DNA of 64,000 bases from Alkalicoccus chagannorensis DSM 18086 (GTDB taxonomy: Bacteria; Bacillota; Bacilli; Bacillales; Salisediminibacteriaceae). The notes under the pieces were generated by a model that saw only the letters and a program-made list of their open reading frames with translations, was not told where the DNA came from and searched no databases. Shown one piece after another: positions 1 to 64,000 of the stretch (positions are counted from its first letter, which is position 1; every line of letters begins with the position of its first letter). The stretch is from NCBI RefSeq assembly GCF_000429725.1, contig NZ_AUCK01000005.1:62001-126000 (forward strand), read 5' to 3'. The translations under genes were made by a program, and so were the position numbers.

Positions 1-1
1 C

Positions 2-106
2 GCTCTCGTCCTGATCATCGGACCGCTGCTGGAGCTGCCGATCTTAGCGGTTCTGTCACAGTTGTTGTTACACATGCGAAAAGGGAAAAACGGACACGAG
101 CAGTAA
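2..106 (+). CDS. C-terminal end of a putative ACR3-type arsenite efflux permease (partial)
   Basis: Only the last 34 codons are present; the gene begins upstream of the window. The visible end is a hydrophobic helix (VLIIGPLLELPILAVLSQ) followed by a basic tail ending in KGKNGHEQ. A GPL(L/V)E(L/V)P(I/V) helix close to the C-terminus resembles the last transmembrane segment of ACR3 arsenite/proton antiporters. That match is recalled from family knowledge and rests on very little sequence, so another polytopic transporter is possible. A strong terminator follows 17 bases after the stop. Confidence 0.45.
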   Translation, partial: ALVLIIGPLLELPILAVLSQLLLHMRKGKNGHEQ

Positions 107-122
107 CCAGCTGAGGCGTTAA

Positions 123-160
123 AAACAGCGGTAGAAGCAGAGGAGCTTCTGCCGCTGTTT
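123..160 (+). terminator. Rho-independent terminator after the partial permease
   Basis: A 16-base inverted repeat (aaacagcggtagaagc and gcttctgccgctgttt, one internal mismatch) with a six-base loop. It ends in a short T-run. Confidence 0.8.
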
Positions 161-314
161 TACGTTGATCGACAGGCTTCGAATCGTTTGGAGGAATCAG
201 CACTACCTGCCGTCGTTGTTGGCATTGTTCATATGATAGACATAGGCGGCTGTTGCTCGGACGTGTCGAGATTATCGTAGGGTCTTGTTGCAGCGGAATA
301 CGCGAAAACACAAA

Positions 315-338
315 AACGGGCCCACTGATGGGCCCGTT
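315..338 (-). terminator. Terminator of the FAD oxidoreductase gene
   Basis: A perfect 10-bp stem (aacgggccca / tgggcccgtt) with a 4-base loop. On the minus strand it is followed by a T-rich tract. It lies 15 bases beyond the stop of the oxidoreductase gene. Confidence 0.85.
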
Positions 339-353
339 CTCCTCTGGCTTCGT

Positions 354-914
354 CTATTTCAGTACATCGTGGTCGACGTAGCGCTCGCCGTTCATGTCGC
401 TGAGAATGTTGATTGCCACTTCTGCGCCGTGTCCGGCCGTCACAATCGTATGCACACTCTTGTCTGCACAGGTTCCGGCTGCCCAGACACGGTTCATGCT
501 GGTACGGCCGTCTTCCTGTATGTCGACGACTTTTTTGATGCGCGGCTCGCTGCCTTCTTTTGTTTGAATGCCGGAGGCTTCTGCTGCATCAGCAATCGTG
601 CCGGTTGCCAGCAGGACGTACGATGCCTGATATTCGCCGTCTTCGGTGATGACCTGGACATGGTCCCCGGCGTCTTCGACTTTGGTTACTTTCCCGCTCT
701 GATGGACAGCATCGAACTTTTTCATCTGCTCGAGTCCGGTCTCCACGAGGTCCGGTCCGGAAATTTCCTTCGCTCCATAGTGGTTCTTGACCCATGCTTT
801 CCGCGTCATGCTCTGGTCACTGTCGAGTACCAGCGTCTTCTTGCCGGCCTTTGCTGTGAAGAGGGCCGCACTGGCTCCGGCAGGTCCGGCTCCTGCAATA
901 ATAATGTCGTACAT
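354..914 (-). CDS. Short thioredoxin-reductase-like FAD oxidoreductase lacking the NAD(P)H domain
   Basis: A 186-residue flavoprotein. The N-terminal dinucleotide fold has the FAD motif GAGPAG at residues 8-13. A second FAD contact motif, WAAGTCAD, lies near the C-terminus and corresponds to the FAAGD motif of thioredoxin reductases. The usual inserted NADPH-binding domain and the CxxC redox pair are missing, so the protein is about 60 per cent of normal length. It is probably a complete short family member rather than a fragment, because both FAD elements and the AGHGAEVAINIL tail are present. The start at 914 is chosen because AGGAGGG lies six bases upstream; a longer frame begins nine codons earlier. 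Redox partner unknown. Confidence 0.8.
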   Translation of the reverse strand: MYDIIIAGAGPAGASAALFTAKAGKKTLVLDSDQSMTRKAWVKNHYGAKEISGPDLVETGLEQMKKFDAVHQSGKVTKVEDAGDHVQVITEDGEYQASYVLLATGTIADAAEASGIQTKEGSEPRIKKVVDIQEDGRTSMNRVWAAGTCADKSVHTIVTAGHGAEVAINILSDMNGERYVDHDVLK

Positions 915-1011
915 GCTTATCCCTCCTGATTTAGTATTCAACTTTAGAATTTACCCGTTTGCACTCTTATCCAAACTTCGTTACCATTGGAAAAAAGAAG
1001 GAGGGGCGACC

Positions 1012-1770
1012 ATGCCGGAACGAGAAGAGAAGCTCGCCGCTTCACTAACAGGAACGACACCGGAGATCATCCCTTATCTGCCGTACCTGCTCCAGGATCT
1101 CTGGTACCTTGGCTCCTCACCCGCCGATATGGCTGAACTGATCCGTACATATACCGATCTCGGCACGGACGCGGAGGTACTCGATCTCGCCTGCGGGAAA
1201 GGTGCCCCGGCTGTGGAGTTGGCGTCGGCATTCCATTTTTCCGTCAAAGGGATCGATTTGATGGAGGCATTCATCGAAGAAGCTCGTCAGGCGGCAGAGG
1301 ACGCCGGCGTAAGTCACCTCTGCACGTTTGTTCATGGCGATGCGGAGGAAGAGGTCCGCCGGGAGGTGCCGCATGATCTCGTCCTTTTTGGTGCTGCCGG
1401 GGATGTCCTGGGAGATCGAGCCGCGATGCTGAAAAAGCTCTCCAACGTAATGAAGCCCGGGGGATGGCTGATCATCGATGACGTGTATAGTGAACCAGGA
1501 GCATCGGAAGGGCTGCCGAAACGAGAGTGGGAGCGGCTCATGCAGGAACACGGCTTGTCGCTTGTGGCCGAAAAACTGGTCGATGAGGCGTCTCTGCAGA
1601 GGGAACTGCAGGAGCAGCTGACGCGTATAAGCAGACGGGCAGAGGAATTATCGCAGCAGGAGCCCGAGAAACGGCCCTTGTTCGAGGAATATGTCGCGAG
1701 CCAGCGCGCCGAAGGAGAGGCGCTCGAGCACGAGTGGACCGGCGTGACGATGCTTTTGAAAAAAAGATGA
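1012..1770 (+). CDS. SAM-dependent class I methyltransferase
   Basis: A 252-residue cytoplasmic protein with a Rossmann-type methyltransferase core. Motif I is LDLACGKGAPAVELA, followed by the acidic strand VKGIDLM, and the post-core stretch MKPGGWLIIDDVY matches motif III. The C-terminal third is charged and helical and may cover the active site. The start is set by AAGAAGGAGGGG just upstream; the frame stays open to 787 but that part lies over the divergent oxidoreductase gene. The substrate cannot be read from sequence. The gene is divergent from the FAD protein and is followed 34 bases later by a membrane-protein gene, so it may head a small operon. Confidence 0.8.
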   Translation: MPEREEKLAASLTGTTPEIIPYLPYLLQDLWYLGSSPADMAELIRTYTDLGTDAEVLDLACGKGAPAVELASAFHFSVKGIDLMEAFIEEARQAAEDAGVSHLCTFVHGDAEEEVRREVPHDLVLFGAAGDVLGDRAAMLKKLSNVMKPGGWLIIDDVYSEPGASEGLPKREWERLMQEHGLSLVAEKLVDEASLQRELQEQLTRISRRAEELSQQEPEKRPLFEEYVASQRAEGEALEHEWTGVTMLLKKR

Positions 1771-1804
1771 TGGATCGTCGTGTTAAAGGAGAGGGGGAGA
1801 GAGA

Positions 1805-2467
1805 ATGAATGTCATCGTGATGTTAGCCATCGGCGCCATTATTCTGGTGAGAGAAGCTATTCGTCTGGCTGCAAGAGATGGAGTGACAAAGAAGGATGCA
1901 TCGGTGGAGCGGTTAACCGTGCTTTTCGTTGCTATATTCAGTCTGCCGGCGATTATACCAAACGTGTGGGTGTATTTGTTTCTTGCACTGCTTGTTGTCG
2001 TGGTGTTTTTTCAGCGGAAAGGACCGCTCAGCAGCAACACGTGGAAGATTCGGGAAGAGCCGCTCGATCAGGCGATGGAACGGATGGAGACCATTTTGGA
2101 AGAGCGGGGCGAGCCTTTTGAACGGGAATCGATCCGCGATCAAAAGGCGGTCCGGTATCATCTTACCGATCATGCAGGGTTCTACGTGGACTTGGAACCG
2201 AAAGAAAACTGGTACAAGAAGCACGATACTCCCCACATGTTGATGAGAGTCAAATCAAGAGGCTGGACGAACGTGCTCGAGGAGCCGACGGAGGAATTTC
2301 TGGAGCAGTGTCGGGAAGAGCGCCGGGATCGGACGTATCGTGGACCACGGATGTACTATGCGGTCGGCGCGCTGGGGTGTGTGCTGATGGCCGGAGCGTG
2401 GCTCGTTGTTCTCTATGATTCTCCATACGAGTACCCGAACCGGACGGTGGAAACCGAAGAATGGTAG
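1805..2467 (+). CDS. Unknown membrane protein, first of a tandem pair
   Basis: A 220-residue protein that I do not recognise. It has an N-terminal hydrophobic segment (about 1-20), a second pair of hydrophobic stretches (about 38-68), a soluble charged middle (about 75-185) and a C-terminal transmembrane helix (about 188-205). The next gene is a clear paralogue that aligns without gaps from the start codon. Shared landmarks are IREEPL, the G(Y/F)(Y/H)(V/I)DL stretch, (K/R)xRGWTNVL(E/K)EP and FLEQCR(R/E)ER. The soluble part could sit on either face of the membrane. No catalytic motif is evident. Confidence 0.75.
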   Translation: MNVIVMLAIGAIILVREAIRLAARDGVTKKDASVERLTVLFVAIFSLPAIIPNVWVYLFLALLVVVVFFQRKGPLSSNTWKIREEPLDQAMERMETILEERGEPFERESIRDQKAVRYHLTDHAGFYVDLEPKENWYKKHDTPHMLMRVKSRGWTNVLEEPTEEFLEQCREERRDRTYRGPRMYYAVGALGCVLMAGAWLVVLYDSPYEYPNRTVETEEW

Positions 2468-2480
2468 GAGGGGGATGACG

Positions 2481-3143
2481 ATGCTGTTTCTGATTCCGAT
2501 AGTGGTTCTTGCAGTCGGCCTGCTGATGGAAGGCTTTAGAATCTTGAATAGAAATGGAGTGATCCAGCGTGGTGGCGTGGTGGATCGGCTGTTCTCGCTG
2601 GCACTCCTGTTTTCTTCGTTGGCTGCGTTTCCGTTGGAGTCGTGGGTATATGCCATCGCTATGGTGCTGGGTCCGCTGGTGTTTCTTTACGAAATAGGAC
2701 CGGTAAGCAGCCGCCGCTTTACGATTCGAGAAGAGCCGCTGAAAGAAGCGAGAGAGAAGCTGGAGCAGCTTTTTCAGGAGAACGGGCTTACGTTTGAAAC
2801 AGAAGGATTGAAGGTGCATGAAGGCATCAGATACCGGTTTCCATATTTTCCCGGTTATCATATCGACCTGGTTACAGAAGCAAAATGGTACGACCGGCAC
2901 GAAACGAAGCATCTGCATCTCAAAGAGAAAGTACGCGGCTGGACCAACGTTTTGAAAGAACCGAGAAAGGACTTTCTCGAACAGTGCCGCCGCGAACGGC
3001 AGAACGCCCGCTACTACGGACCTGCGGCCGGATGTGCAGGCGGGGCCCTAGTGCTTCTCCTAATGGCATCTTCCCTTGCCGTACAGCATCTTCAAGAGCC
3101 GGAGCAGCAGATCGAAGAGGCTTACAGCGTCGAAGCAGAATAG
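2481..3143 (+). CDS. Unknown membrane protein, second of a tandem pair
   Basis: A 220-residue paralogue of the preceding gene with the same layout: N-terminal hydrophobic segments, a soluble domain beginning at RRFTIREEPL, and one C-terminal helix. The two were probably produced by local duplication, and the divergence suggests it is old. Start 2481 is preferred over an in-frame ATG six bases earlier. It leaves nine bases to the AGGAGG ribosome site and gives a first helix that aligns residue for residue with the paralogue. The gap from the previous stop is 13 bases and a terminator follows at once, so the two are co-transcribed. Function unknown. Confidence 0.75.
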   Translation: MLFLIPIVVLAVGLLMEGFRILNRNGVIQRGGVVDRLFSLALLFSSLAAFPLESWVYAIAMVLGPLVFLYEIGPVSSRRFTIREEPLKEAREKLEQLFQENGLTFETEGLKVHEGIRYRFPYFPGYHIDLVTEAKWYDRHETKHLHLKEKVRGWTNVLKEPRKDFLEQCRRERQNARYYGPAAGCAGGALVLLLMASSLAVQHLQEPEQQIEEAYSVEAE

Positions 3144-3175
3144 AAACAGCCGCCTGCAGGACGGGGCGGCTGTTT
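3144..3175 (+). terminator. Terminator of the membrane-protein pair
   Basis: A perfect 11-bp stem (aaacagccgcc / ggcggctgttt) followed by TT. It starts right after the stop codon. Confidence 0.85.
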
Positions 3176-3202
3176 TTGCTTGATGAGAGAGGAGCTTGAG
3201 AG

Positions 3203-3300
3203 CAGGTGCGGACAATTGGCTGGAATTTCGACCAACTCGCGCTCAAGTGTGGACAATTCAAGAGGATTGTGACAATCCGGAGCAATATATGTGGTCAAAG
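3203..3300. repeat. Degenerate array with a ~21-bp period, GGACAA type
   Basis: Five diverged copies of a core resembling (T/C)GGACAA start at 3209 (CGGACAA), 3229 (CGACCAA), 3250 (TGGACAA), 3269 (GTGACAA) and 3292 (TGGTCAA), so spacing is 19-23 bases. The array lies between the terminators of two convergent genes. The same type of array recurs near 25.8 kb. Confidence 0.6.
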
Positions 3301-3314
3301 CCCTTTTTCTCATG

Positions 3315-3344
3315 AAAAAACCGCCTCCCGATAAAGGAAGGCGG
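3315..3344 (-). terminator. Terminator of the large prepilin-like gene
   Basis: On the minus strand, a nine-pair GC-rich stem (ccgccttcc / gggaggcgg) is followed by six T. It lies 17 bases beyond the stop at 3361. Confidence 0.8.
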
Positions 3345-3360
3345 CAGCAGGCGTGAAGAA

Positions 3361-4377
3361 TTAAAATGGAAATTCTGTGTCATCCGTGTACGTTCCGAAT
3401 GTGATTGACGTTCCGCCGCGGAAGTCGACATCTTCAGCGGCGATAATACCGGTGAAGTCGGTATTTCCCCGGATTGTTACAGTTCCGTTTGGCGCGAATA
3501 GAAAGCCGGAGATTTCGCCACCGCCGACTAAGGTGACATCATCCTCTTCTGCAACGATAATGACATCTTCCGCATTTCCGCTGCCGGCAATTCGGATATC
3601 ATCATCAATCAGTCTCATGCCATCCTCAAGTGTGTCATCATCACTATAACCTCGTTCCTCATACCATTCTTCGTCCCGTAATTCAGGGACGTCGAAAGGG
3701 CTGTCTTCCACAGGTGCAAAATACTGATCATCCCCAGATCCCTGCACACGCACCTCAAAGGTATTCCCAGAGGAAGAAGAGGTTTCTTCATACCGTGTTC
3801 CATCCCGAATGATTGTACCCTGATTATTAATAAAAGAATCAACTTGGCCGCTCTGATCAATAGTATTACTGAAGATAAAGACGTTCTCGGATCTCATCCA
3901 TTCGCGGAGATCGTCATTCTCATCAGGTTCCTCATCTTCGTCCTCTTCCTCCGGCCGCTCAATTGCAACAGAATCAGTATCCCCGGAGGCGGCACCCTGC
4001 AGCGAGGATTCAAAGCTGAAGTCGCGCTGGGTGTTGTTGTCTGTTAAAGTAAAAGCAACACGATAACTTTCGGAACGATCCAGTGGAGGCGAAGTCTCGT
4101 TAATATCGGAGGCCTCTGTGAACTCGATGTCCATCCTCGAGGAGACGACTTCATCAAAAGAAAAAGCTGCTTCTTCTTGATGATACTGCCGCACCTGGGT
4201 GATAATGATATTAGCTTCCTGGCGCAGGTTGATGTGGGAGCTGGTCGATTCCTGATGCGAAAAGACCGCCATGACCATTTGAAAAGCAATTGCTGTGAAA
4301 ATACCGGAAACGATGATTCCAGCGAGCAATTCGATTAACGTGATGCCGCGCTGGCGGCGGAGATGTTGACGGATCAT
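3361..4377 (-). CDS. Prepilin-type protein with a C-terminal beta-solenoid-like region
   Basis: A 338-residue acidic protein. The N-terminus has the class III prepilin signature RRQRGITLIELLAG: basic leader, Gly before the cleavage site, and Glu at mature position 5. It continues into a hydrophobic helix to about residue 35. The middle (about 150-175) is an Asp/Glu-rich linker. The last 100 residues contain short strand repeats ending GFLFAPNGTVTIRG and ITFGTY, like the right-handed helix domains found in some PilX/DUF7305-type proteins (recalled). It is larger than a major pilin and fits a minor or tip pseudopilin. The start has AGGAAGTG eight bases upstream. It is divergent from two smaller prepilin genes only about 30 bases away. 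Confidence 0.75.
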   Translation of the reverse strand: MIRQHLRRQRGITLIELLAGIIVSGIFTAIAFQMVMAVFSHQESTSSHINLRQEANIIITQVRQYHQEEAAFSFDEVVSSRMDIEFTEASDINETSPPLDRSESYRVAFTLTDNNTQRDFSFESSLQGAASGDTDSVAIERPEEEDEDEEPDENDDLREWMRSENVFIFSNTIDQSGQVDSFINNQGTIIRDGTRYEETSSSSGNTFEVRVQGSGDDQYFAPVEDSPFDVPELRDEEWYEERGYSDDDTLEDGMRLIDDDIRIAGSGNAEDVIIVAEEDDVTLVGGGEISGFLFAPNGTVTIRGNTDFTGIIAAEDVDFRGGTSITFGTYTDDTEFPF

Positions 4378-4409
4378 ACGCTGGTCACTTCCTTAAAGTG
4401 GGTGATTTT

Positions 4410-4814
4410 TTGAAAATAGATACAAACGAAGCCGGCGTCAGCCTGCTGGAGACGCTGGCAGCAATCACGATTCTCGGTATTATTATGATAACATTTATGA
4501 GCGTTTTTTCTCAGGCTGCGCTCTTTTCTTCGAGAGCTGAAACGGAGCTGACAGCGGTTCATGCTGCAGAAATTGTCCTGAGTGACGTCCGAAACGAGGC
4601 GCCGCAGGAAAATGATAGCACCCGAGAAGTTACAACGGGAGAGGGACATGATTTCACAGCGGAGGTCCGTTTGGAAGAAACCCCGGAGGAATCTGATTCC
4701 AGGGAAGCACAGCTCGGCTTGCAGCGGCTTCATATCCTCATTTATGAAGACGATACGACCGGGGCCCCGCTCTATGATACCTACACGTTTGTGGAAGAGG
4801 AGAGTGGTTCCTGA
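4410..4814 (+). CDS. Minor prepilin-like protein (PilV-type)
   Basis: About 134 residues. The N-terminal leader is short, followed by EAGVSLLETLAAITILGIIM. This is a prepilin peptidase site with Gly before cleavage, Glu at mature position 5 and a hydrophobic helix. The rest is a small acidic soluble domain. TTG at 4410 is chosen as the start because GGTGA lies four bases upstream and gives a leader MKIDTNEAG; GTG at 4398 is possible. The stop overlaps the next start by one base, so the two are translationally coupled. No pilus ATPase, platform protein or prepilin peptidase is visible in this window. Confidence 0.75.
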   Translation: MKIDTNEAGVSLLETLAAITILGIIMITFMSVFSQAALFSSRAETELTAVHAAEIVLSDVRNEAPQENDSTREVTTGEGHDFTAEVRLEETPEESDSREAQLGLQRLHILIYEDDTTGAPLYDTYTFVEEESGS

Positions 4815-5299
4815 TGTGCATCCGATCTGCGAAAAACCAACGCGGCTACGCGCTGCTGCTTGTGCTGCTGATCATCGTGCTGGTTGGTGTTGCTGCTCCT
4901 CCCATTATAGCAAATGCGATTAACGTCGTGTCGCAGAATCAACAGACCGAGGAGCAGATTCAGCTCGATCATCTGGAAGAGATGGGCACGGTCTATGCCG
5001 ATGCGGCTATTGACGAGGCGAGAAGGGTGACAACCGCCGGATTTGAAGTAGATGGAGATCAGTCCGTACAAGACATTATCGACGAATACAAAGACGACTT
5101 TGCCTCGAACCTGGATGAATTTCTTTCCGAGGACATTGTCTTGGACGAGGGTCGCAGCGTTTCTGTAAGTGATACTTCTAATGAAACGGAAGCAGAGGGA
5201 GAAAACGAGCTTGTCATCGCTTTCGAGATCACTGCTGTGAATGGTGAAGCGGAGCGTACCGTTGAGAAAAGTCGAAGCATCACTATTACGGTGGAGTAG
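4814..5299 (+). CDS. Prepilin-like protein (PilX-type)
   Basis: A 161-residue protein beginning MCIRSAKNQRGYALLLVLLI: basic leader, Gly, aromatic residue and a long hydrophobic helix. The usual Glu at mature position 5 is absent, as in PilX/GspK-type components. The mature part is acidic and mainly helical (LDHLEEMG, DEARRV), ending in a beta-rich TVEKSRSITITVE. It is coupled to the preceding prepilin gene by a one-base overlap and followed by a strong terminator. It probably works with the neighbouring pseudopilins in a thin pilus or secretion pseudopilus. Confidence 0.7.
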   Translation: MCIRSAKNQRGYALLLVLLIIVLVGVAAPPIIANAINVVSQNQQTEEQIQLDHLEEMGTVYADAAIDEARRVTTAGFEVDGDQSVQDIIDEYKDDFASNLDEFLSEDIVLDEGRSVSVSDTSNETEAEGENELVIAFEITAVNGEAERTVEKSRSITITVE

Positions 5300-5318
5300 T
5301 TTATAGAAGTACTGTTCC

Positions 5319-5349
5319 GAGCCCACGCCGGCAGTGCCGGCGTGGGCTC
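5319..5349 (+). terminator. Terminator of the prepilin operon
   Basis: A perfect 14-bp GC-rich stem (5319-5332 with 5336-5349) and a 3-base loop, followed by a T-rich run. Confidence 0.9.
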
Positions 5350-5547
5350 AACTTTGTTTTTGAAACTAGACCCCATTGTGATTTTTTTCACAAAATGGTC
5401 GCAGTCATTCATGTTTACTACTTCACAATGTATGTTATAGTAAAACTATAGAAAGGTTGCTCAGTAATTCACAAGAAAGATTGCCGGCACGAACGACAGA
5501 GCAGCTTTTCCTAAACTTACTTACATTCCTTAAAGGAGGAACTGATC

Positions 5548-6069
5548 ATGTTTATGGATTTTCTGCGAAACAACCGTTGGGCTGCTGGTATTCTCACGTT
5601 TTTACGTCTCTACGTCGGGTGGCTCTGGCTGACGGCCGGCTGGGAAAAGGTCGCTGGTGGATTTAGTGCGGATGGCTACCTGCAGGGCGTTGTCGGCAAT
5701 GAAGAAGTCGCTGCTCAGTATCCGACGTACCACGCGTTTATTGAAAACATCGCCGTTCCGATGGCGGAGCCGTTCAGCTTCATGGTCGCCTGGGGCGAGG
5801 TGCTCGTCGGACTCGGCCTCATCCTCGGCGTCTTCACAACCGCCGCTGCGTTCTTTGGCCTCGTCATGAACTTTGCCTTCCTGTTCGCCGGCACGATCTC
5901 TAGCAACCCGTGGATGGTGCTTTTAACGATCTTCATCGTCGCAGCCGGTGCCAATGCCGGACGCTTCGGCGGAGACCGCTGGGTCATCCCGTACCTGCGC
6001 ACGAACGTGCTCGGACGTGACTTCATCCAGAAGCGGATACCGAAGAGACGGGAGCAGCGGGCTGCTTGA
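5548..6069 (+). CDS. DoxX-family membrane protein
   Basis: A 173-residue integral membrane protein with four hydrophobic helices. Family features are the first helix ending LRLYVGWLWLTAGWEKV and the third-helix region WGEVLVGLGLILGVFT. DoxX proteins are small four-helix proteins linked to quinone or thiol redox chemistry in some organisms, but the role here is unknown. The start is fixed by AAAGGAGGA seven bases upstream. The gene appears monocistronic, with terminators on both sides. A short basic tail (KRIPKRREQR) is probably cytoplasmic. Confidence 0.85.
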   Translation: MFMDFLRNNRWAAGILTFLRLYVGWLWLTAGWEKVAGGFSADGYLQGVVGNEEVAAQYPTYHAFIENIAVPMAEPFSFMVAWGEVLVGLGLILGVFTTAAAFFGLVMNFAFLFAGTISSNPWMVLLTIFIVAAGANAGRFGGDRWVIPYLRTNVLGRDFIQKRIPKRREQRAA

Positions 6070-6086
6070 TCAAAACGTAGGAGAAG

Positions 6087-6124
6087 AAAAGGACCTGAAT
6101 GGCTTCGGCCATCCAGGTCCTTTT
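6087..6124 (+). terminator. Terminator of the DoxX gene
   Basis: An 11-bp plus 5-bp stem with one unpaired base on each side and a TTCG loop (6104-6107). It ends in TTTT. Confidence 0.9.
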
Positions 6125-6236
6125 CCTATTACAATCATTTATACGCTCGTTTCTGCAGCTGCCTGCAGCAGCCGCAGACCGAAAGGGCTTGGGTTATTGA
6201 AGGTTGAAAAAATGTTCAAGGGAAGGCAGCTCGGAA

Positions 6237-6430
6237 GAAGTGACCGCTCGCCCTCTCTGAGTGACCGTTCCGCGGCGCGGAGCGTCTGCAGGGATTTCCT
6301 GAGTGACCGTCCAGCACCGGAATGACCGCTCTGATTGTCTGAGCGTCGACTCCCGTGCTCCGAATGACCGCGGGCAGCGGCTGAACGTCCGCTCCGGCAC
6401 TGCGAACGTCCGAGCCGCACCCGAATCCTG
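6237..6430. repeat. Degenerate tandem array with a 21-bp period, TGACCG/CGTCCG type
   Basis: Nine units, each with GA(A/G) followed by TGACCG or CGTC(C/T/G), have cores starting at 6241, 6262, 6283, 6304, 6323, 6344, 6365, 6386 and 6407. Seven of the eight intervals are exactly 21 bases and one is 19. The sequence between cores is not conserved. The array lies between the terminators of two convergent genes and has no ribosome site or start. It accounts for most of the 475-base gap between DoxX and katG. I see nothing else in that gap apart from the terminators. Confidence 0.8.
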
Positions 6431-6496
6431 TACACATCAACAAACGCACCTCGCTCGTCCTCTTCTTCCCGCAGACTCAACCAACTTCCAACGACA

Positions 6497-6530
6497 AAAA
6501 ACGTCCGCCCCACGAAGGGACGGACGTTTT
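6497..6530 (-). terminator. Terminator of katG
   Basis: A 10-bp stem (aaaacgtccg / cggacgtttt) extended by three GC pairs. It has six consecutive A on its plus-strand left side, giving a T-run on the minus strand. Confidence 0.85.
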
Positions 6531-6545
6531 CATCACGACAAAGTG

Positions 6546-8765
<2,220 letters not shown>

Positions 8766-8846
8766 TTACTCCTCCTTTAATGGATAAGTACTGCTGTCGA
8801 TTCTTCTCTCGAAAACGGAGAGAGAACAGACAGTAATAATTCTCAC

Positions 8847-8874
8847 TTAATAATCATAATAAATAACGGTTCAA
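8847..8874 (-). promoter_or_regulatory. katG promoter overlapped by a PerR-type box
   Basis: On the minus strand, TTGAAC (8874-8869) and TATTAA (8852-8847) are separated by 16 bases. A palindrome at 8848-8862, TTATTATGATTATTA when read on the minus strand, differs at two positions from the known Bacillus PerR box TTATAATNATTATAA. It covers the spacer and the -10 element, where PerR would block transcription until peroxide oxidises it. Confidence 0.75.
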
Positions 8875-9037
8875 ATTGAAAGTGAAATGCATGAAAAATT
8901 GATTTTTTCATGTTTCAGCCAAGGGTGCTGAGGGCAATGCTGATACAATGATGCGGGGTAGCTATTTTGTTCACATCATCCATTTTAACATAGCCAGGCG
9001 CGATTTTCCTGCAAAAAACGATGGAAGGAGGGAGACC

Positions 9038-9424
9038 ATGCAGGAACTCCTGCTCGTCATCCTCATTATCATGCTTCTCCTCGGCGGGTATGGGCTGCTC
9101 AGTGGCTGGATGCGTCACCGGCTCGGATTGGAAAAACGTCCACGGGGGTGGGTCAATGACCGTCACCATAAGGTGGACAATGGTATTCGTGCTTCGCTCC
9201 TGCTGCTGATCGTAGGAGCGCTCCTCTTCGACATGATGGTGATGCCGTACGTCTCCACGGGGCTCTGGGCAGCCGCAGGCATGCTGTTCCTGGCCGGCTT
9301 TGTTGTCAAAGCCCGGTTTGAGCGGAGCGTCGGTGATGAACCAGACCGTGCGTTCGTCACGACAGCCCAATGTTTGTACTGTGCCGTATGTATGATCGGA
9401 GCAGCATTGTTTCTTTTGTTCTAA
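9038..9424 (+). CDS. DUF4181-like small membrane protein
   Basis: A 128-residue protein with four hydrophobic helices (about 3-22, 48-63, 68-86, 107-127). The loop after helix one reads LGLEKRPRGWVNDRHHKVD, which resembles the (K)LGIEKK...N..H lead of DUF4181 proteins of Bacilli (family recalled). No enzyme motif is seen. The ribosome site GAAGGAGGGAG lies six bases before the ATG. The longer in-frame extension to 8948 has no such site. Flanking terminators suggest a single-gene transcript. Confidence 0.7.
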   Translation: MQELLLVILIIMLLLGGYGLLSGWMRHRLGLEKRPRGWVNDRHHKVDNGIRASLLLLIVGALLFDMMVMPYVSTGLWAAAGMLFLAGFVVKARFERSVGDEPDRAFVTTAQCLYCAVCMIGAALFLLF

Positions 9425-9435
9425 GCTGCCGGCGC

Positions 9436-9473
9436 AAAAAAGCTCACTGCCTGGAACACAGGGTGAGCTTTTT
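9436..9473 (+). terminator. Terminator between convergent genes
   Basis: An 11-bp stem (aaaaagctcac / gtgagcttttt). A-rich and T-rich flanks could serve both the membrane-protein gene and the zinc-finger gene that ends at 9480. Confidence 0.85.
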
Positions 9474-9479
9474 CGTGTG

Positions 9480-9695
9480 CTAAGCTTTCTTTTTCCGCTG
9501 CTGCCAGGAACGGTAGGAACCGTCACCGCCGCAGGCTGAGCAGTCTTTCGCAGGCTCATAGTAGAACTCATGAATGACCGCCCGCGTACGGCCTCTGCCC
9601 CGGCAGTCCGGGCAGCGTCCTGTTTCCTCCATCCGCTTTGTCCGGCGCTGATACATCAGTTTCCTTGTACCTTTGGTTCTCTCCACAGGCGCCAT
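9480..9695 (-). CDS. Small DnaJ-type zinc-finger protein
   Basis: A 71-residue basic protein with two CxxCxGxG-like knuckles, CPDCRGRGR and CSACGGDGS, about 22 residues apart. This is the half-zinc-centre arrangement of the DnaJ cysteine-rich domain, and four cysteines are enough for one zinc ion. No J-domain is present. Small stand-alone proteins of this kind occur in Bacilli with unknown role. The start ATG has GGGAGGTG seven bases upstream. It probably binds a protein or nucleic acid partner rather than catalysing a reaction (inference). Confidence 0.7.
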   Translation of the reverse strand: MAPVERTKGTRKLMYQRRTKRMEETGRCPDCRGRGRTRAVIHEFYYEPAKDCSACGGDGSYRSWQQRKKKA

Positions 9696-9801
9696 GGGCG
9701 AACACCTCCCAATTGGAATAAGGCAGTGAAACGACGGAAATCAACGAAACATGACAGCGCTTTCTTTGTTTGCCTTCATTATATCATGTCCACATCTCAG
9801 G

Positions 9802-10797
9802 TCAATCACGTCCAGTGTAGACGGTACGGTTTTCTTCTGCAGAGGTGTAGGCAGCCTCAATCATCTCTGATAAGTACAGCGCTTCCTGAAGGGAATAGGC
9901 TTCCGGCACAGGCTTTCTGCGTTCCAGGACGTCAGCAAACACTGCACTCGGAAGTGGAGCGTCTGTCCATGACGAAGGATCGATTCGCTCTATTCCTGAC
10001 GGTGTCGCGAAACGAATCCATGCATCTTCCGTTCTGGAACCGAGAATCTGTACGGAAGCGTGCGTGCCTACAATTTCCAGCGTGTTGTCGAGCTGACTGG
10101 CAGCAGAGGAGGTATGGGCCGATGCAATCGCACCCCCGGGGAATGTCATGGTCGTACTGGATATTTCATCGGCACCGGTATCAAACGGCGCCCGCATCGA
10201 CGCCTGGACACGGTCCGGTCTCTCGCCGATCAGCCACGGCAGCAAGTACAACCCGTGGCAGCCGAGGTCGAGTGTGATCCCCCCGCCGGTCTGGGACGTA
10301 TCGAACCAGTAGGACGGCAGCATCGGCTCGACAGCAGCCTGGTGCGAGCGCCGGAAAAACGCGGACGTGACCTGCCCCAGTTCTCCGCGGTGGATACGAT
10401 CGAATACCCACTGATAGAGAGCCGAACTTTTTGCCTCCAGAGAAATCATAAACGGAATGCCCGCTGCACGAACAGCGTCTGCTGTCCGACGGGAAGAAGC
10501 GAGGTCGGGCGTGAGGGCTTTGTCTGTGAAGATGGCTTTCCCTGCCTGGGCGGCGGCGGTAATGACTTCTTCATGCGATGTCGTAGACGATTCCACTAAG
10601 ACGGCCTCGATGTCCGGCTGTGCCAGAATGCGGGGGAGGTCGGGTTCAAACGACGCGTGGTACCGCGCCGCGGCTTCTCTGCCGCGGGTTTCATGTTCAT
10701 CCCAGACAGCTGTAATGGTGCCGCCCGCTTCTGTGAACGCCTGGACAAAGCCATCGGTATGCACGTGCCAGGCGCCGAGTAGTGCCGTTTTGATCAT
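9802..10797 (-). CDS. Gfo/Idh/MocA-family dehydrogenase (atypical nucleotide loop)
   Basis: A 331-residue two-domain oxidoreductase. The N-terminal Rossmann domain begins MIKTALLGAWHVHTDGF, where the usual GxGxxG is replaced by a His-containing loop. The catalytic EKP is represented by IFTDKALTPD, with the Lys kept but shifted context. The C-terminal domain holds GGGITLDLGCHGLYL, matching the G(G/A)xxxDxGxH(xx)D active-site motif. Substrate is probably a sugar or sugar-like alcohol, unknown. The start overlaps the stop of the preceding gene by four bases, so the pair forms an operon. Another family member lies at 16.3-17.3 kb. Confidence 0.8.
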   Translation of the reverse strand: MIKTALLGAWHVHTDGFVQAFTEAGGTITAVWDEHETRGREAAARYHASFEPDLPRILAQPDIEAVLVESSTTSHEEVITAAAQAGKAIFTDKALTPDLASSRRTADAVRAAGIPFMISLEAKSSALYQWVFDRIHRGELGQVTSAFFRRSHQAAVEPMLPSYWFDTSQTGGGITLDLGCHGLYLLPWLIGERPDRVQASMRAPFDTGADEISSTTMTFPGGAIASAHTSSAASQLDNTLEIVGTHASVQILGSRTEDAWIRFATPSGIERIDPSSWTDAPLPSAVFADVLERRKPVPEAYSLQEALYLSEMIEAAYTSAEENRTVYTGRD

Positions 10798-11312
10798 GGG
10801 GATTCCTCCTTGAGTGGGCCGCCCCGGAACATGGGCAGCAGATCATTTTCTTCGGAAGGAGCCTGCTGCTCCAGGGTGGCAAAAGTCTGAAGATCCTCCG
10901 GCACATGTTCGTCTGCGGCGGTATGAAGAAGATACCGGAATAAGTCGTTGACGTACTTGTTCCACCAGCCGCGCTGGTGAAAGGTGACACGGTTGTCCCC
11001 CTGGTATAAAGGATCGAGCTCGATGGTGACGACTTTGATCGTATCAAATGGATCAAACCGCCCGTGACGGCCGCGGATCAACAGGTAGACGTGAGCCACG
11101 CTGGAAAGCGGATAGCGGAACAGCAGCGCCATGTCACGCTCCTGATCATAAAAGATATAACGGCTGAAAGGGGAACCGGCCGTTCCGGGAATCTGCTTCA
11201 TTTCAACAAAGGCCGGCCGTTCCCGGACAGCCTGAAGCAGCGTATCTGCTTTTTCTATGGGGAACTGGGGGATTTTCCATTTGGCAAACATCCGTACAGC
11301 CCATCCAGCCAT
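10794..11312 (-). CDS. Hypothetical protein, co-transcribed with the dehydrogenase
   Basis: A 172-residue protein that I do not recognise. It has a mixed alpha/beta pattern with strands around SRYIFYDQERDMALLFRYP, VAHVYLLIRG and IKVVTIELDP. A Trp-rich turn QRGWWNKYVNDLFRYLL precedes an acidic tail ending PMFRGGPL. There is no signal peptide or convincing transmembrane helix. It overlaps the downstream dehydrogenase gene by four bases, which implies coupled translation and perhaps a shared pathway. Confidence 0.65.
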   Translation of the reverse strand: MAGWAVRMFAKWKIPQFPIEKADTLLQAVRERPAFVEMKQIPGTAGSPFSRYIFYDQERDMALLFRYPLSSVAHVYLLIRGRHGRFDPFDTIKVVTIELDPLYQGDNRVTFHQRGWWNKYVNDLFRYLLHTAADEHVPEDLQTFATLEQQAPSEENDLLPMFRGGPLKEESP

Positions 11313-11517
11313 GGCTCTGCCTCCTTTTCCTATGCTGGCTCTATCATATCACGATTTGTGGAATCCTAGAAAAGAAGCGAAACACGTCTCGCAGCGCAGG
11401 GAGACGCTTTGCTGCTGACAGGCCAAAAATCCCTGGAGCATCTTCCACGGTTTGAAGAAGGCTCATGCCGGCAATAGCGGAACTAGTGAAAAAAACGTTC
11501 CATGAAGGAGGAGTACC

Positions 11518-12600
11518 ATGCGCTATTCACCATTTAAAACCCCTTTGTCTGCTTTGATGGACAATGCTGTCCTGCACCGCCTCCCGGCTGTTCCGGAAAC
11601 GGTCCACTGGGGCTTCTGGGACAATGAGCTGGAACCGAACCTTCGAGTGAAGTCCGGCGATTTTGTGTATGTCGAAACCGTCACACATCACGCAGGGGAT
11701 GCCCCGGACAAAATGATGGATGAGGGTATACGCCGTATTTACGATGCCATTCCCGAAGAAGCGCGGAAGCCGGGGCCGCACCTGTTGACTGGACCGATTT
11801 ATGTAGAGGAGGCGGAACCTGGAGACATGCTGGAAGTGCAGATTCTGGATCTGGAACCACGACTGCCGTATGGATCCAATTTATCCGCTCCCTGGGGCTA
11901 CCTTTTCAACGAGGTGGAAATGCATGAGAAAGAACGGGTCACCATCTATAAGCTCGATGACAAAGGCCAGTGGCTCACCCCGGAATTCGGCTATCAGTAT
12001 CCGGGCTCCTATAACGTGAACGGCCGAGTGCTGCAGCCGGAAGAAGTAGACCGTGAAGAGACGATGAATCATATCCAGGTTCCGGCCCGCATCCACTTAG
12101 GAACCATGGGGACAGCGCCGGAGCAGAAAGGACGGTTCAGTACAATTCCACCGGGAAATTTCGGCGGGAACGTAGATAACTGGCGCATCGGTGCAGACAC
12201 GACGATGTATTATCCTGTATTCAACCAGGGGGCGCTCCTCTCGCTCGGCGATGCCCATCTCGCCCAGGGAGACAGCGAACTAAACGGAACCGGTGTGGAG
12301 GCCTCGGTGAACGCCCTGCTGCGGGTGGCGGTGCGGAAGAATTTCTCCTTTCCGATGCCGATTCTGGAAACGGAACAGGAATGGATGGTGCATGCGTTCA
12401 ATCCGGATCTGGAGGAAGCAGCAAGACAGGCGTCGATGGGTGCGATTGAGTTCCTCGAAAAATATTATGAGAAAACGAAGCGCGAGGCGTACTCCTTCCT
12501 CGCCGCGGGCGGAGATCTGCAGATCACGCAGCTCGTCAACGAAAACAAAGGCGTTCATATGGCGATGCCGAAGGACGCTTTCCTTCCGGAAAAATCATAG
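11518..12600 (+). CDS. Acetamidase/formamidase-family amidohydrolase
   Basis: A 360-residue cytoplasmic enzyme of the FmdA/AmdA family, which hydrolyses short amides to ammonia and the acid. Family blocks include VHWGFWDNELEP, the metal-site region VETVTHHAGD, the EAEPGDMLEVQI loop, RIHLGTMGTAP, PPGNFGGNVDNW and LSLGDAHLAQGDSE near the C-terminus. Length and order fit the short class without the zinc-ribbon insertion seen in the 58.5-59.8 kb paralogue. GAAGGAGGAG precedes the ATG. It appears to be a single gene. The true substrate is not predictable. Confidence 0.88.
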   Translation: MRYSPFKTPLSALMDNAVLHRLPAVPETVHWGFWDNELEPNLRVKSGDFVYVETVTHHAGDAPDKMMDEGIRRIYDAIPEEARKPGPHLLTGPIYVEEAEPGDMLEVQILDLEPRLPYGSNLSAPWGYLFNEVEMHEKERVTIYKLDDKGQWLTPEFGYQYPGSYNVNGRVLQPEEVDREETMNHIQVPARIHLGTMGTAPEQKGRFSTIPPGNFGGNVDNWRIGADTTMYYPVFNQGALLSLGDAHLAQGDSELNGTGVEASVNALLRVAVRKNFSFPMPILETEQEWMVHAFNPDLEEAARQASMGAIEFLEKYYEKTKREAYSFLAAGGDLQITQLVNENKGVHMAMPKDAFLPEKS

Positions 12601-12687
12601 CGCGGCTTCAGGGGAGTTTCGTTTCCGTCGACTTCTCCACAGAAACGTGACAAAATAGAGGCACTACAGGACGAAAGGGGTTTGACG

Positions 12688-12954
12688 ATGGAAGCCTATT
12701 CAAGAAAGGTAACAAAAGGAGATGGACGGCTCCTGCTGGAAGTACCGGAAGAGATTGCGGAATTTCTCACTGTCGAGCAGGGGGACGCGGTTTCTTTTCA
12801 AATCGTCGATAATCAGGTTGTCGTCCGTCCGGAACGAAAGCTCGATACGTCCGAGCTGAAAGGCCTGGATGAGGATTTTGCAGAAGGGGTGCGTGTCGTG
12901 CTGGATAAATACGACCAGACCTTCCGCACCCTTGCCGATCGGAGGGATGGCTGA
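12688..12954 (+). CDS. AbrB/MazE-type antitoxin-like protein
   Basis: An 88-residue protein. Its N-terminal half fits the swapped-hairpin DNA-binding fold of AbrB/MazE antitoxins: VTKGDGRLLLEVPEEIAEFL, then VEQGDAVSFQIVDNQVVVRP. The C-terminal half (LDEDFAEGVRVVLDKYDQTF) is the likely toxin-binding tail. The start at 12688 has GAAAGGGG seven bases upstream; a TTG six bases earlier is less likely. It overlaps the following Doc-like gene by one base, the usual antitoxin-first order. It probably autoregulates the pair. Confidence 0.8.
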   Translation: MEAYSRKVTKGDGRLLLEVPEEIAEFLTVEQGDAVSFQIVDNQVVVRPERKLDTSELKGLDEDFAEGVRVVLDKYDQTFRTLADRRDG

Positions 12955-13343
12955 TGCGCTACCTGCTTCTGCATGAACTGAAGGCGTTGAATACGATGCT
13001 GAACCGGATCTATTCGCCGGATCATCCGTTTGGTGTCCGAGACGAGCTGGAGCTGCTTGCGGCTGCAGAGCGTCCGATTCAAAGTTTGTTTGATGAAGAG
13101 GCGTTCCCGACCTTTCCGCTCAAGTGCGCCGCGCTGTTCAGTACCCTGTTGAAGAAACGTCCATTTGAGTACGGCAACCGCCGTACGGCCTTTGCAGCAC
13201 TTGTGCTGATGATGCACCTGAACGGCTGGCGCCTGACGGCCGGTGAAAATGAAGCAGAGCAGTTCACCAGGCACGTCTGGGAGAATGGAGAGTCGATCGG
13301 GAGCGTCGCCTCCTGGATTGAAGAGCGCATGGAAAAAAACTAA
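12954..13343 (+). CDS. Doc/Fic-like toxin with an altered active-site motif
   Basis: A 129-residue helical protein of the death-on-curing family. The central motif reads RPFEYGNRRTA at residues 69-79 where active members have HPFx(D/N)GNKRTA. The flanks (FPLKCAALFSTLLKK and FAALVLMMHLNGW) match the family well, so the alignment is clear. Arg replaces the catalytic His at 69 and Tyr replaces the acidic/Asn residue at 73. Gly74, Asn75 and Arg77 are kept. Doc toxins phosphorylate EF-Tu and Fic relatives AMPylate targets; this variant should be weak or dead by either route. It is paired with an upstream antitoxin and ends before a strong terminator. Confidence 0.8.
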   Translation: MRYLLLHELKALNTMLNRIYSPDHPFGVRDELELLAAAERPIQSLFDEEAFPTFPLKCAALFSTLLKKRPFEYGNRRTAFAALVLMMHLNGWRLTAGENEAEQFTRHVWENGESIGSVASWIEERMEKN

Positions 13344-13385
13344 ACGCCACGTTCCCATGGCGGGACACAAAACGTCCGAAAAAGG

Positions 13386-13429
13386 AAACAAGCTTCCGAT
13401 GATCCCAATCGATCGTCGGAAGCTTGTTT
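13386..13429 (+). terminator. Terminator of the toxin-antitoxin pair
   Basis: A perfect 14-bp stem (13386-13399 with 13416-13429) ending in a T-run of six. Confidence 0.9.
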
Positions 13430-13604
13430 TTTGGAATATAGGAAAGAGGGAGTATAAGTTTTTATACAAGGAGACGGTCGCATACCGTACTATTCCGAGC
13501 GCAAGGGCCGGTGTGATCGTTTTCGTCGCTGATCGTCCGGCAGTCAGCGGATGCCTGCTCGTGGCAGGAGATGGTCATTGGAGCGATCAACCCTTTTGAT
13601 ACAA

Positions 13605-13641
13605 AAGCCCTCACCCAAAAACAAAAAACGGCTGAGGGCTT
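13605..13641 (-). terminator. Terminator on the minus strand before the small protein gene
   Basis: A nine-bp stem (aagccctca / tgagggctt) with a long A/T-rich loop. On the minus strand it is followed by TTTTG. It lies four bases beyond the TAG of the second open frame described at 13646-13819. Confidence 0.65.
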
Positions 13642-13645
13642 CTTT

Positions 13646-13819
13646 CTATTCTGGTTGTCGTTCCGCTTTTTGACGCGGGATGCTTCTCACGTGCTCCATT
13701 TCATTGAAGGGCCAGCCTGAGAGGCTCGTACAGCCCTGCTGCTTTGTTATCCTGCCTTGGAAGGCATCGACACTTTCACGGAGGAATCGTGCAGCCGTCG
13801 GAAGTGGAAAAGGACGGAA
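13646..13819 (-). other. Open frame without a start that runs to the terminator
   Basis: On the minus strand a frame free of stops runs for 57 codons and ends at TAG 13648-13646, just before a terminator. It overlaps the end of the 77-residue gene in another frame and includes ARFLRESVDAFQGR and SGWPFNEMEHVRS. The only ATG gives 17 residues and has no ribosome site. It could be a frameshifted tail of the upstream small gene or chance. The rest of the 13344-13746 gap contains only terminators. Confidence 0.3.
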
Positions 13820-13980
13820 TCATCGGCGTGGAGCGGGAGTTCGACATCAAATTCCTTTTCCTGCTCGAGCCGTTCCATCAAAATTTCCTGGTTTTCCTGG
13901 AGTGTCTGCTGGTATTTCAGGAAATCGCCATGGCTGAGGCGGCGGCGGACCTCACTGCTGTCGAAAAAGAACCGTTTCAT
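13747..13980 (-). CDS. Small hypothetical protein
   Basis: A 77-residue protein that I do not recognise. It is charged and helical in the first half (YQQTLQENQEILMERLEQEK) and ends in two likely strands (SVLFHFRRL, SVKVSMP). The evidence that it is real is an excellent ribosome site, AAAGGAGGG, seven bases before the ATG. Its stop is about 100 bases short of the terminator. Another open frame fills that space, so a frameshift or programmed shift near 13750-13820 is possible. Confidence 0.6.
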   Translation of the reverse strand: MKRFFFDSSEVRRRLSHGDFLKYQQTLQENQEILMERLEQEKEFDVELPLHADDSVLFHFRRLHDSSVKVSMPSKAG

Positions 13981-14121
13981 TCGGGAACCCTCCTTTCCTG
14001 TCTTGTTGTTTTTCCTTTACCCGGCTGTTTTCGTCCGTAATCGGGGTTTTTTTCCAGGGCAGGGGAACGGAGAGCAGCCTGTCTGCCGGCCGCTTCTCAC
14101 AGGAAGGGGAGAGGTATGTCG

Positions 14122-14147
14122 GTTTAACCTAGGCACGCTATGGGAAA
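14122..14147 (+). promoter_or_regulatory. Sigma-B-type promoter
   Basis: GTTTAA (14122-14127), a 14-base spacer, then GGGAAA (14142-14147). This matches the known general-stress consensus GTTTAA-N12-15-GGGWAW and lies about 40 bases before a YflT-type stress gene. Confidence 0.8.
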
Positions 14148-14185
14148 AGCTGCAATAAGGAATCTTATACAAGGAGGAATCGAGG

Positions 14186-14740
14186 ATGAAAAAACGAGTG
14201 ATCGGCGTATTTTCTTCAGAAGAAGAAGTGAAAGAGCGGGTGGATGCACTGCAGCTGGAAGGACACCGTCCAGAAGAAATCGTCGTCGTTGCAGGGGAAA
14301 CGGAACAGACGAAGTGGCTCCGTGATCAGACGGCGGCGAAGACGGAGCTGCTGAAGGATCAGCCGGAGGAAGCCGGTACGAGTGAAGAGAATCTGTCCTT
14401 CTTCGATAAAGTCAAACGTGCCTTCGTCGGTCAGACCGAATTCAAAGGGGATACGGAAGCGAATGATCTTAACGAACCTTTTGACTTTACGAAGGCTGGA
14501 CTGGAAGAAGAGGAGGCTTCTCACTATGAGAAGGAAGTAAAAGATGGCAGCATTGTCGTCCTCGCTCCGATGCTTGCTGATGGAGATGAACACCAGGCAC
14601 AGAAGGAAGAGGCCATTGATCCGGGCGGCCCGAGCCAGATCGGGGATCCGATGAGTTCCGAGGATCCGGCACAGTACGCCCAGGATGCACCCAAATTCCC
14701 TCAGGATCGGGATGTGGACAAAGACCGCCGCGACCGCTAG
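14186..14740 (+). CDS. General stress protein, YflT/GSP17M-like
   Basis: A 184-residue acidic cytoplasmic protein. The N-terminal YflT-type domain (KKRVIGVFSSEEEVKERVDA, then RPEEIVVVAG) is typical of Bacillus general stress proteins. The middle has a helix FFDKVKRAF and the strand pair KDGSIVVLAPML. The last 50 residues are disordered, acidic and Pro/Gly/Asp-rich, ending DRDVDKDRRDR. A sigma-B-type promoter just upstream supports a role in general stress. The molecular function is not known for the family. Start is set by CAAGGAGGAAT. Confidence 0.85.
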   Translation: MKKRVIGVFSSEEEVKERVDALQLEGHRPEEIVVVAGETEQTKWLRDQTAAKTELLKDQPEEAGTSEENLSFFDKVKRAFVGQTEFKGDTEANDLNEPFDFTKAGLEEEEASHYEKEVKDGSIVVLAPMLADGDEHQAQKEEAIDPGGPSQIGDPMSSEDPAQYAQDAPKFPQDRDVDKDRRDR

Positions 14741-14783
14741 GGCTGTCTCGTTCAACGTCGACCTGCCGATTCAGCCACATTGG

Positions 14784-14821
14784 AAAAAGGATCCGGACAG
14801 CCTACGGTCCGGATCCTTTTT
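14784..14821. terminator. Bidirectional terminator between convergent genes
   Basis: A perfect 14-bp stem (14784-14797 with 14808-14821) with five A and five T at its ends. It overlaps the stop codon of the minus-strand START-like gene. Confidence 0.9.
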
Positions 14822-15224
14822 CCTGTTCATCCTCTTTCATCACCCGGGGGAGCTCCTGCTGGATCAAATGGCGCCACCCTTCTCTCAACGCTTCCAGGGA
14901 AGGGCCTTCTGTAGTAGAAGCGGGGACTTGGTGCGCAAGCTGCAGCTCGGTGCCGCCCTGAATCCCGTTCAGCTGAAAGGTCACAATATCTCCTTGGATG
15001 CCCCACTCAAAGCGGAATCGAGCCGGACGCTCTCGTTCAAGCACCCAGCAGGCGGTATCGCCGTAGGGCGCGTGGAAGAGGAAGAAAGGCTGTTCATCCT
15101 GCTGCAGCGTCCCGGGCATGAACCAGCGTCCGAGACCGGGTGCTTCAGCGAGATAAGACCAGACGTGGTCGCGGGAGAAGGGGAGCTGGATGGTCTCTTG
15201 AATGATAACAGGTGCTGGGCTCAT
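14802..15224 (-). CDS. SRPBCC/AHSA1-like lipid-binding-fold protein
   Basis: A 140-residue protein with the helix-grip pattern of SRPBCC domains: an opening strand IIQETIQLPFSRDHVWSYL, then APGLGRWFMPGT, a central LERERPARFRFEW and a long last helix SLEALREGWRHLIQQELPRV. Such proteins bind hydrophobic ligands or act as Hsp90-activator-like folds. The ligand here is unknown. The start at 15224 has AGGAGAGG seven bases upstream; an upstream extension lacks this. The C-terminal residues are encoded inside the terminator stem. It is divergent from the HAD gene. Confidence 0.75.
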   Translation of the reverse strand: MSPAPVIIQETIQLPFSRDHVWSYLAEAPGLGRWFMPGTLQQDEQPFFLFHAPYGDTACWVLERERPARFRFEWGIQGDIVTFQLNGIQGGTELQLAHQVPASTTEGPSLEALREGWRHLIQQELPRVMKEDEQEKGSGP

Positions 15225-15344
15225 GGGTATCCTCTCCTGAGACAAGCGTAAAGGTTCCGGCACGGAAAAACAACTTTGCTTTTTTGATGATTTTTTCGTA
15301 TGCTGATACAGAAAAGACATTCAGGAACCATGAGGGGGAGAAAG

Positions 15345-16049
15345 ATGAACAGAGTACTTCTGTTTGATCTCGACGATACACTTCTGGATTTCCGCGCAGC
15401 ACAGATGCAGGCGCTCCGTGAGGTTTTTCGTACATATAACATGACGTGGTCGAAGGAAAAAGTCGAGCGGTATCAGGTCGTCAACCGAAGCTTCTGGAGC
15501 CGGTATGAACAGGGACTCATTGGAAAAAAGCGCGTGCTGGAAGATCGATTCACCGTCTTTCTCCAGCAGGAAGGTATTGCTGTAGATGGGGGAGAGGCAG
15601 ATGCTGTTTTTCGAAGTCAATTGGAGCAGAGCCGGGAGTTCATCGATGGGGCGCAGACCGTACTGGATGTTCTGGCGGAAACGCACCGCCTGTTCATTGT
15701 GACGAACGGAGCTGCTGCTACGCAGCGGCGCAGGCTCGTGAACTCCGGCATCGAGCAGCTGGTAGAAGGAGTGTTCATATCCGAAGAAATTGGTGCTCCG
15801 AAACCATCTTCTGTTTTTTTCGATCACGTCTTTAACCAGCTTCCTGATGTAGCCCGGGAGGAAGCGGTCATCATTGGTGATTCACTGGAAGCCGACATTC
15901 TCGGAGGCAGCCGAGCTGGCCTGGAAACCATTTGGTTTAACCAGGAGGGCCGGCCGCTTACGGGGGAAGCAGTGCCGGACCACATTGTAACGAAACTGCC
16001 GGAACTGCTCGTAAAGCTGGATGAACAGGCCCGTACGCTGCAGAGCTGA
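15345..16049 (+). CDS. HAD-superfamily nucleotidase, YfnB/YjjG-like
   Basis: A 234-residue phosphatase. HAD motif I is LLFDLDDTLLDF with the nucleophile Asp10 and acid Asp12. Motif II is FIVTNGAA. Motif III/IV is GAPKPSSVFFDHV followed by AVIIGDSLEADILGG. The size and cap pattern match noncanonical pyrimidine nucleotidases of the YjjG/YfnB group, which clean up modified nucleotides. That substrate is a family inference. AGGGGGAGAAAG precedes the ATG. A terminator follows. Confidence 0.88.
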   Translation: MNRVLLFDLDDTLLDFRAAQMQALREVFRTYNMTWSKEKVERYQVVNRSFWSRYEQGLIGKKRVLEDRFTVFLQQEGIAVDGGEADAVFRSQLEQSREFIDGAQTVLDVLAETHRLFIVTNGAAATQRRRLVNSGIEQLVEGVFISEEIGAPKPSSVFFDHVFNQLPDVAREEAVIIGDSLEADILGGSRAGLETIWFNQEGRPLTGEAVPDHIVTKLPELLVKLDEQARTLQS

Positions 16050-16097
16050 AGCGCCGGCCGCTGAGCCCAGGTCCAAGATCATCGTCATAACGAAAGG

Positions 16098-16127
16098 AAA
16101 GCCCGCTGGATGTTTCCGGCGGGCTTT
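16098..16127 (+). terminator. Terminator of the HAD gene
   Basis: A 12-bp stem with one G-T pair (aaagcccgctgg / ccggcgggcttt) followed by T-rich sequence. Confidence 0.8.
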
Positions 16128-16281
16128 TGCTGCGTTGACATGACTGTAGGCGTTCTCATTGAGGCAGACGGCGTCGCGCGCTGCAGCAGACGTCATTTCG
16201 GCCAAAAGGTGCTCCGCGGTTTGGTGCGGGGCAGCGTCCCGTGCGTCCGGATTGTCCTGTGCCTGCCGGACCGCGAGATGG

Positions 16282-17280
16282 TTAAGGCAGGCGGGGATGC
16301 CGGTCGGCCGGAAAATGGATACCGGCCGCAGCGCGGGCGCTGTCCGCACTAGACATCACTTCGACCGAATGGGAGAGGGACCGGTCCGCTGCTTCCAGGT
16401 TCCCTTCCTCGATCCACCGGCAGAACGTATCGAGTTCGCCGTCCATCAAACGTTCCTGCAGCGGCCCCTGTACGATGCTCCGGGTCTGACCTCGTTTGTC
16501 CATGAAGGCCTCGAGCCCGGCGTTAACGCCATGCGGAACGCGGAGGGAGACGCCTTCGCCCTGAAACTGAATGAAGTCCTCCGTATCCACATCCTTTGCA
16601 GCTGCGGCACTGATGGTTTTATCCGGATAGCGCATCGTCAAAAGTCCGGACGTATCAATCCCTTCCTGCGTGAGAGAGGCGTGATACGAGATCTCGGCCG
16701 GTGGACCAAAAAGAGCATGAAACAAATGCAGATGATAAATCTGGAGATCCATGAGCACCCCTCCGGAAAAATCGGGAGAGAAGACATTCGGCGTCGACCC
16801 TGCTTTGAGCTGATCATACCTGCTCGAATACTGCGAGAAGTTCGCCTGGACCAGATTCCAACTTTCCCGGCTCACTGCTTCTTTCAAGGCATTGAATCCG
16901 GGCGTGTAGAGCGTGGTGACGGCTTCAGCAGCAATCTTCTTGTACCTTCGAGCGGCCTGCTGTACAGCGGCTGCTTCCTTCGCATTCGATGCGATCGGTT
17001 TTTCAATAAGGACGTGTTTCCCGTGGGCGAGCAGATCGACGGCCTGACCTGCATGAAGGCTGTTTGGTGAAGCGATATAGACCACGTCAATGTCTGCATG
17101 ATGCTTCAATGCTTCCCAGGAGGTAAGGATCTCCGGGATTTGAAAATCATCAGCCAGTCCGGCAGCGTGTTCACTGTTTCTCGTCCATACAGCTTGGGCC
17201 TGCACCCGGGGATGCTGATGAATAGATTCTAGAAAAAAACGTACGATGGATCCAGTTCCGATGACTGCAGCTCGCAGCAT
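16282..17280 (-). CDS. Gfo/Idh/MocA-family dehydrogenase
   Basis: A 332-residue NAD(P)-dependent oxidoreductase. The Rossmann motif is AVIGTGSIVRFFLE, the Lys motif is VLIEKPIASNAKEA, and the C-terminal active-site motif is GGVLMDLQIYHLHLF, with His in the expected catalytic place. It is a canonical member, unlike the altered paralogue at 9.8-10.8 kb. Substrate is likely a sugar derivative, unspecified. The gene lies 68 bases after the 17349-17912 gene on the same strand and may be co-transcribed with it. The 150 bases downstream to the HAD terminator contain no gene I can support. Confidence 0.88.
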   Translation of the reverse strand: MLRAAVIGTGSIVRFFLESIHQHPRVQAQAVWTRNSEHAAGLADDFQIPEILTSWEALKHHADIDVVYIASPNSLHAGQAVDLLAHGKHVLIEKPIASNAKEAAAVQQAARRYKKIAAEAVTTLYTPGFNALKEAVSRESWNLVQANFSQYSSRYDQLKAGSTPNVFSPDFSGGVLMDLQIYHLHLFHALFGPPAEISYHASLTQEGIDTSGLLTMRYPDKTISAAAAKDVDTEDFIQFQGEGVSLRVPHGVNAGLEAFMDKRGQTRSIVQGPLQERLMDGELDTFCRWIEEGNLEAADRSLSHSVEVMSSADSARAAAGIHFPADRHPRLP

Positions 17281-17348
17281 AGAGACGCCTCCTTAGTAAG
17301 CCTGTTCCAACCAGTATAGCTGGAACATCCGTCCGTGAAAAGGAGGGA

Positions 17349-17912
17349 TCATCCGAACAGCCTTTCTTCCTTCCACCCGCCGCCCGTGTCCTGTTTCCAT
17401 GCGCTTGCAGCCGCTTCGACAGCACGCCGGTAAAAAGGATTCATCTTTCTCCACTGGCGGGGAAGGTAATCGACAAATACCGGCGGCCGGCTCTCGAGCT
17501 GTTCTTGTTGAAGCAGGTGCTGAAGATCGGCCATCGCTGCTGCATCCGGAAATGTCACCCGGCCCTCCAGCATCCGTTTCATGTCTCTGTGTGTACTGAG
17601 CAGCGTGATGCCGGCAGGTCTGGATGGATGAACGGCTGTTTGACGAAGACCGAAGAGGACCGCAGCAGTTTCGGGATACAGCGGATGTAGGTGCTGGTCC
17701 GGGAGCTGGATCGTCTGCTGCCGGAGCAGGATGCGGCTCCGGCAGATCAGGCAGGCACCGACGGAAAGAGATGCTTGATCGTCAGAAAGAGAAGCGGCGC
17801 TGTATACACTCATTTCCGGGCTGTAATACTGAGCCTGGACGAGCCGCTGCACCTCCCGGCTTGCCAAGTGCTGCCGGCCTCCCCACAGCTGATGTTCGAT
17901 CGAAGGACGCAT
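17349..17912 (-). CDS. Hypothetical protein
   Basis: A 187-residue protein of mixed character that I do not recognise. It has no signal peptide or membrane helix. Notable segments are VGACLICRSRILLRQQTIQLP (two cysteines three apart in the CLIC motif), an aliphatic stretch AAVLFGLRQTAV and PPVFVDYLPRQWRKMNPFYRRAVEAA near the C-terminus. The start has AAAGGTGTGATG upstream. It precedes the Gfo/Idh/MocA gene, so a small two-gene transcript is likely. Confidence 0.6.
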   Translation of the reverse strand: MRPSIEHQLWGGRQHLASREVQRLVQAQYYSPEMSVYSAASLSDDQASLSVGACLICRSRILLRQQTIQLPDQHLHPLYPETAAVLFGLRQTAVHPSRPAGITLLSTHRDMKRMLEGRVTFPDAAAMADLQHLLQQEQLESRPPVFVDYLPRQWRKMNPFYRRAVEAAASAWKQDTGGGWKEERLFG

Positions 17913-18654
17913 GGTACATCACACCTTTCTTCAAGAGTAGGAAGAGGGCACCGCCTTCCTGTTTTTTAGATCGGCGCCTTCTCCTTCTATATGGGAAGAT
18001 GGCGATGCGTCTTCCCTTTTCTATTCACGTGGAATGATCTGCACGGCACTGCCCCAAAAACGATCTGCGTTCTTGGTTTATCATAGCTCCATCATAGAAC
18101 GCGCGTTCCCTTTTTGCAACAAAAAAGAACTGATGTTCGGATTTTTCGCAAAGGCTTTTCTTCATCGATCAGGATATATATACGTTGTTATCGAAGGAGA
18201 CGGCGGCTATGGGCTGAGTAGAAGTTCTTTCCTGTACAAACCTGCGGCATGCGCCCTTTCGATGAAAAGCCGCTCTGTGCTTTTAGTCAGAAGCGGTAGT
18301 GGGAGAAGTGGAAGCAGTGCGGTGACAGACAAAATGGAATAGACGGCGTGCTCTTCCTGTGACGGGATTCCCGATGAAGAACTGGGAGCAGCAGGAGCGC
18401 ATCTTGGTAGGAGTTTGCTGTACGGCTGTGAATCGGCAGCCACGTAGATCCAATGACGCATAGAAGATGAAGAGATTCGTCTTTTTCCTGCGCAGCGGTC
18501 CGTCCTATGAGTTCTTTTCATAACAAACGGATAAGCCGTTGCTCCCGATAAATGTCAAAAAATGCGGTTGGTGCGTGCGAGTTTTCAGATAATCAAGAAC
18601 GGGAGAGGAGTAAAAACGCATTGAGTAGAAAATATTGGCTATTTCCTGCGCGCA
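17913..18654. other. Gene-free stretch with hairpins and one dispersed repeat copy
   Basis: No supported gene occurs in these 740 bases. Visible structure is limited to an 18.0-kb hairpin (gggaaga / tcttccc with TTTT), the palindrome GAACGCGCGTTC near 18.1 kb followed by a T-run, and a copy of the dispersed repeat at 18170-18290. Open frames here lack ribosome sites. Confidence 0.55.
18170..18290. repeat. Dispersed degenerate element, copy A
   Basis: The best-conserved part begins ACAAACCTGCGG at 18236 and runs through GAAAAGCCGCT and a GCTTTT end. It parallels copy D at 48.4 kb, where the same landmarks read ACAAGCCTGCGG, AAAAGACGCT and GCTTTT. The preceding GACGGCGGCT also recurs in copies B and E. 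Confidence 0.6.
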
Positions 18655-18682
18655 TTGAAAGGGAGAGTTGTCCCGTTATGAT
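18655..18682 (+). promoter_or_regulatory. Sigma-A-type promoter of the receiver/HEAT/glycosyltransferase operon
   Basis: TTGAAA (18655-18660), a 16-base spacer and TATGAT (18677-18682), about 100 bases before the first start codon. Confidence 0.6.
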
Positions 18683-18781
18683 GGTTGTGATGAAAACATG
18701 TAGAGAAACTGTCCAGATTCGTTTCCTATACTGAAAACAGCAGTTATCCCTGCCAAACCTATACAAAGAGAGGGATGTACC

Positions 18782-19675
18782 ATGGCACCTCAGGAGGATT
18801 TTTTTCACCAGCCGCAGGAAGTGGAAGAGCGACTGTATGACGAAGCATTGTTTCCGCTGTTTTTCAAAATGCAGCAGTCAACCCTGGCCCGCCAATATCG
18901 TCCGTTTACGATCCTATTTGTCCGCATCGAAGGAGGTCTGGAAGCCAACATCGGTATTATCCAGTACATTACCCGCCATTTGCGGGACACGGATTCCATT
19001 TTCAGGCTGGAGAGCCGAAAGCTGCTCACCATTCTCATGCCATTTGCTGGAGAGAAAGAAGCTTTTGCCTACGTGCAGCGACTGCGGAGATCGCTGACGG
19101 ACTCTGGAAGCAGCACTCAGGAACTTCCGCATATGAAGACCGTCATGATGGAAATCAGACAGCCTGCCGCAGGATGGCAGGAAACGATGGAGAAAGCGGA
19201 ACAGACATTGGAAAAAATCCCTTCGCTGCAGGAAGTACGTCCGTATACCGTGCCGGATTATACAAAAACGGCCCCGATGATGCTGAAAGTGTCCCTTCTG
19301 GAGCCCGATTTGATTGCATCCAGTGTCCTCCAGCAGTTTCTGGGGGACTTGGAACTCGAAGGCATTCGGCTCGACTGTGCTTTTTACCGGGACGGCGTGG
19401 AATTTTTAGCATCCGACAGACACAGGTCGGATCAGCAGCATGTCATTCTGATCAGTGATGTGCTCCCGAGAAAAGATGGTCTGGAGATGATCAAAGAACT
19501 CCGGGACATGCCGAATACAGGGAAATATTACCTTATTCTATTGTCGAATAGAAAGACAGAAGAGGACATGGCCTATGCCTTCCGGCTCGGGGTGGATGAT
19601 TACATTGTGAAGCCCTTGTCCCTCTCTGTACTGGAAGCCAAAATACGCCATTTTGCAAATCGGAAGGGGTACTGA
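18782..19675 (+). CDS. Degenerate GGDEF plus receiver-domain regulator with intact c-di-GMP I-site motif
   Basis: A 297-residue cytoplasmic protein with two domains. Residues 35-125 follow a GGDEF fold: PFTILFVRIEGG is the substrate-binding strand and LRDTDSIFRLESRKLLTIL is the active-site strand. The catalytic GGDEF is replaced by ESRKL (77-81), so cyclase activity should be absent. The inhibitory-site motif RxxD is kept as R68-D69-T70-D71, exactly five residues before, as in c-di-GMP receptors. Residues about 172-297 form a receiver domain with acidic pair EPD, phosphoacceptor Asp226 in LISDVLPRKDG, LLSN, and Lys277 in YIVKPLS. It is first in a tight operon, three bases before the HEAT gene. 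It probably senses phosphorylation and c-di-GMP (inference). Confidence 0.8.
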   Translation: MAPQEDFFHQPQEVEERLYDEALFPLFFKMQQSTLARQYRPFTILFVRIEGGLEANIGIIQYITRHLRDTDSIFRLESRKLLTILMPFAGEKEAFAYVQRLRRSLTDSGSSTQELPHMKTVMMEIRQPAAGWQETMEKAEQTLEKIPSLQEVRPYTVPDYTKTAPMMLKVSLLEPDLIASSVLQQFLGDLELEGIRLDCAFYRDGVEFLASDRHRSDQQHVILISDVLPRKDGLEMIKELRDMPNTGKYYLILLSNRKTEEDMAYAFRLGVDDYIVKPLSLSVLEAKIRHFANRKGY

Positions 19676-19678
19676 CCT

Positions 19679-20743
19679 ATGTTCACTTCTTTGACGGCGG
19701 CCATCTGGATCGTCGCAGGGCTTGCTGCTGTGTTGACGCTGATCTTCACCTATCTGCTGATAAACCGCGGTGTTGAATCCTATCGCCGCAGAAGAAGTGA
19801 CGCTTTTATGGTCTCTGCGGCTGCCGATGTGTACCAGTTTATGCGGCATGGAGGCAAACCTGCCCGGTCGTTAATTCCGAACGAACGGTGGAAGATGGAA
19901 ACCATGGAAAAGATTTTTCACAGCTACCGCTATCACATCCAGCATGAACAGCTAATGCAGCGGATGTCGATGTTTGCGGAATGGTATATGCTCGATTTCT
20001 ACAGCAAAGAAATGCGGAGCCGGAAATGGAGCCGGAGGATGAATGCCCTATCCCGTATCATTGAATTCCGGGTGAGCGGACTGATGGACCAGGTGGAGGA
20101 ACGGCTCCAGTCAGACGGGGTGCGGTCGGAAGAGGAGAGGCTTCTGATGGTCCGCGCGCTGCTGATGATGAAAGAGGAGCGCGGGCTGATGTACCTGAAA
20201 GATCAAAAGGCAGAATGGAGCGAGTTCGATTACCGCCGCCTTCTGCTGGATGTTGAAGCCTCTTCTATCGATCAGATGCTTCTTGTCTTCGATACGTACA
20301 CCCTGCCACTGCAGTATGCGCTTGTAGATGCGATCGGTGTCCGGCAGCTGACGGAACACCAGGCATTTTTAGAGTCCCTGCTCGAGAGCGGCAGCCAAGA
20401 GATCCGTGTGAGAAGTTTAAAATCCCTGCACCTGCTCCCGGTTGTTTATGATCCTTCCGTTTATATCGGCTTTGCGGAATCTCCTTTATGGGAGGAGCGG
20501 TTGATGACGGCCAAACTAGCTGGGCGTCTGCCGATGGAGCTGAGCCTCCCGCTGCTCCGGACCATGATGCATGATTCCTCCTGGTGGGTGCGGATCGAGG
20601 CGGCACGGGCATTGAGCAGCGTACATGAGGGACGGAACATTCTCGACGAGCTGCGGACATCCGAAGAAGACCGTTACTGTGCCGATGCTGCTGTAGAAGC
20701 ACTGGAGAGGAGGAGTGACCATGTCCTGGCCGGCGTTCGGTGA
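19679..20743 (+). CDS. Membrane-anchored HEAT-repeat protein
   Basis: A 354-residue protein with one N-terminal transmembrane helix (about 7-28) and a large cytoplasmic helical part. The C-terminal two thirds fit HEAT-like helical repeats, clearest at SQEIRVRSLKSLHLLP and DSSWWVRIEAARALSSV, each with the Arg/Ala pattern of HEAT B helices. HEAT repeats are scaffolds for protein contacts. The 3-base gap from the receiver gene and the 23-base overlap with the glycosyltransferase gene suggest that it links the regulator to the membrane enzyme (inference). No catalytic motif. Confidence 0.78.
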   Translation: MFTSLTAAIWIVAGLAAVLTLIFTYLLINRGVESYRRRRSDAFMVSAAADVYQFMRHGGKPARSLIPNERWKMETMEKIFHSYRYHIQHEQLMQRMSMFAEWYMLDFYSKEMRSRKWSRRMNALSRIIEFRVSGLMDQVEERLQSDGVRSEEERLLMVRALLMMKEERGLMYLKDQKAEWSEFDYRRLLLDVEASSIDQMLLVFDTYTLPLQYALVDAIGVRQLTEHQAFLESLLESGSQEIRVRSLKSLHLLPVVYDPSVYIGFAESPLWEERLMTAKLAGRLPMELSLPLLRTMMHDSSWWVRIEAARALSSVHEGRNILDELRTSEEDRYCADAAVEALERRSDHVLAGVR

Positions 20744-22151
20744 AGCTGTATACTGGTTTTTCGCTGTCCTTATTTTCGTCTACATGCTCATCGTTATTTT
20801 CTTTTACACCGGACTGCTCGGCCTCTCTGCGTTTCAGCTGAAAAAAGAATCGCGCTGGAACCGCACCATGGAGCACGATGAGGATATGAACGCTCACTAT
20901 ACGAAGCCTGTTACGGTTCTGGTTCCAGCATACAACGAAGAAAAAGGCGTTGTAGATACCGTCCGTTCCCTGCTGAGCCTCCGCTACCCTCAAGTGGAGA
21001 TACTCGTGATCAACGATGGGTCGTCAGATGGTACGCTGGAGACGATGATCGAGCATTTCTCCATGAAGCCGGTCAATCGTACGGTCCGGAGACAGCTGGA
21101 TACTGCGCCGGTGCACGGTATTTACCAGTCGAACATCCTGCCGCACCTGTATCTGGTCGATAAAGAAAATGGAGGGAAAGCCGACGCCTTGAACGCCGGC
21201 ATCAACATTTCGAGATATCCTTATTTCTGCTCTATTGACGGCGATTCGATTCTGGAGTCGGATGCCCTGCTGAAAGTGATGAAGCCGGTCATCAAGTCTG
21301 GAGATAATATTGTTGCCTCCGGAGGAAGTGTCCGGATAGCCAACGGCTGCGATATTCAGCAGGGGGCGGTACTGAGCACAAGCGTTTCGAAGCGCCCGAT
21401 TGTGATTATGCAGATCATCGAATACGTTCGTGCGTTTCTCATCAGCCGTGTCGGACTCAGCCGGTTCAATCTTCTGATGATCATCTCCGGCGCATTCAGC
21501 GTGTTTCAGAAAAAGGCTGTGATCGAAGCCGGCGGGTATCATACGGATACGGTCGGAGAGGACATGGAACTGGTCGTCCGCCTTCATCGGATAAACAAAG
21601 AAGAGAAGAAGAACCAGCAGATCAGCTACGTCACGGAACCTGTCTGCTGGACAGAAGCACCGGAGACGATGAAAGGCCTGCAGCGGCAGCGGAGCCGCTG
21701 GCATAGAGGAATGCTGGAGAGCTTATGGGCACATAAGCGGATGACCATGAATCCGAAGTACGGCAAAGTCGGGACGGTCGCGTTCCCTTATTTCTGGATT
21801 GTAGAAATGTTCGGTCCGGTGATTGAATTTACCGGCTACCTGTTTCTAATCGTCTCGTTCTTCATGGGAGAAGTCTATTGGCAGTTCGGACTTGCACTGC
21901 TGCTCATGATGGTGCTTTACGGATCGCTGCTTTCATTAGGTGCCGTTCTGCTGGAAGTGTGGAGTTTAAACAAATACCCAAGGCCGCGGGATATGGTCGC
22001 GTTATTTTTCTATTCGCTCACGGAAACGTTCTGGTACCGCCCATTGACCGTTCTGTTCCGGCTTTTCGGTATTGGTCAGTGGATATTCAAGTACCGGAGA
22101 TGGGATCCGCAGGAGAGGAAAGGACTATCCAGACCTAAAGTTGCGGATTGA
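20721..22151 (+). CDS. Membrane family 2 glycosyltransferase, poly-N-acetylglucosamine/cellulose synthase-like
   Basis: A 476-residue integral membrane glycosyltransferase. An N-terminal helix (about 9-34) is followed by a GT-A domain: VTVLVPAYNEEKGV, VINDGSSDGT, the metal motif SIDGDS, SGAFSVFQKKA, the base motif TVGEDMELV and the processivity motif QRQRSRWHRG. C-terminal helices follow at about 350-440. The motif set is that of processive polysaccharide synthases such as IcaA/PgaC or YdaM. It probably polymerises and exports a surface polysaccharide; the sugar is unknown. The ATG at 20721 with AGGAGG seven bases upstream is preferred over GTG at 20715. It is the last gene of the operon. Confidence 0.87.
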   Translation: MSWPAFGEAVYWFFAVLIFVYMLIVIFFYTGLLGLSAFQLKKESRWNRTMEHDEDMNAHYTKPVTVLVPAYNEEKGVVDTVRSLLSLRYPQVEILVINDGSSDGTLETMIEHFSMKPVNRTVRRQLDTAPVHGIYQSNILPHLYLVDKENGGKADALNAGINISRYPYFCSIDGDSILESDALLKVMKPVIKSGDNIVASGGSVRIANGCDIQQGAVLSTSVSKRPIVIMQIIEYVRAFLISRVGLSRFNLLMIISGAFSVFQKKAVIEAGGYHTDTVGEDMELVVRLHRINKEEKKNQQISYVTEPVCWTEAPETMKGLQRQRSRWHRGMLESLWAHKRMTMNPKYGKVGTVAFPYFWIVEMFGPVIEFTGYLFLIVSFFMGEVYWQFGLALLLMMVLYGSLLSLGAVLLEVWSLNKYPRPRDMVALFFYSLTETFWYRPLTVLFRLFGIGQWIFKYRRWDPQERKGLSRPKVAD

Positions 22152-22163
22152 TTCATTTTGATA

Positions 22164-22224
22164 GGTATAAAGGATGGTTTATAGGGTTGGGTTTATAGTA
22201 AACCTATTGTATACCGAGTATACT
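22164..22224 (+). promoter_or_regulatory. Direct-repeat operator and -10 element before the SARP-like gene
   Basis: GGTTTATAG occurs exactly twice, at 22176-22184 and 22190-22198, with a weaker copy GGTATAAAG at 22164-22172. TATACT at 22219-22224 is a good -10 element with no clear -35. SARP regulators are known to bind short direct repeats near the -35 region, so this fits autoregulation. Confidence 0.5.
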
Positions 22225-22251
22225 GAGGAAAAGATACAGGGGGGATTCAGT

Positions 22252-23415
22252 ATGCGTGTACTGGTGATCGAGGAGGGCACTCCGGAAGCGGAGCAGTGGT
22301 CAGAAGTGATGCACGGAGAGAAGAAGCAGGCAGGCAGAGCCATCAAAACGTCGCTGACATTCGAAAGCCGGGACGAGAGTGGTAGAACATCCCCCCTGGA
22401 AAAAGGAATCGGTGGCGTCATTGATGAACTGTCGGATGAAAAACCTTCTCTTGTCGTGATGTATATCCAAAAGTCCGGAGACGTCGACATACGGACATTT
22501 GAACTTCACGAAGCGGATCATCTACTGGATCCGGTCGTTAAAAAGCGGTTGAAATCAGAAGCAGCCAAGTGGCAGAAGCCGGCTCCTCCAGCTGGAGCAG
22601 TGAAGCTGCAGCTCTTCCGGGACGTCGTTCTCAGAGAAGCCGGCAAAGAGCTGCCGCTCCGCTGGAGAACCTCCAAAGTACAGCAGCTGTTCCTCTACTT
22701 AATGCAGCACCGGAACCAGTGGGTGGAGAAGGCACAGCTCATTGAACTGCTCTGGCCGGAGTATGAGACAGAACGCGCCTATTCCCAGCTTTATACCGCC
22801 GTCTATCATGTCCGTAAAACGATAAAGCCGTTTCATCATGCCTTTTCGCTCCACAGCAGTGGCGGCGGCTATGTCATTCAGATACATGACGCAGACATTG
22901 ACGCGGACCGGTTTGCGTCCGTTCTGCAGGAGCATCCCGTGCCGCATGCAGATAATGTGAACGAGCTGGAAGAGGCGATGGCTTTATACAAAGGGCCTTA
23001 CCTGGAACATAAAGACTATGTCTGGGCCGAGCCGGAACGAGTGCGGCTGCAGACACGCTGGCTGGAAATGGGCAAAAAACTGCTCGCCTTTTATTGGAAT
23101 TCCGGCGAAGTGCAGCGCGCCTACAAACTGGCACAGAAAATGAACGACCTGGAACCGCTGCACGACGAGAGTTATTTATACCTCATGCGGATTTTCCATA
23201 AACTGGACCGTGATTATGCGGTGGAGGCAGTCTATGAAAAGCTGGTGCGGACATGGAAACAGGAACTGCAGGAACCGCCGCCGGAAGCGCTCCACCGATG
23301 GTATCAGCAGTGGCGTGTCCTGAAAACACACGGGGATCGGGAAGAAACGTGGAGCCGCGCATCGAAGCAGCCGAACCTGCCCTGGGAGGAGAAACAACTT
23401 CGTCATTTCTATTAA
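22252..23415 (+). CDS. SARP-like transcriptional regulator with OmpR-type DNA-binding and BTAD domains
   Basis: A 387-residue protein. Residues 1-115 are variable and may replace a receiver domain. Residues about 118-205 match a winged-helix Trans_reg_C domain: KLQLFRDVVLREAGKELPLRW, the recognition part QLIELLWPEYE and YTAVYHVRKTIKPF, ending GGGYVIQI. Residues 215-370 form a bacterial transcriptional activation domain of TPR-like helices (MALYKGPYLEHKDYVWAEPER, LYLMRIFHKLDRDYAVEAVYE). It follows the glycosyltransferase operon but has its own -10 element and repeated operator. A regulator of the neighbouring polysaccharide genes is plausible. Confidence 0.82.
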   Translation: MRVLVIEEGTPEAEQWSEVMHGEKKQAGRAIKTSLTFESRDESGRTSPLEKGIGGVIDELSDEKPSLVVMYIQKSGDVDIRTFELHEADHLLDPVVKKRLKSEAAKWQKPAPPAGAVKLQLFRDVVLREAGKELPLRWRTSKVQQLFLYLMQHRNQWVEKAQLIELLWPEYETERAYSQLYTAVYHVRKTIKPFHHAFSLHSSGGGYVIQIHDADIDADRFASVLQEHPVPHADNVNELEEAMALYKGPYLEHKDYVWAEPERVRLQTRWLEMGKKLLAFYWNSGEVQRAYKLAQKMNDLEPLHDESYLYLMRIFHKLDRDYAVEAVYEKLVRTWKQELQEPPPEALHRWYQQWRVLKTHGDREETWSRASKQPNLPWEEKQLRHFY

Positions 23416-23470
23416 TCGCATGCTTGCGGATAGGAAGACGGAACGCGAAGATTGTGGATAAATAGAACAA

Positions 23471-23496
23471 AGCCGGAAGCGGTCCAGCTTCCGGCT
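23471..23496 (+). terminator. Terminator of the SARP-like gene
   Basis: A perfect 10-bp stem (agccggaagc / gcttccggct) followed by TTTT. Confidence 0.85.
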
Positions 23497-23564
23497 TTTT
23501 CATACTATTAGGAATGGATAAGTTCTCATAAAGGGAGGCGACGGCTGCGGCCGCGGGGAACTTC

Positions 23565-24893
23565 TTATTCGAGGCGGCCGGCAGCCGTCAGCCGCTCTTC
23601 ATAAAAGTCACTGTTTTCCAGATGGCGGACAGCTGTACCGGAAGAGACCGTAACCGTGATGATTTGATCGTTGCCGGTGTAAATACCAGCAAGCAGGCCG
23701 GTATCCCCTTCAAAAAAGAGCAGGTCGTCCGGCTGCCGGTCAGCAGGATCGATCGGCGTGGAAACTTCTTTCAGTGCCTCTGCTGTCGCCGGCGTTTCCG
23801 TGTCATAGGCATCATACCAGGCGGACTTCACGAGTTCAGCTGTGTCCATCCCATCGTCGCTCTCCGCCTCGTGCGGCTCGTGCAGGTAATCCAGCGCCGC
23901 TGAAGCAGCTGGAGCATCCTGCACGCGGGTCATGTCATCAAAGCGTCGCGTGTCGGTATAGGCGTCTTCCCAGTAGTCATGCAGATAAGAAATCTGGACT
24001 TGGTTTTCAGAACGGGAAGCGTGAATCATGAATCCTCCGCCGACATAAATGCCGGCATGCGTAACATCGCCTTCTTCCCGCTCGTCGTCGTCGACTTCCA
24101 CATCGGAGAAATACATGACGTCACCAGGGCGGGTTTCCTCCCGATCGATGGAGCTCCCTTCTTTTACCTGGTCCAGCGTCACACGTGGCAGGGCTGTATC
24201 GTGATGCTGTGCGAATACTTCCTGAACGAAAAAGGAACAATCGAAAGCCTCCAGGGAATTACCGCCGAATTCATACGGAGTGCCGAGGTAATTCATGGCT
24301 TCCCTGACGGCAGGATGATCATGATCCTCGTACGTTCCGGGATGCAGCCGCTCCTGCTCTTCTTGGGTGAGCCGGATGCCGCCTTCAAAATGGCGTGCCC
24401 AGAAGGAGTCATCATCCAGCCGGAGTTCTTCTGTCCCGCTGCTCTGAGAAGCGGTCACAAAAGAGCCGTCTCCGGTATAAACACCGGACATCAGGGTGTC
24501 TCCTTCAAAAAAGACGACATCACCGGGCCGCAGATCTTCCTCCGGTACGGGTTCGCCAAGGTCAGACTGATGATGAGCAGCCAGCGGCATGCGGATACCG
24601 GTCGCTTCTTCATAAATATATTGAACCAGGCCGGAAGGGGAAAACCCTTCTTCGGGCGAACTGCCGTCACGATCATACGAATAGCCGGTCATCTCGAGCG
24701 CTTTGGAGCGGAGTTCTTCCTCCTCATAATCGAGTTCCGTTGCGAGGATTCCGTCGCTGTGTGGATTCTGGCCGGACGTTTCTGTCGATGGCTGGTCCGG
24801 GTCTTCGGGATCATTCTGTGAATCGATCTCGGTTATCGCCCACCAGACGATGGCGCCGAGAATACCAACCGTTATAAGAAACCACCATCTCAC
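23565..24893 (-). CDS. Membrane-anchored protein with three NlpC/P60 domains, only the middle one catalytic
   Basis: A 442-residue acidic surface protein with an N-terminal membrane anchor (about 4-20) and an Asp/Pro/Ser linker. Three NlpC/P60-like modules follow at about 60-175, 192-320 and 325-442, each with a PGD or PDD (V/L)x(Y/F)F strand. The active Cys motif reads FSPSGLVQ in the first (Cys lost), FDCSFFVQ with Cys219 and THAGIY His279 in the second, and DTAELVK in the third (Cys lost). Only the middle copy should cut cell-wall peptides; the others may bind substrate. A GTG start is preferred because GGGAG lies upstream at good spacing; an ATG seven codons earlier (24914) is possible. 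Confidence 0.8.
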   Translation of the reverse strand: MRWWFLITVGILGAIVWWAITEIDSQNDPEDPDQPSTETSGQNPHSDGILATELDYEEEELRSKALEMTGYSYDRDGSSPEEGFSPSGLVQYIYEEATGIRMPLAAHHQSDLGEPVPEEDLRPGDVVFFEGDTLMSGVYTGDGSFVTASQSSGTEELRLDDDSFWARHFEGGIRLTQEEQERLHPGTYEDHDHPAVREAMNYLGTPYEFGGNSLEAFDCSFFVQEVFAQHHDTALPRVTLDQVKEGSSIDREETRPGDVMYFSDVEVDDDEREEGDVTHAGIYVGGGFMIHASRSENQVQISYLHDYWEDAYTDTRRFDDMTRVQDAPAASAALDYLHEPHEAESDDGMDTAELVKSAWYDAYDTETPATAEALKEVSTPIDPADRQPDDLLFFEGDTGLLAGIYTGNDQIITVTVSSGTAVRHLENSDFYEERLTAAGRLE

Positions 24894-24976
24894 TAAAAAT
24901 CTCCCTTTAATCATTCACCTTAACAAGTATGAGAAAAAAATCCAAGAAAGAAAGCGGTGTTTGTGAAACATTGTAC

Positions 24977-25005
24977 TTGCAAAAAAACAGCAAAGTGACT
25001 ATAAT
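24977..25005 (+). promoter_or_regulatory. Sigma-A-type promoter of the azoreductase gene
   Basis: TTGCAA (24977-24982), a 17-base spacer and TATAAT (25000-25005), about 44 bases before the start codon. Confidence 0.75.
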
Positions 25006-25048
25006 AACTTTTTGTAAGATGCAAACAAAACTTTAGAGGTGATTTTTC

Positions 25049-25675
25049 GTGGCAGATGTACTATTTATTAAAGCAAATTCTCGACCGGATGACCAGGCAG
25101 TGAGCCTGCAGATGTATAATACGTTCAAGAAAGAATATTTGAAAGAGCATCCGAATGATCGTATAGAAGAACTGGACCTGTTTGAAGAAAACCTCCCATA
25201 CTACGATGCGGACAAAATCCATGGCATGTTCAAAACAGCGAAAGGCATCGAGCTCAGCCCGGACGAAGAGAAGGCTGCAGACCTGGTAAAAGGGTACCTG
25301 GAACAGTTTCTAAAAGCAGATAAGGTCGTTCTCGCTTTCCCACTCTGGAACTTCAGCGTCCCGGCTGTCCTTCACACGTACTTCGATTATCTCTGCCAAG
25401 GGGGCACGACGTTCCGCTATACTGAGCAGGGGCCCGTCGGTCTGTTGAACGACAAAAAGGTTATGCTGCTGAATGCGCGCGGCGGTGTCTATTCCGAAGG
25501 AGCTGCGGCTTCTATGGAAATGGCCGTCAACTACGTGGAGACGATCATGCAGTTCTTCGGCATTGAAGAGCGCTCCAGCGTCATCATTGAAGGACACAAC
25601 CAGTTCCCTGACAAAGCAGAAGAGATCATTCAAGAAGGCCTTGAAAAAACAGAAAAGCAGGCAGCGAGCTTCTAA
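25049..25675 (+). CDS. azoR: FMN-dependent NADH-azoreductase
   Basis: A 208-residue flavodoxin-like enzyme that reduces quinones and azo compounds with NADH and FMN. The FMN phosphate loop is KANSRPDDQAVS. The isoalloxazine region is FPLWNFSVPAVLHTYFDYLCQGGTTFRYT. The GGVYSEG loop follows, and the C-terminal helix region is VETIMQFFGI. Length matches the family. The start is a GTG with AGAGGTGA upstream. It stands alone behind a good promoter. Family members are usually induced by thiol and quinone stress, but I find no clear YodB-type palindrome here. Confidence 0.93.
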   Translation: MADVLFIKANSRPDDQAVSLQMYNTFKKEYLKEHPNDRIEELDLFEENLPYYDADKIHGMFKTAKGIELSPDEEKAADLVKGYLEQFLKADKVVLAFPLWNFSVPAVLHTYFDYLCQGGTTFRYTEQGPVGLLNDKKVMLLNARGGVYSEGAAASMEMAVNYVETIMQFFGIEERSSVIIEGHNQFPDKAEEIIQEGLEKTEKQAASF

Positions 25676-25691
25676 AGCAGGCACCTGGTTT

Positions 25692-25727
25692 GAACAGCCT
25701 GGCAGACAATTCTCTGCCAGGCTGTTC
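25692..25727 (+). terminator. Terminator of azoR
   Basis: A perfect 15-bp stem (25692-25706 with 25713-25727) followed by a T-run. Confidence 0.92.
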
Positions 25728-25793
25728 CTTTTTGACATGTATCATAGAAAAGAAGCTAAACGTTATCTATCGTTCGGTTCACGTTCGAAGAGA

Positions 25794-25892
25794 CAAGTGT
25801 GGACAACTCCACAGATATTCGACAAAGGGAGAGGAAAGTGTGGACAATTCATCGATATTCCGACCAAGTACCGCCAATGTGCGGACAATTCA
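25794..25892. repeat. Degenerate array with a ~21-bp period, GGACAA type, second copy
   Basis: Cores of the same kind as at 3.2 kb start at 25800 (TGGACAA), 25819 (TCGACAA), 25841 (TGGACAA), 25861 (CGACCAA) and 25882 (CGGACAA). Spacing is 19-22 bases. The alternation of AGTGTGGACAATTC and ATATTCGACCAA-like units matches the 3.2-kb array. It fills much of the 306-base gap between azoR and the cupin gene. Confidence 0.65.
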
Positions 25893-25981
25893 GGTTATAC
25901 GTTCAAAAAAACAGGAGCAGCCGGCCAGATGATGGTGTAAACTGAAAGCAGTCTATGCCGGAAGGCGGAAGGAGAAAAAGG

Positions 25982-26548
25982 ATGCCTGTAAAAAACGAGA
26001 GAACGATCGTCCACCCCTTCACAGGAGAAGAAATCACTTTTGTTGAAACCTACGAGGAAACCGGTGGAGCGTATATCGTCATTGAAGTCTACCTTCCGGG
26101 TGGCCAGAGCGGACCGCCGCTTCATCATCATGAAGCTTTCACCGAAGAATTCCGGGTGAAGCAGGGAATGCTGGAAGTGACGGTAGAGGGAGAACCAGAA
26201 CGTCTCGGCCCGGATGAAACACTTTTCATCCCGACGGAGACGAAGCACGCCTTTCGGGCTTTCGGGGACGATCCGGTCGTCTTTGAGGTACGGCTGACCC
26301 CGGGCAGGAGATTTGAAGAGTCGATGAGAATCAGCTATGGGCTGCTGGACGATGGCAGATGCACCGAAGACGGAATGCTGGAAAATCCAGAAGACCTTGC
26401 TTTCATCCTTCATCTGCAGGACACGTGGATCGACGACCTGCCCCCGGAGCTGAAGCAGATAACATTTACCGAAGCAGAAACGAAGGAGAAACTGCGCTCG
26501 ATGAAGGGATACCTGCGCCGCGAACAGCAGGATGCACTGACGGAATGA
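25982..26548 (+). CDS. Cupin-domain protein
   Basis: A 188-residue protein with one cupin barrel at about 20-110. The first cupin motif is GPPLHHHEAFTEEFRVKQG, giving metal ligands His-His and Glu; the second is PTETKHAFRAFGDD with its His. The C-terminal 70 residues are helical (LLDDGRCTEDG, PPELKQITFTEAETKEKL) and unlike a catalytic domain. Function may be a small-molecule dioxygenase, isomerase or sensor and cannot be decided here. Start at 25982 has AAGGAG upstream; the upstream ATG at 25955 does not. Confidence 0.82.
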   Translation: MPVKNERTIVHPFTGEEITFVETYEETGGAYIVIEVYLPGGQSGPPLHHHEAFTEEFRVKQGMLEVTVEGEPERLGPDETLFIPTETKHAFRAFGDDPVVFEVRLTPGRRFEESMRISYGLLDDGRCTEDGMLENPEDLAFILHLQDTWIDDLPPELKQITFTEAETKEKLRSMKGYLRREQQDALTE

Positions 26549-26685
26549 CGGGTTTTTCTCCAGTCAGAGGACGGGGGCTGAACCATACGTTTCAGAAATC
26601 GTGATAAATAATACGAATATAGGTTTACAGGACCGCCCCTGGAGGAATAGACCATCAGTAGAACATCAGCCAGGGAGGATGCATC

Positions 26686-26988
26686 ATGAAAATAGAAACG
26701 ATTAGACAACCCGGTTCCTTTATGCTCGAAGGTAGAATGGAAACGCAGGAGGCACTGGATCTGCGTAAAGAAGTCATTGAAGAACTCGAAGAAGCAGACG
26801 GACATATCGGTCTCGATGTAAGCAGATTGGAATGCATTGATTCCGCCGGTCTCGGCGTGTTTGTATCGCTGAAAAACCGTGCGGAAAAAGCAGGAGGCTC
26901 CTTCGTGATCGACAAACCGACGGGCGAAGTTCTGCAGCTGCTCGAGATGACGAGGCTGACGCACGTGTTTCAAATCAACTACGCCTAA
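26686..26988 (+). CDS. STAS-domain anti-sigma-factor antagonist
   Basis: A 100-residue single STAS domain of the SpoIIAA/RsbV type. The phosphorylation loop reads ECIDSAGLGVFVSLKNRAEK, with the conserved Ser after Asp. The opening strand FMLEGRMETQEALDLRKEV and the ending VLQLLEMTRLTHVFQI fit as well. In this family an anti-sigma kinase phosphorylates the Ser and releases partner control. No kinase or sigma gene is adjacent, so the partner is elsewhere. A terminator follows directly. The upstream region has a poor sigma-B-like element that I do not rely on. Confidence 0.85.
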   Translation: MKIETIRQPGSFMLEGRMETQEALDLRKEVIEELEEADGHIGLDVSRLECIDSAGLGVFVSLKNRAEKAGGSFVIDKPTGEVLQLLEMTRLTHVFQINYA

Positions 26989-27006
26989 CGCACGCCCGAT
27001 AAAACA

Positions 27007-27046
27007 ACGAGAGACCGTTTCCCCGGTGAGGGAGACGGTCTCTCGT
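27007..27046. terminator. Terminator between the STAS gene and the deacetylase gene
   Basis: A 12-bp stem (acgagagaccgt / acggtctctcgt) with a partly paired loop, placed between two convergent genes. The T-run is weak. Confidence 0.65.
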
Positions 27047-27078
27047 GTGTCATGCATCCACGGAAAAAGAAGGACGTA

Positions 27079-28224
27079 TCAGCGGTTGGTCAGAAAGTTA
27101 TATGGTTCCAGGTCATCTGTAATCGGTTCGAAGCGGTACCCGCGGTCATCAATGAGGGCTAGAATGTCCGGGAGTGCTTCCACCGTGACTTCGAGGTCAT
27201 GCAACAGGACGATCGGTGTCTCGCCACGTCGTTCTGCCTGGATGAGCTGGGAACGGACACGGTCCACGACGTCGTCGGCTGAGTCGGCCGCCCAGTCTCT
27301 GGAATCAACCGTCCAGTCCCAGATATCGTAGCCGGCTTCGAGCATGGCCTCGTGATGGGCATCCGTCATATGCGGCGAACTGCCATAAGGCGTGCGGACC
27401 GCGTCGTTGGTGCGCCCTGTGATCTGGGACATGACCGTATAGCAGCTGTCCATTTCCCCCACAGCAGCTTCCGGAGAAGCGTAAAAACGATCCCGGTCAT
27501 GGGTGATGCCATGGCAGGCGCCGGTATGCCCTTCGCGCACGATGCGCCTCATCGTATCAGGGTGCTCATACATATTGCCCCGGAGTGTGAAAAACGTAGC
27601 CTCCACGTCGTGGGAAGCAAGAATATCAAGAATCGGCTCGGTGTACTCGTTCGGCCCGTCATCAAACGTGAGGTAGGCCGGAGGCATGGCGGCCTCACGC
27701 TGTTCCTCGATCCAGGCTTCGCGTGCATCGGCAAACGCAAGAACTTCCTCTTCATGCATGGCGACAAAAGCACTGGTACCTCCGGAAAAATCGTCGGTAT
27801 AGACGTGTGCTGTTGGTCCGGTGCTGCTGTACCCTACTTGATAATCAAATGCTTCGGCAATGAGGCGGTACGGAAGCATCGTTCGGTTTTCAACGATGGG
27901 AATATCCGCTTCGATGATCGTCCCGTCGCCGTAGCGGACCAGTCCGTATTCAGCATTCAGTACGAGTGTGGTGCCTTCTTTCGTCAACGTGACGCGCTGA
28001 TCTTCCGGTTCCCATTGAAGCGAGACATCCATGGCGTCCGTAAAAAAACGGACAGGAACATAAGTACTGCCATCTTCCACAAATGGCTGCTGATCCGGAA
28101 AGTCGACAATATCGTCTTCGACTCCGACGAGAATCGGAAGGCGGTCGAGATCTGCGGCTGCAGCGGACGTCCAGCTGAACATCAGCAGCACCGTCCCGAG
28201 CAGCATGGCTCCAGTTAATTTCAT
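27079..28224 (-). CDS. Secreted polysaccharide deacetylase with a stalk domain
   Basis: A 381-residue exported enzyme. The signal peptide MKLTGAMLLGTVLLMFSWTS ends near SAAAA. Residues about 30-140 resemble the copper-amine-oxidase N-terminal or stalk domain seen in wall-associated Bacillus proteins (VPVRFFTDAMDVSLQW, MLPYRLIAEAFDYQV). Residues 180-370 form a NodB deacetylase: the first motif is YLTFDDGPNEYT, the metal His pair is in ACHGITHDRDR, RTPYGSS follows, then IWDWTVDSRDW and IVLLHD. It removes acetyl groups from peptidoglycan or another glycan. Start 28224 is preferred, with AGGGGGA upstream. Confidence 0.9.
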   Translation of the reverse strand: MKLTGAMLLGTVLLMFSWTSAAAADLDRLPILVGVEDDIVDFPDQQPFVEDGSTYVPVRFFTDAMDVSLQWEPEDQRVTLTKEGTTLVLNAEYGLVRYGDGTIIEADIPIVENRTMLPYRLIAEAFDYQVGYSSTGPTAHVYTDDFSGGTSAFVAMHEEEVLAFADAREAWIEEQREAAMPPAYLTFDDGPNEYTEPILDILASHDVEATFFTLRGNMYEHPDTMRRIVREGHTGACHGITHDRDRFYASPEAAVGEMDSCYTVMSQITGRTNDAVRTPYGSSPHMTDAHHEAMLEAGYDIWDWTVDSRDWAADSADDVVDRVRSQLIQAERRGETPIVLLHDLEVTVEALPDILALIDDRGYRFEPITDDLEPYNFLTNR

Positions 28225-28461
28225 GATAATCCCCCTAAACATGATATAAGTTTTCCCTCTGTAACACTACTTCGATACGAAATAAAAAAGTCCTGCCTGT
28301 TTTCGGGAAAAAGGAGAACCTTCCCGGGAAAGTGGAAACGACCGGCCATCAGATCCGTGCTGTGCCTCCAGGGCTCCTGATTCCACCAGCTTTGGCATGG
28401 TTCCGATTGTCTTGTTTCTCCATGGTGCAAGTGACGGCTGGTGCCTATGTATCCTGGTCGG

Positions 28462-29238
28462 TCATCCCGGATAGCGGAGGGAGGCGGCGGCTTCTTTTTT
28501 TTCCTGTTTTTTGTACTCAGTGATCCGGTCCAGGTTCAGCTGGATCATCTTGTCGTAATTGCCGTGGCGGACCACGTCCATCTTCTTCCGCTCTTCTTTC
28601 ATCAACGCCTCGTTGTGCAGCAGCTGCTGATAAAACACCTGCTCCGATTTGGTCAGCTTTTCCCACAGTCCGTGCGTTTTCATCGCTTTCATCCAGGAGC
28701 GGATCCGGTCTGATTCGGCACCGAGTTTTTTCATGATTTCATCTTGAATCACGTCCTGCATCGCAGCCGTTTTTTCCGTCCGCCTGACGATATCCGCGGT
28801 AATGGACTGGCTGCCCCGGCTCATCTCTTCCAGCAGCTGCTGGAACTCGTCGTAATTTTCCCGGTATTTCAGCTGGAGGGCCAGCACGGTCTCCAGAAAT
28901 TCGTGGCCGTCTGCGAGATCTTCATGCCAATGCTCTTCCATTTTTTTCATCGGCTTTTTGAATAAATCGAGCTGGATCCCTGCTCGCATGCGGCCGTCTT
29001 CCTGAATTTTATCCATCAGCGAATAGAAGTGGTACAAAATATCAAAGGCCCGCCTGGCGTCTGCTTCGTGTTCCGGTTCTTTTGAAAATACCGCCCTCCC
29101 GGTGACATTCTTCCACCGCTGATAGTGGACCAAGTAATAGGACTGCTGCTCAAAGGTAACGGGATAAGGCATAATCCGGATGCGTTCGACAAAGATACGG
29201 TATTTTTTTGCTTTCCAGCGGAGCTTGAAATGAAACAT
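28462..29238 (-). CDS. Hypothetical helical cytoplasmic protein
   Basis: A 258-residue protein that I do not recognise. It starts with a strand-rich part (FHFKLRWKAKKYRIFVERI) and is then almost entirely charged helix. Coiled-coil-like stretches include FLETVLALQLKYRENYDEFQ and a very basic/acidic C-terminus RITEYKKQEKKEAAA. No signal or membrane helix. GAAAGGACG lies upstream of the ATG. It sits after the deacetylase promoter region on the same strand, 237 bases from it, so it is probably transcribed separately. Confidence 0.65.
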   Translation of the reverse strand: MFHFKLRWKAKKYRIFVERIRIMPYPVTFEQQSYYLVHYQRWKNVTGRAVFSKEPEHEADARRAFDILYHFYSLMDKIQEDGRMRAGIQLDLFKKPMKKMEEHWHEDLADGHEFLETVLALQLKYRENYDEFQQLLEEMSRGSQSITADIVRRTEKTAAMQDVIQDEIMKKLGAESDRIRSWMKAMKTHGLWEKLTKSEQVFYQQLLHNEALMKEERKKMDVVRHGNYDKMIQLNLDRITEYKKQEKKEAAASLRYPG

Positions 29239-29432
29239 GGATGACGTCCTTTCTGATGATGAATGACAGCATTTGATTCATTTTACCATATTCACAGGAA
29301 ATGCAGTTGAAACCGAAAGAAACCTCGTATAAGATGAAAGGAGCATAAATCTTTTATACTATAACGGATGGCGCAGGAATATAGGGGAGGCCATCCCGGA
29401 ACCGACAAACAGGATCCTGGGAGGGACAGACG

Positions 29433-30725
29433 ATGAAGTGGTTTCAATCAAAAAAACAGGAGGCCGGTACGGCTGTACTGAATAAAGAAGAAGCGCACGT
29501 ACGCCTCGCGCTGCATCATCATCCGCAGGTGCAGACGCAGCTCGACATGACAATGATTGATGAATCGACACTGAAGGAACTGGCCGCAGTGAAGCCGCTG
29601 ATCGATAAGCACATCCAGCATCTCATCGACTTTTTCTACAAGAACCTGGAGAAGCAGCCGGGTTTAATGGACATCATCAACGAAAACAGCTCGACGGAAC
29701 GGCTGAAAAAAACACTGCGCGTCCACATTGCAGAAATGTTTTCGGGCACGATCGACGACGAGTTCATCCAAAAACGGGTCCGTATTGCCGTCGTCCATGC
29801 ACGAATCGGCCTGGAGCCGAAATGGTATCTCTGTTCTTATCAGGCGCTGCAGCAGGAAATGTTCCGGACGTTTGCGACGGAGATCGAAGACAGGGAGGAA
29901 CTATATGCTGCGATGGACAGCACGGCAAAAATACTCAGCCTTGAACAGCAGCTTGTTCTTGAGGCTTACGACAATCGGATAGAAGAAATCAGGCAGGAAG
30001 AAGCGAGCCGGCGGGAGGAGCTGCACAGCCAACTCTCCGGGAGGTCTCAGGAGCTCGGGGCGATTGCGGAGGAGACGAACGCATCCATTGAAGAAATGTC
30101 GCATCAGTCGGCCCAGATTACGGAAAAATCGAAAGAAGGCACGGCGATTGCCCAGCAGGCGGAGTCCTCCGCAAAAGAAGGGCAGGACCGCGTTCATCAA
30201 CTGTCTGAAGTGATGAAAAAGACCACGTTCAGCGTGGAACAGATCGAACGGCAGATGGAAGAGCTGTCAGCCTTCTCGAAAGAAATCAAAGACATCGTCG
30301 GAATCGTTCAGGGGATTGCCGATGAAACGAACCTGCTTGCGCTGAACGCGGCGATCGAAGCGGCTAGAGCGGGGGAGCACGGAAGAGGCTTTGCGATCGT
30401 GGCCGATGAGGTCAGGAAGCTCTCTGAACAGACGAAGGACTCCGTTGTGAAAGTAACCAATCTGACGAATCAGACGGAAGAAGGCGTGCAGGGGAATGCG
30501 GCGCTGTCAAAAGAGATCGCTGAAAAAATGATCGAAGGAAACAACTATGTAGAGTCGGTGGAGAGCGCCTTCTCAACGATTCTCAGCCGCATGCAGGATG
30601 CCGTGGATAAAAATGCCGAGATCGAAGAAGACCTTTCCTCTTTTCAGGGTGTCGTATCCGAAGTTGGGAACGCGTCGAATCAGATCGCCGTGACAGCAGA
30701 GAAAATGCTGGAACAGACAGAGTAA
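29433..30725 (+). CDS. hemAT: Globin-coupled chemotaxis transducer HemAT
   Basis: A 430-residue cytoplasmic aerotaxis receptor. Residues 1-175 are a sensor globin; the proximal haem ligand is His122 in [15 protein letters not shown], the HemAT hallmark. Residues 200-430 are a methyl-accepting signalling domain with the hairpin tip [37 protein letters not shown], which contacts CheA and CheW. There are no transmembrane helices. Oxygen binding to haem changes kinase activity. Length matches the Bacillus protein. GGGAGGGAC precedes the ATG. The gene stands alone. Confidence 0.95.
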
Positions 30726-31070
30726 GGAGAAAAGCGCCCCGTTCTGCAAGTCCGGACTAGCTGATGTGCCAAGCAGGTCGGAGGTCCTGCGTGTAGGGTC
30801 TCACCGGTGTTCCCGCATCATGATGTTCCCGCTTTAGTCATTCTGCCGTATACCGCTCCGAAGCAGAGCCGGTATACGGCTTTTCGACGTGCCGGTGCTC
30901 CGCGCTTTTGTTCATGTAGGAGAGAATTTCAATTCGTCGCATAATAAGCTGCTACTTTCTTTTAACAAACGAATCATTTCTTGAGCAAAAGGACGGAAAG
31001 CATTGTCGAAAAAGGTCAAATTATGATATGAATAGACAATAATGAAACGGCAGGGAGGGACGGGAGTACG
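30726..31070. other. Gene-free stretch between hemAT and a PAS-GGDEF gene
   Basis: A 345-base gap. Apart from the terminator-like hairpin at 30845-30880 I see no gene or clear promoter. The short palindromic pieces near 30.8 kb are not convincing. Confidence 0.5.
30845..30880 (+). terminator. Terminator downstream of hemAT
   Basis: A perfect 10-bp stem (gccgtatacc / ggtatacggc) followed by TTTT. It lies 120 bases beyond the stop. Confidence 0.75.
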
Positions 31071-33086
31071 ATGCTGACATCGCTGGGTGAGGACAATCGA
31101 GAAGCTATTGTGTCATTTCTGAATCAAATGACGGATGCAGTCATGGTATGGAAAGTGGAAGACCACGGGACGTTCCGCTGTGATGCAGTCAATCATGCCG
31201 CTCTGCCGGCCGGGGAATCGCTGGATGCCTATCGAGGAAAAATCATGCAGGAGTTGTTTCCCCATCAACGGGCACTCCCTTTGATGGAAGCCTGTCGACA
31301 GACCGTACGAAGAGGAGTGGAGAACCGATTCGAGCAGGAAACGGAGCCCGGGCGTTTTGAGGAAACGATTGTTACGCCCGTGGTGCAGGAGGGAGCCGTA
31401 CGATCGCTGATATCGGTCACTCGTGATATAACCGAAAGAAAAAAAGTAGAAGAAACGCGCCGGGTGATGGAGGACAAGTACCATTCCCTCGTTCAAATGA
31501 ATCAGGATGCGGTTCTGGAAATCTACGGAGACGGGCGTATTGCAGCAGCCAATGCAGCAGCGGAGGAAGTCATCGGGTATAAGCGGGAAGCGATCGAGGG
31601 CACATCCATGTTTCGGTATGTACCTGAAGGTGATCAAATACGCCTGCAGACGGTGATTGCACAGACGGCGGGCGGCTCTGCTGCCGAGCTGGAAATGCCC
31701 TGTCTCCGGGAAGACGGCGCCTGGCTCGAAGGAAGATGGAAATTCGTTCCTGCTATGCTCGAGGCAGAGGTGCAGGGAGCTTTTGTGATCGTCAAAGATA
31801 TTACAAAAGAAAAACAGGCTGCCATGGCAGTGGAAGAAAAAAGACAGCTGTACCGCCACTTGATTGATGAATCTCCGGACGGCATGCTCGTTCATCAGCA
31901 AGGGGTCATCCGCTATGCGAACGAGAAAGCGTCGTTGATGCTCGGACAGCAGTCCGGAGCATTAAAAGGGCAGCCTCTGGAAACCTTCCTCGTTCCTCCG
32001 GAGGAAACCGATCCTCTGGCTGAGGCGGCGGCGCCGGGACCAGGAATGCTGCGGGAGAAGCGGGTGCTGAAGGCAGATGGTCAGATGATGTATGTCGAGG
32101 TATCCGATGCGCCGCTGCTGTTCGAAGGAGCGGAAGCGACGTATTTGACGATCCGGGATGTGACGGCGAGAAAGCAGACCGAGCGTGCGCTGATTGAAAG
32201 TGAAGAACGGTACCGGCTGATTACAGAGAATGCCCGGGATCTGATCCAGCTGCTGACGCCGAACGGCCGGATCCTGTATGCCTCTCCTTCGCACCAGCGT
32301 ATACTCGGGCCTTCTTCTTCCAGCGATCTCGGCAGGCAGGTGCTGCATCAGCATCACTATGAAGAAATGCTGCGTGTCTGTGTGGAGACAATTTCGCTGC
32401 AGATCGAAGAATTTCAGCTGCATGATCAAGAACGCTGGCTGTCTCTCCGCTTCATCCCTATTCAGGAGAGTGGAGAGGTCAAAAAAGTGCTGGTCATCGG
32501 CGAAGATGTGACGACAAGGAAAGAATACGAACATCGTATTCATTACATGGCCTATCACGATGAACTCACCGGCCTGCTCAACCGGACGAGCTTCATGGAT
32601 CATATGGAGGCTGTTCATGCCAAGGCGGTGACGACCGGGGCGACCTATGCCGTGCTGTTTCTGGACTGTGATAATTTCAAGGAGATCAATGATGAACTCG
32701 GCCATGACGGGGGCGATACCTTCCTTGTGACGATTGCAGGCAGGATTTCCGATATATTTGGGGACACGTCTGTCACGGCCCGGATGGGGGGAGATGAGTT
32801 TACGATTCTCATGCCGGATACGTCCCGCGAAGACGTGGAAACGGCAGCAGAGAAACTGCTGGACACGATCCAGGCGCCATGGCACCGCGGAGAGAAAACG
32901 TATTCGGTGTCGATCAGCATCGGCATCGCCTTTTTCCAGCACGGAGATGAGCCGAAAGAAGTCGTAAAGAAGGCAGATTGGGCGCTGTACGAAGCAAAGG
33001 AAAGAGGTCGAAACCGCTTCGTCCAGTATCCCGGCGACAGCACAGCCCCTGCAGAGCGTCTGTCTTCGGGTAATAATAAAGTATAA
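31071..33086 (+). CDS. Diguanylate cyclase with four PAS domains
   Basis: A 671-residue soluble protein. Four PAS-like modules come first. Several end in the PAC-type DIT motif: VTRDITERKK at about 117-126, VKDITKEKQ, IRDVTARKQ and IGEDVTTRKEYE. A GGDEF domain begins MAYHDELTGLLNRTSF and has substrate motif LDCDNFKEINDELGHDGGD and the intact catalytic MGGDEF at 573-577. No RxxD inhibitory site is present five residues upstream, so it should make c-di-GMP without I-site feedback. No EAL domain. GGGAGGGACGGG precedes the ATG. The stop lies at the very edge of a dispersed repeat copy. Confidence 0.9.
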   Translation: MLTSLGEDNREAIVSFLNQMTDAVMVWKVEDHGTFRCDAVNHAALPAGESLDAYRGKIMQELFPHQRALPLMEACRQTVRRGVENRFEQETEPGRFEETIVTPVVQEGAVRSLISVTRDITERKKVEETRRVMEDKYHSLVQMNQDAVLEIYGDGRIAAANAAAEEVIGYKREAIEGTSMFRYVPEGDQIRLQTVIAQTAGGSAAELEMPCLREDGAWLEGRWKFVPAMLEAEVQGAFVIVKDITKEKQAAMAVEEKRQLYRHLIDESPDGMLVHQQGVIRYANEKASLMLGQQSGALKGQPLETFLVPPEETDPLAEAAAPGPGMLREKRVLKADGQMMYVEVSDAPLLFEGAEATYLTIRDVTARKQTERALIESEERYRLITENARDLIQLLTPNGRILYASPSHQRILGPSSSSDLGRQVLHQHHYEEMLRVCVETISLQIEEFQLHDQERWLSLRFIPIQESGEVKKVLVIGEDVTTRKEYEHRIHYMAYHDELTGLLNRTSFMDHMEAVHAKAVTTGATYAVLFLDCDNFKEINDELGHDGGDTFLVTIAGRISDIFGDTSVTARMGGDEFTILMPDTSREDVETAAEKLLDTIQAPWHRGEKTYSVSISIGIAFFQHGDEPKEVVKKADWALYEAKERGRNRFVQYPGDSTAPAERLSSGNNKV

Positions 33087-33200
33087 GTGCTCATCGAGGG
33101 ACACGGCGCTCTCCGCTGTTGTTCAAGCCGAAAGGAGGCAGCAGGACCGGTCCTGTACAGGAAGCCTGCTCTGATGAGAACGTATGCATGTATACCACAT
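33086..33200. repeat. Dispersed degenerate element, copy B, first half
   Basis: Starts at the stop codon of the GGDEF gene. Shared landmarks with copy E at 55.9 kb are CAT..AGGG, ACGGCGC and CCGCTG, and with copy A the CCTGTACA..AA.CCTGC stretch. The second half of the element lies at 33276-33400, after an inserted terminator. Together the repeat explains most of the 470-base gap to the next gene. Confidence 0.5.
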
Positions 33201-33201
33201 A

Positions 33202-33242
33202 AAAAACACCGCGCCGGAAGTCCTTCCAGGCGCGGTGTTTTT
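33202..33242. terminator. Strong bidirectional terminator
   Basis: A 14-bp stem (33202-33215 with 33229-33242) that continues into an inner ggaag / cttcc pairing. It has A- and T-runs at its ends and serves the GGDEF gene. Confidence 0.9.
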
Positions 33243-33275
33243 CTGCTTGGCAGAAGAGATGTCGAATGAGAGAAG

Positions 33276-33400
33276 GTTCTAACGCCGTACATCCGTTTGC
33301 CGTCGGTAGAAAAAACTGGCTTTTTGCGAACGCCTCTCGTGGCGCGGAGGTCAGTGCCCTCCTCTATTTCCTCGTTCATACGGCTCAGGCGAACAGGCTG
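33276..33400. repeat. Dispersed degenerate element, copy B, second half
   Basis: Aligns in the same orientation with 56166-56285 over about 110 bases. Nearly identical blocks are CATCCGTTTGCCG, CTCGTGGCGCGGA, GTGCCCT and TCTAT followed by CTCGTTCA. Read on the minus strand both copies give a similar peptide frame (MNE.IE.GTD.RAT.G), but no ribosome site is present. Confidence 0.7.
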
Positions 33401-33556
33401 AATATCGATGCATACCTGCACGATCGGCTGGAACCCCTGCCGAATCGCCCTTCTCTGAAAGTCGATGTTCTGAAGGAGATCCTGAAAGAAATCCTGAAAG
33501 AAAACCAGGTGGATCGACGAACGGAGGTACTTCGGCTCCTTCGTACCACAGCGGTG

Positions 33557-34030
33557 TCAGTTCGACATGCCGGCGCCGGAAATCATCCCGGCAAGGCCTT
33601 CCCGTAGACGCTCCACGCGGTTCCGGTTGGCATTCATGTCGGAGTAGCCGATCCGGGCAGCGGAACGGACATCGATGACCCCTTTCTCCTCATTTCGGTA
33701 AAATTCCACATCATCTTTGAATTTCATCGTCGGGGAGCGGAATACTGCGTGCATGTAGTCGCGGTCGGCCGTGATGATGTCGGCATCATCCTGGCGCTCC
33801 AGCAGTTGATGCAGCAGGTCCCAGCTGTCCGGATCCTCCTTTAGAGGGAGTCCTTCGATTGCTTTGTCGCCATCCGCCTGGGATGAAACAGCATTCGGCG
33901 TTGAAGGTACCTCGGCCAGCCGTCCGTCCGCCGATACGCCGATATGTTCGGGTGTGGTATTATTCCGGATCACCATGAAAGTGATGCCTGCCGCAGCAGC
34001 AAAAATGATAATAATTAAAATCCATCGCAT
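33557..34030 (-). CDS. Membrane-anchored DUF1499-like protein
   Basis: A 157-residue protein with one N-terminal transmembrane helix (about 3-20, RWILIIIIFAAAAGITFMVI) and a soluble domain. The C-terminal part matches DUF1499 landmarks: FRSPTMKFKDDVEFYRNEEK, then VIDVRSAARIGYSDMNANR and RVERLREGL. The function of the domain is unknown. It is convergent with the PAS-GGDEF gene. A start ATG with GAGGAGGAAT upstream supports translation. Confidence 0.8.
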   Translation of the reverse strand: MRWILIIIIFAAAAGITFMVIRNNTTPEHIGVSADGRLAEVPSTPNAVSSQADGDKAIEGLPLKEDPDSWDLLHQLLERQDDADIITADRDYMHAVFRSPTMKFKDDVEFYRNEEKGVIDVRSAARIGYSDMNANRNRVERLREGLAGMISGAGMSN

Positions 34031-34189
34031 AACTATTCCTCCTCTCTCCTCACGCTTTACCCTCTTTCAACCCCCTTTAGTCATGATACAATATCAATGA
34101 TTCAAAAGAAAAAGTGCGGTTTCTTTTCCCTGGTTCGTAGGAAAGCAGAAGATAACACAGGAAGAAGACGCCGGCTTCTCCGGCTGCAC

Positions 34190-34221
34190 GGAAAGAACGA
34201 AGCGAAACCCCCGTTCTTTCC
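34190..34221. other. Hairpin in the 290-base gap before the acetyltransferase gene
   Basis: A perfect 10-bp stem (ggaaagaacg / cgttctttcc) around a 12-base loop. There is no T-run, so it is not a clear terminator. I see no other feature in 34031-34320. Confidence 0.4.
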
Positions 34222-34320
34222 TCTAACAGACGGCAGCAGCAACGCACAGCCATCCGCCAACTAGGCGCTGGGAGCTATTTCATTACGAGAGAAAGAAAAA
34301 GAGGAAGAGGGCGGTCATAC

Positions 34321-34773
34321 ATGAGACAGTGGTACGAACGAGCATTTGGTGATTTGACGACAGCACAGCTCTACGACATATTGAAGGCGCGAGTGGATGT
34401 TTTTGTCGTGGAGCAGGAGTGTGCCTATCCGGAGATTGATGGAAAAGACGAGCGCAGCATTCATCTGTTTGTGCAGGATTCGGACGGCACAGCGGCGTAT
34501 GCGAGGCTGGTGCCGGCGGGCATTGGTTATGCAGAACCGTCGATAGGAAGAGTGCTTGTGCGGAAATCCCTGCGGGGCACAGGTCTCGGCAGAGAGGTCA
34601 TGCGTCGCGCGGTAGAACTGATGGATGAACAGGGAGAGCCTGTCATTACCATTCAGGCGCAGAACTATGCCAAAGCCTTTTATGAATCATTCGGGTTTGA
34701 AGCCGTATCCGAGGTGTACCTGGAAGATGATATTCCTCACGTGGATATGAAACGATTTCATCCTGAGGGATAG
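34321..34773 (+). CDS. GNAT acetyltransferase, ElaA-like
   Basis: A 150-residue N-acetyltransferase. ElaA-type landmarks are LYDILKARVDVFVVEQECAY near the start, then YARLVP, the acetyl-CoA loop GRVLVRKSLRGTGLGREVMR (Q/RxxGxG/A), and the end FYESFGFEAVSEVYLEDDIPHV. The family is conserved in bacteria with no agreed substrate. AGAGGAAGAGG precedes the ATG. A possible -10 element for the next gene lies just after its stop. Confidence 0.9.
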   Translation: MRQWYERAFGDLTTAQLYDILKARVDVFVVEQECAYPEIDGKDERSIHLFVQDSDGTAAYARLVPAGIGYAEPSIGRVLVRKSLRGTGLGREVMRRAVELMDEQGEPVITIQAQNYAKAFYESFGFEAVSEVYLEDDIPHVDMKRFHPEG

Positions 34774-34832
34774 GAATAAAGATGGAAAAAAGGTATAATG
34801 AAGAGAGGACGAAGAGCGGGGGGAGACTGCAC

Positions 34833-37310
34833 ATGGATCAGGACTTTTATGCAGAAGTTGTTTCCGATATGCCGGTAGGATATGCGTATCAGAGAATGAT
34901 CTACAGTCACGGCAGAGCCGTGGATTATCAACTGCTGGACATCAATAAGAAGATGGCTGACATCCTGGGGATTCCCAGTCATGACGTGTCAGGAAGCCGT
35001 ATGCAGCAGCTTTTGGACACGCGGGAAGAAGATCATGAGGCCTGGGTGGAGATGTACGCCTCGGCCCTTTCTGAACAGAAGAAAAAGACGGTCGAGCGTT
35101 TTTCTTTTCCGCTGAAGCGATGGTTCCGTGTCCAGATCATCCCGGAGAATGAAACATACTTCTCCGTCATCTTCATTGATATTACCGAAGAAAAAGAGAA
35201 GATCACGGCGCTTGATTCTTTCTTTAACGGGAACCTCGGAATGATGTTCCGGCTGAACGAAGAGAACAGGCTGCTCGAGGTCAACCCAGAGTGGACAGAA
35301 GTCACCGGCTTTTCACGGCAGGAGCTGCTCGGCACCCCGCTGGAGCAGCTGATCCGTGAGGACGACCGGAAGGACTTTTTCGAACAGCTGTCCCATGTCC
35401 GCAGCGGAGCACGTGTACGTCACTACGTGTGCGGCATAATGAATAAAAACAGGTCGTTCAGTGTGCTGGAATGGCACCTGCATGCAGCGGATGGAGCCAT
35501 CTACGGCACGGCGCATGATATGACTCACCAAACATGGAAAGAGCAGCAGGTTCAGGAGCGGGAAATGCTGCTCGAGCATGTGACAGACCAGATGCCCGGG
35601 GGGATCTTTCAGTTACAGAAGGATGCCGCGGGAACCTACTCTTTTCCTTATCACTCCGACGGGTTTCTCGACGTATTCCGGGTCTCGGCGCGTCGTTTTG
35701 AACAGGATCAGGCAACCGTTTTCACTGCTGTCCACCATGCTGATTATGACGAGGTGATGATGTCTCTGCAGGAATCGCATACCCGCCGCACAATCTGGAA
35801 GAAAGAATTCCGGATTACCATCGCCGGCAATCAGGTCCGCTGGCTGCGCGGACGTGCGAAACCGTCGTTTTATCCGGATGGACGTGTGATCTGGCACGGT
35901 CATATATCGGATATTACGGAAGAAAAAAAGCAGGAACTCGCTTTGAAGGAAAGTGAAGAACGTATGCGCCGGCTGTTCTCCCAGGTTCCGGGGATGCTGT
36001 ACCAGTTTGACGTGCATCAAGACGGGACGTACCGGTTCAGCCTGGCATCGAAAGGGATCTGGGAGCTGATCGAGGTAACACCATGGGAAGCGTATTATCA
36101 GGTCGAGAAAGTGTTTGACCGGATCCACCCGGAGGACCTGGCTCTCGTGAAAGAATCGATAGATCAATCGGCTGCAGAAGAAACACGCTGGAGCATCGAT
36201 TACCGCATCATTCATCCGACCCACGGGATCCGCTGGGTGCGCGGGAATGCGAATCCATCCAAACTAGACGGACGGACCATCCGCTTTTACGGCTATATTT
36301 ATGATGTGACAGAGCTCATAGAGAAAGAGGAAGCGCTGAAGAACCGGGAAAAGATGATCAGTGAAATATCGCATCGGCTGCCGGGGGTCATTTATCAGTG
36401 TATATCCCCTTCGCCCGGAGAGTACCGCTTCCTGACGGCTGCGGGCAATCTGTCGGACCTGTTCGGCGTGACGGATTACGATCCGGAGCAGATCAAGAAC
36501 ATGGAGATTCCACCTCTGATCCATCCGGAAGACCGGGAGACGATCATCGGTGCGATGGATGTCTCCCGGGAGCAGCTAACTCAGTTTGATGAGACATACC
36601 GGGTGATCATGGACAGCCGCTCGGAGTATAAATGGATTCACGCAGCTTCCACTCCAGAAAAGCAGGCTGATGGCTCCGTTATCTGGAGCGGGCACCTCAC
36701 AGATGTGACAGAGAGTCGCAGAAATCAGCTCGCCCTGCAGGAAAGCGAGAAGCAGTACCGGAAACTTGCGAAAAAAATGGAAGAGATGGCTTATCACGAT
36801 TCGCTTACTGGACTTCCCAACCGGAGAATGCTGTTTGACCGGCTCGAGCAGGAAATTCTGCACTGCAGCAAAACAGGCGAGAAGCTCGGTCTGCTGTTCA
36901 TCGACCTCGATAATTTCAAGGCCATCAATGATCAATTCGGTCACGACATCGGTGATCAGCTGCTCGTCTATACGGCGGAGAAGCTGAGCGAGGTCGTTCG
37001 TAAGAGTGATATCGTCGCGAGAATGGCTGGAGACGAATTTCTAGTTGTCTTTTCTCATCTGACGTCAGAAGAACATCTCCACACGGCGGTAAGCAACATG
37101 ATGAACGTGTTTCAGGGCGAGGCGTCCATCGGCGGGAGTATGATTTCCGTCAAAGCGTCGATCGGTGCCGTGCTCTATCCTGATCATGGAAGCACCGTCG
37201 AAGAACTGCTGAGCAATGCCGACAAAGCGATGTACTACAAAAAGCGTCGTGGCAAAAGCGGCATGCAGCTGTATGAGCCGGAGATGGCGTATGTATGGGA
37301 TATGGAATAG
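34833..37310 (+). CDS. Multi-PAS diguanylate cyclase with AGDEF motif and I-site
   Basis: An 825-residue soluble protein with about five PAS-type modules. PAC ends include IDITEEKEK, the AHDMTHQT segment, ISDITEEKKQ, IYDVTELIEKEE and LTDVTESRRNQ. The C-terminal GGDEF domain begins MAYHDSLTGLPNRRML and has IDLDNFKAINDQFGHDIGD. The catalytic motif is AGDEF at 732-736 instead of GGDEF; some AGDEF enzymes are known to be active. The inhibitory site R723-K-S-D726 is intact, unlike the 31-kb cyclase. Start 34833 is preferred because TATAAT at 34794-34799 would start transcription after the alternative ATG at 34782; GGGGGGAG lies upstream. Confidence 0.88.
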   Translation: MDQDFYAEVVSDMPVGYAYQRMIYSHGRAVDYQLLDINKKMADILGIPSHDVSGSRMQQLLDTREEDHEAWVEMYASALSEQKKKTVERFSFPLKRWFRVQIIPENETYFSVIFIDITEEKEKITALDSFFNGNLGMMFRLNEENRLLEVNPEWTEVTGFSRQELLGTPLEQLIREDDRKDFFEQLSHVRSGARVRHYVCGIMNKNRSFSVLEWHLHAADGAIYGTAHDMTHQTWKEQQVQEREMLLEHVTDQMPGGIFQLQKDAAGTYSFPYHSDGFLDVFRVSARRFEQDQATVFTAVHHADYDEVMMSLQESHTRRTIWKKEFRITIAGNQVRWLRGRAKPSFYPDGRVIWHGHISDITEEKKQELALKESEERMRRLFSQVPGMLYQFDVHQDGTYRFSLASKGIWELIEVTPWEAYYQVEKVFDRIHPEDLALVKESIDQSAAEETRWSIDYRIIHPTHGIRWVRGNANPSKLDGRTIRFYGYIYDVTELIEKEEALKNREKMISEISHRLPGVIYQCISPSPGEYRFLTAAGNLSDLFGVTDYDPEQIKNMEIPPLIHPEDRETIIGAMDVSREQLTQFDETYRVIMDSRSEYKWIHAASTPEKQADGSVIWSGHLTDVTESRRNQLALQESEKQYRKLAKKMEEMAYHDSLTGLPNRRMLFDRLEQEILHCSKTGEKLGLLFIDLDNFKAINDQFGHDIGDQLLVYTAEKLSEVVRKSDIVARMAGDEFLVVFSHLTSEEHLHTAVSNMMNVFQGEASIGGSMISVKASIGAVLYPDHGSTVEELLSNADKAMYYKKRRGKSGMQLYEPEMAYVWDME

Positions 37311-37473
37311 GCAGCGTCCGTGAAAGGGCGGAACGTGAGAGCGTCCATCCGGCACATGGCTGATAAAAACAAAGTCAGACCGGCTGTAAAAAAGCGCGAA
37401 GGCTTCCTGGCGCTTGCTCGGTGCCGGCTGTAAAAAGAACACGTGCGGAGCAGATCGCTGCTGCAGACAAAAT

Positions 37474-37504
37474 ACCCCCGCCCGGGAAAGCGCCCGGCGG
37501 GGGT
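37474..37504 (-). terminator. Terminator of the glucosidase gene
   Basis: A 12-pair GC-rich stem with one bulged base. On the minus strand it is followed by TATTTTG. It lies just beyond the stop at 37518. Confidence 0.75.
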
Positions 37505-37517
37505 GACAACGTTGGTT

Positions 37518-39197
37518 TTATTGACCGTCAGACTTCTGTAGAAAGACGAGTGCCTCGAACGGCCGCAGCGTGATTTCCGCATTATCATAATAGACGGCAG
37601 TTTCTTCATAGTTGTGAAGAATCAGCTGTTCGGAGGAGAGGAGCGTGCTGTCTGTTTGGAACACGGCAGACGATGGCGTCAGGTTCGTAACGACGACCGC
37701 TTTTTGCCCATCCAGTTCTCTCTCATAGGCAAATACCTGCTCGTCTTCCGGCATCAGAAGGTGATAGCTGCCGTATACAAACAGCGGATGGGTGCGGCGC
37801 AGGTGAATCATCTGCTTATAGAACTGCAGAATGGAGCGGGGGTCCTTCAGCTGATCTGCGACGTTGATCTCGGTGTAGTTCCGGTTAATCTTCAGCCAAG
37901 GCGTTCCGGTCGTGAATCCGGCCTGATTGCCGCTCGACCACTGCATCGGCGTGCGGCTGTTGTCCCGTGATGTTTTTGCTAGACGCTGGAGTGCTTCTTC
38001 CCCGCGACCTTCCGCGGCCATTTCCTTGTATTCGTTTTTAGCAGCGACATCATCATAATCGTCGATGGAGTCGAAGTAAATGTTCGTCATGCCGATTTCC
38101 TGTCCTTGATAAATATACGGCGTTCCACGCATCAGGAAGTACATGGCACCGAGGGCCGTGGCACTCTCCTTCCAGTACGTGCTGTCGCTTCCCCAGGTAG
38201 ATACGACGCGGGCCTTATCATGGTTCTCAATGAAGAGGGCGTTCCATCCATCCTGTTCGAGCCCGTTCTGCCAGCTGGAGAGGACCTTCTTCAAGTTGAC
38301 GATATCGAGTCCCTGCTCGGCATCCTCGTCCCAGAGGTCAAGGTGCTCAAATTGAAAGACCATATCCATCTTGCCGGTTTCTCCTACCCAGAGGTGTGCT
38401 TCATCCACACTGACCCCGTTGGCTTCGCCGACGGTCATCGCATGCGGATAGCGGCTGTAGGTGTTGTCTTTAAACTTTTTCAGGAATTCATGGATGCCTT
38501 CCTGATTCATGTGCATGTCAAAAGAGGAGACGTATTTTTGTTTATTCGGATTCGGCATATCCGGAAAACCGGGCCGCTTTTTGATGTGACTGATCGCATC
38601 GATCCGGAAACCATCCACCCCTTTGTCGAGCCACCAGTTGACGGTTTCAAACAGTGCTTCCTGTACTTCTTCGTTCTCCCAGTTCAAATCCGGCTGGCGG
38701 CGGCTGAAGACGTGGAGGTAGTACTGATCGGTCTGTTCGTCATATTCCCAGGCGCTTCCGCCGAAAATGCTCTCCCAGTTATTCGGCTCGCCGCCGTTTT
38801 TACCGTCACGCCAGATGTACCAGTCCCGTTTCGGGTTTGTTCTGCTGGAGCGGGATTCGATAAACCACGGGTGCTCATCGCTCGTATGGTTTAACACAAG
38901 GTCGATGATCAGTTTCATGCCACGCTGGTGGCACTCTTCCAGCAGCTGATCAAAATCATCCATCGTACCGAAATCTTCCAGTATGTCTTTGTAATCAGAA
39001 ATATCGTAGCCGTTGTCATCCAGCGGCGATTTGTACATTGGGCAGATCCAGATAAAATCGATACCTAAATCCTGTAAGTAGTCGAGCCGGCTGATCATTC
39101 CCTGCAGATCGCCGAATCCATCGCCATTGCTGTCCTGGAAGCTTCTCGGATACACTTGATAGCCGACTGCTTCTTTCCACCAGACTTTTTCCTCCAT
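37518..39197 (-). CDS. GH13 alpha-glucosidase, oligo-1,6-glucosidase type
   Basis: A 559-residue cytoplasmic glycoside hydrolase. It opens with WWKEAVGYQVYPRSFQDSNG, typical of oligo-1,6-glucosidase and sucrose isomerase relatives. The four conserved regions are IDLVLNHTSDEHPWF, DGFRIDAIS with the Asp nucleophile, VGEANGV with the acid/base Glu, and FIENHDKAR with the third Asp. The subfamily marker QPDLNWEN is present. It probably splits alpha-1,6 (and perhaps alpha-1,4) glucosides such as isomaltose. Start 39197 has GAGGTGACC upstream; the 16-codon extension to 39245 does not. No sugar transporter or regulator is adjacent. Confidence 0.92.
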   Translation of the reverse strand: MEEKVWWKEAVGYQVYPRSFQDSNGDGFGDLQGMISRLDYLQDLGIDFIWICPMYKSPLDDNGYDISDYKDILEDFGTMDDFDQLLEECHQRGMKLIIDLVLNHTSDEHPWFIESRSSRTNPKRDWYIWRDGKNGGEPNNWESIFGGSAWEYDEQTDQYYLHVFSRRQPDLNWENEEVQEALFETVNWWLDKGVDGFRIDAISHIKKRPGFPDMPNPNKQKYVSSFDMHMNQEGIHEFLKKFKDNTYSRYPHAMTVGEANGVSVDEAHLWVGETGKMDMVFQFEHLDLWDEDAEQGLDIVNLKKVLSSWQNGLEQDGWNALFIENHDKARVVSTWGSDSTYWKESATALGAMYFLMRGTPYIYQGQEIGMTNIYFDSIDDYDDVAAKNEYKEMAAEGRGEEALQRLAKTSRDNSRTPMQWSSGNQAGFTTGTPWLKINRNYTEINVADQLKDPRSILQFYKQMIHLRRTHPLFVYGSYHLLMPEDEQVFAYERELDGQKAVVVTNLTPSSAVFQTDSTLLSSEQLILHNYEETAVYYDNAEITLRPFEALVFLQKSDGQ

Positions 39198-39448
39198 GTG
39201 GGTCACCTCATTCACGTAGTTAAATCCATGCTGTGTATATACCAAAAGTTGTGCAACCGGTTTTCCATTTTGATAAAAAAAGAAAAAGAGCCGGTCTGCT
39301 CTTTGTCATGTGCTTCTTCATGATAACGTATTCACAAAGAAAAAACAATTACCGGTGTGAAATGTTTCAGGCATAATAATAAGGAGGGATGTGGTTTAGT
39401 AAGGGCCCAGAAAAAGGAATAGGAATTGGGAAGAATAGGAGGGATGAT

Positions 39449-40438
39449 ATGCTGCGATGGTTGATGGCGGTGGTGCTGTTCCTGATTCCGGCCGGAACAG
39501 CGGCAGCTCATGTCAAATGGTTTACGGAAGCGGAAGCGGAGAGAGCACCGATCGAGCAGGTGCTGGATGGACCTTTCTTTCTGACAGCACTGCTGTCGGC
39601 ATTGGCACTGGGGACACTCCCCTTTATCGTGACGACGATGGAAAATAAAACATCGTTGGATCAAATGGATTTCGGATTATCCAAGCTCCAGCCTTATTCG
39701 TATTGGATTATTCAGTACGGCACGGCAGTATCGATTCTCATTCAGCAGTTTACCGATGGATTATTCGCACCGGAGCTGCTGAACCCGGACGGCATCATCT
39801 CCTATGGTGGATGGCTTAGTGTTCTGCTGCTGCTGCTCCCGTGGAGAATCACAGCTAGAGCTGGTGCCTTAGTGCTGCTGCTTCTCTTCGGGCTGACTAC
39901 GATGGAGTACGGCTGGTTTCATATGCTCGATTATCTCTTTTACTTAGGTATTTTCTATGTGCTGCTGCTTCACCGCACAAGAGCGATGAACTGGAATTTT
40001 CCTGTCCTTTATTTCACCACCGGTCTGTCGTTGTGCTGGGTGGCTGCAGAGAAATGGGTTTATCCAGGTATGGCAAGAGATATTGTGCAGAATCATGATG
40101 TACCAACGTTCGGATTTTCCGCTGAGACGTTTGCGATGATGACCGGATTCATTGAGTTTCTGGTTGGCTTCCTTCTGATCATTGGAGTCCTGAACCGGCT
40201 GCTGGCAGTGGGGCTGAACCTGATTTTCCTCTCTACCACGCTTTTATTCGGATGGTTGGAATTAATCGGGCATTTCCCGATTCACATCATTCTGCTGACG
40301 TTTATCATTGAAGGTCGCACGTTTTACAAGCCGCCGGTATCCTATGAAGAAAAGCGATGGAAAAATGCTTCCTTTCTCACAATCCAATTTATTTTAGCAC
40401 TCGCGCTGATCTTCCTGCTTTATTACCGTTTTGCTTGA
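39449..40438 (+). CDS. DoxX-like polytopic membrane protein
   Basis: A 329-residue integral membrane protein. An N-terminal signal-like helix ends at PAGTAAAHVKWFTEAE; the HVKWF start after a leader is typical of a DoxX-related group. About eight further helices follow, including FPVLYFTTGLSLCWVAAEKW and ETFAMMTGFIEFLVGFLLIIG, the latter like the DoxX core motif. It lacks enzyme motifs. The start has TAGGAGGG just upstream. It is divergent from the glucosidase gene. Role unknown; a redox or metal link is known for some relatives. Confidence 0.72.
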   Translation: MLRWLMAVVLFLIPAGTAAAHVKWFTEAEAERAPIEQVLDGPFFLTALLSALALGTLPFIVTTMENKTSLDQMDFGLSKLQPYSYWIIQYGTAVSILIQQFTDGLFAPELLNPDGIISYGGWLSVLLLLLPWRITARAGALVLLLLFGLTTMEYGWFHMLDYLFYLGIFYVLLLHRTRAMNWNFPVLYFTTGLSLCWVAAEKWVYPGMARDIVQNHDVPTFGFSAETFAMMTGFIEFLVGFLLIIGVLNRLLAVGLNLIFLSTTLLFGWLELIGHFPIHIILLTFIIEGRTFYKPPVSYEEKRWKNASFLTIQFILALALIFLLYYRFA

Positions 40439-41065
40439 TGACCTGGCAGAGGGTATAACAGAGTGTCTTATGGAATAGTTTATGACGGCTCTCATTTCTG
40501 ATGAGGGCCGTTTTTATGAAAGTAATAAGAATGTATAAATGTTCATACAGGGAGAGGGCGTCTTCGTGCGCTGAACCGGAAGAAACATTAGCCTTTTTCT
40601 TCTGCCGCAATGCATGCAGCGAAGGTGCACACCGCTCCGACCCAAAGGCGCTTCGCGTTTTTGATCGCACGTGGAGGGATACTTTTTGTACACGTCAAAG
40701 AACCCGTACCTTATGCCACAGCAAATGCTTCCTGATGCAGAGAGTCGTTCTAATTCAAGGAGGCTGATTAAATCATGGGGCACACGTTTAGATGGCAGTG
40801 ACGGTCGCAGTGGTGCCGGAGGGAAAAGGGCAGTCTTTTCAACACAGTGGTATGCCTCTGCCCGCCTGTAGCGACAGCCACGCCAGTACTCTGTTCTCCG
40901 AATATATTCTTTGACGCTTCCTATTATTTAGTCCTGATAGGTCATTCGCAGAACGACACCAGCTTTTCGACATCTCTTTGAACCTCCGTTTTCAGTAAAT
41001 TCTTTCGAGGCTGAAAATTTTTGTGGTAAGCTGGAAGAAGCTTTTTCAGGAAGGAAACATACAAG
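40439..41065. other. Gene-free stretch with a dispersed repeat copy
   Basis: A 627-base gap. Copy C of the dispersed element fills 40528-40664. I find no ribosome site for the small open frames in the remainder, and no clear promoter for the ABC gene beyond A/T-rich sequence at about 40.9-41.0 kb. Confidence 0.5.
40528..40664. repeat. Dispersed degenerate element, copy C
   Basis: Begins GAATGTATAAATG with CATACAGGG, paralleling GAATGTAGATG and CATACAGGG of copy E. It ends AAAGGCGCTTCGCGTTTTT, paralleling AAAAGACGCTTTGCGCTTTT of copy D. The middle is poorly conserved. Confidence 0.6.
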
Positions 41066-42787
41066 ATGGTCTTACTTTGGAGTTACTTAAAGAAATATAA
41101 AATTGCCGTAGGCGCTGCGCTGTTTTTAACGCTCGTAGAGCTCACGGTAGAGCTGGTGCAGCCACTCTTGATTGCCCGGATTATTGATGAAGGCATCATG
41201 ATGGAGGATATGTCGGTCGTGCTCTTCTGGGGCGGCGTGATGCTCGCCTTATCCTTCGTTGCGTTTGCTGCGGGAATCATCAATTCGTTCTATGCTTCTT
41301 ATGCCAGTCAGCATACCGGCAGACAGCTGCGGTCTGATGTATTCAGCCGGGTACAGACGTTCTCTTTCCAGCAGTTCCAGCAGTTTCCGACAGCCTCTCT
41401 TCTCACGAGAGTGACGAATGATATCAATCAGCTGAAGAACACCATCTTTATGAGTCTAAGAATTATTCTTAGAGCGCCGCTGCTGGTGGTCGGTTCGCTG
41501 GTGATGGCTTTTTTCGTCCAATGGCAGCTGGCACTTGTGCTTGCTGTAACGGTACCTCTTTTGGCTGGACTTCTCGTCTGGATCATGAAAAAAGCTGCAG
41601 GAATGTTTAAACGAGTACAGCAGCGCGTCGATGCTGTGAACAATACAGCACAGGAGAACCTGACAGCTATCCGGCTCGTCAAAGCGTTTGCCCGCAGACC
41701 ATATGAATCCTCCCGTTTCCATGAGGCCTCTGCCGACCTCCAGTCCTCCACCGTGAAAACGATGCGGCTGGTCGAGGTGTCGATGCCGCTTGTGCTTCTT
41801 TTAATGAATGGAAGTATCATGGCAGTGCTCTGGTTTGGTACAGCAGGCGTAAACACAGGAGGAATGTCCGTCGGGGAAGTCGTAGCTGTCATCAACTACA
41901 TTACGAGAATGACCGGTGCCCTGTCGATTTTTTCGATGATCGTTATTATTTTTTCCCGGGCAAAGGCGTCTGCAGACCGGGTATCCGACGTGCTGCAGGC
42001 GGAGGATGAAATGGAAGATGGAAGGGACGAAGCGCCGATGCTGCAGGGGGAAGTTGAGTTCCGCGGCGTCTCGTTTCAGTATCCGGGGATAGAACAGGAG
42101 GCGCTCACAGATATCAGCTTCCGCGCGGACCCTGGTGAACGGATTGCTGTGCTGGGGGCTGCCGGCTCCGGGAAAACATCGCTCGTCCAGCTGCTGCCTC
42201 GTCTGCACGATCCGACAGCAGGAGAAGTCCGAATGGACGGCAGGAAGCTGCCGGATCTAAAGCGTCGAAGCCTTCGTACACAAATCGGTTATGTACCGCA
42301 GGAGGCGATGCTGTTTACCGGAACGATAACAGAAAACCTCCAGTGGGGCAGGGAAGGAGCCACTCGGGAGGAGATGGAGCAGGTACTCAAAGATGCTCAG
42401 ATTCACGATACGATTCAGGAGCTGCCTGACGGTCTGGACACGCGGGTGGGACAGCGCGGCGTGAACCTCTCGGGAGGACAGAAGCAGCGCCTCTCGATTG
42501 CCAGAGCGCTGCTGCGCCGGCCGGCTGTGCTGCTGCTTGATGACAGTACGAGTGCGCTGGATGTGAAAACGGAGAAACGGCTGCTCGAAGCACTCCGGCG
42601 GTACCGGTGCACGACGATCATGGTAACGCAGAAGATGAGTACGACTCTGGAAGCGGATTATGTCCTGCTGCTGGATGAAGGTCGTCTGCAGGCGGAAGGG
42701 ACGCACGAGGAACTGCTGCGGACATCAGAATTGTATCAGGCGATTTACCGTTCCCAATATGGAGAAGGGGGTGCCGGACTTGGGTAA
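41066..42787 (+). CDS. ABC exporter subunit with degenerate nucleotide site
   Basis: A 573-residue half transporter: six transmembrane helices in residues 1-310 and an ATPase domain from about 335. Walker A is GAAGSGKTS, the Q-loop is YVPQEAML, and the signature LSGGQKQRL is canonical. Walker B reads AVLLLDDSTSALD, with Asp replacing the catalytic Glu. The switch His is replaced by Gln in IMVTQKMST. This is the pattern of the BmrC/TM287-type partner in heterodimeric multidrug exporters. The next gene, overlapping by eight bases, encodes the other half. It probably exports drugs or lipophilic compounds. Confidence 0.92.
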   Translation: MVLLWSYLKKYKIAVGAALFLTLVELTVELVQPLLIARIIDEGIMMEDMSVVLFWGGVMLALSFVAFAAGIINSFYASYASQHTGRQLRSDVFSRVQTFSFQQFQQFPTASLLTRVTNDINQLKNTIFMSLRIILRAPLLVVGSLVMAFFVQWQLALVLAVTVPLLAGLLVWIMKKAAGMFKRVQQRVDAVNNTAQENLTAIRLVKAFARRPYESSRFHEASADLQSSTVKTMRLVEVSMPLVLLLMNGSIMAVLWFGTAGVNTGGMSVGEVVAVINYITRMTGALSIFSMIVIIFSRAKASADRVSDVLQAEDEMEDGRDEAPMLQGEVEFRGVSFQYPGIEQEALTDISFRADPGERIAVLGAAGSGKTSLVQLLPRLHDPTAGEVRMDGRKLPDLKRRSLRTQIGYVPQEAMLFTGTITENLQWGREGATREEMEQVLKDAQIHDTIQELPDGLDTRVGQRGVNLSGGQKQRLSIARALLRRPAVLLLDDSTSALDVKTEKRLLEALRRYRCTTIMVTQKMSTTLEADYVLLLDEGRLQAEGTHEELLRTSELYQAIYRSQYGEGGAGLG

Positions 42788-44609
42788 TCCATGGACCGAT
42801 CCATTTAAGCAGAAAAGAATGGAACCTGCTGCAGCGGAAGAGCAGGCTGATAAGAAGCGGGCCGAAGATTGGAAAGGCACCCTCGGCCGGATCGGCCGGT
42901 ACCTGTTGAAAAGTCGTGGGAAGCTGTCCGTTGTTGTGCTGATGATTGCCGTCAGTTCCTTGATGGCGTTGGCGGGTCCACTTATTGTCGGCCTCTCGGT
43001 GGATGAATTCCTTGTAGACGGTGATCTGGGTATGATCGGATTTGTTCTCGCTGCCCTCGCAGCGGTCTACCTTCTTCATTCTTTATCCGTCTTTCTGCAG
43101 CATTTCTGGATGATCCAAGTTTCGCAGCGGACGGTCTATGATATCCGTACCTCGCTGTTTGATCAGCTGCAGCAGCTTCCGGTCGCTTTTTTTGATAAGC
43201 GCAGGCACGGCGAACTGATGAGCCGGATTACGAATGATGTAGACAACATCAGCAACACGTTGAACAGCTCCATCATTCAGATTGTGCAGAGTGTGCTCAC
43301 TCTCGGAGGCATTCTGATTGTGATGTTGTACTTAAGTCCGCTGCTGACGTTCATCACGCTGACGATTGTCCCGGCGATGGTGTTCGGGATGAAATGGATC
43401 ACGAAACGGACAGCTCCCCTATTCAAAGCCCAGCAGAAGCGTCTCGGGGAAATGACAGGCTACGTGCAGGAAACCATGTCCGGCCAGCGAATCATCAAAT
43501 CGTTCTCGCAGGAAGAACGGGTCATCCGTTCGTTTGAGGAACGGAACGCAGCCTTGTTTCAGGCCGCTTTTTGGGCACAGACCATTTCCGGCTTTATTCC
43601 GAAGCTGATGAACATGCTCAATAATGTCAGCTTTGCTGTGATTGCCGGATTCGGCGGCCTGCTCGCGCTCAATGGGATGATCACCATCGGGGTTATCGTG
43701 ATTTTCGCAGAATACGCCAGACAGTTCACCAGACCGCTGAATGACCTTGCGAACCAGGTGAATGTACTGCTGTCTGCTATTGCCGGGGCAGAGCGGGTGT
43801 TTTCGATCATCGATGAAGAAAGCGAGCGCAGAGAGGGGGAGGAAGTCCGCCGACTCCCGGGAGCTTCGATTGCGTTTGACCACGTCACCTTTGCTTATGA
43901 AGAAGAAACGATTCTGCATGACGTGACCTTTCAAGCAGAGGAAGGACAGACCGTCGCACTGGTTGGACCGACCGGGGCGGGGAAAACGACGACCATCAGC
44001 CTGCTGGCCCGCTTCTACGATCCGCAGGAGGGAACGATTCGAATTGGCGGAAGTGATATCCGCAGCATTGATAAAGAAGCACTGCGGGGCCAGATGGCAT
44101 TCGTACTGCAGGATTCTTTTCTCTTTGAAGGGACCATCCGGGAGAACATCCGGTACGGCCGGTTGAATGCATCGGATGACGCAGTGCTGCAGGCCGCAGC
44201 GGATGCGAATGCAGACGGCTTTATCCGGCGGCTGCCGGATGACTACGATACAAGGATCGATGCGGAAGGCGGAGGCATCAGTCAGGGACAGCGGCAGCTG
44301 CTCGCTATTGCCCGCGCCCTGCTGGCGGATACGGACATTCTTATATTGGATGAGGCCACCAGCAGCATTGACACCATTACCGAGTTGAAAATCCAGGAAG
44401 CCCTCCAGCGGCTGATGAAAGGCCGGACGAGCATCGTGATTGCTCATCGGTTAAATACGATTCAGGCAGCCGATCAGATTATCGTTATGGAACAGGGTGG
44501 TATTGTGGAGAAGGGCAGCCACGTAGAGCTGATGACCGAGGACGGCCGTTATGCCGATCTGGTCAAAAGCCAGCACGAATCGGGCTCCCCTGCGACGCTT
44601 TCGTCCTGA
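42780..44609 (+). CDS. ABC exporter subunit, catalytic partner
   Basis: A 609-residue half transporter with a 60-residue charged N-terminal extension, six transmembrane helices (about 55-335) and an ATPase domain. Walker A is GPTGAGKTT, Walker B ILILDEATSSID has the catalytic Glu, and the switch His is present in IVIAHRLN. The signature is ISQGQRQ rather than LSGGQ. It therefore pairs with the degenerate Walker site of its partner, as in BmrD/TM288. A TTG start at 42780 with AAGGGGG upstream is preferred; ATG 42759 is possible. A strong terminator follows. Confidence 0.92.
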   Translation: MGNPWTDPFKQKRMEPAAAEEQADKKRAEDWKGTLGRIGRYLLKSRGKLSVVVLMIAVSSLMALAGPLIVGLSVDEFLVDGDLGMIGFVLAALAAVYLLHSLSVFLQHFWMIQVSQRTVYDIRTSLFDQLQQLPVAFFDKRRHGELMSRITNDVDNISNTLNSSIIQIVQSVLTLGGILIVMLYLSPLLTFITLTIVPAMVFGMKWITKRTAPLFKAQQKRLGEMTGYVQETMSGQRIIKSFSQEERVIRSFEERNAALFQAAFWAQTISGFIPKLMNMLNNVSFAVIAGFGGLLALNGMITIGVIVIFAEYARQFTRPLNDLANQVNVLLSAIAGAERVFSIIDEESERREGEEVRRLPGASIAFDHVTFAYEEETILHDVTFQAEEGQTVALVGPTGAGKTTTISLLARFYDPQEGTIRIGGSDIRSIDKEALRGQMAFVLQDSFLFEGTIRENIRYGRLNASDDAVLQAAADANADGFIRRLPDDYDTRIDAEGGGISQGQRQLLAIARALLADTDILILDEATSSIDTITELKIQEALQRLMKGRTSIVIAHRLNTIQAADQIIVMEQGGIVEKGSHVELMTEDGRYADLVKSQHESGSPATLSS

Positions 44610-44672
44610 TCCCGCTTACACAGAGAAGTAACCGCCTGCGTTCGCTTGAATGTGGTGGATCGTGATACGAGT

Positions 44673-44712
44673 AAAGAACCCCTCAGCTGTATTTTTGGCT
44701 GAGGGGTTCTTT
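44673..44712 (+). terminator. Terminator of the ABC exporter operon
   Basis: A perfect 15-bp stem (44673-44687 with 44698-44712) followed by further T. Confidence 0.92.
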
Positions 44713-44763
44713 TCGCGGTTGAGAAAGATATCCGTTTTCATCCATGGGATGGGGGTTTCGTGC

Positions 44764-46218
44764 TTACTGCCGCTGATCCGGTGCTTCCATTCCTGGAGCA
44801 CGCCCTTCGTTGGCATCCCACTCTTCATCCGACATCGGCGTCGTTTCTTTCAGGAAGAACGCGAGGAGCAGTCCGATGAAAGTGAGCAGGGCGATCACGA
44901 GCATTGCGGCATTCATTCCGATGATATCCGGCGTCGTATCCGGTGAATCCGTCTGTACCTGCTGCGCTGTCGTCGTCATGATCGTCACGAGCAGAGCGGT
45001 ACCGACCGAAGCGGCGATCTGACGCATCGTATTGTTCATGGCAGCCCCGTGCGGGATGACTTTTTTCGGCAGCTCGTTCAAAGCAGAGGTGGTTACCGGC
45101 ATCATCACCATGGAAAAGCCGAACATCCGAATGGCGAACAACAGCGCCAGCAGCGTGATGGTCGCATAGATATCGACAAAGACAAACGCCGCCGTGGCGA
45201 TCGTCATGATCGTCAGGCCTGTAAAAGCGAGCTTCCGGGCACCGATTTTATCAAAGATGTACCCTGTCAAAGGCGACATGAACCCGGAAATAAGCGCGCC
45301 GGGCAGCAGAGCAAGTCCAGATTCAAGCGGCGTGAAGTCGCGCATTTCCTGCATGTAGAGAGGAATGAGTGTCTCCATGCCGATCAGTCCAAGAAACCCG
45401 ATCATCCCGATGATCGTCGCAATCGTGAACGTCCGCAGCCGAAACACGCGGAACTCCAGCATCGGATGGATCATGGCGAGCTGGCGTCGGATGAAAAGAA
45501 AAAGGATGATGCCGCTTGCGCCAAGGGTCAAGAGCGTAATCGGAGCTGTCCAGCCGTTATTGCCGGCACTCGTAAATCCGTAGAGCAGTCCCCCGAAACC
45601 GAAGGAGGACATGATGATCGACACGGGATCCACTTTCGGGTTCTTCTGCTCGGTCACGTTCTCCAGTACGAACCAGGCGAAAATCGTGATGAGGAGTATC
45701 AGCGGCAGGACAGCCCAGAACAGCACGCGCCAGTCGTAAAACTCGGTGATGTACCCGGAGACAGACGGACCTAGTGCCGGAGCAAAGGAAATCGTCAATC
45801 CGACAAAGCCCATGACGGTGCCGCGCCGCTCCACAGGAAAAATGAGGAGGAAGACCGTCTGCATCAGTGGAATCATAATGCCGGCACCGGCCGACTGAAT
45901 GACGCGGCCGGTAATCAGCAGGCCGAAGCTGTCTGAGAGGCCGCTGATGATTGTGCCGATAATAAACGTCATCATCGCTGTCATGAACAGCTGCCTCGTC
46001 GTGAATTTTTCGATGAGAAAAGCACTGATCGGAATCATGATGCCGTTCACGAGCATGAACACCGTCGTGAGCCACTGGGCCGTGTTTTCCGTTATGTTGA
46101 ATTCATTCATGATCGGTGGCAGCGCTGTGATCATGAGCGTCTGATTCAGTATCGTAATAAACGTACCGGTCAGCAGAATGGCAGCCATCAGTATATTCTT
46201 TTTGGGTATGTCCGACAT
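44764..46218 (-). CDS. MFS multidrug exporter, DHA2 (EmrB/QacA) type
   Basis: A 484-residue transporter with about 14 transmembrane helices. It begins MAAILLTGTFITILNQTLM, with the family motif ALPPIMNEF next. Motif A-like loops and the motif C stretch FAPALGPSVSGYITEFYDWR are present, the latter specific for proton-drug antiporters. The C-terminal tail is acidic (MSDEEWDANEGR). It likely expels drugs or toxic compounds using the proton gradient. GAAGGAATG precedes the ATG. It is convergent with the ABC exporter and divergent from adenine deaminase. CGTTA and TAACG half sites at 46306-46327 may be an operator (weak). Confidence 0.9.
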   Translation of the reverse strand: MSDIPKKNILMAAILLTGTFITILNQTLMITALPPIMNEFNITENTAQWLTTVFMLVNGIMIPISAFLIEKFTTRQLFMTAMMTFIIGTIISGLSDSFGLLITGRVIQSAGAGIMIPLMQTVFLLIFPVERRGTVMGFVGLTISFAPALGPSVSGYITEFYDWRVLFWAVLPLILLITIFAWFVLENVTEQKNPKVDPVSIIMSSFGFGGLLYGFTSAGNNGWTAPITLLTLGASGIILFLFIRRQLAMIHPMLEFRVFRLRTFTIATIIGMIGFLGLIGMETLIPLYMQEMRDFTPLESGLALLPGALISGFMSPLTGYIFDKIGARKLAFTGLTIMTIATAAFVFVDIYATITLLALLFAIRMFGFSMVMMPVTTSALNELPKKVIPHGAAMNNTMRQIAASVGTALLVTIMTTTAQQVQTDSPDTTPDIIGMNAAMLVIALLTFIGLLLAFFLKETTPMSDEEWDANEGRAPGMEAPDQRQ

Positions 46219-46334
46219 GACCGCATTCCTTCTTTCGCTGCTTACTTATGTAAAGTCACTTTTTTCATCTTAGCACGAAAGCGGTCCCGCTCCAAGGCGA
46301 TGGAACGTTATCGTTCGATTTTCTAACGAAAGCG

Positions 46335-46363
46335 TAGACGTCAGACCTCTTGTTTCGTATAAT
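46335..46363 (+). promoter_or_regulatory. Sigma-A-type promoter of adenine deaminase
   Basis: TAGACG (46335-46340), a 17-base spacer and a perfect TATAAT (46358-46363), about 30 bases before the start codon. Confidence 0.6.
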
Positions 46364-46391
46364 GAGTGGAACGAGAGAGGAAGTGAACAGT

Positions 46392-48116
46392 ATGACAAAT
46401 CAACTTAACCAGATTCAGACTGCCGATAAACAGAAACCGGCGGATCTTGTCTTTAAACAAGCCCAGGTCGTCCATGTTCTATCCAAAGAGATTGAAACAG
46501 CGGACGTGGCGGTGACGGACGGAAAAATCGTCGGGATCGGCTCCTATGAAGGCCGGGAGGAAGTAGAGATGAAGGGGCGGTATCTGGCTCCGGGATTCAT
46601 TGACGGCCATGTGCATATTGAGTCCTCTATGGTCTCCCCGGTCCGTTTTGGCGGCGTGCTCCTGCGCCACGGGGTGACGAGTGTCATCACCGATCCTCAC
46701 GAAATAGCCAACGTAGGCGGTATCGAAGGGGTGCAGTACATGCTGGATGACGCAGCGAGAACCCCGCTCAACACGTATTTCATGCTGCCATCCTGTGTTC
46801 CGGCGACGCCGTTTGAGAACAGCGGTGCTGTCCTGACCGCTGCCGATCTGCTGCCGCTGTATGAGAACAACCAGGTGATCGGATTGGCAGAGGTGATGGA
46901 TTATCCATCGGTTGCTGCGTCCTCACCTGATATGATGCAGAAGATCAAGGACGCAGCGACCGCTGGCGGCAACATCGATGGACACGGTGCCGGTTTCACG
47001 CCACATCAAGTGAACGTGTATACGGCTGCCGGCGTGCAGACTGACCACGAATGCACGACCGCATCCGAAGCGCTGGACCGCATCCGCCGCGGCATGTATG
47101 TGATGATCAGGGAAGGGTCGGCGGCGAAAGATCTCGAAGCCCTGCTCCCTGCGGTGACAGAAGCAAACGCGCGCCGTTTTCTTTTCTGCACCGACGACAA
47201 GCACCTGGATGCCCTGCTCGCTGACGGCAGTATCGACGACAGCATCCGTCTGGCCGTTTCCTATGGAATGGATCCGCTCACCGCGCTGCAGCTTGCTACG
47301 GTGAATGCGGCAGAATGCTTCGGCCTTCAGGAAAAAGGCGTGGTTGCTCCGGGATATGATGCTGATCTTGTTATTCTTGATGATCTCGAGTCCCTTCAAG
47401 TGCAGGCGGTCTACACGAACGGTGTAAAACGTGCTGAACACGGCGAATTGACAGAAGCGGAAGCACCACCGGTCGACGTGCCGGAGCGGCTCACTCATTC
47501 CGTGCAGACGACCCCGCTGTCGGAAGATGCTCTTGCTGTTGCGGCCGGCAGCGGGGCTGTCCGCTGTATCGACTACGAACCAAACAGCATCGTCACCGGT
47601 CATGCGGCTGTCCATCTACCGGAAAAAGACGGCCAGCTGCTGGCAGACCCGGCACAGGACATCATGAAAATGACAGTGATGGAACGCCATCAGCAGAAAG
47701 GCAGCATCGGCCTCGGATTTATTAGGGGACTGACTTTTGATACCGGCGCGTTTGCTCTCACCGTCGCTCATGATTCCCATAACCTTGTCGCTGCCGGATA
47801 CGAGGATAACGATATCCGGATTGCAGCCGATCGTATTCGTGAGCTTCAGGGAGGACTTGTTCTGGTCAAGAACGGGCAGATTACGGCAGAAATGCCGCTT
47901 CCACTCGCAGGGCTCATGTCGATGAAACCTGCGGAAGAAGCAGCGGCTGAACTGACCGCAGTGGAAGAAGCGTTCCGAGAGCTCGGATTCAGCGGAGACT
48001 TTAATCCTTTATCAGCCCTCTCCTTCATGTGCCTGCCCGTCATTCCATCACTGAAATTAACAGATATGGGGTACTTCGACGCCGAAGCAGGAGAGCACGT
48101 CTCGGTGCATCTCTAA
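46392..48116 (+). CDS. ade: Adenine deaminase
   Basis: A 574-residue amidohydrolase that converts adenine to hypoxanthine and ammonia in purine salvage. The metal site begins APGFIDGHVHIESSM. ITDPHEIANVGG and PSCVPATPFE follow, as in the AdeC family. The His motifs NIDGHGAGFTP and TDHECT and the late Asp in FCTDDKHLDALL complete the set. The C-terminal domain contains AVAHDSHNLVAAG-like residues (TVAHDSHNL), a family hallmark. Start 46392 has AGAGGAAGTG upstream; an in-frame ATG at 46350 overlaps the promoter. It ends just before the thiamine leader. Confidence 0.95.
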   Translation: MTNQLNQIQTADKQKPADLVFKQAQVVHVLSKEIETADVAVTDGKIVGIGSYEGREEVEMKGRYLAPGFIDGHVHIESSMVSPVRFGGVLLRHGVTSVITDPHEIANVGGIEGVQYMLDDAARTPLNTYFMLPSCVPATPFENSGAVLTAADLLPLYENNQVIGLAEVMDYPSVAASSPDMMQKIKDAATAGGNIDGHGAGFTPHQVNVYTAAGVQTDHECTTASEALDRIRRGMYVMIREGSAAKDLEALLPAVTEANARRFLFCTDDKHLDALLADGSIDDSIRLAVSYGMDPLTALQLATVNAAECFGLQEKGVVAPGYDADLVILDDLESLQVQAVYTNGVKRAEHGELTEAEAPPVDVPERLTHSVQTTPLSEDALAVAAGSGAVRCIDYEPNSIVTGHAAVHLPEKDGQLLADPAQDIMKMTVMERHQQKGSIGLGFIRGLTFDTGAFALTVAHDSHNLVAAGYEDNDIRIAADRIRELQGGLVLVKNGQITAEMPLPLAGLMSMKPAEEAAAELTAVEEAFRELGFSGDFNPLSALSFMCLPVIPSLKLTDMGYFDAEAGEHVSVHL

Positions 48117-48125
48117 CGGCTTCGG

Positions 48126-48155
48126 TTGACTTCAGGCGCATGCATCAAGTACTAT
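48126..48155 (+). promoter_or_regulatory. Promoter of the thiamine operon
   Basis: TTGACT (48126-48131), an 18-base spacer and TACTAT (48150-48155), about 25 bases upstream of the riboswitch. Confidence 0.6.
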
Positions 48156-48177
48156 AGAAACAACATCATAAGCAGAT

Positions 48178-48269
48178 TCACTGGAGGTGCCCTTCAAAAG
48201 GGCTGAGATCGGAGTACAACTCCGGGACTCCCGGAACCTGATCCAGTTTACGCTGGCGTAGGGAAGTGA
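48178..48269 (+). ncRNA. TPP riboswitch (THI element)
   Basis: Contains the conserved THI core: GGTGCCCTTCAAAAGGGCTG, AGATCGGAGTACAACTCC, GAACCTGATC and GCTGGCGTAGGGAAGTG in the right order. The closing stem pairs TCACT (48178-48182) with AGTGA (48265-48269). In this RNA class thiamin pyrophosphate binding favours the downstream terminator and shuts off the operon. Confidence 0.97.
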
Positions 48270-48295
48270 GCAGACAAACAGACGTACACACTGTG

Positions 48296-48328
48296 GCGCT
48301 TTCCCTGCACTGGGAGAGCGCTTTTTTT
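48296..48328 (+). terminator. Riboswitch-controlled terminator
   Basis: A 10-pair stem (gcgctttccc with gggagagcgc, one T-G pair) followed by seven T. It lies 27 bases after the TPP aptamer and 171 bases before tenI. Confidence 0.9.
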
Positions 48329-48345
48329 CACTTTGCAGGAAAAGG

Positions 48346-48470
48346 AATGGATACGTTCTCATCGAGAGAGAGAGGGCGCCGCGCGCTGCGCGGGTGGAGA
48401 AGAAGCCTTTCATCGCTTAACAAGCCTGCGGAACACGATGTTCCGATCAAAAGACGCTTTGCGCTTTTGT
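48346..48470. repeat. Dispersed degenerate element, copy D, inside the thi leader
   Basis: Contains GAATGGATACG, GGGCGCCGCGCGCTG, AACAAGCCTGCGG, ACACGATGTTCCGATC and AAAAGACGCTTTGCGCTTTT. These match the landmarks of copies A, C and E. It sits between the riboswitch terminator and the tenI ribosome site. Confidence 0.65.
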
Positions 48471-48499
48471 TCTGCCTGATGATGTGGAAAGGAGTAATC

Positions 48500-49072
48500 A
48501 TGCTGCTGCACGCGATTTCAACAGGAAGCATGACACCGGATCACCTGCTCCAGGCTGCTGCTGAAGCGGCCCCATGGCTTGATGCGGTGCATATACGAGA
48601 ACCAGCCTGGTCCCCTGCAGCGACGAAGCAGACTGCTGCAGCGTGGGAAGCGGAGACGAAGCTGATCATCAATATGAAAACCCCGGGTGCTGCGGTGACC
48701 GACTGCGGACTGCATCTCCCGGAGGTCATGCCGGTACACCCCCGGATGCAGGGAAGGTCCGTGCACACTCCCGAAGCAGCCGTAAAGGCCGAAGCGGAAG
48801 GCGCGTCCTATGTGATCGCCGGTCCGCTGTATCCGCCTTTGTCAAAAGAAGCAGCGTCCGTGCTCGGATTAACGGGTCTGGAAGCGATCTGCCGGGCCGT
48901 CCAGATTCCGGTCATTGCCGTCGGCGGCATCCAGCCGGGAAAACTACAGGAAGCAGCCCATGCCGGGGCAGCCGGCGCGGCTGTGATCACAGCCGTATTT
49001 GGCAGTGAACATCCGGCACAGTCGGCGTATGAACTAAGAGAGGAGGCGTTGATGTGCAGCATGTCATCGTAA
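48500..49072 (+). CDS. tenI: Thiazole tautomerase TenI
   Basis: A 190-residue TIM-barrel protein of the ThiE/TenI family. It shows LLHAISTGSM at the first strand, DAVHIREP, LHLPEVMP, then ASYVIAGPLYPPLSKE and PVIAVGGIQPGKLQEA for the phosphate-binding end. The placement beside thiO and thiG supports TenI (tautomerising the thiazole phosphate carboxylate) rather than ThiE, which is encoded separately at 55 kb. AAAGGAG precedes the ATG. The frame is open upstream but runs through the leader. It overlaps thiO by 19 bases. Confidence 0.9.
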   Translation: MLLHAISTGSMTPDHLLQAAAEAAPWLDAVHIREPAWSPAATKQTAAAWEAETKLIINMKTPGAAVTDCGLHLPEVMPVHPRMQGRSVHTPEAAVKAEAEGASYVIAGPLYPPLSKEAASVLGLTGLEAICRAVQIPVIAVGGIQPGKLQEAAHAGAAGAAVITAVFGSEHPAQSAYELREEALMCSMSS

Positions 49073-50121
49073 TCGGCGGCGGCATCATCGGCTTGTCCAC
49101 CGCCGTCCATGCACTTGAAAAAGGAATGAACGTGACGCTGCTGGAGAAGGGCCGTACCGGCTCCGGCGCCACGCGGGCAGCCGCTGGAATGCTTGGAGCG
49201 CAGACTGAACGGCACGCGGACAGCCAGGTTCTCTCCTTTGCACTGCAAGCGAGAGCGTACTGGAAAACCTTTCATCGAAAACTGGAAGAGTGGAGCGGAG
49301 CTGCAACCGGCTATCGGCAGGAAGGTGCTTTCCGCGCCGCCTTCAATCAGAAGGAAACGGCAGAACTGGAAAAACTGGCTGCCTCTCACCAGCAGGCAGG
49401 TGCAGCCAGTCAGTGGATCGATCCGTCAGCCTCCTTCATCCAGGAAGCCGGAGCATTGCTCTATTTTCCTGAAGAGGCACAGGTCGATGCCCGAATGGCA
49501 GCCGAAGCGCTCCGGCTCTCCTTTTTGACATTGGGAGGCGCGCTCCATGAGCATACGGAGGTCACGGGTTATGAGAAGACAGCGTCAGGCTGGATGGTGT
49601 ACGCCGGGGACAACACGTTCCAGGCCGACGCGGTTCTCGCAGCACCGGGAGCGGCCGGCCTGCCGGCAGGAAAAGGACCGGAAGTCTATCCAGTAAAAGG
49701 AGAGTGTGCTGCTCTGCTGCCGCAGCAGCAGCCGTTCTCCGAAACGATCGTGACAGACGATGTGTATCTTGTCCCGAAAGCAGACGGCCGTATCATTATC
49801 GGCGCCACCGAAACCGTGAATGACACGTCGGACCACGTTACGGCCGCTTCGATCACGCGGCTGCTTGCTGCAGCGATCACGATCGTGCCGGAACTAGCAG
49901 ACGCACCACTGCATGAAACGTGGGCCGGCATCCGTCCGCAGCACAGAAGCGGAATTCCGGCGGTGGCCGAATGGGACGATCGTTTTTTCGTCAGTCTCGG
50001 GCATTACCGTAATGGCATCCTGCTTTCAGGGCTGACAGGGAACCTGCTTTCCAGCTGGCTTGCCGGCGGCGCCCGGCCGGAGCAGCTCGCGATTTTTTCA
50101 AAGGAGGAAGTATTCACATGA
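49054..50121 (+). CDS. thiO: Glycine oxidase ThiO
   Basis: A 355-residue FAD amine oxidase. It oxidises glycine to the imine used by ThiG in thiazole synthesis. The FAD motif is VIVIGGGIIGLSTAVHALEK at the N-terminus. ATRAAAGMLGAQTE and the C-terminal IRPQHRSGIPAVAEWD and FFVSLGHYRNGILLSGLTG follow as in D-amino acid/glycine oxidases. The start is GTG with AGAGGAGG eight bases upstream. It overlaps tenI upstream and thiS downstream by four bases. Part of the TPP-controlled operon. Confidence 0.93.
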   Translation: MQHVIVIGGGIIGLSTAVHALEKGMNVTLLEKGRTGSGATRAAAGMLGAQTERHADSQVLSFALQARAYWKTFHRKLEEWSGAATGYRQEGAFRAAFNQKETAELEKLAASHQQAGAASQWIDPSASFIQEAGALLYFPEEAQVDARMAAEALRLSFLTLGGALHEHTEVTGYEKTASGWMVYAGDNTFQADAVLAAPGAAGLPAGKGPEVYPVKGECAALLPQQQPFSETIVTDDVYLVPKADGRIIIGATETVNDTSDHVTAASITRLLAAAITIVPELADAPLHETWAGIRPQHRSGIPAVAEWDDRFFVSLGHYRNGILLSGLTGNLLSSWLAGGARPEQLAIFSKEEVFT

Positions 50122-50318
50122 CCTTGCTTATTAATGGAAAAGAAGAACAGCTCGAACAAACGTCGACCGTTTCGGCATTGTTGGCGCATTACGGCGTCGA
50201 CGGCGGAAGAATTGCCGTCGAGCATAATGGCAATATACTGAAAAAAGAAGAATGGGAAGAAACCGCTGTACAGGATGGAGACAAGCTGGAGATCGTTCAT
50301 TTCGTAGGAGGAGGATGA
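50118..50318 (+). CDS. thiS: Sulfur carrier protein ThiS
   Basis: A 66-residue ubiquitin-like protein. It starts with the strand [11 protein letters not shown] and ends in the Gly-Gly tail (FVGGG) that is adenylated by ThiF and thiocarboxylated for thiazole formation. The Gly-Gly is followed by one extra Gly. It overlaps thiO by four bases and precedes thiG by four. Confidence 0.94.
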
Positions 50319-50322
50319 CGTT

Positions 50323-51090
50323 ATGCTGAAAATTGGAGAGAAAACACTGCATTCCCGTCTCATGCTGGGAACAGGGAAATATGACAGTCCTGAAGTGCAG
50401 AAGAAGGCCGTCGAGGCATCGGAAACGAACGTACTGACGTTTGCGGTGCGGCGGATGTCGCTGGAGAATGCAGCAGAGGATGCCTTCGCCGGACTGGATC
50501 TGGATCGATATGAGCTGCTGCCGAATACCGCCGGCGCGGCCACGGCGGAAGAAGCCGTTCGTACGGCAAAGCTGGCGCGGGAAGCCGGGCTGTGTGACAT
50601 GGTGAAAGTCGAAGTGATTGGCTGCAGCCGGACACTGCTCCCCGACCCGGTAGAAACGTTGAAGGCATCCGAACAGCTGCTTGCTGACGGATTTACGGTT
50701 CTCACGTATACGTCCGATGATGTGGTTCTGGCACGGAAACTGCAGGAACTCGGCTGCCACGCGGTCATGCCTGCAGCGTCGCCGATCGGTTCAGGACTTG
50801 GTATCGTCAATCCGTATAACCTCCAGCACATTATCGAACAGGCTGAAGTGCCGATCATTGTGGATGCCGGCCTCGGCAGTCCGTCTGATGCTGCTTACGC
50901 CATGGAACTCGGTGCGGACGGCGTGCTGTTGAATTCCGCTGTCGCTCGTGCAGAGAATCCGGTTCAGATGGCAGAAGCGATGAAACTGGCCGTACACGCA
51001 GGAAAGCTGGGCGCTGACGCCGGACGCATCCCGAAGAAGATGACGGCGACGGCAAGCAGTCCCCAGCAGGGAGTGAGTCCGACATCATGA
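50323..51090 (+). CDS. thiG: Thiazole synthase ThiG
   Basis: A 255-residue TIM-barrel enzyme that joins deoxyxylulose phosphate, dehydroglycine and ThiS thiocarboxylate into the thiazole. Family blocks are [51 protein letters not shown] with the Schiff-base Lys, [13 protein letters not shown] and [19 protein letters not shown]. Length is normal. It overlaps thiF by four bases. Confidence 0.96.
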
Positions 51091-52094
51091 ACGAGCGCTA
51101 TTCACGACAGACCCGCTTCCCGGGTATTGGCCCGGACGGACAGGCGCGTATCGCTTCCGCCGAGATTCTGATTGCGGGTGCGGGAGCACTTGGAAGTGCT
51201 GCGGCAGAGATGCTTGTGCGCGCCGGTGTCGGCACGGTGACGATCGTAGATAGAGATTATGTAGAGTTTTCCAACCTTCAGCGGCAGCAGCTGTATACGG
51301 AAGCGGACGCTGAAGCCCGCATGCCGAAAGCAGCCGCTGCGGAAAAGCGCTTGAAGGAGATCAACAGCAGCGTGGAGATTACCGGCATCATCGGAGAAAT
51401 CACTCCGGAGCTGCTGGAGTCGTACGACCATGTTGACGTCATCATCGACGGCCTTGATAATTTTGAAACGAGAATGGTCATTAACGATGCCGCACAAAAA
51501 GCAGGCATCCCGTTCGTATACGGGGCCTGCGTCTCTTCCTATGGGCTGTCTTATACAGTACTGCCCGGAAAGAAGCCTTGCCTGCAGTGCATTCTCGGCA
51601 CGGTTCCGGGGGGAGGCGAGACGTGTGATACCGCCGGGATTATCGGTCCGGCCGTGCAGCTGACAGCGTCCTATCAGACAGCGGAAGTACTGAAACTGCT
51701 GGCCGGCGCAGAAGACCAGCTTCGAAATGGCCTCATCCAGTACGATGTCTGGGCCAATGAAACACGAACGATGGGGGTCGACCGGCTGAAACGCCACGAC
51801 TGCCCGAGCTGTGGCGAAAATCCGGTGTACCCGAACCTGGAACGTGGTGCACGGACACAGACAGCTGTGCTGTGCGGACGGGATACGGTTCAGATCCGAC
51901 CAGCCAAACATGTCGCGTTTGAAGAGCTGCGCCGGACGCTGGCGTCTTACGAGCTGCAGGAAAATCCGTATTTGATGCAGGTGAAGCTGGAAGGCCACCG
52001 GGTGGTGCTGTTCCACGATGGACGGGCCCTCGTGCACAACACGCAGGAGCCGTCTGCCGCCCTCTCCCTTTATCAACGGTATATCGGCAGCTGA
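51087..52094 (+). CDS. thiF: ThiS adenylyltransferase ThiF
   Basis: A 335-residue E1-like enzyme. The nucleotide motif is [20 protein letters not shown], followed by [15 protein letters not shown]. Two CxxC-type pairs bind zinc (KPCLQCI and [11 protein letters not shown]). The C-terminal 70 residues form a rhodanese-like or MoeBR-type tail without an evident active Cys. It activates ThiS. Its stop codon directly abuts the stop of the convergent nos gene, with no base between. Confidence 0.93.
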
Positions 52095-53189
52095 TCAGCT
52101 TCGTCTTTCTCCTGTGAAGGGGCAGACCGTCACGCCGTGCGTCTCGGGCCAGCGGAAGGCTGCTGCAGACGTCCGTTGTTCAAACGACTGATGGAAGACG
52201 CTCGTGGCAGCGGGAGACAGGGGCGGGATGAGCCAGCTCCATTCGCCGTTCACCCGGCGTCCGGCTTCTGCTTCCTTTGTTTGAAACAAGTCGAATTGCA
52301 GAGCGGCTGTATGGTGATCTACGATACTGACGCGGTCCTCCTGAAACGAGAAAAGAACGGCTTTATTAAGTTCCACTAAGGCTTCATCCTTCCACAGTGA
52401 GGCATGACGCTGCCGGTCGAGGCCGAGGAGGTCTGCCACTGCTGGAAGCTGGTTGTACCGGCCCTGGTCAGCAAAGTTGCGGGCGCCGATTTCGGTCCCC
52501 ATGTACCATCCGTTAAACGGAGCGGCGGGATAGACAATACCGCCGATCACCAGCTCCATGTCGGAGACAGCGGGAACGGTATACCAGCGGAGGTTCAGCG
52601 AGGAGAAGTCGTACTGTGGATGGCGGATCGAGACTTCCTGCACCACTTCCGGCTGCCACGAGAAGCAGTGTCTCCCCCTTGGCGTGTCGAGCAGGAGTGG
52701 CAGAAGCGCAAAAGGCTGTTGATCCGCCTGCCAGCCTGCTTTTTCTGCTTCGGCAGTAATCTCGATGGAGGCCGGATCCCCGGTCCCATCCTTCCAGCCC
52801 GCATAACGAAGCAGCTGATGGTTTTGAATGCGGACCGGGGCATCCCCTTGAGGTCCTGCTGGAGGAAAAATCGTGACAGCAGGGCGGATCCGTCCTCCGT
52901 TGGCGGCATAAGTAAGATGCTTCGACAAAGCCCGGTGTACTGCTTCGGGCGAGGTTGTTTCCCGTTCGTCAAATACGGTCAGCTGCTGCCAGAACAGCCT
53001 GCCGATGCACCGGTCGGCTTCTCTCCAGGCGAGGCGGGCGCCGAAGGTTAATTCCGCTGGCGTATGGGTATATGTACCGGTAGCGTCAATGTCGGCATGA
53101 ATGGCCTGTATTCGGGCGTCGGCACTTCCGGAGGAAGCGGTTTCCTCCATAAACTGTCGAATGAAGGCGGCAGCTTGTTCTTTCAGCAT
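52095..53189 (-). CDS. nos: Bacterial nitric oxide synthase, oxygenase domain only
   Basis: A 364-residue haem enzyme that makes NO from arginine. The haem-ligating Cys61 lies in AWREADRCIGRLFW. Other NOS blocks are GGRIRPAVTIFP, LRYAGWKDGTGDP, the FALLPLLLD stretch, RWYTVPAVSDMELVIGG, the arginine site FNGWYMGTEIGARNF with its Glu, and the pterin-site region near RTSAAAFRWPET. There is no reductase domain, as usual in Bacillus. The first ATG after AAGGAGCG is used. It sits on the opposite strand between two halves of the thiamine genes. Confidence 0.96.
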   Translation of the reverse strand: MLKEQAAAFIRQFMEETASSGSADARIQAIHADIDATGTYTHTPAELTFGARLAWREADRCIGRLFWQQLTVFDERETTSPEAVHRALSKHLTYAANGGRIRPAVTIFPPAGPQGDAPVRIQNHQLLRYAGWKDGTGDPASIEITAEAEKAGWQADQQPFALLPLLLDTPRGRHCFSWQPEVVQEVSIRHPQYDFSSLNLRWYTVPAVSDMELVIGGIVYPAAPFNGWYMGTEIGARNFADQGRYNQLPAVADLLGLDRQRHASLWKDEALVELNKAVLFSFQEDRVSIVDHHTAALQFDLFQTKEAEAGRRVNGEWSWLIPPLSPAATSVFHQSFEQRTSAAAFRWPETHGVTVCPFTGERRS

Positions 53190-53365
53190 GATGCATAACG
53201 CTCCTTCTATAAAGTCATAGTGACATCATACTATGCAACGATCGAAGATAGGACGGCAGTGCAGACAATGTGCGAAAATTGTAACAGGAGCTGCCTGCAG
53301 CAGACCGAGGCGGAAGCGGAGCACTCGAGCTATGCCGAGGTACATACACATGAGGAGGTTTTAAG

Positions 53366-54172
53366 ATGATTGATACAGCAGCACACCGGGAACGTATGCG
53401 GGAACAGGCTCCACTCGTGCACAACATCACGAATGTGGTCGTAACCAACTTTACGGCAAATGGCCTCTACGCAGCAGGAGCCAAGCCGGTGATGGCGTAT
53501 GCAGAGGAAGAAGCTGCAGATATGGCTGCAGCAGCGGATGCACTGGTCCTCAATATCGGCACCTTGACCAGACAGACGAACGACGCGATGATGATCGCAG
53601 GCAGGAGTGCGGCAGCGGCGGGAACGCCGATCATCCTGGATCCTGTTGGAGCAGGAGCTACGAGCTTTCGTACAGAGACTGCACGAAAACTGCTTCAAGA
53701 ACTGCCGATTGCCTGTCTCCGAGGCAACGCCGGCGAGATTGCGAGTCTCGTGGATGAAGAGGTGGAAGTACACGGCGTCGACAGCGGCACCATCTCCGAT
53801 GCGGCGGCGACAGCCGTCCGCGCAGCGGAACAGTTCGAGACCGTTACCGTATTAACTGGGGAAACAGACTATATCACGGACGGATCGACCCTATATGCCT
53901 GCACAGGCGGATCAGTCATGCAGACGAAAATAACCGGAGCAGGCTGTCTGCTGACCTCATTGATCGGTGCTTTTACGGCTTCCGGAGAGGATACGCTTTC
54001 CAGTGCTGCAGCGGCCTGTTCGTTTTATGCGGCTGCAGCGGAAGCGGCGGAGGAACGGGCGTCGTTTGCCGGACCTGGGCACTTCCAGGTCCATCTGCTC
54101 GATATGCTGGATCTGCTAGCTGCTGACGAGCTTACCCAAAAAGAGAAACTGAAGGAGGTAACGACGTCATGA
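53366..54172 (+). CDS. thiM: Hydroxyethylthiazole kinase ThiM
   Basis: A 268-residue thiamine-salvage kinase. Family blocks are APLVHNITNVVVTNFTANGL, GAKPVMAYAEEEAADMA, LNIGTL, PIILDPVGAGATSFRTE, LRGNAGEIASL and the ATP-site MQTKITGAGCLLTSLIGAF with its catalytic Cys region. GAGGAGGTTTTAAG precedes the ATG. The 176 bases upstream contain no TPP riboswitch that I can see. It is coupled to thiD by a four-base overlap. Confidence 0.95.
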   Translation: MIDTAAHRERMREQAPLVHNITNVVVTNFTANGLYAAGAKPVMAYAEEEAADMAAAADALVLNIGTLTRQTNDAMMIAGRSAAAAGTPIILDPVGAGATSFRTETARKLLQELPIACLRGNAGEIASLVDEEVEVHGVDSGTISDAAATAVRAAEQFETVTVLTGETDYITDGSTLYACTGGSVMQTKITGAGCLLTSLIGAFTASGEDTLSSAAAACSFYAAAAEAAEERASFAGPGHFQVHLLDMLDLLAADELTQKEKLKEVTTS

Positions 54173-54999
54173 GCGTCCATAAAGCGTTGACGATTGCCGG
54201 ATCTGACAGCGGCGGAGGGGCCGGGATTCAGGCAGATTTGAAAACATTCCAGGAATACGGGGTCTTCGGTACGACCGCAATTACGGCCATCACTGCTCAG
54301 AATACGCTCGGTGTACATGATGTGTCGCCAGTACCTGCGGAGATGCTGGAACAGCAGCTGAAGGCGGTACTCGACGATATAGGGACAGACGCCGCGAAGA
54401 CCGGGATGCTTTTTGACACGGACTGGATTGAGGTGACCGCTTCCTTCGTGAAAAAGGCGTCCTTTCCAGTAGTGGTGGATCCCGTGATGGTGGCTACCTC
54501 CGGCCACGCACTGCTGAAGGAAAAAGCAGAGCAGACGCTGGTCGAAACCTTGTTTCCGCATGCTGCGCTCGTCACACCGAATATTCCAGAGGCGGAACGG
54601 CTTACCGGGAGAAGTGCCGGCTCGCTTCAGGCGAGAAAGGACATGGCAAGAGAGTTGCTCTCCTATGGGCCAGGAGCCGTTCTGCTGAAAGGCGGCCATG
54701 ATCCAGAAGCGGAGACATTAACGGACATCCTCTTTGACGGGGCGGAATTCCATTTCCTTCACGTCCCGAAGCTGGATACGACCCACACGCACGGAACCGG
54801 CTGTACGTATGCGGCTGCCATTACTGCAGGGCTTGCACAGGGCAAGTCGATGCGGGATGCCGTCTATCGTGCGAAGCAGTTCATTCACCAGGCAATCGAC
54901 GGTGCGGTTCCGATCGGATCCGGGGACGGACCTGTCTGGCATGCAGCCCACCGGACGGCGGAAGCGCCTCCGGTCACAATGGAGGTGGAGAGAGAATGA
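54169..54999 (+). CDS. thiD: Hydroxymethylpyrimidine (phosphate) kinase ThiD
   Basis: A 276-residue ribokinase-fold enzyme acting on the pyrimidine half of thiamine. Signature blocks are TIAGSDSGGGAGIQADLKTF, AITAITAQNTLGV, PVVVDPVMVATSGHALL, LVTPNIPEAERLTG and the anion hole HTHGTGCTYAAAITAGLAQG. Normal length. It overlaps thiM and thiE by four bases each. Confidence 0.95.
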   Translation: MSVHKALTIAGSDSGGGAGIQADLKTFQEYGVFGTTAITAITAQNTLGVHDVSPVPAEMLEQQLKAVLDDIGTDAAKTGMLFDTDWIEVTASFVKKASFPVVVDPVMVATSGHALLKEKAEQTLVETLFPHAALVTPNIPEAERLTGRSAGSLQARKDMARELLSYGPGAVLLKGGHDPEAETLTDILFDGAEFHFLHVPKLDTTHTHGTGCTYAAAITAGLAQGKSMRDAVYRAKQFIHQAIDGAVPIGSGDGPVWHAAHRTAEAPPVTMEVERE

Positions 55000-55655
55000 T
55001 CAAGTTTCATAAAGAACAGCTGCGCCTGTATTTTATCTCCGGCACGCGGGATACGCTGCGCCGACCGCTCCCAAAGGTTCTGGACGAAGCACTGGACGGC
55101 GGCGTAACGATGTTCCAGTTCAGGGAAAAGGGGATCGGCGTGCTGCTGACGCATCAAGAGCGGGTGGACATGGCACTCAAATTAAAAGCACGCTGCCATG
55201 ACCGCGGAGTTCCCTTTATCGTAAATGACGACATCAAGCTGGCAGAAGAAGTGGATGCGGACGGTGTACATATCGGCCAGGACGATGCGCCGGCTGATCA
55301 AGTACGCGCCTATCTCGGAGAGGATAAAATTCTCGGTGTATCTGCCTATACCGTGGAAGAAGCCGAGAAGGCCGTCCGTGATGGCGCTGACTATCTCGGC
55401 GTCGGTCCGATGTATGCTACGAGTTCCAAAAACGATGCCAAAGAAGTGGTGGGACCTGAGCGGATTGCGGAGATGCGCAGGGCAGGTATCACGATTCCGA
55501 TTACCGCTATCGGCGGTATCATGCCGGAGCATACAGCGGTCCTCCGCCAGGCTGGAGCAGACGGCCTTTCCGTGATCTCCGCCGTGGCGCGGCAGGAGAA
55601 ACCGCTCGATGCAGCTGCTGTGTTCGCGTGGGCCTGGAGAGAGATGGATAGCTGA
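54996..55655 (+). CDS. thiE: Thiamine-phosphate synthase ThiE
   Basis: A 219-residue TIM-barrel enzyme that joins the pyrimidine and thiazole halves. It has LYFISGTRDTL, the phosphate site DGGVTMFQFREKG, FIVNDDIKLAEEV, DGVHIGQDDAPADQVR, LGVSAYTVEEAEKA and YLGVGPMYATSSKNDA. The GPxxxTxTK motif carries Ala-Thr-Ser-Ser-Lys here, as in other Bacilli. It is the last gene of the thiM-thiD-thiE transcript. Confidence 0.95.
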   Translation: MIKFHKEQLRLYFISGTRDTLRRPLPKVLDEALDGGVTMFQFREKGIGVLLTHQERVDMALKLKARCHDRGVPFIVNDDIKLAEEVDADGVHIGQDDAPADQVRAYLGEDKILGVSAYTVEEAEKAVRDGADYLGVGPMYATSSKNDAKEVVGPERIAEMRRAGITIPITAIGGIMPEHTAVLRQAGADGLSVISAVARQEKPLDAAAVFAWAWREMDS

Positions 55656-55851
55656 ATCGTAGGACAGGAGACTGGTAAAACCGGCTGAGAAGGACGTATC
55701 TCTTGTAAGAGAGATACGTCGCTGCAGCTCAGAAAGCTGATGGGCCGTCCATCTCCAGCTTTTTCGTGCAGACGTTCACCTTTTCCCGCCGCTGGCGAAA
55801 GGCGAAAGCCTCTCGTATCCACATACGGCGAAAACAGAATCTGATTAAAAG

Positions 55852-55896
55852 AAAAACGCTTCCGGTGATCCAAACATGGACCGGAAGCGTTTTTTT
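55852..55896 (+). terminator. Terminator downstream of thiE
   Basis: A perfect 15-bp stem (55852-55866 with 55880-55894) followed by seven T. A weaker 11-bp hairpin without T-run lies at 55692-55720. Confidence 0.92.
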
Positions 55897-55904
55897 CGAA
55901 GCAT

Positions 55905-56025
55905 AAGAATGTAGATGTTTACATACAGGGTGACGGCGCAGCCGGCTGCTCGGGGAGCAGGAAGACCCCAGCTTCCCTCAACGAACCTGCGGTACACGCC
56001 GTTCTGAACAAAAGGGGGGCATACC
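55905..56025. repeat. Dispersed degenerate element, copy E, first half
   Basis: Contains GAATGTAGATGTTTACATAC, AGGGTGACGGCGC, CCGGCTG, ACGAACCTGCGG, ACACGCCGTTCTGA and ACAAAAGG. These align with copies A, B, C and D. It directly follows the thiE terminator in a 674-base gap without genes. Confidence 0.65.
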
Positions 56026-56165
56026 TGCTGCCAGCAGAACATGACGCTCTCGTAAACGTCCAAGCATTCGTCCAAGTTGAGCGAAGCGTGCTTTCTCTAT
56101 ACTTCACCCAAGGTTTGAGAAGCGATCGAAGTACCAGCGTCGGTGATCGACAATCATCCCGTGCA

Positions 56166-56285
56166 GCGTTCCATCCATCCATCCGTTTGCCGGCGGGAGG
56201 AAAAACCTGCTCATTTCGACTTCCACTCGTGGCGCGGAAGTCCGTGCCCTTCTCTATTCGCTCGTTCACACAGCCCGTGCCGAAC
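56166..56285. repeat. Dispersed degenerate element, copy E, second half
   Basis: Same-orientation match to 33276-33400 with shared blocks CATCCGTTTGCCG, CTCGTGGCGCGGA, GTGCCCT and CTCGTTCA. It ends 45 bases before the stop of recQ. No gene is supported between thiE and recQ. Confidence 0.7.
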
Positions 56286-56329
56286 CTGTCCTCGCCGGAA
56301 CGGGAGGGTCGGGAAAAAGCACGCGCCGG

Positions 56330-58417
56330 CTACCGCCGTGCGCGCGGCTGGATGAAATCATGGATCATCAGCTTCACAGCAAAGTAGGAGACGTCGCCGG
56401 CAGCATCTCTGACTGCTTTGAGACCGTCTTCCGTGCCGACGCGGTCGATCGCTTCTGCGACAGCATCCAGATCTTCCTCCTCCACGAGCCGGTACATATC
56501 GAGATCCCAGCCGGCCTCGAGTGCTTCCAGCAGATGGTTTTCGACCGTAGCCGTCTTCAGTCCCCGTGCTTCACAGATGCTGTCGAAAGCCATGCCGGTC
56601 TGGTAAAGAAGCGCCGTATCTTCAAAACTGCGGCGGCTCTCGCTGGACTGCTGCTGCTGATACGTTTGGATAACGTCCAAAAAGTCTTTTCCGTAGGAGT
56701 CGTACTTATTCTGTCCGACCCCTTTTACTTCCAGCATGTCTGCTTCGGTCTCGGGCAGCCGGCTGCACATGTCATGCAACGTCTGGTCGGAGAAAATCAT
56801 ATAGGGAGCCGTGCCGTGATCTTTGGCCAGGCTCGTCCGGAGCGCCCGCAGCAGACTGAACAGCGGATGTTCTTCCGTCCGGCGGACAGGCTGGCGTATT
56901 TTTTTGCGGGAGACGTTTTCTTCTCCCTGCAGCACCGGCCGGGCAGCTTCTGCGAGCGCAAGCTGGGGATAGGCCCCGCCTGTGAGACGCAGGTAGCCGG
57001 AAGCAGATAGATAATCAATCAGCTGCGATACTTCTTTCTGTGTCCGGTCCTTCATCAATCCGAAAGTGGTCAGCCGGTCGAATCGGAAGGACTGGATTTT
57101 TTGATTTTTTGACCCGGTCAACACTTGCGCCGTCATCGTCCGGCCGAAGCGTTCGCCCATCCGGCGGACGCAGGAGAATACCATCTGAGCATCGCGGGTA
57201 ATGTCCTCGGTCTCCCGTTCGTCGAGGCAGGTAGAGCACCGGCCGCACACCTCTGTGCTGATATCTCCGAAATAATGAATCATATACTGCTGCAGGCAGG
57301 CCTCTGTGTGGCAGTAGTGGACCATCTGCTGCAGCTTTGTGAATTCCTGCTGCTTGCGCTCTTCGCTCATCTGTGACTGCTCAATCAGAAACTGCTGGAT
57401 CTGCACGTCCTGAGGGGAGAACAACAGGATGCAGTCACTCGGCCCGCCGTCCCTGCCGGCACGACCCGCTTCCTGATAGTAGCTCTCCACGGTACGCGGC
57501 ATGTTCTGGTGCAGAATGAAGCGTACGTTCGACTTGTTGATCCCCATGCCGAACGCATTCGTTGCGACAATGATGTTCGTCTCTTCATACACGAAGGCCT
57601 CCTGGGCAGCCCGGCGTTCTTCCGGCTCCATGCCTCCGTGGTAGCGGCCGATAGAGATGCCTTTCTTCAGGAGCATCGCATACACGCGCTCGACTTCTTT
57701 TCGGGTGGCGCAGTAAATAATGCCGGAAGAGGCAGGATCGCGGGAGATGTAGTCGATCAAATAGCGGTCGCGGTCGACCCCTTTTTCCACGAAGAAGGAC
57801 AGATTGTCCCGTGCAAAGCCGGTTTTGACGACGTGCTTCTCTGCAATGCCGAGGGAGGCGCAGATATCTTCGGTGACTGTGGGCGTTGCCGTCGCAGTCA
57901 GTGCGAGCACGACTGGATCAGACGGGAGCTCTTCAATCAGACCGGGGATCCGGCGGTAGCTCGGACGGAAGTCGTGTCCCCACTGCGACAGACAGTGTGC
58001 TTCATCGACTGCAAGGAGAGAGACCGGGCACTGCTTGAGCATTCGTAGAAACGACGGGGCTTCCAGCCGTTCCGGAGCAACGAAAACGAGCTTGTATACA
58101 CCGATCCGGACGGACTCCAGACGGGACTGGGTTTCGGCAGCGCTCAGGCTCGAGTTGATGAACGTAGCATGGATTCCCGCTTCTTTCAGTTCATCGACCT
58201 GATCTTTCATCAGCGAAATCAGCGGAGAAATCACAAGCGTGATTCCGGGCAGAAGAAGCGACGGGATCTGATACGTGATCGATTTCCCGCCGCCGGTAGG
58301 CATGATGCCCATCGTATTCGTATTGTGGAACACCCGATCGAGGAGAGCCTCCTGGCCATCCCGGAAGGATTCATAGCCGAAGTGTTCCTTCAGTTTTTGA
58401 GCTGCTTCGTGCATCAT
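56330..58417 (-). CDS. recQ: ATP-dependent DNA helicase RecQ
   Basis: A 695-residue superfamily 2 helicase. It has the RecQ lead FGYESFRDGQEALLD, Walker A MPTGGGKSITYQ, the box AVDEAHCLSQWGHDFRPSY, ALTATATP, then YCATRKEVE and VATNAFGMGINKSNVRF with QEAGRAGRDG. A zinc-binding domain follows (CLQQYMIHYFG and CGRCSTC), then the RQC winged helix, an HRDC-type domain (HDMCSRLPETEADMLEVKGV) and a C-terminal helix-turn-helix region after residue 590. It acts in replication-fork repair. The ATG at 58417 with a GGTGG site is preferred; M at 58414 or 58441 is possible. Confidence 0.95.
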   Translation of the reverse strand: MMHEAAQKLKEHFGYESFRDGQEALLDRVFHNTNTMGIMPTGGGKSITYQIPSLLLPGITLVISPLISLMKDQVDELKEAGIHATFINSSLSAAETQSRLESVRIGVYKLVFVAPERLEAPSFLRMLKQCPVSLLAVDEAHCLSQWGHDFRPSYRRIPGLIEELPSDPVVLALTATATPTVTEDICASLGIAEKHVVKTGFARDNLSFFVEKGVDRDRYLIDYISRDPASSGIIYCATRKEVERVYAMLLKKGISIGRYHGGMEPEERRAAQEAFVYEETNIIVATNAFGMGINKSNVRFILHQNMPRTVESYYQEAGRAGRDGGPSDCILLFSPQDVQIQQFLIEQSQMSEERKQQEFTKLQQMVHYCHTEACLQQYMIHYFGDISTEVCGRCSTCLDERETEDITRDAQMVFSCVRRMGERFGRTMTAQVLTGSKNQKIQSFRFDRLTTFGLMKDRTQKEVSQLIDYLSASGYLRLTGGAYPQLALAEAARPVLQGEENVSRKKIRQPVRRTEEHPLFSLLRALRTSLAKDHGTAPYMIFSDQTLHDMCSRLPETEADMLEVKGVGQNKYDSYGKDFLDVIQTYQQQQSSESRRSFEDTALLYQTGMAFDSICEARGLKTATVENHLLEALEAGWDLDMYRLVEEEDLDAVAEAIDRVGTEDGLKAVRDAAGDVSYFAVKLMIHDFIQPRARR

Positions 58418-58507
58418 AATTCCACCGTCTTTCCTGTTCATCCGTGTGCGGGTTCAGCCGCATGTCTGTATTCATTCTACAGGAGAAGACGGTTCATCTG
58501 CAATGAG

Positions 58508-59809
58508 TCATCCGCCGTACTGTCGTTCTGCGTACGTGTTGAAAGATAATGTCTCCAGCCACGATACGGGAACGAGGAACGTGACGGTCACGACACCGGG
58601 GTGACGGCCGATTTCAATAGAGCCGGTTACCGTGGCCCGGTTCATGACTTCCGGAACGGTGATTCCGAGCAGATTGGCAGCACGCTGCATGCCGTTCGTC
58701 GTGGCTTCATTCAAGTCTGGCCCCGTTCCGACAAACTGCAGTGGAAGTGCTTCTTCCAGCTGCGCCTGCTGCCCCCAGGAAGCGGCGAGCGCTTCTGCTT
58801 GTTTACGCTCGTTTTCAGACGGCGGAACAGCAAGGTGAGGGAGGTCCTCTTTTACCGGAAGCAGGATCGGTCCTTCTATGGTCGTATTTTTAATTACGTC
58901 GACCTGGAGTGTTACGATACCGGAAACATCGGTCGTATGGCCGGCGATTTCACCGTCCCCCTGCATGGCATGCATATCTCCGAGGTAGACACCGCCTCCG
59001 GGAACTTTCACTGGACAGAACACCACAGCCCCTTCCCGTGCGCGGTTGATGTCCATATGTCCGTCCGTACGGTCTTCCAGCTCTTCTTTCGTTAAGGTAT
59101 ACTCGTGCGGGGCATCAATGAGAAAAGAGCCGAAGTCCCCCGCGTTGTGCGAATCGGGGATCACCCGCGATGGCGTGGTGCCGAGCTGTCCAAGAAAAGG
59201 CCGGACTCTGGCGATCACACCCGGCATGTCGTGCGGCGCAAACGTGACAATCGGGTTTTGGATCGAGTTCTCTGGTGTCGCCATAAAATGGTGTCCATTG
59301 GAAGCTGTTTGATCGGCTCCCTGCTTATCGAGCGTAATGCCGACTTGTTTGTCTGCATCGAAAGCCATCGTATAGGCATGTGTGAACTGAAACGGTGTGA
59401 CGTCCGCTCCGCAGGATGCACAGCGGATGGCCGTCTGACCTGTTCCTTTGATGACCGTATCCGGATGCATCGTGCCGCATTCCGGACACTTTACCGCGAC
59501 GAAAGGATCGCCGACGAATCGGCCGTCCACCGGTGCATCATTTCCGGAAGCAGTTGCCATGGAGGTGACTCGGATTGATTTGATCGTTACTGCAATGGTA
59601 TCGCCGACGTCGGCTCCCTCGACAAAGACCGGCTTGGTCACTTCATGACCGCCGCGCAGCTTCGGCGTGATCATCGGTCCCCAGCATCCCGGCGATGTAT
59701 TGGCAATGATATGCCCACCGCTTTTCACCGGACCGAGCATCTCTTTATCGGGATCGAGCAGCCCGTCCACAAACTCATTTACAAGAATGGATTCTCTTGC
59801 TTTATTCAT
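58508..59809 (-). CDS. Acetamidase/formamidase-family protein with zinc-ribbon insert
   Basis: A 433-residue member of the FmdA/AmdA family, long class. Family blocks include GHIIANTSPGCWGPMI, PVFVEGADVGDTIAV, RPFLGQLGTTPSRVIPDSHN and GGGVYLGDMHAMQGDGEI. Between residues 95 and 130 is a four-Cys zinc ribbon (VKCPECGTMH and IRCASCGADV). The 12-kb paralogue lacks this. Substrate unknown; short amides are the family precedent. Start 59809 has AAGGAGG upstream. It is followed by a short gap before recQ on the same strand. Confidence 0.88.
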   Translation of the reverse strand: MNKARESILVNEFVDGLLDPDKEMLGPVKSGGHIIANTSPGCWGPMITPKLRGGHEVTKPVFVEGADVGDTIAVTIKSIRVTSMATASGNDAPVDGRFVGDPFVAVKCPECGTMHPDTVIKGTGQTAIRCASCGADVTPFQFTHAYTMAFDADKQVGITLDKQGADQTASNGHHFMATPENSIQNPIVTFAPHDMPGVIARVRPFLGQLGTTPSRVIPDSHNAGDFGSFLIDAPHEYTLTKEELEDRTDGHMDINRAREGAVVFCPVKVPGGGVYLGDMHAMQGDGEIAGHTTDVSGIVTLQVDVIKNTTIEGPILLPVKEDLPHLAVPPSENERKQAEALAASWGQQAQLEEALPLQFVGTGPDLNEATTNGMQRAANLLGITVPEVMNRATVTGSIEIGRHPGVVTVTFLVPVSWLETLSFNTYAERQYGG

Positions 59810-59917
59810 CGTATCTGCCTCCTTGGCTGAAGATTGAATGCGCTTACAGCATATCGTAATCAATCAGGAGCACGGATGCAAGTGTTTGGTGCTGTCAGGG
59901 ATATATGATTGAATTCG

Positions 59918-59972
59918 TTGAAAAAAGGGAACATAATGGGATATAGTCATGGTTACTTACTTTTTAATAGTA
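59918..59972 (+). promoter_or_regulatory. Promoter with a YodB/CatR-type operator
   Basis: TTGAAA (59918-59923), an 18-base spacer and TATAGT (59942-59947) form a good promoter. Just downstream, TACT-TTTTAAT-AGTA at 59958-59972 matches the recalled TACT-N7-AGTA operator of the quinone-sensing MarR/DUF24 repressors YodB and CatR of B. subtilis. The genes that follow fit quinone detoxification. Confidence 0.65.
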
Positions 59973-59987
59973 TAGGAGTGGATTTGA

Positions 59988-60599
59988 ATGAAGCATGTAT
60001 ACCATCCTCCCAAAAACGGCAGTACGAAAACACTATTGCTGCTGCACGGCACCGGCGGAAATGAAGAAGATCTCCTGCCGCTCGCCGAGATGATCGACCC
60101 GGACGCCGGTATTTTAGGTGTAAGAGGGAACGTGGACGAAAACGGCATGAACCGGTTCTTCCGGCGTCTGCGGGAAGGCGTATTTGACGAAGAGGATTTG
60201 ATTTTCCGCACAGAAGAACTGAAACAGTTTGTCGATCAGACAGCGGAAGAAAAAGGATTTGACCGCAGCCGGGTAACCGCTGTCGGTTATTCCAACGGAG
60301 CAAACATTGCAGCAAGTCTGCTGTATCACTATGATCAACCGCTTGATCAGGCCTATTTGTTTCATCCAATGGTACCGAGAAGAGACATCGAACGCCCGGA
60401 TATGACCGGCATTCCTGTATTCATCGGCGCCGGCTCGAATGATCCGATCTGTCCGCCGGAAGAAACAGAGGAGCTGGAACGGCACCTGCGTGAATCCGGC
60501 GCCTCTACAGAGCTCTACTGGGCTCAGATGGGACACCAGCTGACGAGGGACGAAGTCGATGCAGCGCGGACCTTCTACGATAAACAGAAAGGAGAATAA
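59988..60599 (+). CDS. Alpha/beta hydrolase, MhqD/YodD-like carboxylesterase
   Basis: A 203-residue phospholipase/carboxylesterase-family hydrolase. The oxyanion region is LLLLHGTGGNEEDLLPLA. The nucleophile elbow is AVGYSNGANIA, the acid Asp is in GAGSNDPICPP, and the His is in QMGHQLTRDEV. B. subtilis MhqD, linked to hydroquinone resistance, has the same size and layout (recalled). It forms an operon with the flavin reductase gene three bases downstream. The ATG follows TAGGAGTGG. Confidence 0.85.
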   Translation: MKHVYHPPKNGSTKTLLLLHGTGGNEEDLLPLAEMIDPDAGILGVRGNVDENGMNRFFRRLREGVFDEEDLIFRTEELKQFVDQTAEEKGFDRSRVTAVGYSNGANIAASLLYHYDQPLDQAYLFHPMVPRRDIERPDMTGIPVFIGAGSNDPICPPEETEELERHLRESGASTELYWAQMGHQLTRDEVDAARTFYDKQKGE

Positions 60600-60602
60600 C
60601 CG

Positions 60603-61208
60603 ATGGCTGCTTTCTCTTCGGAAGGACTTTCCAAACAAGAGCAGCACCGCCTGCTCACGTCCATTGTAGCGCCGCGGCCGATTGCGTTTGTCAGTACGAT
60701 GTCCGAAGATGGAGTGCTGAACGCCGCGCCGTTCAGCTACTTCAATATTGTGTCGGCAGAGCCGCCGCTTCTGTCCATATCCATCGGCAGGAAAAAGGGC
60801 CAGCAGAAAGATACAGCCCGGAATATTCTTCAGAAAAAAGAGTTCGTCGTCCACGTGACGGATGAGGACAACGTAAAAAAAGTGAACAAAACAGCGGCTT
60901 CTCTCTCCCCGGACGAAAGCGAAGCCGCATTTGCCTCCCTCACACCGACTGTCAGCCATCAGACCGGGGTGCCTTCGATCAAAGAGTCGACGGTCAGAAT
61001 GGAATGTGTGCTGGAGCAGCATCTCGTGATCGGCGATGAAAACAGCGTGGTCGACCTGATCATCGGCCGGATCCGTCACTACGACATCGAAGATAAACTA
61101 ATCAAAGATGGCAGCGTGCGGACCGATAAGATGAAGCCAGTTGCGCGGCTGGGAGGAAAGGAATATGCCCGGCTCGGCCATGTGTTCGAACTCGAACGGC
61201 CGGACTGA
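60603..61208 (+). CDS. Flavin reductase-like FMN-binding protein
   Basis: A 201-residue protein of the flavin reductase family. FMN-binding blocks are IVAPRPIAFVSTMSEDGVLN, AAPFSYFNIVSAEPPLLSISI and NILQKKEFVVHVTDEDNVKKVNKTA. The end DGSVRTDKMKPVARLGGKEYARLG matches YwrF-type members. It likely reduces FMN or acts on flavin-linked substrates. It is co-transcribed with the MhqD-like hydrolase, which supports a role in aromatic or quinone stress (inference). Confidence 0.88.
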   Translation: MAAFSSEGLSKQEQHRLLTSIVAPRPIAFVSTMSEDGVLNAAPFSYFNIVSAEPPLLSISIGRKKGQQKDTARNILQKKEFVVHVTDEDNVKKVNKTAASLSPDESEAAFASLTPTVSHQTGVPSIKESTVRMECVLEQHLVIGDENSVVDLIIGRIRHYDIEDKLIKDGSVRTDKMKPVARLGGKEYARLGHVFELERPD

Positions 61209-61880
61209 CACGAAGCGCAGCAACCGCTGATGCAATAGAGAAGTCAGGTCCGGCGCTGCCGCCGGAGACCTCCCGTCACACCGAATACATGCTGCATGAG
61301 AAAAAAAGGTTCTCATTCCCATGTTGAACAGGCTCAGAGTGCTCAGACATTTTTCAAAGGACGCCCTCGGCTCCTTTTTCTTCGCTTGACGCGGAGAAAT
61401 CCTTCCGCTGTCCCTTCCTTTCGTCCGGGATGATCGTCACGCTTTCTTTTTCCGCAGGCGTCTCGAAACATCGCCTTGCCTACGCTTTTTTGATAAAAAA
61501 GGGGAGAAAGAGACCATCTCTGTCTTTTCTTTTGCAAAGCAAGAACGAAGCGGAGGAACTCGTCCACGACAGGCATGCGGAGTTGAAGGGAAGGACTCTT
61601 GTATCAACAAGGAACATGAACAGAGCCACTCATGCAGCCTCGCTGCACCATGATAGATGAACATAGACTCCTATGTTCTTTTTTCAAGGTAGCCAAAAAG
61701 AAAACAAAACGAAACTTTTCAGTGGGGAAGGGCGGCGACGCCAGAGGGATCAAGCGCCGTCCGAACATCCTCCTCGCAGCGCGAGGAAAGTGGAGGGCAG
61801 CGCCCCTTGGCCAGCGTCCGCCTGAAACGGCAGAAAAGATGCAACAGAAATCAACCTCTACCCCAACATTTACTATAGAA
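61209..61880. other. Gene-free stretch with hairpins
   Basis: The longest unexplained gap besides 17.9-18.6 kb. Small open frames occur on both strands but have no ribosome sites and no recognisable product. Visible structure includes the terminator-like hairpin at 61659-61684 and GC-rich palindromic pieces near 61.75-61.8 kb (CCTCGCAGCGCGAGG). No promoter or repeat copy is clear. Confidence 0.5.
61659..61684 (+). terminator. Terminator-like hairpin in the 61-kb gap
   Basis: A perfect 8-bp stem (gaacatag / ctatgttc) with a 4-base loop and six T. It is 450 bases beyond the nearest plus-strand gene, so it may end a long 3-prime region or an unseen small transcript. Confidence 0.6.
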
Positions 61881-61888
61881 CTAAAAAA

Positions 61889-61920
61889 ACAGCCGCGCCG
61901 GATCATTCCGGTGCGGCTGT
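61889..61920 (-). terminator. Terminator of the TraB/GumN lipoprotein gene
   Basis: A 13-pair stem with one G-T pair (61889-61901 with 61908-61920). On the minus strand it is followed by seven T. Confidence 0.85.
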
Positions 61921-61968
61921 CTGCGTGAAAAGGCGCTCCGGGCTGTTGTTGATAACCCGGCGTCCAGC

Positions 61969-63216
61969 TTATTCGTCATTATTGTTTTCTTCTTCGGAAG
62001 CGGGCGGGTGAAATTGGACATCGTAGCCTGCTTCTTCCATCAACTGCGGGATGCTGCCTTCGCCTGCGGTATGCAGGGCGCCGACGACAGCAAAAAGAGT
62101 GCCTTCTTCTTCTTCAAGAAAAGAAGCAAGCTGCTCGCTCATCTGCTCATCCCGCTGATCCAGGCCGAGCGTGTCGTGGGCGGTGTCGACGGACCGGAGA
62201 AAGGAAAACAACTCCTGATCTCCTTCGCGCCATATCCCGACGAGCGCACGCATTTGTTCGTCAGCCCGGTCGAGCGAAGCGATTTCGTCTTCCAGCGCAG
62301 CCACCTGTTCTTCATAGCTGGTGTTCTGCATGGCTTCCAGCTGATCCTCCAGATTTTCGAGGGAGCGTACCGGCAGACCGTCTTCTTCCGCGAGATCGAG
62401 GAAGTAAGGGTCAATGCCATAGGCAGCTTCAAAGCTGGAACGCATCAACGCAATATCACCTGTAAACAGGCTGAGCGCCCACGGCTCCGCCTGGGCCATC
62501 ATTGGTTCTTGTATGCCGAACGTTTCGAGTTCGTCCACCAGCGTTTCATACGCGTCTTCGTGCATTTCGTCCGCCAATTCCCGGCCCCCGCCGGCCATGG
62601 CGGACATGAGCTCTTCGTTCATGTCCTGCTGCACCTGAGGATCATTGATGTTGACTTCAAACGCAGCTTCATCAGAGCGTTCATACGCCTCCATCACCTC
62701 ATCGCGGAGCGGATACATGTCCGGTTCGCCGACATGGACGGAACCGTACAGGTACACCGTGTTAGCTTCACTGCTTATTTCGTAGAGAAGTCCGTTCGAC
62801 GCCCCGTTCGGATTGACCTCCGGGAGCATGGTCTGAGCATAGACTTCCACGTCGGAAGACTCCAGCTCCAGCATCGGTTGAACAAGACTTTCTTCGTAAG
62901 TAGGATCAAGGAGAATGATGCCGAGATCGGCCGACTCCAGCGATTCCACCGTCAGCAGGTCGCGGATTTCCGTCGGCGTCGCTTCGGGCAGGTCCAGCTC
63001 CTCCAGGTTGGTGAGTTGATCAATGCCGCTCAACGAAACGATCTCTTCGTCGGAAGAGAGTGCAGTAATGTCTTCAGGGTCCACTTCCTGAAGGGATGAG
63101 GCACCAGACTGTTCCAGTACCGCCCGCTCCAGGGCGTCATCTGCGAAAGAAAGTTCTTCCTGCTGGCATGCCCCGAGAAGTAAAATTGGAGTGAGATATA
63201 AGATTGATTTTTTCAT
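61969..63216 (-). CDS. TraB/GumN-family lipoprotein with a leucine-rich N-terminal region
   Basis: A 415-residue acidic surface lipoprotein. The lipobox LLLGAC (Cys17) follows a basic signal start MKKSILYLTP. Residues about 25-130 contain a short leucine-rich-repeat-like run (DEEIVSLSGIDQLTNLEELDL). Residues 135-405 match the TraB/GumN fold: YLYGSVHVGEPDMYPLRDEV, the Glu-rich AAFEVNIND, AQAEPWALSLF, and the closing LFAVVGALHTAGEGSIPQLMEEAGY. The conserved GALH and GSxH motifs suggest a metal-dependent hydrolase (relatives are called TIKI-like proteases). Start 63216 is preferred; an upstream ATG at 63243 gives an odd leader. Confidence 0.82.
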   Translation of the reverse strand: MKKSILYLTPILLLGACQQEELSFADDALERAVLEQSGASSLQEVDPEDITALSSDEEIVSLSGIDQLTNLEELDLPEATPTEIRDLLTVESLESADLGIILLDPTYEESLVQPMLELESSDVEVYAQTMLPEVNPNGASNGLLYEISSEANTVYLYGSVHVGEPDMYPLRDEVMEAYERSDEAAFEVNINDPQVQQDMNEELMSAMAGGGRELADEMHEDAYETLVDELETFGIQEPMMAQAEPWALSLFTGDIALMRSSFEAAYGIDPYFLDLAEEDGLPVRSLENLEDQLEAMQNTSYEEQVAALEDEIASLDRADEQMRALVGIWREGDQELFSFLRSVDTAHDTLGLDQRDEQMSEQLASFLEEEEGTLFAVVGALHTAGEGSIPQLMEEAGYDVQFHPPASEEENNNDE

Positions 63217-63395
63217 GGAGTATAGTGTCCCTTCTATGCTCAATGATGATCGCGAATCGAATGACAGCGTACGTCATTGAAATGCAATTGTATTGTATCA
63301 TACAAAGCCTTCGTGCTGGGAGTCAGAATTTGATATGATGGAAGATAGTCAAAAAAGCAGTGAGAGCTGCGTGAATGCAGGAAGGCGGGGTTTAC

Positions 63396-64000
63396 TTGTT
63401 AAAATTAAATGCGCTGTCAGAAGAAGAGCTGCTTGGCAGCGTAAGTACACCGGAGCTGCTGACGATTGCCAAGTCCTTTCATCGGAATGGCAGTGTGAAA
63501 GAGCTTCTATGGAATCCGGAGCGGCATACTTTTGTCGTTCATGTCTACCGCTATCAGCAGGAATATAAAGCAGAAATCGAAGTCATGCAGGACCTCACCA
63601 TCACGTCTACCGCATGTACCTGCGGCTCGGACCGGTGCGTGCACATCTATGCTGCACTCCTGGCGCTGCATGAAGCGGATGTCGTACCTTGGCTGATCGA
63701 AAAAGGATTTGCGTCGAAGGAAGCGCTGTCTTCCCTGAGCCCGCGTGAGGAAAGAAGGCTTGAAGAAGCGCTGCATCGTTTTCACTCGCTCTTTCTGGAA
63801 GAGGAAGAGGGAGCGCCCGCATCGAACCGCGAAGAACTGCAGGTCCAGTACCAGATCAAACTTTGGCCTGCTTACGATTCGGAAACATCGGGCGCGCTGG
63901 AAGTGGAGCTGAAAATTGGACCGGGACGGCTGTATGTCGTGAAAGAGATTCGGGATTTTCTCGAATCCTACAGCAGCCAGCAGGCCATGCTGTTTACGGA
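63396..64000 (+). CDS. N-terminal part of a SWIM zinc-finger, SNF2-helicase-type protein (partial)
   Basis: The frame is open to the window edge (201 codons seen). Residues about 50-90 contain a SWIM zinc finger: ACTCGSDRCVHIYAALLALHE gives CxCx(n)CxH. It ends with KIGPGRLYVVKEIRDFLESY, as in the leader of bacterial SNF2 helicases with SWIM domains such as B. subtilis YwqA (recalled). The helicase core would lie beyond 64000. A TTG start at 63396 follows GGAAGGCGGGG at good spacing; no ATG is available. TATGAT at 63334-63339 is a possible -10 element. Confidence 0.75.
   Translation, partial: MLKLNALSEEELLGSVSTPELLTIAKSFHRNGSVKELLWNPERHTFVVHVYRYQQEYKAEIEVMQDLTITSTACTCGSDRCVHIYAALLALHEADVVPWLIEKGFASKEALSSLSPREERRLEEALHRFHSLFLEEEEGAPASNREELQVQYQIKLWPAYDSETSGALEVELKIGPGRLYVVKEIRDFLESYSSQQAMLFT

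Follow-up and report, generated by a model that had tools for sequence, protein, structure and literature searches.

We consider it moderately likely, on comparative grounds, that three tightly packed genes in the analysed stretch of Alkalicoccus chagannorensis DSM 18086 DNA (64,000 nucleotides in full, hereafter the window) encode an I-site c-di-GMP receptor that is fused to a pseudo-receiver and would act through a membrane-bound HEAT adaptor on a processive GT2 glycosyltransferase. The first product, P1 (18782-19675, plus strand, 297 aa), combines a pseudo-GGDEF domain with the pseudo-receiver and has no hydrophobic segment. Three bases downstream follows the gene for a HEAT-repeat protein (19679-20743, plus strand, 354 aa; Pfam HEAT_2, E 1.1e-9), which overlaps the gene for the processive-type GT2 (20721-22151, plus strand; 476 aa with the ATG at 20721 as start; hydrophobic segments at either end) by 23 bases from this ATG, or by 29 bases from the GTG that opens the longest ORF (20715-22151, 478 aa). 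In the domain scan, the next gene encodes a SARP-type regulator with a winged helix, a BTAD domain and a decayed receiver remnant (22252-23415, plus strand); its longest ORF spans 22174-23415, and the start at 22252 is more likely since DNA inspection places a strong ribosome site there. The ORFs, the 3-base gap and the 23-base overlap bear out the originally described layout of three packed genes followed by a regulator. A promoter-like site upstream of the operon (TTGAAA-16-TATGAT, 18655-18682, plus strand) is a consensus match only; because a scan of 18450-23600 gave three sites versus 4.7 expected by shuffling, it carries no evidence of function. Beyond the operon, a terminator-like hairpin of 12 pairs, scored on the minus strand, lies between the regulator and a convergent NlpC/P60 gene (23469-23498). 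An Rfam scan of 17000-24000 gave no match at the gathering threshold, so a known c-di-GMP riboswitch is absent from this interval.

The order receiver protein-HEAT-GT2 on one strand is not confined to close relatives: it is found in the window, in 103 of 119 HEAT loci and in 40 of 42 related loci, across the order and further. The HEAT family is present in 115 of the 299 genomes sampled from the order, and in a phylum-wide sample the HEAT profile matched seven of 398 genomes at E 1e-20, the window genome included. The commonest form is Hpt-REC-GGDEF-REC/HEAT/GT2 plus further kinase genes; this long form reads Hpt-REC-GGDEF-REC / HEAT / GT2 / (hydrolase) / REC / hybrid kinase (for example at G000:C2 and L045), and the window genome itself carries one elsewhere. 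The two forms share a homologous receiver-HEAT-GT2 core, the window GT2 being 52% identical to its paralogue in the same genome. What sets the long form apart is its intact cyclase signature, its Asp phosphoacceptor, its kinase and its additional receiver, all absent from the window operon. What had been taken for a one-off minimal design is instead a reduced branch of a widespread module with cyclase, further receiver and hybrid kinase. In the GT2 tree the window belongs to a distinct branch that occurs in Bacilli and Clostridia; this was a quick tree of 82 of the 153 rows after thinning (LG+G4, without bootstrap) and does not give the direction of the changes. A plasmid search also returned a Geobacillus plasmid with one partial HEAT match beside GT2, BcsB and PMT-like genes, which we set aside as its layout differs from that of the window.

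The N-terminal half of P1 (residues ~20-155, 18839-19246, plus strand) is a degenerate GGDEF domain which has lost the catalytic signature along with most of the residues that are constant in active domains. The GGDEF relationship proposed for residues 35-125 held in profile-profile comparison against active GGDEFs (hhalign probability 98.5, E 3e-15), and all five matches in a PDB profile search with this domain (E 0.1) were GGDEF proteins, the best being DosC (E 4.8e-14). In fold comparisons of P1 the receiver took up the whole match lists, and the GGDEF half is thus without an independent fold match. The signature is replaced by ESRKL (residues 77-81, 19010-19024, plus strand), and precisely five residues before it stands R68-D-T-D71, as originally described; this RxxD motif (18983-18994, plus strand) is predicted from sequence comparison to form the primary I-site. 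R100 (19079-19081, plus strand) would supply the third I-site residue, as the counterpart of B. cereus PelD R395 and PleD R390. By position, R37 (18890-18892, plus strand), invariant in 22 of 22 aligned P1 domains and present in 18 of 25 in the order set, possibly corresponds to PleD R313, the arginine of the secondary I-site.

Retention in the degenerate domains centres on these residues. Only R37, R68, D71, E93 and R100 are invariant in the 22-domain alignment, which was built from the window P1 plus 21 of the 24 named short forms; among the three left out (L172, L174 and L199), L172 and L199 retain R68, D71 and R100, and the sequence of L174 is partial. Of 25 degenerate domains from the order set, 23 retain D71, 22 R68 and 21 R100, while the GG(D/E)EF and DxxxFKxxND regions decay, making the I-site residues the best-kept polar columns. 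These 25 were drawn from 39 non-GGDEF upstream proteins, with L047 represented by its upstream ORF and not by its 154-aa one. The count leaves out L081, L114, L120, L128, L132 and L145 (another kind of upstream gene), L099, L115, L150, L153 and L162 (fragment or distant gene), L158 (252-base gap), and L151 and L156, whose GGDEF half is unrecognisable and lacks RxxD; at L079, L124 and L155 no same-strand gene lies close upstream. Exceptions are L078 without R68, L142 and L112 without RxxD, and L063 and L084 without R100. In the named set, R68 and D71 occur in all 25 rows with residues there (gaps in 5 of 30), and decayed tandem copies in a genome of the same genus (L061) still carry R37, R68, D71 and R100. 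The sets are not independent, since the named loci L164-L205 partly repeat order-set genomes (L166=L046, L165=L047, L168=L062, L178=L049). Active cyclases also often carry R37 (68/79), R68 (65/79), D71 (76/79) and R100 (60/79), so retention is partly inherited, and the aligned rows are themselves related. The recurrence of the gene order across and beyond the order, and the I-site residues being the best-kept polar columns, make the original observation more than chance.

P1 may be placed beside several known receptors. PelD has membrane helices and a GAF domain before its GGDEF domain. The synthase of the Yda system, like that of the Pss system, is a GT2 enzyme, and a BcsB-like protein is a partner in a system of this type. 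In the Pga system c-di-GMP binds PgaC/PgaD, which does not fit the original suggestion that Pga uses a degenerate GGDEF receptor. Unlike PelD, P1 has no hydrophobic segment and no GAF match (E 1), and it carries a C-terminal pseudo-receiver; its PelD_GGDEF match (E 3e-5; 24.3 and 26.3 bits) lies below the Pfam cut-off of 27, and we do not assign it to the PelD family. PelD reads c-di-GMP for a polysaccharide synthase, and the P. aeruginosa and Bacillus cereus ATCC 10987 proteins resemble P1 in pairing a degenerate GGDEF domain with an intact RxxD and a third arginine; the +3/+32 I-site spacing of the B. cereus protein is identical to that of P1, and alanine variants of its R363, D366 and R395 gave no ITC signal (PMC7112168). 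In Listeria PssE (pssA-E), too, RxxD stands five residues ahead of a signature that has been lost (PMC4125290). YdaK contains four membrane helices (PMC7064775), and the Bacillus subtilis ydaJKLMN operon includes a putative glycosyl hydrolase, YdaJ (PMC13274460). PssE and YdaK are receptors that use an I-site within an exopolysaccharide operon, as is predicted for P1. The window differs from YdaK in that the receptor is apparently soluble, the HEAT protein is the membrane part, and BcsB (PF03170) had no match in the whole window genome, with E. coli and B. subtilis controls positive. With BcsB absent and P1 lacking a hydrophobic segment, we rejected a ydaJKLMN/pss/BcsAB-type assignment. GGDEF homology, loss of the signature, RxxD five residues upstream and a third arginine, as seen in P1, are the features of an I-site receptor; comparison strongly supports the originally predicted c-di-GMP receptor for the GT2 synthase, and the best reading, by analogy, is that P1 works like PelD, PssE and YdaK.

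The analogy with YdaK also suggests another role, in which P1 would bind c-di-GMP mainly to recruit a partner cyclase and create a local pool, some other effector switching the synthase; such a role is reported for YdaK and its partner DgcK, and YdaK requires its I-site for the contact (PMC7064775). Of the 26 other short-form loci, eight have a same-strand gene for a cyclase-like protein two to four positions upstream (five GG(D/E)EF, three SGDEF; a count without a formal null), but within the fetched flanks the remaining 18 have none. This count covers 27 short-form loci and leaves out L061, L174, L196, REC-only loci and the repeats L165, L166, L168 and L178. Moreover, no other effector is evident, as the GT2 had no match to PilZ when scanned with Pfam and a search of the genome yielded no BcsB. 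We regard recruitment as the main role as unlikely. Of the two nearby cyclases previously described as active-looking and within 15 kb, one has GGDEF without RxxD and the other AGDEF with RxxD; the host probably makes c-di-GMP, since its genome has 22 GGDEF matches.

The C-terminal half of P1 (residues ~166-297, 19277-19672, plus strand; Pfam Response_reg, E 1.5e-9) had been called a complete receiver. The fold is indeed complete (best VIA Z 19.1 to receivers), but the alignment places Ser225 (19454-19456, plus strand) at the phosphoacceptor position, and the acidic pair is E174-P175. Asp occupies the phosphoacceptor position in 79 of 79 long forms, whereas in the named set of short forms it is Asn in 25 of 30 rows and Asp in 4 of 30. 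It is highly improbable that P1 can still be phosphorylated as a response regulator, or is one subunit of a heterodimeric cyclase, under an unlinked histidine kinase: the receiver fold, K277 and S255 are retained, D226 adjoins the usual position and four short forms keep Asp there, but Ser225 here, Asn in most of its short-form relatives and the lack of a kinase gene in the operon argue against phosphorylation, and the loss of the catalytic signature and of most invariant residues against a cyclase subunit.

The claim that the HEAT protein is membrane-anchored agrees with a single N-terminal hydrophobic segment (residues 5-23, 19691-19747, plus strand; hydropathy). Because an arginine-rich stretch follows, the HEAT repeats are probably cytoplasmic by the positive-inside rule. 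The GT2 was correctly described as processive: the synthase motifs D, DxD, ED and QxxRW are all present, with D99, D173/D175, E280/D281 and Q323-R326-W327 intact. PgaC shares these motifs, and PgaC/IcaA is the best NCBIfam match; however, 148.1 bits against the curated equivalog cut-off of 422.3 excludes this assignment, and the polymer is therefore not assignable. The intact catalytic residues and open, tightly packed ORFs also argue against a decaying paralogue heading for loss. That reading, which we judge very unlikely, draws on a same-genus genome (G007) where, apparently in the same place, the HEAT genes are truncated and a GT2-like gene lacks the catalytic motifs. It also draws on the scarcity of P1 matches at E 1e-20, which occur in 6 of 35 family genomes even when the window genome itself and matches to the receiver alone are counted. 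The SARP/BTAD identification stands, with the winged helix (Trans_reg_C, 30.4 bits against 26.2) preceding BTAD (55.2 against 22.1). Its proposed place in the module holds at the window, yet the regulator adjoins the module only there and at L061, L164 and L046 (local profile, few sequences), and it is an occasional neighbour, not a core part. A PHROGs search matched solely the receiver and GT parts.

Some loci dispense with parts of the module. In Ruoffia and two Salinicoccus genomes the GGDEF half is missing, while receiver, HEAT and GT2 remain. At 14 of the 119 HEAT loci neither of the two genes upstream encodes a receiver protein, so neither the GGDEF half nor the receiver is indispensable to HEAT and GT2. 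Together with the RxxD-less N-terminal halves of L112, L151 and L156, these loci favour control without c-di-GMP, in which HEAT-GT2 would be constitutive or otherwise triggered and the GGDEF remnant would serve only as a structural dimerisation domain. Retention centred on ligand residues, not on the domain core, would however be unexpected for a purely structural remnant. Moreover, the three genomes without the GGDEF half have two GGDEF matches each; of the 18 genomes with it, 17 have 6 to 24 and one, G109, has two. On balance, control without c-di-GMP seems rather improbable.

Under the preferred I-site receptor reading, P1 would have arisen from a cyclase that lost c-di-GMP synthesis and kept its allosteric I-site. 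It would bind c-di-GMP via R68, D71 and R100, perhaps with R37 from a partner subunit. The fused receiver, its phosphoacceptor lost, may provide a phosphorylation-independent contact surface through which the state of P1 is relayed to the membrane-anchored HEAT protein, and the latter, beside the GT2 synthase, would switch polymer synthesis. The SARP regulator may adjust transcription locally, and a membrane-anchored hydrolase, whose gene lies elsewhere in the genome, may trim the polymer on the outside. Members of such a hydrolase family recur beside the module; the member scanned had no Pfam match, and PDB sequence searches with the hydrolase gave none. Its predicted model resembles clan-A-like barrels; the 50 matches listed, among them GH157 (Z 25.2, rmsd 3.0, 294 aligned) and many GH2 and GH5, span 2.8 Z units, so the family is not assignable.

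Open-licence PMC full-text searches, judged by titles and the starts of abstracts, returned no description of a receiver-HEAT-GT2 operon. More broadly, we see an even case for an undescribed Firmicutes class of c-di-GMP-controlled polysaccharide machine, in which the operon cyclase would repeatedly and independently have become the reader of its own product by losing its active site and keeping its I-site. Most of the window branch would also have dropped phosphorylation, giving a c-di-GMP-driven adaptor switch, and the reader half would be lost where the signal network is small, leaving receiver, HEAT and GT2. To our knowledge, few Gram-positive c-di-GMP receptors for polysaccharide synthesis are known (Pel, Pss, Yda). 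If true, the I-site receptor reading of P1 would extend this set by one that lacks a membrane segment and acts via a HEAT adaptor whose gene is present in those 115 of 299 genomes of the order. The module also points to the recurring, adjoining family of membrane-anchored hydrolases. Since one operon slot is occupied by an intact cyclase in most genomes but elsewhere by an inactive relative, the change from enzyme to sensor can be studied directly there.

The four genes at 18782-23415 lie on one strand and encode P1, a protein of 297 aa without a hydrophobic segment that joins a degenerate GGDEF half to a receiver-like half, a HEAT protein (354 aa, with a single, N-terminal hydrophobic segment), a GT2 glycosyltransferase (476 aa with the ATG at 20721 taken as start) and a SARP-type regulator, also without a hydrophobic segment. 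The 3-base gap and 23-base overlap described in the original prediction are both borne out by the open reading frames. The GT2 protein has its catalytic residues (D99, D173/D175, E280/D281 and Q323-R326-W327), and its top NCBIfam match is PgaC/IcaA, at a score far under the cut-off.

The first half of P1 matches PelD_GGDEF alone in Pfam, under threshold. Compared profile to profile, 22 relatives match active GGDEF domains with a probability of 98.5 (E 3e-15), and the five PDB matches of their profile are all GGDEF proteins, led by DosC (E 4.8e-14). The predicted model of P1 (mean pLDDT 87.9) has a strand and helix order in this half that is compatible with a GGDEF domain; the matches listed in fold searches with P1 are taken up by the receiver half, and the kinship of the GGDEF half comes from sequence profiles. 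What this half has retained is the inhibitory site (I-site). We aligned 25 degenerate and 79 active domains from the 299 genomes sampled in the order. Conservation within the degenerate group is highest at D71 (23/25), followed by R68 (22/25), one hydrophobic column (22/25) and R100 (21/25); R37 is retained in 18/25. Columns invariant in active domains, including GG(D/E)EF and the DxxxFKxxND region, have decayed. Active domains carry the same residues in 76/79 (D71), 65/79 (R68), 60/79 (R100) and 68/79 (R37) cases. In the 30 rows from named genomes, counting those with residues there, R68 and D71 are present in 25/25, R100 in 25/26 and R37 in 24/25, and an alignment of 22 P1-type domains is invariant at R37, R68, D71, E93 and R100 only. 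According to the excerpts available of PMC7288161, the PleD I-site comprises R359, D362 and R390 together with R313 of the partner subunit, of which we infer P1 R37 to be the counterpart; the position of this partner arginine varies between proteins (PMC8041772, in part). In Bacillus cereus PelD the site is R363, D366 and R395, with the ITC signal absent in alanine variants (excerpts of PMC7112168), and on these numbers its +3/+32 spacing is identical to that of P1. There are counter-examples: R68 is lost in L078 and RxxD in L142 and L112, R100 is missing from L063 and L084 and R37 from L116, L119 and L137, and the GGDEF domain is not recognisable in L151 and L156.

The second half of P1 adopts a receiver fold (top Z 19.1 in the fold search), but the claim that it is a complete receiver fails: since Ser225 occupies the phosphoacceptor place and E174-P175 the position of the acidic pair, it is a pseudo-receiver. 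Position 225 is Asn in 25, Asp in four and Ser in one of the 30 named-genome rows; Asp also persists in several degenerate proteins from other lineages, and long forms (Hpt-REC-GGDEF-REC/HEAT/GT2 with an intact cyclase signature) have it in 79/79 cases. The window regulator aligns (34%) with a REC-winged helix-BTAD regulator adjoining the module in Heyndrickxia camelliae; no receiver match was found in it, and its receiver, like that of P1, has decayed. The gap upstream of the regulator (22152-22251) holds GTATAC-CGA-GTATAC and a strong ribosome site ahead of the ATG at 22252, possibly an operator or the regulator's own promoter.

The HEAT protein occurs in 115 of the 299 genomes (E 1e-8). We annotated 119 loci with purpose-built profiles, namely the HEAT places from this search minus the window, plus L061 (same genus) and L062. 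GT2 lies within two genes after HEAT in 116/119, a receiver protein within two genes ahead in 105/119, and both in 103/119. The gene upstream of HEAT (123 listed frames) encodes Hpt-REC-GGDEF-REC in 82 cases, GGDEF-REC in 14 (window counted), REC-GGDEF-REC in six, REC alone in five and other proteins in 16. In named genomes, receiver protein and GT2 are both present in 40 of 42 loci, which span Bacillaceae, Paenibacillus, Sporosarcina, Lysinibacillus, Clostridia assemblies, Ruoffia, Salinicoccus and one Arthrobacter assembly. The last, a contig of Arthrobacter beigongshangensis (L167), carries a Bacilli-like short form (GGDEF-REC/HEAT/GT2) inside an actinobacterial assembly, reflecting transfer or contamination. 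On the Geobacillus plasmid CP128455.1, typed conjugative (L044), a HEAT fragment adjoins nucleotidyltransferase, BcsB-like, GT2 and PMT-like genes.

The long form often runs on into a hydrolase-like protein of ~1,060-1,100 aa, a REC protein and a hybrid kinase, and a hydrolase-like gene is present anywhere in the locus in 86/119. This family is membrane-anchored and clan-A-like, and sits beside GT2 in many relatives. For its member in L046 (the same as in L166), the Pfam scan gave no family above cut-off and PDB sequence searches with protein and family profile no relative; the predicted model has a helix at its start and a clan-A-like barrel, with GH157 as best match (Z 25.2). The window operon has no hydrolase gene. 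Two copies, sharing 52% and 46% identity with the protein from L046, lie elsewhere in the genome (contig C6, 42805-46017; contig C14, 49814-52939), away from both modules; the 19-kb regions in which they sit contain neither a HEAT nor a GT2 gene. Nearer the operon, ~4 kb from the regulator, a polysaccharide deacetylase with a copper amine oxidase N-terminal-like domain (27079-28242, minus strand) could act on the polymer.

The second module of this genome is a long form on contig C2 (L045), whose GT2 is 52% identical to that of the window. The two branch apart in a quick tree built from 82 GT2 rows, where the window's branch comprises 25 rows, 23 degenerate and two REC-only (SH-aLRT 99). The active/degenerate label requires at least seven changes on this tree; as regain would be unlikely, we interpret them as cyclase activity having been lost repeatedly. 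The window's branch retains RxxD, as do the lineages represented by L116, L126/L136/L143, L159/L163, L063 and L084; in the L078, L142 and L112/L151/L156 lineages the motif has been lost or is damaged. Two decayed tandem copies in the same genus (L061, 3768-10292) have open, in several cases overlapping, reading frames, but their HEAT genes are truncated and the one GT2-like gene has no catalytic motifs (weak related profile comparison, probability 7); both GGDEF halves keep R37, R68, D71 and R100, and a BTAD regulator follows each copy. These look like former enzymes retained for regulation.

The host genome has 22 GGDEF matches. At 29433-30725 a Protoglobin-type chemoreceptor, probably an oxygen sensor, adjoins two PAS-GGDEF proteins (31071 and 34782). 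By plain count, a same-strand gene two to four positions upstream encodes a GG(D/E)EF (five) or SGDEF (three) protein in 8 of the 26 other short-form loci. In four Clostridia assemblies (L179, L180, L172, L185) a protein with GGEEF and RxxD precedes the short form, as does, in the first three, a ~1,030-aa protein with another degenerate GGDEF domain. Receiver, HEAT and GT2 occur without the GGDEF half in Ruoffia and two Salinicoccus genomes, and in the latter a GGEEF protein without RxxD adjoins the module on the opposite strand. Each of these three genomes has two GGDEF matches. Of 18 genomes with the half, 17 have 6-24 and one (G109) likewise has two. A link between loss of the half and few GGDEF genes is suggestive only, because four long-form-side genomes with a lost or unrecognised half hold 7-26 matches.

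Assignment of the operon to yda, Pss or Bcs systems was ruled out, BcsB not being found in the genome, and P1 failed the membership tests for the PelD family. Retention of the receiver where the GGDEF half is lost, in the window's branch, suggests that the receiver may be the HEAT contact. However, 14/119 loci have no receiver protein close upstream of HEAT (on the long-form side where placed on the tree), and therefore HEAT-GT2 is the firmest pair of the module, which counts against that role. Binding of c-di-GMP at the predicted I-site of P1 is strongly supported by residue conservation; the relay from P1 through HEAT to GT2 rests on gene order and domain logic. We propose that c-di-GMP would occupy this site, with P1 probably a dimer, that the pseudo-receiver would relay the state of P1 to the membrane HEAT protein, and that the latter would in turn act on GT2, a mode of action like that of PelD, PssE and YdaK.
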